From IMG/VR virus record IMGVR_UViG_3300005527_000246, positions 1 to 26,635 of that record: DNA of 26,635 bases; one strand, 5' to 3'. Source of the stretch: a virus. Below the pieces are notes generated by a model, which was given only the letters and a program-made list of their open reading frames with translations, did not search any database and had not been told where the DNA came from. A program made the translations under genes and the position numbers. Each line of letters starts with the position of its first letter. Position 1 is the first letter of the stretch. Positions 1-26,635 of the stretch are shown in pieces.

Positions 1-2059
1 CTGCTGAGTTAGCATAGTTTACAGATTGAGAACCAATGTTGTAAGATGATATAAGCTCATATATAGTTCCGTAGCTAGAAGAGCTAAAGTTCTGAGCAGA
101 TATAGCCATGCGAGGTTCACCGTTTCTCAAAAAGTGAAGAGCGCACATGTTAGGTACATCTCCACCAGAATAACCGTTAATCCACAATGTATCTGACCAT
201 ACTGACCAGTGACCAGTCATGGCCACGTTTAAACCAGTAGTATTGTTAAAATACGTCTGCGGGTTACTTTGTACACCACCAATGTAGTTTGTTGGAAAAA
301 ACCTGGCTGAACCTGTAACACTAATACTCCATGTACCATCAGCAACACCTCTGATAGAGTTCTTTACGTGGGCCAGTGTTGACTTTCTAGACCAACCATC
401 ACCGTTAGATGTAAAGAAGCTGTTGATAGACGGGTTCTCTGACTCAGATGTGTTAAAGTTGATGTGGTTGGCGTATATATATCCGTTACCATCACGCTGT
501 ACAATCTGGCTAGCATTAACACCTGTAGAAGCTGTTATTGTAGCTGAGTTGGCCTGTCCAGAGATGGTTGCAGCATTACCTGTGATATTGATACTCCAGG
601 TACCGCTTGCGTTGCCACCTGTAAGAGTCGGTGAGTAGGAGTTATAGTTACCGGCATCAAGAATTACGTTACCTAACGCTGTGGGTCTAGTTCTTACAAA
701 GTTTACTAAACCTATGTTACTGATACTTATTGCTGTTCTAGCTCCATTTGCATAAGAGTCTGTAGTAGCAATATACATTTCGGTACCAAAACCACCCCCA
801 GAAACAACAAAGATACCAGCTTGAGCATTCAATCCTGATGCAGTATCTCTAGCTCCAAAGGTAATAGCGGCACCAACGTTTGCAGTAGAACTTGCCGCTC
901 CGAGGTGTAAACCACCTACAGAAGTTCCCGGTGTTGTAGCGTTCCAGTTTGCTAAGTTACCTTGAAGAACTATAGGTGTAGAAGTACTAGCACCACGACC
1001 GGTAACACTAGCCAGGGTATCGGTTTCTGTATAAGAAGTCAAGAAAGCCGGTGCACCAGTGATTTTACTCCACGCCAGAGAAGTAATCCATGACGGGTTT
1101 GCGTAAGATCCACCAAGTGCTACATACGTACTGGCTGCAGATGAAGTAGTCAGGTAGCCAGCAGATGCGTGGTTTCCCCAACCAAATGCTGTATCCCAGT
1201 TTGACTTATTATAACCAGTTATTGCTGTAGCACCAGAAAAGAAGTTGTTAATCTCTGTTTCTGTATAGTAGCGATCATCGTGAGTATGGGTAGTAAGAGA
1301 ATATCTACCATCTAAAGATACACTAACCGTACCAGCGTCATTTCTGGTAAGAGTAAGTGTACCACCGCTAAATGATGCAGAGGTAACAAAAGTATTTGTA
1401 TCACTATCAATGTCTGTCCATGTAGTGGTTACTGTAGAGTTATCAGCTCTAGTGATAGTAATGGTCTTTGTAGTGGTACCAGAGACAGCCACGCTGATCA
1501 CGCGGAAAGGATCCGTCTCTGTATAAGACGTTAAGAATGCAGGAGCTCCAGTAATCTTTGACCAGGCAAGACTGGTTATCCAGCTTGGGTTGGCATAAGA
1601 TCCACCCAGCGCCACGTATGTAGAAGCTGCTGTACTAGCTAGTAAGTATCCGGCTAACGCATGGTTTCCCCAGGAAAAAGCAGCGTCCCAGTTAGAAACC
1701 TGGATAGTTGTAATGGCTTTAACATGTGAAGGAACAGTGGGGTCAGTCTCGGTAAAAGACGTAAGATAACCTACAGAAGCATGGTTACCCCAGTTAAAAG
1801 CGGTATTCCAGTTACTGATGTTAGTAGTAGATATACTCTTTACATGAGAAGGAACTGTAGGGTCGGTTTCGGTGAATCCAGTAATCCAACCAGGGTTGGT
1901 AGAAACACTACCGTCCGCCATCAAAAACTGTGTTGATAAACCACCTGTTCTTACAAAGTTAGCAACAGTTAAGCTAGCAGGTAGCGTAACGTTCCCGCTG
2001 GCATCATACTGGACGATGTTAGCTAAGTTACTAGTCTTTCTTTGTATGTTCATTGCCAT
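1..2059 (-). CDS. Tail fiber / receptor-binding protein, 3' end cut by window edge
   Basis: The frame is open from an ATG at 2059 to the left edge (686 codons seen, no stop), so the C-terminus is missing. The N-terminus reads MAMNIQRKTSNLANIVQYDA. Three copies of a fiber motif of the form WxxAFxWGNHAxxGYL follow, mixed with TETDPTVPSHVK (twice) and two identical 40-residue blocks (residues about 144-183 and 308-347). Later parts are rich in Gly, Ser, Thr and Asn (for example SPTLTGGNASGTWSINITGN), as in beta-helical fiber shafts. The part near the edge (WINGYSGGDVPNMCALHFLR) looks like a distal fiber segment. Such proteins form trimeric fibers or collars that bind host surface glycans. It is the last of the ten fiber genes seen here, 21 nt after the preceding stop. 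A chaperone/peptidase domain (S74 type) could lie beyond the edge, but this is only a guess. Fiber identity is confident; the receptor is unknown. Confidence 0.85.
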   Translation of the reverse strand, partial: MAMNIQRKTSNLANIVQYDASGNVTLPASLTVANFVRTGGLSTQFLMADGSVSTNPGWITGFTETDPTVPSHVKSISTTNISNWNTAFNWGNHASVGYLTSFTETDPTVPSHVKAITTIQVSNWDAAFSWGNHALAGYLLASTAASTYVALGGSYANPSWITSLAWSKITGAPAFLTSYTETDPFRVISVAVSGTTTKTITITRADNSTVTTTWTDIDSDTNTFVTSASFSGGTLTLTRNDAGTVSVSLDGRYSLTTHTHDDRYYTETEINNFFSGATAITGYNKSNWDTAFGWGNHASAGYLTTSSAASTYVALGGSYANPSWITSLAWSKITGAPAFLTSYTETDTLASVTGRGASTSTPIVLQGNLANWNATTPGTSVGGLHLGAASSTANVGAAITFGARDTASGLNAQAGIFVVSGGGFGTEMYIATTDSYANGARTAISISNIGLVNFVRTRPTALGNVILDAGNYNSYSPTLTGGNASGTWSINITGNAATISGQANSATITASTGVNASQIVQRDGNGYIYANHINFNTSESENPSINSFFTSNGDGWSRKSTLAHVKNSIRGVADGTWSISVTGSARFFPTNYIGGVQSNPQTYFNNTTGLNVAMTGHWSVWSDTLWINGYSGGDVPNMCALHFLRNGEPRMAISAQNFSSSSYGTIYELISSYNIGSQSVNYANSA
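1019..1138 (-). repeat. Fiber protein repeat, copy 2 (40 residues)
   Basis: This is identical in protein sequence to the block at 1511-1630 but strongly diverged in DNA. Both copies follow a WGNHA..AGYL motif, so the duplicated unit is longer than the identical core and is less conserved on its N-terminal side. Confidence 0.93.
1511..1630 (-). repeat. Fiber protein repeat, copy 1 (40 residues)
   Basis: This encodes AASTYVALGGSYANPSWITS followed by LAWSKITGAPAFLTSYTETD. The same 40 residues recur at 1019-1138. Codon by codon, 27 of the 40 codons differ between the copies and all differences are synonymous, including four Ser switches between TCN and AGY codons. Confidence 0.93.
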
Positions 2060-2080
2060 ATAAGCTCTTTGTTCGTTTGG

Positions 2081-2797
2081 TTATAGTCCGAAAAACCCTG
2101 TTGTTCCAAATGCGTCATGAATATTGGCAGGTGTTACTTGTACAAAAGTGAATCTTTCGGTAATCGTTTGGTCAGGACCTAATGTTGCTTGAGCTTGAGA
2201 TACCGCATTCGTTGCGGCTGGTGTTGTTTGTATCTGATACGCCCAAGTTGACGACATGTCATTGGTACCGGCAGTATTTCTATACTGAGCAGCCAAACTT
2301 GTCTTCACCCAGTTGGTACCAGTTAACGTACCCCAGGTGTTATCATCTCCAGAAACCCACTTTGCTATTGTTATATTCGGTCCTGCAGTTGGTGTTACGT
2401 TCGCAATAGATACTGTACCACCACTTAAAGTTGTTGTTGCAAACTGTTGTGGAACCCATGTAAATGTTGTAGCATCTGGTCTAAACACAACCATAACAGC
2501 ACTTGTGTTAGTTTGAGAAGCGGATAAACTAACAACGGGGTTAGCGCTCCACGTACCATTAAAAACACACCAAAAAGTTTCAATGGCAAAAGTACTTGAG
2601 CCTGGGTTACGTGTAAAGGAATACCAAGTTTGACCTCCTCTGTTCGATAACGAGAAAAAAGGAAACCCAATGGAGTATGCAGCAAGAATAACCAAATCTC
2701 CAACTAACATACTAGCAGGAGGAGTCACTGTAATCGTCTGCGTTGCGTTTGTACCGTTATCCGCCGGAACAGCTGATACTCCAAAAAAAGTTGGCAT
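2081..2797 (-). CDS. Virion-associated beta-rich protein, probably tail/fiber accessory
   Basis: The protein has 238 residues, begins MPTFFGVSAVPADNGTNATQ and is rich in Thr, Ala, Val and Asn. Motifs such as TPPASMLVGDLVILAAYS (near residue 26), RGGQTW and FNGTWSANP resemble a beta-sandwich domain found in fiber and adhesin proteins of environmental phages. No catalytic motif or signal peptide is visible. The start ATG shares one base with the TAA stop of the upstream 65-aa gene (TAATG), so the two are translationally coupled. The gene lies between two fiber genes, which suggests a part of the host-recognition apparatus. The exact role is not known, and the family assignment rests on my memory of similar proteins. 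Confidence 0.8.
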   Translation of the reverse strand: MPTFFGVSAVPADNGTNATQTITVTPPASMLVGDLVILAAYSIGFPFFSLSNRGGQTWYSFTRNPGSSTFAIETFWCVFNGTWSANPVVSLSASQTNTSAVMVVFRPDATTFTWVPQQFATTTLSGGTVSIANVTPTAGPNITIAKWVSGDDNTWGTLTGTNWVKTSLAAQYRNTAGTNDMSSTWAYQIQTTPAATNAVSQAQATLGPDQTITERFTFVQVTPANIHDAFGTTGFFGL

Positions 2798-2994
2798 TAT
2801 TGATAGATTTTGTATTCGTTATTCCATAAGTAGTCAACGATCTCTTGATCACTTAGTGCAGCATCAAAGACAAAGAAGGTTCTACTTAACTGCTGAATCA
2901 ATACATCGTCACTATACACGTTACACTCAGCAAACAGTTCTAGCTTACCGTCACCTGTGTATTGCTTATCTTTTAACTCAATAGTCTTATTCAT
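2797..2994 (-). CDS. Small hypothetical protein in fiber cluster
   Basis: The protein has 65 residues (MNKTIELKDKQYTGDGKLEL...), is neutral to acidic and mixed alpha/beta, with no Cys cluster, membrane segment or catalytic motif. I do not recognise the family. The gene is real by context: it starts 5 nt after the stop of the 513-aa fiber gene and ends in a TAATG overlap with the next gene. The start is preceded by AACCTGT, close to the AACCT context at other starts in this genome. Small proteins at this kind of place often act as fiber accessory or assembly factors, but nothing in the sequence shows this. Confidence 0.65.
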   Translation of the reverse strand: MNKTIELKDKQYTGDGKLELFAECNVYSDDVLIQQLSRTFFVFDAALSDQEIVDYLWNNEYKIYQ

Positions 2995-2999
2995 ACAGG

Positions 3000-4541
3000 T
3001 TATATTTCGTATCCGTTAATTTGTATATAGACTGTCATTGCACCAGAAGTTGTTACATGTACCCTATTGTTCACAGTAGTAGATGTATAAGGAACTGGAA
3101 ATGTTTTTATAATACCAGGACTAGACTGTGTCGTTGGTTTAAAATCACCTCTAAAAATAGCCGGTGTTGTACCTGCCGAAAACGCTGTTGACGCAGCTGA
3201 GTCAAACACTGTAACGATACCACCGGTAGAACCACCAACAGATATTGTCATATCTGTAATAAGAAACCTTCTACCTGTTGTTGGAATCCACAACGCTGTA
3301 GTTGTCTGGGTTGTAGTGTATTCACCGTCTCTGTGCACCTGCGTATAACCAATGTTGTGTGGAGGAGGAGTCATGTCGTGAAACATATCATGTGCATCAC
3401 CAACAAAAAACAGTGTTACAGCTGCACCAAGTGTTGTAGCTGTTCTTGCTCTCAACCCTCTAAAACCTGTCACGGGTATCTTATAATAAGCGCCTGATGT
3501 AGGAGTAATAGCTGAAGATATCAAAAAGTCAGTACCACCAATATTAGGATCCACAATATTAGGGTGAGTAAACCATGTTTTACCATCTACCGTAACCTCA
3601 AATATAAATGTACCAGTGGTAGTAGTTGCAACAAATATGTTACAAGATCCAAGACTTGATATGTTGTATTCAACAACACTGTTGACAGCCGTACCTAATG
3701 TGTTACTTACGTTCCAATCGTGATTCTCATACTGAATACCTGCACCCCAACAAGTAGTGTTTACCTGAATGTTTGTAGCACCAGCTGTTTTTGTCAACTG
3801 TAAGGTAATAGGAAGATCAGCGTTGGCAATATGCGGTGTAGCTGACAAGTTAGGTTGACGAATAATATGAAAAAGTACCCACTCATCATCTGGACTTAAT
3901 ACCTCAAACTTAACAGCTGCTGCTCCTAACCAACCAAACCTAATTCTGAAAACATTCATTAAAGTCAGGTTGATAGCTTCCGGTACTCCGTTTCTTGTAA
4001 ACTTAGAATTGCTGTTACCGTTCAACAAGTCTACGTTAAAGCTCGATGCAGCCGTAAACGTATCAACACCAGCATTACGTACGCTAATACCAAAAGTAGT
4101 ATTCTCATAACCCACATAAAAACCGTTACTAGTATCGAACAAGCCAACACGTTGAAAAGACGTAGCCTGACCACCAGATAAGAAAGCTACTGCAACCATA
4201 GCATAAAGTTCACCACCTGAGTGATAGTGAGTCTTATCTAAAGTGACACCTGTAACACTACCGGCAGCAGCAGTACTAGTAGAAAATTGGGCAAAACCAG
4301 TTTGCTGAGTGGCTGTACCACCGTTAGCTGAGGTAACTGTTAAGCTGTTGTTTGGGTTATCACGATAAAACTGAACATCTACGTCGTTACGGCTTGTAGA
4401 TGTTTTTAGTTTACCAAAGGTATCTAACACACCCTGGTTAGCTAGCTTAATATCAACAGGAGATTGATTGGAAGCTATCACTACCGGAGCTGAGTTGGCC
4501 ATTGTAGCTTGGCCGTTAGGATTATTAGGAGTATAAGACAT
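3000..4541 (-). CDS. Tail fiber / head-fiber-like structural protein
   Basis: The protein has 513 residues. The N-terminus holds GQATMANSAPVVIASNQS, a motif seen repeatedly at the N-terminus of structural proteins from environmental phages, where it may serve as an attachment segment. The middle (about residues 105-290) has HYHSGGELYAMVAVAFLSGG and RIRFGWLGAAAVKFEVLSPD, typical of a beta-rich module with an Asp-Glu-Trp loop. The C-terminal 200 residues are again beta-rich (Thr, Val and Ser strands). It sits 3 nt downstream of the preceding fiber gene. There is no enzyme motif, so a structural or receptor-contact role is the best call. Whether it is a tail or a head fiber cannot be told from the sequence. 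Confidence 0.8.
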   Translation of the reverse strand: MSYTPNNPNGQATMANSAPVVIASNQSPVDIKLANQGVLDTFGKLKTSTSRNDVDVQFYRDNPNNSLTVTSANGGTATQQTGFAQFSTSTAAAGSVTGVTLDKTHYHSGGELYAMVAVAFLSGGQATSFQRVGLFDTSNGFYVGYENTTFGISVRNAGVDTFTAASSFNVDLLNGNSNSKFTRNGVPEAINLTLMNVFRIRFGWLGAAAVKFEVLSPDDEWVLFHIIRQPNLSATPHIANADLPITLQLTKTAGATNIQVNTTCWGAGIQYENHDWNVSNTLGTAVNSVVEYNISSLGSCNIFVATTTTGTFIFEVTVDGKTWFTHPNIVDPNIGGTDFLISSAITPTSGAYYKIPVTGFRGLRARTATTLGAAVTLFFVGDAHDMFHDMTPPPHNIGYTQVHRDGEYTTTQTTTALWIPTTGRRFLITDMTISVGGSTGGIVTVFDSAASTAFSAGTTPAIFRGDFKPTTQSSPGIIKTFPVPYTSTTVNNRVHVTTSGAMTVYIQINGYEI

Positions 4542-4544
4542 ACG

Positions 4545-6092
4545 TTATATAATTAACCAGTTTGAGTTATCAGATATGAGAGTAATAGACTCGTCCACTC
4601 TTCTTAAGATGGCGGTTGCTCCTCCATCAATTGTTTCTGATCCGTTAGCATCTACTGTAAGATCCGCCGTACCATCAGTTTTCTTTATGACGATTGTAGC
4701 TGTGTTTGATACAGCAGTAGGAAGGTTGATTGTAAAACCTCCACCTGTAGTATCAGCCTTAACGATCTTAGTACCAGAAGTAGCTGTTTCGTTGTGTGTT
4801 GTTGTAACACTCACGATAGTGTAACCACCGCTTGAAGATATTGTCCATGATCTGTCTGCTGATAGATCAAAGGTTGTTCCGTTAATTGTCAGTGTTCTAC
4901 TTGTAGGAACATAAGCGTTCAAATCAGATGGTACAACATAATCTGTGCTAGCAACCGCTGCAGATATAGTTGTACCGTTGCCTTTTAGTAGTCCGGTTAC
5001 AGTAGTTGAAATAGTAATTGCCGGAGTGGTTGTATTTGTTGCTACCGTTCCCGCAAAACCGTTTGCTGTCACTACAGATACACTTGTTACGGTACCTGAT
5101 CCACCAGGAAGAGCCTGGGTACTTAGTATACCGTTGCTGTCAGCAACAACCATACGTGTACCTGTACCAGTGAGCGTTCCAATACGAACGTTTCCAAGAT
5201 CGGTGTAAATGGAATACCTTGTAGCTACAGTACCTTGGGCAGTAACGTATATACCATACACAATACCTGTACTACTTCCTTCAGCAGCGTCAAATCTGGC
5301 TCCATAAGTGTCACCACCTGTTCCAGATCCTCCTACTAAAGAGTATACTCCGTATACATCTGCCGTTCCACTACCACCGATCGTATAAAAGTATCCACTG
5401 TATAAGGTACTAGTTCCTGAAGCCGCTTGAGCTTCAGAATAAATTCCGTAAACAGGAGCAGCACCGTTACTTAAAGCAGTAGTACTGATTCCATATACAA
5501 ATTCTGCAGCACCTCCAGCTACACTTCGAGCATAAAACTTACCAGCAGTGGCCGATGCGTTTGCTCCACCGGTGTGATCAACGCGAACGTTAAGACCAGT
5601 TGAGTTTACATCATTGGTTCCAACAGATCCTGAACGCTGGATATTTAACAGTGTGTTAGTCCCGGCTGTAGTACTGTTAGAAGATATAGTAAACGCCGTT
5701 CCTGTCAAGGAGTTCCATCTCCACGTCTGGCCAAAGTTTACGTTATCAATATCGTTTGTTGCAGTGGCAGCAGTAATAGACGATAAAGGTAAACTACTTG
5801 CAGAACCAGATACAGCAGCTGTAGTGATAGAAGTAATTCTTCCGTAAGTGTCCACTGTAATCACAGGTACAAGTGAACCAGAGCCAAAGGTACCACCAGC
5901 ACCTACACCGGATGTAGCTAAGTTAAGAGTTACATCACCGGTACCGGTATCCACTCCTGTTGAAGAAATGGATAAACCGGTACCTTGGATGATTCTTCTT
6001 ATTACAGCATCACCCGTTACAGTAGTGTTTAGATCACCTCTAACTATTGATCCATCAAGTATTTGTCTACCACGTAAGCCTGTAACAGCCAT
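4545..6092 (-). CDS. Tail fiber protein (mosaic of fiber modules)
   Basis: The protein has 515 residues. The N-terminus (TGLRGRQILDGSIVRGDLNT) matches the attachment-like segment of many fiber proteins. Next comes a module with VPVITVDTYGRITSITTAAV (about residue 75), then an YGIY-rich repeat stretch (about 195-300, with repeated VYGIYS/VYGVYS strands). A further module follows with GTVTSVSVVTANGFAGTV and GLLKGNGTTISAAVASTDYV (about 333-386). The C-terminus (about 425-515) is a compact beta domain ending in SITLISDNSNWLII. These modules recur in different orders in phage fibers, so the gene is a typical recombination mosaic. It lies 8 nt after the 659-aa fiber stop and 3 nt before the 513-aa gene. 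Confidence 0.87.
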   Translation of the reverse strand: MAVTGLRGRQILDGSIVRGDLNTTVTGDAVIRRIIQGTGLSISSTGVDTGTGDVTLNLATSGVGAGGTFGSGSLVPVITVDTYGRITSITTAAVSGSASSLPLSSITAATATNDIDNVNFGQTWRWNSLTGTAFTISSNSTTAGTNTLLNIQRSGSVGTNDVNSTGLNVRVDHTGGANASATAGKFYARSVAGGAAEFVYGISTTALSNGAAPVYGIYSEAQAASGTSTLYSGYFYTIGGSGTADVYGVYSLVGGSGTGGDTYGARFDAAEGSSTGIVYGIYVTAQGTVATRYSIYTDLGNVRIGTLTGTGTRMVVADSNGILSTQALPGGSGTVTSVSVVTANGFAGTVATNTTTPAITISTTVTGLLKGNGTTISAAVASTDYVVPSDLNAYVPTSRTLTINGTTFDLSADRSWTISSSGGYTIVSVTTTHNETATSGTKIVKADTTGGGFTINLPTAVSNTATIVIKKTDGTADLTVDANGSETIDGGATAILRRVDESITLISDNSNWLII

Positions 6093-6100
6093 GTCAGATA

Positions 6101-8080
6101 TTATTTACGATAGTTTACTAAAACAGTGTCTCCAGTTTGAGGAATAGCACCTGATTCAAAGGTGATAGTTGCACTGGAGATAGTGTAGTCGTTACCAGAT
6201 CCAACGTTTTGTAAAACACCGTTCACATAAACTTCTTCAGAACCAGCTACCGGAGTATTGGCCAGTGTAAATGTTGCGTTACTTCCGTTGATTGTACCTG
6301 TAGGTACTTCACGAGTTACAAAGTTAGAAGCAGTATACACAGAACCTGATACAGCGATTGTGATGCTACCGTTACCGTTTGTTACAGAAATACCTGTACC
6401 AGCAGTAAGAGTCGCTCTAGTCAACGTATTACCAGAACTGTTACCGATCAATAACTGACCGTCAGTGTAAGTAGACTGACCTGTACCACCGTTACCAACA
6501 GGAAGTGTACCTGTTACAACAGACGCACCTGCCAGGTTCAATGCAGCAAATGTTGGAACAGCTGATGCACCCTGGTAAGTTAAAGGTTGACCTGTAGCAG
6601 AACCAGTAGCTACACTTTGAAGTGCACCTGTTGATGTAGTACCACCAACAAGCGGCATGTATGCAGTAACAGATGATAAACCTGTACCACCGCGTCCTAC
6701 TGATAATGTACCAGTCCAACCAAGAGTCAGAGAAGCTGCACGCAGTAAAGCTGTAGACGCTGAACCACCAAGAGTCAATGTTACGTTTGTATCATCAGTC
6801 TTAGTCAGAGCAGCACCAGTAATATCACTACCAGCGATAGTTGACCAAGCCGGAGCAGCAGAAACTGAACCAGTACCAGTCTGAGACAAGAATTGCTTTG
6901 TAGTTGTTGTGTTACCAGCAAGTCTGATGTTGTTGGTACCATCGAAATAGATAGTATCACCAAGAGTTGTCAATGGTGACAAACCATCAAAAGCTGCAGT
7001 TTTAGTAGCTGCACCAGTACCACCACGAGCAATTGACAAAGTACCAGACCAACCAACAGTGATAGACACTGCAGTAAGTAGAGCACTTGCAGGAGTTCCA
7101 CCTAATGTCAAAGTTACGTTAGTGTCGTCTGACTTGGTTAAAGCTGCTCCAGATGTAATATCAGACGCTGTAATAGTACCCCATGTTGGAGCTGCAGAAA
7201 TAGTTCCAGTACCTGTTTGAGTAAGGAATCTCTTAGCAGCCACTGTGTTACCAGCAAGAGTTGATAACGTGTTAGCTGCAGACGCAAAGATAATATCACC
7301 AAGAGTGTAAGATGTAAGACCTGTACCACCTCTTGTAGGAGCGATTGTTGTCGCGTTCCAGGTACCAGTTGTTACTGTACCGAGTGTTACGATAGTGTTC
7401 TGACCAGCATAGTTGGAGTCAATATCAATCGCATCAGCAGATACTGAAATACGACCGGTTGTACCCACTGCGTTGATTGTGTTACCTGACTTCACCAAAC
7501 CATCACCTGCAACAACCTGACCAGCACCAGAAAACTGAGTAAAAGTCAAACCTGTAGTGTTCAGGGTAATAGTGTCGTTTGTAGTCAACACGTAACCGTT
7601 ATCCCCTGCTGCTGTACCTTCTGTAACAAATACAAACAAACCAGCTGTAACGTCTGCACTCACATTAGCGTCGTCAGCTCTTTGTACAGTAAGGTTTGTT
7701 GTAGCGTTAGTTACTACATAGATACCGTTTGCCGGTTGAGTTGTGTTAGCTGATCCGGCACCAGCTCCTGCTCCAGAAGTGGCTGGAGCGTTTTTGATCA
7801 AAATACGATCGTTCACTGAAAGAGTGACACCGTCTATAGATGTACCAGAAATCTGAGTTACAGCACCACCTGAAATAGTGAAAGTCTCACCACCAGTTGT
7901 TGCCACACGTACAGAATCCTTAACATCCAAAGACTGTTTCAGAGCATCTACGTAAGATTTAGTAGCTGCGTCTTGAGCATTAACTGGATTTACAAGGTTA
8001 GTTAACCTGTACAGATCTTGAAAGGACACGTTGTCCGTAACAAGAAACTGCTGTTTCGATTTTACTTGAGTAACTGGCAT
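6101..8080 (-). CDS. Long tail fiber protein with GGTG repeats
   Basis: The protein has 659 residues, the second longest fiber here. Residues 1-50 carry an N-terminal segment with NAQDAATKSYVDALKQ, common in T4-type and related fibers. Residues 51-195 form a module (DVKDSVRVATTGG, NDRILIKNAP, GIYVV, ADVTAGLFVFVTEGT, LTFTQFSGAG) known from prophage fibers. From 250 onward are long repeats marked by RGGTG or NGGTG at residues 250, 352, 463 and 530. The C-terminal 70 residues (FTLANTP, EEVYVNGVLQN, DYTISSATITF, GDTVLVNYRK) form a beta domain that also ends the 243-aa gene just upstream. The 19-nt gap before the start contains an AC-rich leader. Fiber identity is sure; the binding target is unknown. 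Confidence 0.9.
   Translation of the reverse strand: MPVTQVKSKQQFLVTDNVSFQDLYRLTNLVNPVNAQDAATKSYVDALKQSLDVKDSVRVATTGGETFTISGGAVTQISGTSIDGVTLSVNDRILIKNAPATSGAGAGAGSANTTQPANGIYVVTNATTNLTVQRADDANVSADVTAGLFVFVTEGTAAGDNGYVLTTNDTITLNTTGLTFTQFSGAGQVVAGDGLVKSGNTINAVGTTGRISVSADAIDIDSNYAGQNTIVTLGTVTTGTWNATTIAPTRGGTGLTSYTLGDIIFASAANTLSTLAGNTVAAKRFLTQTGTGTISAAPTWGTITASDITSGAALTKSDDTNVTLTLGGTPASALLTAVSITVGWSGTLSIARGGTGAATKTAAFDGLSPLTTLGDTIYFDGTNNIRLAGNTTTTKQFLSQTGTGSVSAAPAWSTIAGSDITGAALTKTDDTNVTLTLGGSASTALLRAASLTLGWTGTLSVGRGGTGLSSVTAYMPLVGGTTSTGALQSVATGSATGQPLTYQGASAVPTFAALNLAGASVVTGTLPVGNGGTGQSTYTDGQLLIGNSSGNTLTRATLTAGTGISVTNGNGSITIAVSGSVYTASNFVTREVPTGTINGSNATFTLANTPVAGSEEVYVNGVLQNVGSGNDYTISSATITFESGAIPQTGDTVLVNYRK
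6680..6964 (-). repeat. GGTG fiber repeat, copy 2
   Basis: Encodes residues about 373-467 of the 659-aa fiber, from LGDTIYFDGTNNIRLAGN to RGGTG. In the best conserved 18-codon stretch against copy 1, I count 11 synonymous codon changes and one amino-acid change, so the DNA has diverged much more than the protein. Confidence 0.85.
7013..7303 (-). repeat. GGTG fiber repeat, copy 1
   Basis: Encodes residues about 260-356 of the 659-aa fiber, running from LGDIIFASAANTLSTLAGN to the next RGGTG. It matches the block at 6680-6964 at most positions in protein (for example DDTNVTLTLGG is identical). Confidence 0.85.
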
Positions 8081-8099
8081 GGTTGTTTCGGTTTAGGGA

Positions 8100-8831
8100 T
8101 TAGGATTTTATATAGTCAACAGTGATGAGGTCTCCGTCGTCTGGTGCAATCTGAAACGTAATCTGGTTGTTACCTGTTTCTACGTAATCATATCCACCAC
8201 CACGGGTATATCTTACACCGTTTACAAATACTCTTGTAGAGTTAGTTACAAAGTTCTGACTCAGTGTAAACACTTTGTTAGAACCGTTTCGAGCGCCTGA
8301 TATGTTATAATCATAGTCTGTAGCAAAGTCCGCGCTGTTTAAACCAGACGGAGGAATCGTTACCCAGGCCAGCTCACTTCCATCGGTTGTCAGATACTTA
8401 CCACTTTGACCTGTTTGAGAAGGTAAAGTATCTGCGATGGTAAGGTTTTCAAGAATGACAAAGTCTATAATATCACCGGCTAAAGCTGCGTCTAGTAAAG
8501 TGATCGTCTGACCAGACTTTGTATATGATGAAGCGTTTAGTCTTACACCATTAAGATACACATCAAAGTATCCTGGATACAGCGTGTGTACGGCTGTAAA
8601 TTGAGTCTGTCCACCGGTTGCAACAAAAGTTTCTAAGTATCTGAATGTAGCTCCTGACCCGCTTCCGGTAATATCAGAAAGTAACTGAGCTCCTGTGCGA
8701 TACTTCACCACTCCAGACTCAACTACGAGATACTTATCCGGATCTACAGTGGCGTTAGCTACGCTATTAAGTGTAACTATCCCGTCAACTGTCAAACCAG
8801 CTTTAGCTAGTATGTCAGATAGAAACTTCAT
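8100..8831 (-). CDS. Tail fiber protein with two repeated beta knob domains
   Basis: The protein has 243 residues. The N-terminus (KFLSDILAKAGLTVDGIVTL, then KYLVVESGVVKYRTGAQLLS) is a segment commonly seen at the start of phage fiber proteins. Two related beta domains follow: residues about 64-130 (TQFTAVHTLYPGYFDVYLNG, then GDIIDFVIL) and about 174-243 (NGSNKVFTLSQNF, RVFVNGVRYT, YDYVE, ITFQIAPDDGDLITVDYIK). The second is clearly homologous to the C-terminal domain of the 659-aa fiber encoded next, sharing NGSN, FTL, VNGV, DY, ITF and GD in order. This points to domain duplication and shuffling inside the cluster. The gene is 9 nt after the 401-aa gene. It is probably a receptor-binding or fiber-linking protein. 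Confidence 0.85.
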   Translation of the reverse strand: MKFLSDILAKAGLTVDGIVTLNSVANATVDPDKYLVVESGVVKYRTGAQLLSDITGSGSGATFRYLETFVATGGQTQFTAVHTLYPGYFDVYLNGVRLNASSYTKSGQTITLLDAALAGDIIDFVILENLTIADTLPSQTGQSGKYLTTDGSELAWVTIPPSGLNSADFATDYDYNISGARNGSNKVFTLSQNFVTNSTRVFVNGVRYTRGGGYDYVETGNNQITFQIAPDDGDLITVDYIKS

Positions 8832-8840
8832 TAACGGTTG

Positions 8841-10046
8841 TTATTTTTTGATTACAACACGATACGCGTCTGTTGCGGGAGCGGTTGCGAAACTTACTGT
8901 TACAACAGAGGTTGAAGTGAGTACAACATCTGTAAGAACTTCTTCATAGGTAGTATTGTCGTAAATAGACACTACCACATCTCTTGTATTTAAGCCGTGA
9001 CTTAACGCATAGGATGTAGCTACACCATCTCCTACATTGACAGCGTACCCACCGGTACGGTTATCCAACATAGTCTTCAGCTTCAGAGGAGTAACGATTC
9101 TTGCATCGTCAGTTCCTGCATCCACCTCAGCTTGAGTGGCCAACTCGGCAATACCTGTACGTGTTTCTGTAGCAGTACGACCAGCTAACTTTGCCGGAGT
9201 AACCGCAGACGTATCATTGATGCCGTCATTTGTTTCTGTCTGTGTTGCTATCTTTAAAAGACCCAGTGCGGTTTCAGTAGCCTGGTCGCGGTTAACTTCT
9301 AACTGGATCCAGTCTGAAGCCAGGGAAGTAGAAGCGTTATCAACTTTTGCTACAATAACATCTCCTACGTTAAAACCCACACCACCTACTGTACCGGCAA
9401 CCGTTACATACCAGTAATCACCTTTCTTAGTACCGAGTGTTGGCTCATCTCCTACAGGAAAAGAACCAGAGCTTGCATCCCAACCACCTTCCAGGTTACC
9501 TAGGGTAGCTACCACTCCATCAACATAAGTTTTGATGGCCAGTGATGTAGCCAGGTTAGCATCTGTGGCACCTGTAGAAAGGTCTGTGATAATATCTACC
9601 TCTTGTACGTTAGCAGGAGCTCCTGTTACGTTGGCAAGAAGTTTCATAGCTGCAATCTGCTGAATCTTACTCAGCGTTACAGCGTTGTTGTTTATCTTGA
9701 TTGTTGTTACAGCACTGTCAGCCAACTTACCCGTGGTAATACCCAGGTCTTTTACACGAAGACTGTCGCTGTTAATCTCGATCGTAGCGTTATCAACGTT
9801 GATGTCAAGTGTTACAACACGGTTAGAGGTACTTGCACTAAGACCAGATCCTCCTACGACATCACGGATATCACCAGATACATCGACCCACGCTGTACCG
9901 TCATAGAAGTAGACAACAGCGTCCGATGTGTTAAAGTAGATCTGACCTGCAACAGGTGAGCTTGGAGCAGAAGCGAGGTTCTGCAACGCTACGTTAAGTA
10001 TCTGGTTTTTAGCCAGGTCGAGGTTAGTTAAAAACTTTTTTGCCAT
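8841..10046 (-). CDS. Tail fiber protein
   Basis: The protein has 401 residues. The N-terminus (FLTNLDLAKNQILNVALQNL, then GQIYFNTSDAVVYFYDGTAW) is shared in pattern with the 180-aa protein encoded just upstream and is typical of fiber N-termini, where the YDGTAW strand pattern repeats widely. The middle has a module with LSTGATDANLATSLAIKTYV and a segment with VGDVIVAKVDNASTSLASDW, followed by repeated ATE/ATQ-T...G blocks (QATETALGLLKIATQTETND) also seen in prophage fibers. The last 70 residues (YALSHGLNTRDVVVSIYDNT ... VVTVSFATAP) form a beta domain related to those ending the next two upstream proteins. The gene lies 6 nt after the stop of the 180-aa gene. Confidence 0.87.
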   Translation of the reverse strand: MAKKFLTNLDLAKNQILNVALQNLASAPSSPVAGQIYFNTSDAVVYFYDGTAWVDVSGDIRDVVGGSGLSASTSNRVVTLDINVDNATIEINSDSLRVKDLGITTGKLADSAVTTIKINNNAVTLSKIQQIAAMKLLANVTGAPANVQEVDIITDLSTGATDANLATSLAIKTYVDGVVATLGNLEGGWDASSGSFPVGDEPTLGTKKGDYWYVTVAGTVGGVGFNVGDVIVAKVDNASTSLASDWIQLEVNRDQATETALGLLKIATQTETNDGINDTSAVTPAKLAGRTATETRTGIAELATQAEVDAGTDDARIVTPLKLKTMLDNRTGGYAVNVGDGVATSYALSHGLNTRDVVVSIYDNTTYEEVLTDVVLTSTSVVTVSFATAPATDAYRVVIKK

Positions 10047-10052
10047 GGAGTC

Positions 10053-10595
10053 TTAGTTTATATAGGCTTTACCACTAAAGGCAGCCGTGAATTTTACAGT
10101 TAACGAATTAGTATCTATGTATTCCACCTCTCCTATTACTTCTTCCTCTGCACTGTCTACAATGCTAACAGATGGATACTTTCCGAGGTTATGTGTTACG
10201 GTCCACTCTAAAGCCGGTAAGGTTTGTGTGTGGACGTGAGAAAACTTATAAGTGTCAGAGATCGATGTGCTGTCTCTGCGGTTGAGTGTAACGGTTCTTT
10301 CTGTACCAGACTGGGTAATAACGATACCCATTACAGTCTTATCGTACGCGTCAGCCAACCATTCAGCATCACCTTCAGTAAGACCTACAACACGCCACTG
10401 GTTACCGTCCCATACATAAAACTGATCCAGCGTGGTGTCATACACAATCAAACCTTCATCGTCGGAGTTCAAAGAACTACCTAATGCTATTCTAACTGAT
10501 GACAGTACAGGATGCAGCTTAGCATTTAGCAACTGGTTTCTTACCAGATCTATGTCATGCAAATATGCTTTAGATGTAGGCTGTCCTGTAGGCAT
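10053..10595 (-). CDS. Short fiber / collar protein
   Basis: The protein has 180 residues. The N-terminus (AYLHDIDLVRNQLLNAKLHP, then EGLIVYDTTLDQFYVWDGNQ) matches the pattern of the 401-aa fiber (LDLxxNQxLN ... YDGxxW). The C-terminal 55 residues carry THNLGKYPSVSIVD, a charged turn, then LTVKFTAAFSGKAYIN, a compact beta domain well known at the end of phage fiber or collar proteins. Its nearest relative in the window is the C-terminus of the upstream 204-aa protein. The ATG overlaps the upstream TAA by one base (TAATG). It may be an adaptor that joins longer fibers to the tail, which is inference from size and position. Confidence 0.83.
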   Translation of the reverse strand: MPTGQPTSKAYLHDIDLVRNQLLNAKLHPVLSSVRIALGSSLNSDDEGLIVYDTTLDQFYVWDGNQWRVVGLTEGDAEWLADAYDKTVMGIVITQSGTERTVTLNRRDSTSISDTYKFSHVHTQTLPALEWTVTHNLGKYPSVSIVDSAEEEVIGEVEYIDTNSLTVKFTAAFSGKAYIN

Positions 10596-11209
10596 TAGCT
10601 TAAGTAGGCTTTACCGGCTACCGGCTGGTTAAAGTATAACTTGATCTGGTTGTTGTTTACCACCTCAACGATACCTTCGATGTCATTACCATCAAGATCT
10701 TCAATGGTCACGTTAGGTACCAATCCCATGTTGTGGTCTATCACCCACATTGTCTCAGGGTTTACCTGAGTATACATGAACGAGCTGTTCTGGTTGATAG
10801 TAATAGCGGGGTTAAGATTGATTCTAGTAATACAACCACTAGAGTTTACCTCGATTATGTTCTGGTTACCGTTCGCGTAGCTGTAACCCACACCAATAGA
10901 CTGTGGACCACGATCGGAAATTCTTGTAGTATACCCTGGACCCCAAGCGTTTGTACTTGGATCATAGAGCACCAGGCTATCGTGTCTGTATTCTACAGGT
11001 AACCAGGTTGTATTAATGTTCGATTGCATCAACGCATCTTCATCCTCGTTAGACTGCCAGTCTACCAGTTCTTTTCTCATGTAGGTAAGATCAGCGTCCA
11101 GTTCGGCTTTACATGAAGAAATACCGTAGCGAAGCTTACGGTATGTCCTCTCTACTAAAAGAGCAAAGTTCTTATAGTGTTTAACCTTGTGAGGTAGAAG
11201 ATTTCTCAT
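10595..11209 (-). CDS. Tail fiber attachment / adaptor-like protein
   Basis: The protein has 204 residues. The first 60 residues are helical and charged (KHYKNFALLVERTYRKLRYG ... LTYMRKELVDWQ), unlike the fibers downstream, and could dock to the tail. The C-terminal 60 residues hold IDHNMGLVPNVTIEDLDGND and QIKLYFNQPVAGKAYLS, the same HNxG...GKAY beta domain that ends the 180-aa gene. This combination of a helical dock and a fiber-type knob, at the upstream end of the fiber cluster, fits an adaptor between tail and fibers. The start overlaps the end of the 63-aa zinc-ribbon gene by 29 nt in another frame. The adaptor role is inference. Confidence 0.8.
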   Translation of the reverse strand: MRNLLPHKVKHYKNFALLVERTYRKLRYGISSCKAELDADLTYMRKELVDWQSNEDEDALMQSNINTTWLPVEYRHDSLVLYDPSTNAWGPGYTTRISDRGPQSIGVGYSYANGNQNIIEVNSSGCITRINLNPAITINQNSSFMYTQVNPETMWVIDHNMGLVPNVTIEDLDGNDIEGIVEVVNNNQIKLYFNQPVAGKAYLS

Positions 11210-11372
11210 TATTCAGACTAGCGTTAATGTTGATGAGTTGTATGTTCCTAGCCGCGTTCAGTTGTTGTTCATAACTCACAATACATGAGCTACATACTTT
11301 TCTACCATCTGAAGCAGTTCTGTCTTGACAACCACAAGTAATTTGACTTCCGCAGTTTGTACAGATTCTCAT
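11181..11372 (-). CDS. Small zinc-ribbon protein
   Basis: The protein has 63 residues. Cys4-x2-Cys7 and Cys27-x2-Cys30 form two zinc knuckles, with an extra Cys13-x-Cys15 between them (CGSQITCGCQ and VCSSC). The tail after residue 31 is polar and Asn/Ser-rich. Similar short zinc-ribbon proteins occur in the structural region of Bacteroidota phages as far as I recall. A zinc-stabilised fold is well supported; the function is not. It starts 21 nt after the 182-aa gene and overlaps the next gene by 29 nt, which argues for coupled translation. It could be a minor virion component or a nucleic-acid or protein adaptor. Confidence 0.75.
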   Translation of the reverse strand: MRICTNCGSQITCGCQDRTASDGRKVCSSCIVSYEQQLNAARNIQLININASLNNEKSSTSQG

Positions 11373-11393
11373 ATGATGTTGGTTTTAAGCGAC

Positions 11394-11942
11394 TTAACAA
11401 TGACCAGCAGGACTCAGTTTGTTCAGACGTTTCTGAGCGTACAGTAAGAGTTCCATACCGGCTTCAGGTTCGTGAGAGTACTCTACTTTAGCCTTGGCTG
11501 CATCAATAAAACTTCTGATCAGACGCAGCTCATTAAGCTTGTCTTTGATCTCCGGCTCAGGTTCACATCCTGACATCTCAAGCTGAGATAACAGGTTAAA
11601 GTACTTGTTCATGGTTTGAACAGTACGGAGGTGATTGTACTCTACAAATACCTTTTCATGGGGAGATACTGAGTAGCGGATTGTGTAGATACCATCTGGG
11701 ATCGGCATCACCTGTTCTCCACAACCATGTCTTTGTAAACCCAGGGTACAACCGCTGAGTACATAGTTGAAACGAGGAACAGCTTCGATTACAACAGGAA
11801 GGTTGAAACCGGGAGCTATGATTCTGAGCGTAGCATTACCAATAGGTAAGTCGTCTGCATACAGACTGGTGTCCGTAACACGGAGCACCTTGACGTTATT
11901 GGTCTCAGGCAGCTCTAAACTTAACTGGTGTTTGCTAGCCAT
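11394..11942 (-). CDS. Conserved phage protein, first gene of the fiber transcription unit
   Basis: The protein has 182 residues. The N-terminal half (about 1-110) is beta-rich (SLELPETNNVKVLRVTDTS, NATLRIIAPGFNLPVVIEA, IPDGIYTIRYSVSPHEKVFV) and the C-terminal half is helical, beginning EYNHLRTVQTMNKYFNLLSQ and ending in Lys/Arg/Glu-rich helices. It has Cys56-Thr-Leu-Gly and a further Cys in HGCGEQ. I do not know a function; it looks like a virion or tail assembly protein with a beta sandwich plus a helical bundle. It follows the terminator and promoter-like gap at 11943-12060 and so probably heads the fiber unit. Confidence 0.72.
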   Translation of the reverse strand: MASKHQLSLELPETNNVKVLRVTDTSLYADDLPIGNATLRIIAPGFNLPVVIEAVPRFNYVLSGCTLGLQRHGCGEQVMPIPDGIYTIRYSVSPHEKVFVEYNHLRTVQTMNKYFNLLSQLEMSGCEPEPEIKDKLNELRLIRSFIDAAKAKVEYSHEPEAGMELLLYAQKRLNKLSPAGHC

Positions 11943-12022
11943 AGGGTATAAACTTTGTAGATTTACTGAGGAAAACTGTAGAGGTTCTCAATAATAATAT
12001 ACCGAATTTTTCGGAGTTCTCC
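11943..12022 (-). promoter_or_regulatory. Candidate late promoter of the fiber unit
   Basis: The gap upstream of the 182-aa gene carries GTATATTAT (plus-strand coordinates 11994-12002) and AGAACTC 12 nt upstream of TATATTAT. The same two words occur in the other large promoter-like gap (18870-18995). Downstream there is GAACCTCTACA (11977-11987). A short palindrome (ccgaatttttcgg, 12002-12014) overlaps the upstream part. The site lies directly after a strong terminator, so a new start of transcription is expected here. Which polymerase would read it is unknown: it does not closely match the Bacteroidota host consensus TTTG/TAnnTTTG. Confidence 0.5.
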
Positions 12023-12060
12023 AAAAACAAAAAGGGAGCGGACAGATGTCCAACTCCCTT
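12023..12060 (-). terminator. Intrinsic terminator after the 453-aa virion gene
   Basis: Reading the minus strand, AAGGGAG (12054-12060) pairs with CTCCCTT (12032-12038). Inside it, GGAC pairs with GTCC around a four-base loop, and the run TTTTTGTTTTT follows at once (12023-12033). A GC-rich stem plus a U-tract 28 nt after the stop of the 453-aa gene is a textbook rho-independent terminator. It separates the head/neck unit from the fiber unit. Confidence 0.93.
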
Positions 12061-12087
12061 CTATGATGAGTAGTCGTGTACTCTTGA

Positions 12088-13449
12088 TTACAGGCTTTCC
12101 AGAGCGATATCGTTACCGGCTGCAGCAGCGCTAGATACGATAAAGCTGGTCAGAGCTGTAGTTGTTGTACCGGCAGGTACGTGTACCACCAACAGGTACT
12201 GATCGTTGTCGAAAGTGCTTGTTGGGTTGTACAGACGAGGCACGTTGTGAAGAATCATAACGCGATCGTACAGACCGTCGCGGTCTACGGTAGCCAAAGC
12301 TGGGTCAGCTTCGATTTCACGCTTACGCAGATCGTCAACACGGCTGCTGTCTGGGTAATGGTTCTGCAGGTAGCGACCATCCAGGATCAGTTCACGGAGA
12401 ACAGTCTCACCAACACCGTTGGCTTGGATAGGAGCTTGAGCTTCGCTGATAGTGAAACAAGAAGCAGCAGCACAAGGATCACCAGACTCGTCAACTACAG
12501 AAGCGTAGATGAACAGAGGCTCCAGGTCATACTTGTCAGTTACTGTGAAAGTACAGTTACCGAACTTAGTATCCATGTAAGCAGCGATGATGTCCATATG
12601 GCTGTTTACGCTACCTAAGCTGGCTGTAGCAGCGCTATAAGTAGCTGAACTTACTACGTCGAAGATACCGGCGTTTACGTTTGCAGAAGCTGTAGCAGCT
12701 TTACTCAACACTACGTTGGCAAAACCAGTAGAAGCAGAGTCATCAGCACCTACGCTTACTACTACTGTGTTAGCTGGAATACCAGCAGCAACTACTTTGT
12801 CACCTGCAGTAAACTTGGTACGGTCAGCGTTTGCTACAACGATAGTAGCAGAACCTGAAGTTGGGTCGATAGCTACGCTAGCGTGAGCTTCTTTCCATAC
12901 TTTAGCCTGTACGAAATCTTTCAACAGAGGAGCTTCGTTGATCTGATCAGCCCACTTCAACAGTACTACTGTATGATCTACAGCAGAGTTGCTAGCATCG
13001 CAGCAACCAGTGTAGGCATCCAGAGTCTTGTACAGCTGGTGGTTCAAGAAACGAAGGGCAGGAGAACCTTTAACGTCAAGACGCAGACGGATAGTTGTGT
13101 CACAGCTTACACCGGCACAAGCAGCACCCTGGATCGTAACGATCTGGTTCTGAGGAGTCTTAGCTGATACTTTGATCAGACGACTGATATACTTAGGGTT
13201 GATCACCTTTGACTTTACAGACTCTTTGTAACCACCGTGAACGGGGCCAATCTTGTCTGAAGCAAAGTAAGAACCCTGAGCCAGGATGAAAGGAGCAGCT
13301 TGAGCTGATACAGACTGGAAAGTCTTCGCATCGAAGAAACCAATCTCACCTGCTGTCAAGTCAGCCGTAGATCCTGAGCTAGCGAGTGCAACGGCACCAC
13401 CGTCCACTACTGGAAGAAAGCTCTTCCTAAACGCATTGGGAAAATACAT
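12088..13449 (-). CDS. Abundant virion protein (unknown; possible tail tube/neck or second major protein)
   Basis: The protein has 453 residues and begins MYFPNAFRKSFLPVVDGGAV. It is low in charge at both ends and rich in Ala, Val, Ser and Asp. There are Cys pairs at 111/116, 149/150 and 326/331. Residues about 196-262 (TSGSATIVVANADRTKF ... AAGIPANTVVVSVGADD) look like an inserted beta domain of the surface-decorating type. The C-terminal part holds LRELILDGRYLQNHYPDSSR and YDRVMILHNVPRLYNPTSTF. Its leader shares AATCCAAAA-CCC-ATG and an upstream T-run with the major capsid gene, and a strong terminator follows, so high expression is likely. I cannot place the fold. A tail-tube or neck protein is possible from gene order. 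Confidence 0.8.
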   Translation of the reverse strand: MYFPNAFRKSFLPVVDGGAVALASSGSTADLTAGEIGFFDAKTFQSVSAQAAPFILAQGSYFASDKIGPVHGGYKESVKSKVINPKYISRLIKVSAKTPQNQIVTIQGAACAGVSCDTTIRLRLDVKGSPALRFLNHQLYKTLDAYTGCCDASNSAVDHTVVLLKWADQINEAPLLKDFVQAKVWKEAHASVAIDPTSGSATIVVANADRTKFTAGDKVVAAGIPANTVVVSVGADDSASTGFANVVLSKAATASANVNAGIFDVVSSATYSAATASLGSVNSHMDIIAAYMDTKFGNCTFTVTDKYDLEPLFIYASVVDESGDPCAAASCFTISEAQAPIQANGVGETVLRELILDGRYLQNHYPDSSRVDDLRKREIEADPALATVDRDGLYDRVMILHNVPRLYNPTSTFDNDQYLLVVHVPAGTTTTALTSFIVSSAAAAGNDIALESL

Positions 13450-13481
13450 GGGGTTTTGGATTTGGGTTATAAAAAAAACAG
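13450..13481 (-). promoter_or_regulatory. AC-rich translation leader of the 453-aa gene
   Basis: The minus strand reads T8, then ATAACCCAAATCCAAAACCCC and the ATG. There is no Shine-Dalgarno sequence. AATCCAAAA followed by CCC recurs before the major capsid gene (17546-17582). The T8 tract has no clear hairpin before it, so I do not call it a terminator. Confidence 0.5.
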
Positions 13482-13901
13482 TTAGCTTAAAAACATCAGT
13501 TTATACTTGGTTGACGCTATCAGACTCTTTACTTCATCTAGCTGATTGGTAACTTCTGAAAAAGGCATCAACTTCTGTAACTCAGTGGTTTTGTTGTACA
13601 AGTCTCTCATGTGAGCGAGAGCATCCTGTACAGTATCACACTTCATAGAGACACTGGGAAACTCTAGAAGTTTTTCTCTGGCTCCTTGGTACTGTTCTAC
13701 TACCGCGTCAATAATATCTGGCATTCCACCGTAAAACTCGTTGAGCGCTTTGTGGGCAGCATAGCTACCGGCTCCGGTAATCTTTAAGTGAAGCTTGTGT
13801 ACAGATGTACTCAGCTCCATAAGTTCCGCTGCCAGTTGAGCAGTTTCAGCACAAGGTCCCATCATTTGAGGTTGTGGTCTAGCTATTTTAGTCAAAGCCA
13901 T
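13482..13901 (-). CDS. Dps/ferritin-like four-helix protein
   Basis: The protein has 139 residues and is almost all helical. His38, His50, Asp65 and Glu69 stand in the order and spacing (12, 15, 4) of the Dps ferroxidase residues (His51, His63, Asp78, Glu82 in E. coli Dps). The surrounding pattern LHLKITGAGSYAAHKALNEF, then DIIDAVVEQYQGA, also matches the Dps family (H-x-K-x-G-x-x-F-x-x-x-H ... D-x-x-x-E). The fifth ligand, normally Asp four residues after the second His, is Asn54 here. Dps family members are usually about 150-170 residues, so this is a little short and lacks a long basic N-terminal tail. It lies 2 nt after the 233-aa connector-like gene. It may protect DNA or be a virion part; iron oxidation is inferred from residues only. 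Confidence 0.72.
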   Translation of the reverse strand: MALTKIARPQPQMMGPCAETAQLAAELMELSTSVHKLHLKITGAGSYAAHKALNEFYGGMPDIIDAVVEQYQGAREKLLEFPSVSMKCDTVQDALAHMRDLYNKTTELQKLMPFSEVTNQLDEVKSLIASTKYKLMFLS

Positions 13902-13903
13902 GG

Positions 13904-14605
13904 TTAACTATTTTTCTGTACCTCTTGACTTTCTCTTTGGTACTGATTCATACTCTCGATGTCTCCGGCCAGAATAGCTGCAGCTTGATCTACAATGATC
14001 TCAGCCACATCGTCTTTGAACTCACATTCCTGGTTAACTTTAAAAGCTTGTCCATTGGCTGGGTTCACACAACCTTGAAACTGAATAGGCTTTGGTAGCC
14101 TGTAATAAGTCAAGATCATATCGGTGATCTTAAACTCACCGTTTGTATAGACCTTTAGTGTATCACCAGCCAACGTACTTAAGGTTTCAGCCCACTCGAA
14201 GCTGGGACCCTTGGTGTCAGATGTCAGTAAAACACCCATGTTGGCCTCTTCGGCCTGATACACAGTCATCTTACGTTTACCAGGACAACAATCGTTGGTA
14301 GCCATGGCGTCTACGCGTACATAGTACAAGTAGTCATCTGGCAGCTTACTATCAAAGAACAGTTTCTTATCTGCAGGTTTCAGTTCCTTAGAAACAATCA
14401 GTTTCTGAAGATCATCAACCAATCCGGTAGAAATTTCTGAACCTTCCCTCCTAGTGTTAAGTCCGTAGACTTGTCTACGTACCCACTCCAGCTGAGCTTT
14501 GTTTACCGCTTCCTGAATCATCCAACATTCGAGGTTATCGAAGTCAAACGAAGCCAGTTTGTTTAAACGCTGCTTGATTTTTATCTGTAAGAGGTTGTTG
14601 TTCAT
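13904..14605 (-). CDS. Head-tail connector / neck ring-like protein
   Basis: The protein has 233 residues. The N-terminus is helical (IKIKQRLNKLASFDFDNLEC, then IQEAVNKAQLEWVRRQVYG), the pattern of connector proteins whose first helices contact the portal. The middle is beta-rich with YYVRVDAMATNDCCPGKRKM, and the C-terminal helix carries CEFKDDVAEIIVDQAAAILA, seen in neck proteins of crAss-like and related phages. The position downstream of portal and capsid genes and upstream of the tail parts fits a neck ring that joins portal and tail. The start has the AACCTATG context also seen at three other starts. The connector role is inference from fold pattern and context; a minor capsid or tail completion protein remains possible. 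Confidence 0.65.
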   Translation of the reverse strand: MNNNLLQIKIKQRLNKLASFDFDNLECWMIQEAVNKAQLEWVRRQVYGLNTRREGSEISTGLVDDLQKLIVSKELKPADKKLFFDSKLPDDYLYYVRVDAMATNDCCPGKRKMTVYQAEEANMGVLLTSDTKGPSFEWAETLSTLAGDTLKVYTNGEFKITDMILTYYRLPKPIQFQGCVNPANGQAFKVNQECEFKDDVAEIIVDQAAAILAGDIESMNQYQRESQEVQKNS

Positions 14606-14663
14606 AGGTTATATAAGGTCCGTCCTGAGCGCCCTGGTCTACGGGAAGGGGGACGGACATGTT
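14606..14663 (-). other. Intergenic hairpin before the connector gene
   Basis: The gap contains an 8-bp perfect stem, GTCCGTCC (minus-strand arm, plus coordinates 14651-14658) with GGACGGAC (14618-14625), around a 25-nt loop that can itself pair CCC with GGG. No U-tract follows, so it is not a standard terminator. It may stabilise or separate the mRNAs of the flanking genes. Confidence 0.7.
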
Positions 14664-15680
14664 TTACACGTTCCAGTACTTTTCACACTTCTTTGTCAAG
14701 TCAATCAGTACCTCTTCATTCAATGGATTCTTCAGGTATTCAGCTACATCTGAAGGTGTTCTACCCATCATAGATCCGGTCTGCATGTGGTAAATGAAAC
14801 CGTCAGCTTTGGTAGAGATAAACTTGTAAAACGTAGAGTCTTTTACCAGCGCTCTGATCTTCAAGGTTTCCATGTCGAGATTTGCAATCTCCATGAATCT
14901 TGTAGCGGTTTTACGCTTATCTTTTTCAATCAGTTCACCATCGATATACTTATCCATGTTGTCATAGATAATATCGTTCGGTGTACTTTTCTTGTACTGA
15001 GCAGAGTTAGGATCCAGTACTTTAGCCACATAGAACAACTTATTAGTGTTCTTGTCATACAGCTTCTGAAGTTCAGCAGCAGCCTTGTTACGCAGTTTTT
15101 TCACTTCTGTCTTGATAGACGCTGTTTCTTCCTGCTTATCTAAAAAGAACTTAGGCGGCACAGGTTGACGGCGAGCTTCTTCTAAGGACTTAGCCACAAT
15201 TGAGAAACCACCGGCTTCAATCGCGTACAGTCTGATCAGATCGTATGGGTCCTTGTCAGGCTCCAGGTAAACGGCTTCGTTACCGCATCTGATCTTGATC
15301 TTATCCCAAAACTCTCCGTTATCAGGACGCAACAGTTTTACTTTGTTCCAGAAGTCAGAGTCATTCGGATTGATCACGTTAGCAGCCAACTCGCTTTCAA
15401 GTTGAGCTACAAGGTGGCGAATCTGCTTGATCTTAGCTTCTTGCTCTTCAGCCGGTAACGTTTTTACTTCAGGAGCAAACTCGTTAAGACCTGTTACGTA
15501 TCTTTTGATACCGTTGATCTCTAAGCAAGCAATCGATTCTTCATGGAACGCTCCGTCAAAAAGACTTAAGCCATACTTCTGTAATCCCATGTTATCCACC
15601 ATCGGATCAAAGAACGGTCTAATTGCTACAGTACTGCGCTTGTTTTGCGGGTACTTTTCTACGATTGTTACACTACTCAT
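14664..15680 (-). CDS. Conserved head-module protein of unknown function
   Basis: The protein has 338 residues and is highly charged (many Lys, Glu and Asp) with long helices. The N-terminus has RPFFDPMVDNMGLQKYGLSL; residues about 77-100 (PAEEQEAKIKQIRHLVAQLE) and 185-215 (EETASIKTEVKKLRNKAAAE) are coiled-coil-like. No catalytic motif or signal peptide is visible. Phages of this type carry such a gene next to the major capsid gene, and an inner capsid or cargo protein, an assembly factor or a vertex protein are all possible. Both sides are non-coding hairpin-rich gaps (14606-14663 and 15681-15919), unlike the tight spacing elsewhere. This suggests its expression level is set apart from that of its neighbours. 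Confidence 0.7.
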   Translation of the reverse strand: MSSVTIVEKYPQNKRSTVAIRPFFDPMVDNMGLQKYGLSLFDGAFHEESIACLEINGIKRYVTGLNEFAPEVKTLPAEEQEAKIKQIRHLVAQLESELAANVINPNDSDFWNKVKLLRPDNGEFWDKIKIRCGNEAVYLEPDKDPYDLIRLYAIEAGGFSIVAKSLEEARRQPVPPKFFLDKQEETASIKTEVKKLRNKAAAELQKLYDKNTNKLFYVAKVLDPNSAQYKKSTPNDIIYDNMDKYIDGELIEKDKRKTATRFMEIANLDMETLKIRALVKDSTFYKFISTKADGFIYHMQTGSMMGRTPSDVAEYLKNPLNEEVLIDLTKKCEKYWNV

Positions 15681-15699
15681 TGTTTGGTTTTTTGGTTTT

Positions 15700-15910
15700 T
15701 AACTTATCCGGTATTTCCGGATAACTGACCTGGTGAAGAGTTACGAACTCTTTTCGACGCATCCACCAGGTTGATGCTACCAGCGGTAGCAAGCTCCTTT
15801 CCGGGTCATGACTCCCATACTCATCTGGTCGGTTCCAGACCGGTTACTAACCGGGAGGGGGAAGAGTATAAAGACCCGGGCGCTGTTCTGATGGGAAGCA
15901 ACCCGGGTAC
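15700..15910 (-). ncRNA. Candidate structured RNA element between capsid gene and 338-aa gene
   Basis: The 239-nt gap after the capsid stop has no open reading frame but six well-formed hairpins (plus coordinates): 15874-15880 with 15902-15908 (7 bp); 15864-15869 with 15817-15822 (6 bp), enclosing two smaller hairpins (15841-15853 and 15824-15839); 15776-15781 with 15785-15790 (6 bp, 3-nt loop); 15728-15735 with 15764-15771 (8 bp), continued on one strand by 15736-15742 with 15746-15752 (7 bp, loop CGT on the minus strand); and 15704-15711 with 15717-15724 (8 bp). No T-run ends the element. An AC-rich leader links it to the next ATG. It could be a structured 5' leader, an RNase or stability element, or a small RNA. 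Confidence 0.6.
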
Positions 15911-15919
15911 AGTTACAAC

Positions 15920-17545
15920 TTAGAATGATCCACCAGTTACAGGGTTTCTCATCACGATCTTCAACACCTTAGTTGGGTCTTTAACCCAGATAGCAGGCAT
16001 TGTCTGGCTCATGAACACACGGTAACCGTTGAAGTTTCCAGAAGACTGGAAGCCTTGTGTACGACCCATGTAGTCCATTGTACCGTTCTGATAGAACCAC
16101 TTCAATTGGTTATCCCAACTTAACTTCAACAAGAAGATGTTGTCGTTAGTGTTATCAGTGATATCGAAGATGATGAAGTTGTAGCTAGACAGAGGGAAAC
16201 CGTCGATGATTGGGTTCTCAATGTCGTTAGTGTGGATGTTGTCGAACGCTGGGTTCAGAACGAACTTCACGTTAGCCAAGAACGGAATTACATACTGAGT
16301 GTATGCGAAACCGAAGTTCAGATCCATTCCTTTACCAGTGATCGCACCAACTTCAGAAGCGTTGATCACCATACCGCTATTGATAGCTTCACGCTTAATA
16401 GCTTCGTTAACCAGCTTCATACCACCGAGACCGGTTTGTACAATCAGCTGACGCTTAGGATCTGGACCCTGGAACTCAACCTTACCGTTGAAGAAGTTGA
16501 AGATTTCACTCTTGAACAGATCCAGGTTGAAAGAACCTTTGTTGTAGATACGCTTGAAAGAGTTGTCAAGCTGCTTCCACAAACCTACAGACAGACGGAT
16601 ATCATCCGGACCATCTTGCTTCACGCGACCACCCTGACCCCACATCAAGTAGGTTTCAATGTCGTTCGCGATCTTAGTTAAGTGAGCAGCTTCCAGGGTA
16701 GTCAAGAACGTACGAGTCAGCTGACCAGACTGGTAAGCCTTCTTCACGTAGTCTGCACCCATCTTGGCAGCCATTGTCTCCAGGTTAGTGATAGAAGGAT
16801 CTTTCAGAGCCTCGCTATCGAAGTTTCTCCAGAGTTCAATTACCGGTACAGTACCGTCAGCTTTCATACCACCCTTCATCATCAAGTCAGCGCGAGATGA
16901 GATTGAGTAGTGTACGTGAGCTTCAGCACCACCTACGTAGTTGTAGAACTCACGGAAACCAGCAGATACCTGACCGATATCAGAGAAACGCTCACCGTAT
17001 TCACCACGGGCAGAACCCTTACGGAATACTTTGGTACCGATCTTCAGATACTTGTTGTCCAGGAATTTGGTGCTGTCGTTGTTCACCAGTTGCACAGTGT
17101 AGATGAAACCGTCACCAGCAGGGATGATATCATCCTGTGTGATGTACATTTCCACACCGTTGTACTTGTCGTAGGTGATGATATCACCGTTACCGAAAGT
17201 ACGTTTGTTAAGTTTGATCTTGAAGGTCTGACCATCAATACCTTTAGCGGTATTAGCTGGTTCGATGTCTTCAACGATGTATGGAAGATCCTGCGCTACA
17301 GGGATCTGCCACTTGTACTCTCCACGAGCGTTATCTACATTGATAACATTCTTACCTCCGAAGCTGGACATCTGGTACAAAGGCATCTCTACCTTTTGCG
17401 CCATAGCCCACAAGTCTACTGGACCGAGGTCAGTAGGCTCTGCGCTCTTCAGAAGGTTTGACAGGTGGTACGAGTCTACGTGTGAGCTAGTTGTGTAGCT
17501 GTTGTCACGCAGGAATATACCATTGTTCAAAACAGGGGTTGGCAT
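15920..17545 (-). CDS. Major capsid protein
   Basis: The protein has 541 residues. Its position right after a scaffold-like gene and portal, its length and its overall pattern fit the major capsid protein of large Bacteroidota phages (HK97-type fold by family knowledge). Visible landmarks: residues 1-75 with DLWAMAQKVEMPLYQMSSFG; around 215-230 HVHYSISSRADLMMKGG; the long helical stretch ending IANDIETYLMWGQGGRVKQD; and a C-terminal domain with SYNFIIFDITDNTNDNIFLL and YRVFMSQTMPAIWVKDPTKV. The codon and amino-acid choice is even and suited to high expression. The leader shares AATCCAAAA-CCC with the 453-aa virion gene. A structured RNA gap follows. No separate protease gene is seen, so cleavage is uncertain. 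Confidence 0.85.
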   Translation of the reverse strand: MPTPVLNNGIFLRDNSYTTSSHVDSYHLSNLLKSAEPTDLGPVDLWAMAQKVEMPLYQMSSFGGKNVINVDNARGEYKWQIPVAQDLPYIVEDIEPANTAKGIDGQTFKIKLNKRTFGNGDIITYDKYNGVEMYITQDDIIPAGDGFIYTVQLVNNDSTKFLDNKYLKIGTKVFRKGSARGEYGERFSDIGQVSAGFREFYNYVGGAEAHVHYSISSRADLMMKGGMKADGTVPVIELWRNFDSEALKDPSITNLETMAAKMGADYVKKAYQSGQLTRTFLTTLEAAHLTKIANDIETYLMWGQGGRVKQDGPDDIRLSVGLWKQLDNSFKRIYNKGSFNLDLFKSEIFNFFNGKVEFQGPDPKRQLIVQTGLGGMKLVNEAIKREAINSGMVINASEVGAITGKGMDLNFGFAYTQYVIPFLANVKFVLNPAFDNIHTNDIENPIIDGFPLSSYNFIIFDITDNTNDNIFLLKLSWDNQLKWFYQNGTMDYMGRTQGFQSSGNFNGYRVFMSQTMPAIWVKDPTKVLKIVMRNPVTGGSF

Positions 17546-17582
17546 AGGGCTTTTGGATTAGGGGTTAAAAAAGAATATTGGA
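17546..17582 (-). promoter_or_regulatory. AC-rich translation leader of the capsid gene
   Basis: The minus strand reads CTTTTTTAACCCCTAATCC, then AAAAGCCCT and the ATG. It is G-poor near the start and has no Shine-Dalgarno sequence. AATCCAAAA plus CCC after a T-run is shared with the leader of the 453-aa gene. Confidence 0.5.
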
Positions 17583-18869
17583 CTATCGTCTAAATATGTT
17601 TTGAGGTCTAGTGATCTTACGAGGTTTTGCGTCCTCATCGTCCTGGTAGCTAGAACCACTCTTACGAGCCTGTTCTGTCTTCAGAAGTCTTACTGTTTGC
17701 TCGACTTTCTGGTTGCCACCTTGTTTCTTGAGTTCCGAACGGTAACCGTCGGGATCAGAAAGTAACCAAAGTGCTTCCGCGATCAGAGGATAGTTAGGGT
17801 CTACGAACTGATACTTTTCAAGGAGGTGTCCCAGAAGGTTGGTTGGACGACCACTGATTGATGGATACTGAGGTTGTGTGAGTCCTGTATAGAGCTGAGC
17901 CTGTACTCGTTTGTCCAACTTAATACCGTTGATCTCGGCCGGACGAAGCGCTTCAAACACATTTTGCATGTACGCTTGAGCAGCTTGTTCCTGTTGTTCT
18001 CTACGAGCTTCCTGTTCAGCCAGCTGAGACTGTACAATCTCTTCTTGCATCTGGTCCAGCTTTGGCTTAAACTGTTTGGCTTTCTTTTCCAGTACACCAA
18101 GGTCTTTCCAGGTTGTCAGTTCTTCTTCGATCTCTTCTTCTGTACCAAAGTTGGTAGCTTGTAAGTAAGATCTTACGATACCTTCCTGGTCACCTTCATT
18201 AGCCGGATCCAGAGAACGAACTTGTTCTACTTGAGCCAGCGCTTGAAACAGACCTTTCAGATCCTGACCACCGTCCATTACATACTTGGCGGCGTACTGT
18301 AACTCTTCAGGCAGACTTTCAAAAAACTCTTTCGGAGTCTTGGAAGCGACTTCTTGTTTGATGTTATCAATGTTCGCTTGCCACAGATCTTCGATATCTT
18401 TCTCTCCGAGACCACCGAGGTACTCATCGAGGGTTTGTTTTTCTTCATCGTAATCGTCAAAAGCAAACATCTCTTTTGACTCAATACGTTTTTTCAAGAA
18501 CTCTACAAGACCAGACTTATCTGTCTTAGGACGACCGCCTTTCTTTTTAGAAGGATCTTCTAACTCCTCTTCTTCGTTTTCATTGGCCGGTTTCAAATCC
18601 TCGTCTAAACTTTTCAGGGTATCTTTCACCGTTTCACGGGAAACCTGACCTTCCTTGTCTTTGTTTGCGTCAGGGTTTTCTGGATCCTCGGTGTTCTCTT
18701 CATCTAAGAAACTAACATCCACAGGCTTAGCAGAAAAAATACTAGGTTTAGCCGGTTGTTCTTTTTTGTCATCAGCGGTCGGGGTAACGATGCTTTCGGC
18801 TCCGGGTGCTCCGGCAAAAAGTGTGTCGATATCCACGTCCACTGTCTGTACAGTAGTTTGGTTTTCCAT
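17583..18869 (-). CDS. Scaffold-like acidic coiled-coil protein
   Basis: The protein has 428 residues and sits between portal and major capsid genes, the usual place of a scaffold. The first 110 residues are strongly acidic (many Asp and Glu). Residues about 108-117 are the basic patch KKKGGRPKTD, with an AT-hook-like Gly-Arg-Pro core. Residues about 255-310 are rich in Gln, Glu and Lys and look like a coiled coil (KFKPKLDQMQEEIVQSQLAE). The C-terminus is basic (KPRKITRPQNIFRR), as in scaffolding proteins, whose basic end contacts the coat protein. No protease motif is visible. It is the first gene after the promoter-like gap at 18870-18995 and starts in an AACCTATG context. The scaffold role is inferred from order and composition. 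Confidence 0.7.
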   Translation of the reverse strand: MENQTTVQTVDVDIDTLFAGAPGAESIVTPTADDKKEQPAKPSIFSAKPVDVSFLDEENTEDPENPDANKDKEGQVSRETVKDTLKSLDEDLKPANENEEEELEDPSKKKGGRPKTDKSGLVEFLKKRIESKEMFAFDDYDEEKQTLDEYLGGLGEKDIEDLWQANIDNIKQEVASKTPKEFFESLPEELQYAAKYVMDGGQDLKGLFQALAQVEQVRSLDPANEGDQEGIVRSYLQATNFGTEEEIEEELTTWKDLGVLEKKAKQFKPKLDQMQEEIVQSQLAEQEARREQQEQAAQAYMQNVFEALRPAEINGIKLDKRVQAQLYTGLTQPQYPSISGRPTNLLGHLLEKYQFVDPNYPLIAEALWLLSDPDGYRSELKKQGGNQKVEQTVRLLKTEQARKSGSSYQDDEDAKPRKITRPQNIFRR

Positions 18870-18995
18870 AGGTTAGATTGGTTTTTGGTGTAGGAACCTC
18901 TACACTTATAATATACAACTTTAAACCAGAAAGATTTAGAGTTCTACAACATGAGCCACCTGAAGTATGGATAATAGAGCTATAACCAGAAAAAA
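18870..18995 (-). promoter_or_regulatory. Promoter-like gap before scaffold and capsid genes
   Basis: This 126-nt gap holds GTATATTAT (18908-18916) with AGAACTC 23 nt upstream of TATATTAT, and an 18-nt hairpin (18888-18905; 6-bp stem GTGTAG/CTACAC) just downstream. GAACCTCTACA inside the hairpin region (18894-18904, plus strand) matches in inverted orientation the same word in the fiber-unit gap. A promoter placed here would boost scaffold and capsid over portal. Confidence 0.5.
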
Positions 18996-21725
18996 TTATT
19001 TCTTACGAGAGATCTTTTCACCCGGTACAGGGTTTTTAAGCTTCATCTCTTCAATTTCTTTCATGGTCTGAAGCTTTTTTTCTTCTAACTGGAGCTTTCT
19101 ATTACCCTGGTCGCGTCTGGTAAGTTCGGTTTCGCGCTGCAGGTTCATCTGGTCCTGGTAACGTTGTTCGTTACGAATACCTTCCAATACGTCTTGGAAG
19201 TCAGACTGCTTGTTCTGGTTGATATCTTCCATAGATCCGTAACCGGCAGCTCTGATCTCGGCAACAGTGATGTCCTTCTGGATCATCTTATCGTCACGTT
19301 CAGCCTGAGCTTGGATATCCATCTGCTTCTGACGTTCCTGAGCAGCCAGCATCTCTTCTTGCATTTGACGCTGTTGATCCAGTTCAGCCTGGCGCTGAGC
19401 ATTGGTCTTCTCTTCAGCTTGCTTCAGTACACCAGTCAGTTCAGCGATAGACTCTGACTTGATAATGTTACCCAGGTCATAAATGGACGCACCGGCCGTG
19501 TTGTTTGTAAGAGCCAGTTGTTTTAACTGCTCCATAACGGCTCTGGTATTGGTCTTGGTTGTACAGAAGATATTGAGGTCTCTGAGCAACAGATCCGTAC
19601 CGTTCATCTGGAAGTTGACCTTCTCGTCGTTTCCGGTAATGTACTGTAAACGAATAGACGGCTTCTTAGAGTGATAATACTGAGCCAGGTCAGTACGCAT
19701 TTCGTGTACACGCGGCATCAGGTTATCAGAGTGCTGAATGAAGTATTGTTCCGTCTGAGCGTAAGAAGCAGCCTGAGCTACTTCAATCTTCTTTGCACTG
19801 TCCTCTACAGACAGCTGCTGACCCATACGTTGTGGGTTCAGACCAATTACCTCAAACGCCTGGTTCTTGAAATACGTAGCCAGCTGAATACGAGAAAGCA
19901 GACGATTGGTCTGTTCCAAGTTAAGCACCTGGTAGTGTTGGAAGTTCAGTGCGTTTTCTGTGTTGGTAATGGTTGTATCCAGAGGTAACATCTGGAAGTT
20001 CTTCATGGCCACGTAGGCTTTAGCCAGATTATTTTTACCCCAGTCTTCTCCCAAGGAGTGACGTGGCAAAGAGTTCTGGTCTAAAAGAATAACCGTACCG
20101 AGTTCATCCACTAAGATGTCGGCAATCTGGTTGTTCACAATGTTATAACCTACCTGGAATGGCTTCATCAGGTCTACCAGTGAAATACTGCGGGTGTTAC
20201 GATCACCAAATACAGCACCTTCCACTGGAAGCTTGCAGCCATAAAGAGTACTATCTCCTTTAAACTGGAAAGGAATACGTCCGGGTTTACCGCCGTTAAG
20301 ACCGAGATAGATAGGATTAAGACCACCTGGGTTATTCATACCCCAGAAAGCCGGACGATTTGGTCCGATCTTAATACCACCCCATACCTCGTTGATCCAG
20401 ATCCAGTCAATATGTTCGCCAAAGATTAAGTTGTCTTTGGTCTTTTGTTTGTAAACAGTTGTGTTGTACAGAGGCTTGTCTGTAATACGGTAGTTTTCAT
20501 CCACGATATCCTGGATAATCTCACCTTCTCTACCGATCTTGGTTAAGTGACCTACCTTACGCTGGCTCTTCCAGTATACTGTTGTTACACGCAGCATGTG
20601 GGTCTTACCAAAGTCAATGGTATCTTCTGAATCAGACAGGATCCATTCTACAATGTCACCGGTACCAAACTTAGCGTCGTACACAGAAGTAAACTGTCTG
20701 TACGCTAAAGATGGCATCTGGGTATTCCACTCGTGTGATCTTGTAGGATCATAGTAGCTACCGTCGTTCTGATAACCCTGAAGCGCGTAACCGGCAGAAC
20801 GTACCGGGAAAATAGCTTCCAACGCTTCCAGCTGCTCTTGAGTCATCATCCATCCAAACTTGTCGATGATGTCAGAAACAGTCATAAGGTCAATCTTACC
20901 AACCCAGTTACCCTGGGAAATGTATCTTGTGTCGGGGGATTTGTGATAGAAAGTAAGCAGCGGGTTCCAGAGTTCCAGTTCGTAGTCGTCTTCCATCATA
21001 CGGAAGTGCCAGAACTCACGGTCAGTAATCAACATGTCGCGGAATGCACGCTCTTCCAGCTCTTGCATTTTAAAGCGCTCATCGTCCACACTCATCTGGT
21101 GGGTAGCCCACTCTTCGATCATAGAACGGTAGTCTTTCCTGAAAAACTCCTCAATCTGAGGTAGCTTTTGAAGATTCTCCGGAGCCATGGCTTGTTGAGC
21201 TTCTTCACTATCCAGCTCAATACCCATGTTCAACATCTCTACAATCTGTTTTTGGCGAGCGTCCTGTAACAGGACCTGCTCGATCATAGAGCGTTTTTCT
21301 TCAAGCATTTCGTTGTAAGACATGTCGTCGACAGCCTTGAACATGATACGAGATGAGCGCTTGGCAAACTCGTTACATAACACATTAACAACGTTAGGAA
21401 TGATCGGATAAAACTTGAGTTCCAACGCTGATTGATCTTCTTTGGTAAGAACATCTATCAGATCCGCCATCTCGTTGTTTTCTTCTACGATATAGTCAGA
21501 CTTATCAATAATACCTTTGGCCAGCTTATAGTTTTTCATCAACCTGCGCGCATTACGACGCAGTTGCTTCATACCTTGAAACTCTAACCAATCCAGGTTC
21601 CACGCTCTCCACTCCTCATCCTTCTCCTTTTCAGGAAGGAACTGGATAGGCTGGACAAGCGTACCCATCTTATTATAGTCGGCTTTCTTACCGGCTTTTA
21701 AGTCCAGAGCGTTATAAATCTGCAT
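18996..21725 (-). CDS. Portal protein
   Basis: The protein has 909 residues, large even for a portal. Residues about 40-85 (WRAWNLDWLEFQGMKQLRR and MKNYKLAKGIIDKSDYIVEE) and the later block VNVLCNEFAKRSSRIMFKAV fit the portal of crAss-like and related Bacteroidota phages. The core has FQVGYNIVNNQIADILVDEL, MLPLDTTITNTENALNFQHY and SDNLMPRVHEMRTDLAQYYH. The last 170 residues, from about LKQAEEKTNAQRQAELDQQR on, are almost wholly Gln, Glu, Lys and Arg helices, a long coiled coil that would extend the barrel or stem. The portal is a dodecameric ring at one capsid vertex through which the terminase pumps DNA. It starts 10 nt after the stop of the 85-aa gene. Confidence 0.9.
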   Translation of the reverse strand: MQIYNALDLKAGKKADYNKMGTLVQPIQFLPEKEKDEEWRAWNLDWLEFQGMKQLRRNARRLMKNYKLAKGIIDKSDYIVEENNEMADLIDVLTKEDQSALELKFYPIIPNVVNVLCNEFAKRSSRIMFKAVDDMSYNEMLEEKRSMIEQVLLQDARQKQIVEMLNMGIELDSEEAQQAMAPENLQKLPQIEEFFRKDYRSMIEEWATHQMSVDDERFKMQELEERAFRDMLITDREFWHFRMMEDDYELELWNPLLTFYHKSPDTRYISQGNWVGKIDLMTVSDIIDKFGWMMTQEQLEALEAIFPVRSAGYALQGYQNDGSYYDPTRSHEWNTQMPSLAYRQFTSVYDAKFGTGDIVEWILSDSEDTIDFGKTHMLRVTTVYWKSQRKVGHLTKIGREGEIIQDIVDENYRITDKPLYNTTVYKQKTKDNLIFGEHIDWIWINEVWGGIKIGPNRPAFWGMNNPGGLNPIYLGLNGGKPGRIPFQFKGDSTLYGCKLPVEGAVFGDRNTRSISLVDLMKPFQVGYNIVNNQIADILVDELGTVILLDQNSLPRHSLGEDWGKNNLAKAYVAMKNFQMLPLDTTITNTENALNFQHYQVLNLEQTNRLLSRIQLATYFKNQAFEVIGLNPQRMGQQLSVEDSAKKIEVAQAASYAQTEQYFIQHSDNLMPRVHEMRTDLAQYYHSKKPSIRLQYITGNDEKVNFQMNGTDLLLRDLNIFCTTKTNTRAVMEQLKQLALTNNTAGASIYDLGNIIKSESIAELTGVLKQAEEKTNAQRQAELDQQRQMQEEMLAAQERQKQMDIQAQAERDDKMIQKDITVAEIRAAGYGSMEDINQNKQSDFQDVLEGIRNEQRYQDQMNLQRETELTRRDQGNRKLQLEEKKLQTMKEIEEMKLKNPVPGEKISRKK

Positions 21726-21735
21726 TGATAATCAG

Positions 21736-21993
21736 TTAGTTAGTAGTAAGTAAAGTAGTGTTAGCAGAACCACCAGTAATCTGAAAAGTACCTCCACCGA
21801 CGTTAGGTGTTGCGTACCAATAAGGATTATTCCAGGGTTGTGTAGGATACGATGGAAAAGGTTCTACAACAATGTTTTCTTCAGGAGTTTCGTCCTTTAA
21901 AAGCAGTAGCGCTTCGTCTAAAGAAATCTGATCAGCTTTGATCAAACGAGATAGGATCTCGATCTTACGAGCGTGAAGGGGTTTATTTTCCAT
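21736..21993 (-). CDS. Small protein between terminase and portal
   Basis: The protein has 85 residues. The first 40 form charged helices (LHARKIEILSRLIKADQISL, then DEALLLLKDE); the rest is Pro- and aromatic-rich (FPSYPTQPWNNPYWYATPNV) with a Gly/Thr tail. I do not recognise the family. It starts 3 nt after the terminase stop in the context TAACCTATG, where the TAA is the terminase stop, and ends 10 nt before the portal start. Its position suggests a packaging or portal-assembly helper, but this is only context. Confidence 0.65.
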   Translation of the reverse strand: MENKPLHARKIEILSRLIKADQISLDEALLLLKDETPEENIVVEPFPSYPTQPWNNPYWYATPNVGGGTFQITGGSANTTLLTTN

Positions 21994-21996
21994 AGG

Positions 21997-24189
21997 TTAG
22001 CGAATGTTTTTAAAAGGACTCTTGGAGATCTTCATACCGGAAAACCCGGAACCGGAGCTTCCAAGATGTCTAAAGGGGCTCACTATCAATTTACTAAATT
22101 TTTTGGAGTTATCCAAGTTTTCCTGGCTAACCTCTACACGTTTAACGTAACCACGGTTAGACTCTTGGATCTTGGCAAACGCGATCAGCGCGCAAAACGC
22201 AACCAGTCTATCGACGTTGACACCGTCCCGGTAAGCAGCCATCTCCTTTAGAAGCATGGGATCCGGTATACGCACAACTCCGTAGATGGTGTTGAGGATC
22301 GTACCGTCTTCCTTGGTCTCAACATCTAACTCTTCTTTGATGAACTCTACACCGTACGATAAGAGGTTACCCTTAAAGATGGTACCGACGTTCTTCCACC
22401 CGTATTCTTGGAATACGTTACGGTTGGCCCCAAGGTCTTTTAGGAACTGGATCATGTCTTTTGGTACCAGGTATTTCTGTTTCTTCCGGGAAATCATGTA
22501 CTGGATAAACAGCGCCACGTTGTTTTCGACAATCGTCCACGCGTTGTACCATTCGATCAGTAACTCCAGACGCTCGTGGGTCTTGTTGATGTCATCAAAA
22601 CGACCACACCAGCTGGCTACGATTTTACCTTGTTCGATGTTGTTGGATACTTTACCGTCACCACCGTCCTTAATGACTTCTACAGGGTTCTTATAGATGT
22701 ATATGGCACAAAGTGAATCTGAGGTTGTTGTCTTACCCTCTCCCACCGGATCGACGGATCCGTAGTACATACCGAAAGTTGGGTTAGCTACCGGCCGTTC
22801 GTAGATACAGATCACACCTTCTTTATCCTGGAGCTTCTTGGATACAGGAAACTCCATGATCGGAGTCTTTCTGGATGGCTTATCCTTGATCTTACCGTCA
22901 GCATCCCTGTACAAATCAAGGTATTCTACAGGGTATTGTTTATCCTGGATACGCTGCATCTGCTTAGCAACCAGGTGTGGCGGGAAGACAGATTCTTTTC
23001 TGGTCGCGAACGCCTCTTCGATGTTTGTAGGTTTCTGAGAAATACGAAGCTGGTACTGTTCCGGAGACAAGTCTTTCTCCCACTGCAGACGTTCTTTCTT
23101 AATGGCTTCTAAAGCTTCTTTTACCAGAGAGTTACCATGCTCGTCTATGTACGGAGGCATGGACCATTGTTCCGGGATAAAGAGACCGGTCATACCGATC
23201 GTACCCTCTTTGTCGATCAAACAACTGGCTACCGGATAGATATCGTTGGCTTCCGGTCTAAGGATCATTTCTTTCAACGGCTCACACTGATCCAGGTCAC
23301 CCACAGATCCGGCCGCGATGAACATACCTGTTGTCACCATACCAGACTGCATCGCAGGACGCATGTACTCGTAGGTCATATCCATCTTGGGAGCAATACC
23401 TGCTTCCTCGTGGAAGAAGTAAGTACAGGGACCACCGACACCATTGGTAGGGTCTTTCTCAAAAGACGTACCGGTGATGATCGATTTGTTACCCTTGTAG
23501 GTATCACGGCCGCTTATACGGACCTTAATACGCTGCTGCCAAGAGAATACCTTATCCGGATCAGACGGTCTGTACCAGGCTGTATGTTCGTTCAGGAACG
23601 TACGGTACTCGGTCAACATACGCCAGGTACCCTTTTCAGAAATGTAGTCTTTCAGTGACGCACCCATCTTGAGTACAGCACCATCTTCGAAGACCCACAT
23701 GTTGATCAGCTTGGCTGCGTGGAAATAAGATGACGCGATCTGACGTTTCTTAAGAATAGCAGAGTGTTTGTAGTGGAGTTCTGCTAACAGTTCATATAGA
23801 GCCATGTGGTACTGAGCGTCACGGACTTTCGCAAAGTCAAAACGCTTTTCTTCCTTGTCGTAGATCGGCAAGAAGTTAAGCCACATGTAATAATCTCGGG
23901 TGAGATACCAGGTACCGGTGTCGTCTTTGTAGATTACACCTCTTCGACACTTAGCTTTCTGATCATCCCAGTAATGGATGAAGTCTTTGGTCTTTACGGG
24001 TGCAGCACAGTAAAAACCCTGCTTCTGGAACTTACGTCCTTCAGCGTTAAAAAGCTTGGCAGTTTCGTTAAAGTCGTACAGACCTGGTTCTTTGAAACAG
24101 GAAAGCACAAAATCCCGGTATTCTTCCCGGGAATAAAAAGTGGTTACGGTCCATTGACCGTTATCATAGGTAGGGACTTCGATGTACAT
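21997..24189 (-). CDS. terL: Terminase large subunit
   Basis: The protein has 730 residues from the ATG at 24189, chosen because the upstream gene stops one base before it (TAA-C-ATG) and the family N-terminus fits MYIEVPTYDN. An in-frame ATG 39 nt upstream (24228) would overlap that gene. ATPase: residues 147-154 are KKRQIASS, in the Walker A place but without the usual GK(S/T) lysine; residues 256-263 (TYFFHEEA) give the acidic Walker B/catalytic pair Glu261-Glu262; the coupling stretch is AAGSVGDLDQ near 292-301. Nuclease (RNase H-like): Asp480 in YYGSVDPVGEG, Glu555 in IVENNVAL and Asp660 in NVDRLVAF are candidate metal ligands. The protein cuts concatemers and pumps DNA into the head through the portal encoded downstream. 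Confidence 0.95.
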   Translation of the reverse strand: MYIEVPTYDNGQWTVTTFYSREEYRDFVLSCFKEPGLYDFNETAKLFNAEGRKFQKQGFYCAAPVKTKDFIHYWDDQKAKCRRGVIYKDDTGTWYLTRDYYMWLNFLPIYDKEEKRFDFAKVRDAQYHMALYELLAELHYKHSAILKKRQIASSYFHAAKLINMWVFEDGAVLKMGASLKDYISEKGTWRMLTEYRTFLNEHTAWYRPSDPDKVFSWQQRIKVRISGRDTYKGNKSIITGTSFEKDPTNGVGGPCTYFFHEEAGIAPKMDMTYEYMRPAMQSGMVTTGMFIAAGSVGDLDQCEPLKEMILRPEANDIYPVASCLIDKEGTIGMTGLFIPEQWSMPPYIDEHGNSLVKEALEAIKKERLQWEKDLSPEQYQLRISQKPTNIEEAFATRKESVFPPHLVAKQMQRIQDKQYPVEYLDLYRDADGKIKDKPSRKTPIMEFPVSKKLQDKEGVICIYERPVANPTFGMYYGSVDPVGEGKTTTSDSLCAIYIYKNPVEVIKDGGDGKVSNNIEQGKIVASWCGRFDDINKTHERLELLIEWYNAWTIVENNVALFIQYMISRKKQKYLVPKDMIQFLKDLGANRNVFQEYGWKNVGTIFKGNLLSYGVEFIKEELDVETKEDGTILNTIYGVVRIPDPMLLKEMAAYRDGVNVDRLVAFCALIAFAKIQESNRGYVKRVEVSQENLDNSKKFSKLIVSPFRHLGSSGSGFSGMKISKSPFKNIR

Positions 24190-24190
24190 G

Positions 24191-24427
24191 TTACTGGATT
24201 TTCTCCAGGAACTTCGGGTCGCCAGCAACTTTCTTTACCAGTTCAACCAGTGTTTCCATACTAGAAGAACGAATGATATCTGGATGAGTCATGTCATTCC
24301 AGTATTCTTTATAACACTCACGGGGTATAGCAGCCCATGTACTTGTAAAGATGTTGTAGTGGAATACCCAGTCATGTAGACTAGCATTGTTGTAATCAGG
24401 TTCCTGGTGTTTTTCTTTCGTATTCAT
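24191..24427 (-). CDS. Small hypothetical protein before terminase
   Basis: The protein has 78 residues (MNTKEKHQEPDYNNASLHDW...), with many aromatic residues (HDWVFHYNIFTSTW) followed by charged helices (SMETLVELVKKVAGDPKFLE). No known motif. It starts 6 nt after the stop of the 170-aa gene in an AACCTATG context and ends one base before the terminase start, so it is surely part of the packaging unit. It might be a small-terminase partner or helper; nothing in the residues proves that. Confidence 0.65.
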   Translation of the reverse strand: MNTKEKHQEPDYNNASLHDWVFHYNIFTSTWAAIPRECYKEYWNDMTHPDIIRSSSMETLVELVKKVAGDPKFLEKIQ

Positions 24428-24433
24428 AGGTTA

Positions 24434-24946
24434 TTATTGATCGTAAGCAAGATTCTGTCCACCGCGCACCTGGCTAGCTTGTTCTTCTTCCAGGTCTCTC
24501 AGTGTTCCTTTAAATGATTGTCTGATCTGTTCGAACTTAGCTGCAGCGTTCACAAGCGCTGTGATGTTACCATCTCTACCATGTTCGATGTCGGTAGTTT
24601 CCATGTACTTAGCCAGACGGTCAAGCATGCTCTTCATACCGATATACGCCCGGTACGTTGGTGTCTCGTACATCTTCTTACACATCTTTATTGCTCGATC
24701 GATCACGTCATCGTCCAACGAAAAGTCACCACCGATCTGTTGAATAATCAGTTCCTGCTTTTCATCTTCTGGTACATCGAAAAAAGGGTTAAGGTCCGGG
24801 TTTGGACAGGTCATGTAAAACAGGTACTTGTATATCTCCAGATAATCTTCCGGATAAGTATCCATCACATCCTTTAAAAACTTCAGAGCGTAACAATGTT
24901 CTGAAGGAACAACCTGTCCGTTCTGTATATCAAATAGTCTTACCAT
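24434..24946 (-). CDS. Conserved protein upstream of terminase (candidate packaging factor)
   Basis: The protein has 170 residues and is mainly helical and acidic. Motifs include LKFLKDVMDTYPEDYLEIYK, FYMTCPNPDLNPFFDVPEDE and a helical segment RAYIGMKSMLDRLAKYMETT, followed by EHGRDGNITALVNAAAKFEQ. Proteins like this recur next to the large terminase of Bacteroidota phages as far as I recall. A small terminase subunit is possible because none is otherwise visible, but no DNA-binding helix-turn-helix is clear. It overlaps the upstream 84-aa gene by 17 nt. Confidence 0.7.
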   Translation of the reverse strand: MVRLFDIQNGQVVPSEHCYALKFLKDVMDTYPEDYLEIYKYLFYMTCPNPDLNPFFDVPEDEKQELIIQQIGGDFSLDDDVIDRAIKMCKKMYETPTYRAYIGMKSMLDRLAKYMETTDIEHGRDGNITALVNAAAKFEQIRQSFKGTLRDLEEEQASQVRGGQNLAYDQ

Positions 24947-25184
24947 GTTTCTTCATTTTACGTCTGTTGCGTTTAGGTTTCTTCTTGTTAAAGAAAGAAC
25001 CTACTGCTTTTTGTATCTCGTCTATTGTAAGTGCTTTGTAACTAACCTTAGTACCACCAACATGCTTTAATTGTTGCCACAAACCTTGACCCATGTGTTT
25101 CTTAGCTTCTTCTTCAAGAACTTTTTGAAACATCAGCATGCCTGTTTTATTGGTTACAATACTTACACTCCTTTCTGTACTCAT
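24930..25184 (-). CDS. Small basic protein of unknown function
   Basis: The protein has 84 residues. The N-terminal part is helical (MFQKVLEEEAKKHMGQGLWQ) and the last 20 residues are extremely basic (FFNKKKPKRNRRKMKKHGKT), which suggests nucleic acid or polyanion contact. The start overlaps the nuclease stop as ATGA. The end overlaps the next start by 17 nt. Given its place between a nuclease and the packaging genes, a DNA-binding helper is reasonable but unproven. Confidence 0.65.
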   Translation of the reverse strand: MSTERSVSIVTNKTGMLMFQKVLEEEAKKHMGQGLWQQLKHVGGTKVSYKALTIDEIQKAVGSFFNKKKPKRNRRKMKKHGKTI

Positions 25185-26017
25185 GACTTAGGCTTTAACT
25201 TGTGACGGTTGTCTTCTAACCAGTGCAGTAAGCTGATTACTTCAGCTTTCAAATAAGGTAAGTCATACTGCACTACATCCTTTACGATAGGATCACCGTT
25301 GCTGTCCAACGCGGTTATCGGATTACCATACTTATCCTTATCAACCTCTTCAAACATAATATGATGAATAGTCAACGTACCAGGTTTCAAACGAGGGTTG
25401 TGTTTGAGGATCATAAACATGTAAAGACTAAGCTGTAAAGCATAGTGCATCAGGTGACAGTCATCCAAATGACTTACCGGTGCCAGCATCTTCTGTTTAA
25501 CACCGTCCCAACTAGTATATCCTTCAGTCTTGATCTCTTTGTTGGTCTTGTAGTCGGTAATGTGCACTACACCGTCAACTACTTCTACCAAATCAGACTG
25601 ACCACAAAGACCGGCAGACTTCAGATATACCATGTGTTCAGGGTAGACACCTTCATGGAGTTTCTGCTCCGGAGAATACTTGATACCTTCAATTTCTACA
25701 GGTCTCATTACCGGTACAGTTTTACCATGTCTTTCCATATGCTCAAAAGAGCAGATATCAGACTCTCTGCAGTTGTGGTACCAGGTACCAAGCGTGGTAG
25801 CGCGGTTAGCTTCTGCTTTCCAGGCTTCTTTGATAGCATCTGGTGTCATTCCGTACCACTTAGACTTCTTGTTTTTAGAAGACTTCTGTGCTATCTTATC
25901 GGCATCAAAAGGTTGTTTAAAGTTGGAGATGAAACTCGTAACTGATAACCACTCCTTAGCGTCTTCTGCTTTGAGACTGGTGTACTTGTGGTCGTGTGGT
26001 GTGAATCTTAGAATCAT
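25181..26017 (-). CDS. PD-(D/E)XK nuclease, RecB/Cas4-like
   Basis: The protein has 278 residues from the ATG at 26017, which I prefer over 26095 because MILRFTPHDHKYTS with SVTSFIS is the usual N-terminal pattern of this group and the preceding bases read ACACCTATG. Catalytic marks: His81 in GTWYHNCRE, Asp142 in CGQSDLVEVVDG, Asp155-Tyr-Lys157 in HITDYKTNKE and the Gln195-x3-Tyr199 motif in YALQLSLYMF. These are the His, Asp, D-x-K and QxxxY marks of RecB, Cas4 and related exonucleases. Substrate could be DNA ends made during replication, recombination or packaging. Four Cys of a Cas4 iron-sulfur cluster are not evident, so a plain nuclease is likely. Confidence 0.85.
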   Translation of the reverse strand: MILRFTPHDHKYTSLKAEDAKEWLSVTSFISNFKQPFDADKIAQKSSKNKKSKWYGMTPDAIKEAWKAEANRATTLGTWYHNCRESDICSFEHMERHGKTVPVMRPVEIEGIKYSPEQKLHEGVYPEHMVYLKSAGLCGQSDLVEVVDGVVHITDYKTNKEIKTEGYTSWDGVKQKMLAPVSHLDDCHLMHYALQLSLYMFMILKHNPRLKPGTLTIHHIMFEEVDKDKYGNPITALDSNGDPIVKDVVQYDLPYLKAEVISLLHWLEDNRHKLKPKS

Positions 26018-26339
26018 AGGTGTTATATCCAATAGGGTTAGCGGATCGAGAATTAATTTGTTCCAGTATCTCACGAGGACTATGAAAGGTTTCATAGAAC
26101 CGGCCGGAGTATTTGTCGAATATGATTGAGCGCTTCTTAGCGAGGGTGTTCTTTGATGTTACCACTTCTTCTACAGAAGTAATAGCGTCTTTTCTAAACC
26201 ACTTGGTTACTTTGATCTGTTTAACCAGTACGCTCTTTTTTTCAGGATAAACCTCACCACCTTCGAGTGTGGACATTACAAGTTTATCCTTGTAGACTGA
26301 ATGAACCACTTTTATTTCTACAGTTTCAGATGGTGTCAT
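25956..26339 (-). CDS. Hypothetical protein with basic tail
   Basis: The protein has 127 residues from the ATG at 26339, which overlaps the upstream TGA as ATGA; a longer frame back to 26396 would run into the upstream gene's coding sequence. The N-terminal part is beta-rich and charged (VEIKVVHSVYKDKLVMSTLE, VYPEKKSVLVKQIKVTKWFR), followed by KKRSIIFDKYSGRFYETFHS. The last residues (HQSQSRRR) are basic but lie in the 62-nt overlap with the nuclease gene, so they may be shaped by the other frame. I do not recognise a family. Confidence 0.65.
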   Translation of the reverse strand: MTPSETVEIKVVHSVYKDKLVMSTLEGGEVYPEKKSVLVKQIKVTKWFRKDAITSVEEVVTSKNTLAKKRSIIFDKYSGRFYETFHSPREILEQINSRSANPIGYNTYDSKIHTTRPQVHQSQSRRR

Positions 26340-26635
26340 AATCCAAGCTTCTCGTTCAATTTGTCTTCTTCTTCTTGACTTAGTTCTGCGTGCCAATGTC
26401 CAGCCTCACAAGCAGCTGATAAAGACCTGGTTTTGAAGTTGAGTGAACAACCACAGCCACCTTTTTCTAGGTTGCAACAGGGAGCAGTTCCAGGAACCAT
26501 ACAACCGGTACCGGTAGTATCGTACAAACCAGATGGACAGTTCTGACAGATACGCATCCTTTCTTGTGCGATCTGCTCAACATCTTCACGTTGGAAAATG
26601 CTGTTAGTGATACCTTCAAGTATCTGTCCCTTGTT
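26336..26635 (-). CDS. Cys-rich zinc-binding-type phage protein, 5' end cut by window edge
   Basis: The frame is open to the right edge without a stop: 26 codons lie upstream of the ATG at 26557 and read NKGQILEGITNSIFQREDVE and so on, so the true start is outside the window. The visible 99 residues hold eight Cys (visible positions 30, 33, 45, 53, 54, 61, 63 and 76), in CQNCPSG, GTGCMV, APCCNLEKGGCGC and AACEAGHW. The pattern ICxxCP ... CC ... GCxC ... KTRS ... C ... HWHA is a recurrent small phage protein of unknown role. It probably binds zinc. It ends in an ATGA overlap with the next gene. Confidence 0.75.
   Translation of the reverse strand, partial: NKGQILEGITNSIFQREDVEQIAQERMRICQNCPSGLYDTTGTGCMVPGTAPCCNLEKGGCGCSLNFKTRSLSAACEAGHWHAELSQEEEDKLNEKLGL

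Follow-up and report, generated by a model that had tools for sequence, protein, structure and literature searches.

In phage T4, a pseudoknot in the leader of gene 32 serves as an autogenous translational operator, a bare structure of about 28 nt that is bound by the ssDNA-binding protein (PMC535899). Phage- or metagenome-borne RNA families are represented by the candidate motifs PhotoRC-II, manA and wcaG (Weinberg et al. 2010; PMC2864571). In crassviruses such as cr10_1 and L386, the gap after the capsid gene holds an intrinsic terminator, a simple hairpin with a U-tract. Crass-like phages rank with the most abundant of known viruses; in open full-text papers, no account of a structured regulatory RNA from their head operon was found.

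The element described here, designated element E, occupies the same gap as the crassvirus terminator but contains a pseudoknot, which that terminator lacks. The T4 gene 32 leader appears to be its closest known counterpart in behaviour. Both are pseudoknots of phage mRNA, one in the leader of T4 gene 32 and the other in the putative leader of the next gene; both are followed by an A-rich initiation region without structure, and in both the structure is retained in some relatives while the sequence drifts. Element E sits upstream of a start codon, as the T4 pseudoknot does, and its regulation of the gene that follows is putative. It differs from the gene 32 operator in being held within a stem of 7-9 bp, in sometimes carrying an extra arm, in preceding head genes, and in having no known binder. 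Like PhotoRC-II, manA and wcaG, it is a covariation-defined RNA family found in phages next to particular genes, but those motifs accompany photosynthesis or sugar genes in cyanophages. For element E the most fitting description is a new family of cis-acting phage mRNA elements.

The window, meaning the whole stretch of DNA analysed (26,635 nucleotides), is a fragment of the genome of an uncultivated crAss-like virus, with all main genes on the minus strand and, in the sense direction, the portal and large terminase genes upstream of the capsid gene. It shows no DNA similarity to annotated phages, and ARAGORN found no tRNA or tmRNA in it. Because the main genes all lie on the minus strand, the gap after the capsid gene is to be read on that strand; it runs from 15681 to 15919 (239 nt), exactly as the first-pass annotation had placed it, between the following two genes:

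15920..17545, minus strand: major capsid protein gene (Pfam Crass_capsid, E 5.6e-32; phrog_11589, major head protein), upstream of the gap in the sense direction
14664..15680, minus strand: gene for a 338-aa protein with no assigned function, directly downstream of the gap

A PDB sequence search with the 338-aa protein gave no match; its fold model is poor (mean pLDDT 57.5), and a structural search returned no significant match. A weak, non-significant resemblance (E 0.23) links the C-terminal part of this low-confidence model to the RecA C-terminal domain, and in cr10_1 the gene after the capsid gene is annotated as RecA. The first-pass annotation set the 239 nt of the gap against gaps mostly under 25 nt, but its size is not unique, as the window has further large gaps of 145, 126 and 58 nt. 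Other structured gaps, at 11943-12087 and 14606-14663, are a true terminator (AAGGGAG..CUCCCUUUUUG) and a GUCCGUCC/GGACGGAC stem. Folded on the minus (gene-sense) strand, the gap reaches -81.1 kcal/mol, whereas its shuffles average -63.9 (z -3.61, with none of 200 as good), so that its folding energy lies below shuffled controls, one of the checks set by the first-pass annotation; the plus strand gives a z of -2.87. All the stems listed there (15875-15907, 15840-15854, 15824-15839, 15776-15790, 15728-15771 and 15704-15724) are present, and the rod described as interrupted on one side, 15728-15771, is element E. In sense order, the parts of the gap are:

15875..15907, minus strand: hairpin A, directly after the capsid stop codon, then UCUUUAUA (15867-15874)
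15840..15854, minus strand: hairpin C, CCGGUUAGUAACCGG, 6 bp, 3-nt loop
15824..15839, minus strand: hairpin D1 (UCUGGAACCGACCAGA), common to L005 only
15803..15816, minus strand: hairpin D2, loop AGUCAUGA, common to L005 and L041
15776..15790, minus strand: hairpin G (GCUACCGCUGGUAGC), 6 bp, 3-nt loop
15728..15771, minus strand: element E as a whole, a conserved P1-enclosed pseudoknot RNA (covariance model R1)
15764..15771, minus strand: element E, P1 5' strand ACCUGGUG
15758..15760, minus strand: element E, pseudoknot 5' strand GCG, pairing with CGU of the P3 loop
15737..15751, minus strand: element E, P3 hairpin AGAG-UU[CGU]AA-CUCU, with the pseudoknot 3' strand in the loop (15743-15745)
15728..15735, minus strand: element E, P1 3' strand CACCAGGU
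15704..15724, minus strand: hairpin F, between element E and the next gene
15681..15700, minus strand: unstructured A/C-rich translation leader AAAAACCAAAAAACCAAACA

Element E is a compact, stable RNA of about 45-60 nt in which a P1 stem of 7-9 bp surrounds an H-type pseudoknot: a triplet in the P3 loop pairs with a triplet just inside P1, and this helix and P3 together form the pseudoknot, with 2-nt loops. Conserved unpaired bases lie in J1 and in the P3 loop. An arm, P2, between the P1-side pseudoknot strand and P3 is optional, being absent from the window copy and from some lineages. In the window the element reads ACCUGGUG-GAU-GCG-UCGAAA-AGAG-UU-CGU-AA-CUCU-U-CACCAGGU (15728-15771), whereas most relatives have ACCUGUUG-UAY-GCA-..-[P2]-GAGAG-CU-UGC-AA-CUCUC-AACAGGU. 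Model R1 matches the window at 15726-15772, the same place as the copies in relatives, with 19.8 bits and an E-value of 0.0025; the window copy is thus a divergent, low-scoring member in which all P1, P3 and pseudoknot pairs nevertheless form.

Compensating base changes in homologous gaps, another check that had been set, were found in this structure. Two-sided changes affect 14 of the 21 pairs among 18 hand-picked copies, and 19 of the 21, including two of the three pseudoknot pairs, among 62 model-aligned matches, three of which are weak (<15 bits) and probably not true copies; this alignment was fitted to the nested helices and not to the pseudoknot. In the 62-match alignment, compensatory cells number 158, compared with 37.5 in shuffles, and the covariation score is 0.382, compared with 0.181 after shuffling and at most 0.09 with partners slid; shuffles leave sequence relatedness in, a concern partly answered by the slid control and by how widely the sequences differ. 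A-U, G-C and C-G are found at the innermost pseudoknot pair, and C-G, U-G and U-A at the middle one. In divergent copies, which were segmented by hand, the triplets pair as GCA/UGC, GCG/CGC, GCC/GGC, GUA/UAC, ACG/CGU, GCG/CGU and UGC/GCA. P1 of L032, GUUUAAU/AUUAAAC, differs at nearly every position and retains its pairing. On the capsid-sense strand G-U pairs number 44 versus seven A-C combinations, so selection acts on the sense RNA; a function of element E as DNA or as antisense was rejected on the same excess. Element E is a real conserved structured RNA, with compensatory changes above both the shuffled and the slid controls. The window and eight relatives matched no Rfam 15 family at the gathering threshold, which is consistent with a new RNA, and relaxed-threshold Rfam searches yielded chance matches only.

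Among the 80 nearest IMG/VR loci, sampled by close capsid proteins, R1 finds element E in 50, always in the capsid-downstream gap, and with filters off it also finds the element in L032, L048 and L056. Across all of IMG/VR, an exact 23-nt pattern occurs in 33 stretches, all within the gap between the capsid and 338-aa genes, and a looser pattern led to 33 further R1-positive loci, all in or at the capsid-downstream gap. Searching text for the motif by structure alone gave too much noise, and the covariance model was used instead. One strong copy is present in 17 of 20 long records of up to 131 kb, with no other match above 15.2 bits, and the notion of a mobile repeat was rejected on this single copy and single location. 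In 80 loci gathered around a capsid of the sister group, R1 finds no element E; the gap there is mostly about 80 nt and, where inspected, holds a plain terminator (hairpin plus U-tract). It finds none in GTDB relatives, and gut cr10_1 has no convincing copy, its gap being a plain terminator. Across the sequences searched, element E is confined to one group of crass-like viruses.

The length of the capsid-downstream gap ranges from 79 to 3983 nt in the 80 nearest loci, and its mixture of hairpins and small genes in relatives marks it as an insertion hotspot. The genes found there encode lysine/glycine-rich proteins of 50-76 aa, "RLG.." proteins of 74-76 aa, endonuclease-like proteins, and SPD proteins of 141-611 aa that share a short conserved N-terminus (SPD..LAKFGHLN). 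Just after the capsid stop codon, L002, L026 and L052 have insertions of genes (about 263-318 aa) that resemble homing endonucleases by eye. Short Lys/Gly/Ser/Ala-rich proteins (MAGNPKTPKS...KKGGM..KKC) are encoded between the capsid gene and element E in the gaps of L023, L024, L027, L028, L033, L043, L044 and L079. The SPD family, which had no database match, combines a conserved N-terminus of about 38 aa (KFxPxSPDxFL..ADMALAKFGHLNAIV) with a variable C-terminal domain (L020 6998-7534, L026 7928-8467, L056 6741-7415, L052 7589-8014 and others). Crassvirus head fibres likewise consist of a short N-terminal capsid-binding part and a variable C-terminal domain (PMC10172136), and from this likeness in layout the SPD proteins are probably head fibres whose N-terminus serves as the anchor. 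Right after the capsid gene of L195 (6633-6668) and of L049 (6633-6668) lies a truncated hairpin that resembles element E (CCUGGUGGAGGCUCGUAACUUCCACCAGG); L195 has in addition a full element E ahead of a later SPD gene, as though every accessory head gene came with a copy. A second module of about 75 nt (AACAGUACUCAG..CACCAG..CUGGCUAAAACACCC..CUGAGUCAUUUU), possibly another structured RNA, recurs between the capsid hairpin and element E in L007, L009, L013, L014, L021, L022, L097 and L104.

The gap in the window is a mosaic and not one RNA, most stems outside element E being lineage-specific or freely changing hairpins. The suggestion of a possible new RNA thus holds for one module, which covaries and matches no Rfam family, and not for the region as a whole. 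Relatives have a hairpin at the position of hairpin A with or without a U-tract, often a true hairpin plus U-tract. In the window, hairpin A is a 3' hairpin that resembles an intrinsic terminator weakly and in part, through UCUUUAUA, and this tail makes the capsid-proximal end of the gap terminator-like; the earlier remark that the region does not end in a U-tract is right for its far end, an A/C-rich leader, but misses this one. Hairpin C varies in its stem in relatives while retaining a U[AGU]A apex, and its usual place is just 5' of element E; the count of its recurrence is biased, because pairing was among the search criteria. The UAGUA hairpin (module C) is also seen right after the 338-aa gene (L034, ~8085; L114, ~12914) and is therefore not tied to element E alone. 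For hairpin G no counterpart was seen in relatives, and at the place of hairpin F many relatives have a stem whose sequence changes freely. The hairpin after the capsid stop codon may act separately, terminating weakly and stabilising the 3' end of the capsid message, and the remaining gap hairpins would be lineage-specific additions within the insertion hotspot.

The distance from element E to the next start codon is 3-118 nt (median 42), and the gene that follows varies: it may be the 338-aa gene, an RLG gene or any of several SPD genes. In L052 the element takes up the whole intergenic space, starting 4 nt past one gene and stopping 13 nt short of the next, and in several loci the upstream gene is about as near as the downstream one. 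A terminator hairpin with a U-tract stands between the capsid gene and element E in 12 of 43 loci, which cuts the element off from the capsid message. Downstream of element E comes UUC(U/A)AA.. or CAGUUAUCC, with no U-tract of the kind that marks an intrinsic terminator. A Bacteroidetes-type promoter is absent from nearly all gaps examined, and the window gap has no excess of sigma-70 promoters. From the closeness of the start codon, the intervening terminators and the near-absence of promoters, element E therefore most likely belongs to the leader of the next head gene. We put the probability that it is a cis-acting 5' leader of that gene, as its position suggests, at roughly 0.55. The varying distance to the start codon and the loci with an equally near upstream gene weigh against this reading, as do the restriction of the element to one group and the low score of the window copy. 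Of the roles offered by the first-pass annotation, a structured leader of the 338-aa gene fits best, because a start codon comes soon after the element whichever gene is next in line and because a terminator sometimes separates the element from the capsid gene. Element E would then be a cis-acting part of the late head-gene mRNA, on a read-through or processed transcript, and would form the 5' leader of the next gene, in the window the 338-aa gene. Translation of that gene might be set through a bound protein or the ribosome; alternatively, the processed downstream mRNA might be given a stable folded 5' end. The occurrence of element E before several unrelated genes counts against a strictly autogenous control by the downstream gene product.

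Alternatively, the gap structures could make up the 3' end of the capsid mRNA, a terminator and 3' stabiliser with element E as a roadblock protecting the capsid message. This reading draws on hairpin A with its U-rich tail after the stop codon, on the plain hairpin plus U-tract in the sister group and in gut crAss cr10_1, and on the strong hairpin without a U-tract that many E-bearing loci have here. At least one gene or a terminator often intervenes between the capsid gene and element E, however, and the next start codon closely follows the element, so that a capsid 3' stability element, also proposed in the first pass, describes hairpin A and fails for the rest, including the placement of E; as an account of the whole it is rather unlikely. 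A compact, stable RNA could also be an independent small RNA made from the gap, but no promoter of the searched types was found, no terminator follows element E, and the element always lies on the same strand as a gene and just upstream of it; this third role put forward earlier gained no support and is very improbable. Both the capsid 3' element and the free small RNA are less likely than the leader. A self-cleaving ribozyme, or an RNase processing site that parts the capsid message from the downstream one, would suit a compact pseudoknotted fold at a gene boundary with conserved unpaired bases in J1 and the P3 loop, yet no Rfam ribozyme family was matched even at the relaxed threshold and no invariant catalytic core was recognised, which leaves this reading improbable.

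Two further proposals concern what the folded element might do. If P3 and the pseudoknot helix were mutually exclusive, with a ligand, a protein or the ribosome selecting between them, element E would be a conformational switch. Such a two-state device is conceivable because the minimum-energy nested fold of some copies (L013, L052) uses the pseudoknot strands and breaks P3; both helices also covary. An H-type pseudoknot, however, lets the two helices coexist, no metabolic gene is associated with the element, and head genes would be unusual riboswitch targets, so that we regard a switch as distinctly doubtful. Somewhat less doubtful, but still only a small chance, is that in the main lineages element E is a dimerising mRNA element, forming a homodimer through a kissing loop of P2. 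Of 47 aligned copies, 43 have GAUC as the apical tetraloop of P2, two have GGCC and one has GUAC, all of them self-complementary, although few of these changes are independent; in L044 the apex is UUAA by eye, the alignment shifting it by one. Across the GAUC, GGCC, GUAC and UUAA apices self-complementarity survives sequence change, as a kissing-loop homodimer would need. Because the window copy and several lineages have no P2, dimerisation would be an add-on; if true, control of phage head-gene mRNA in this manner would be without precedent.

Taken as the leader of the next head gene, element E probably represents a novel RNA element that controls the production of virus head parts. It adds a candidate RNA family with strong covariation, and its placement before the changing head genes of an insertion hotspot offers a testable handle on the balance between capsid and accessory head proteins.
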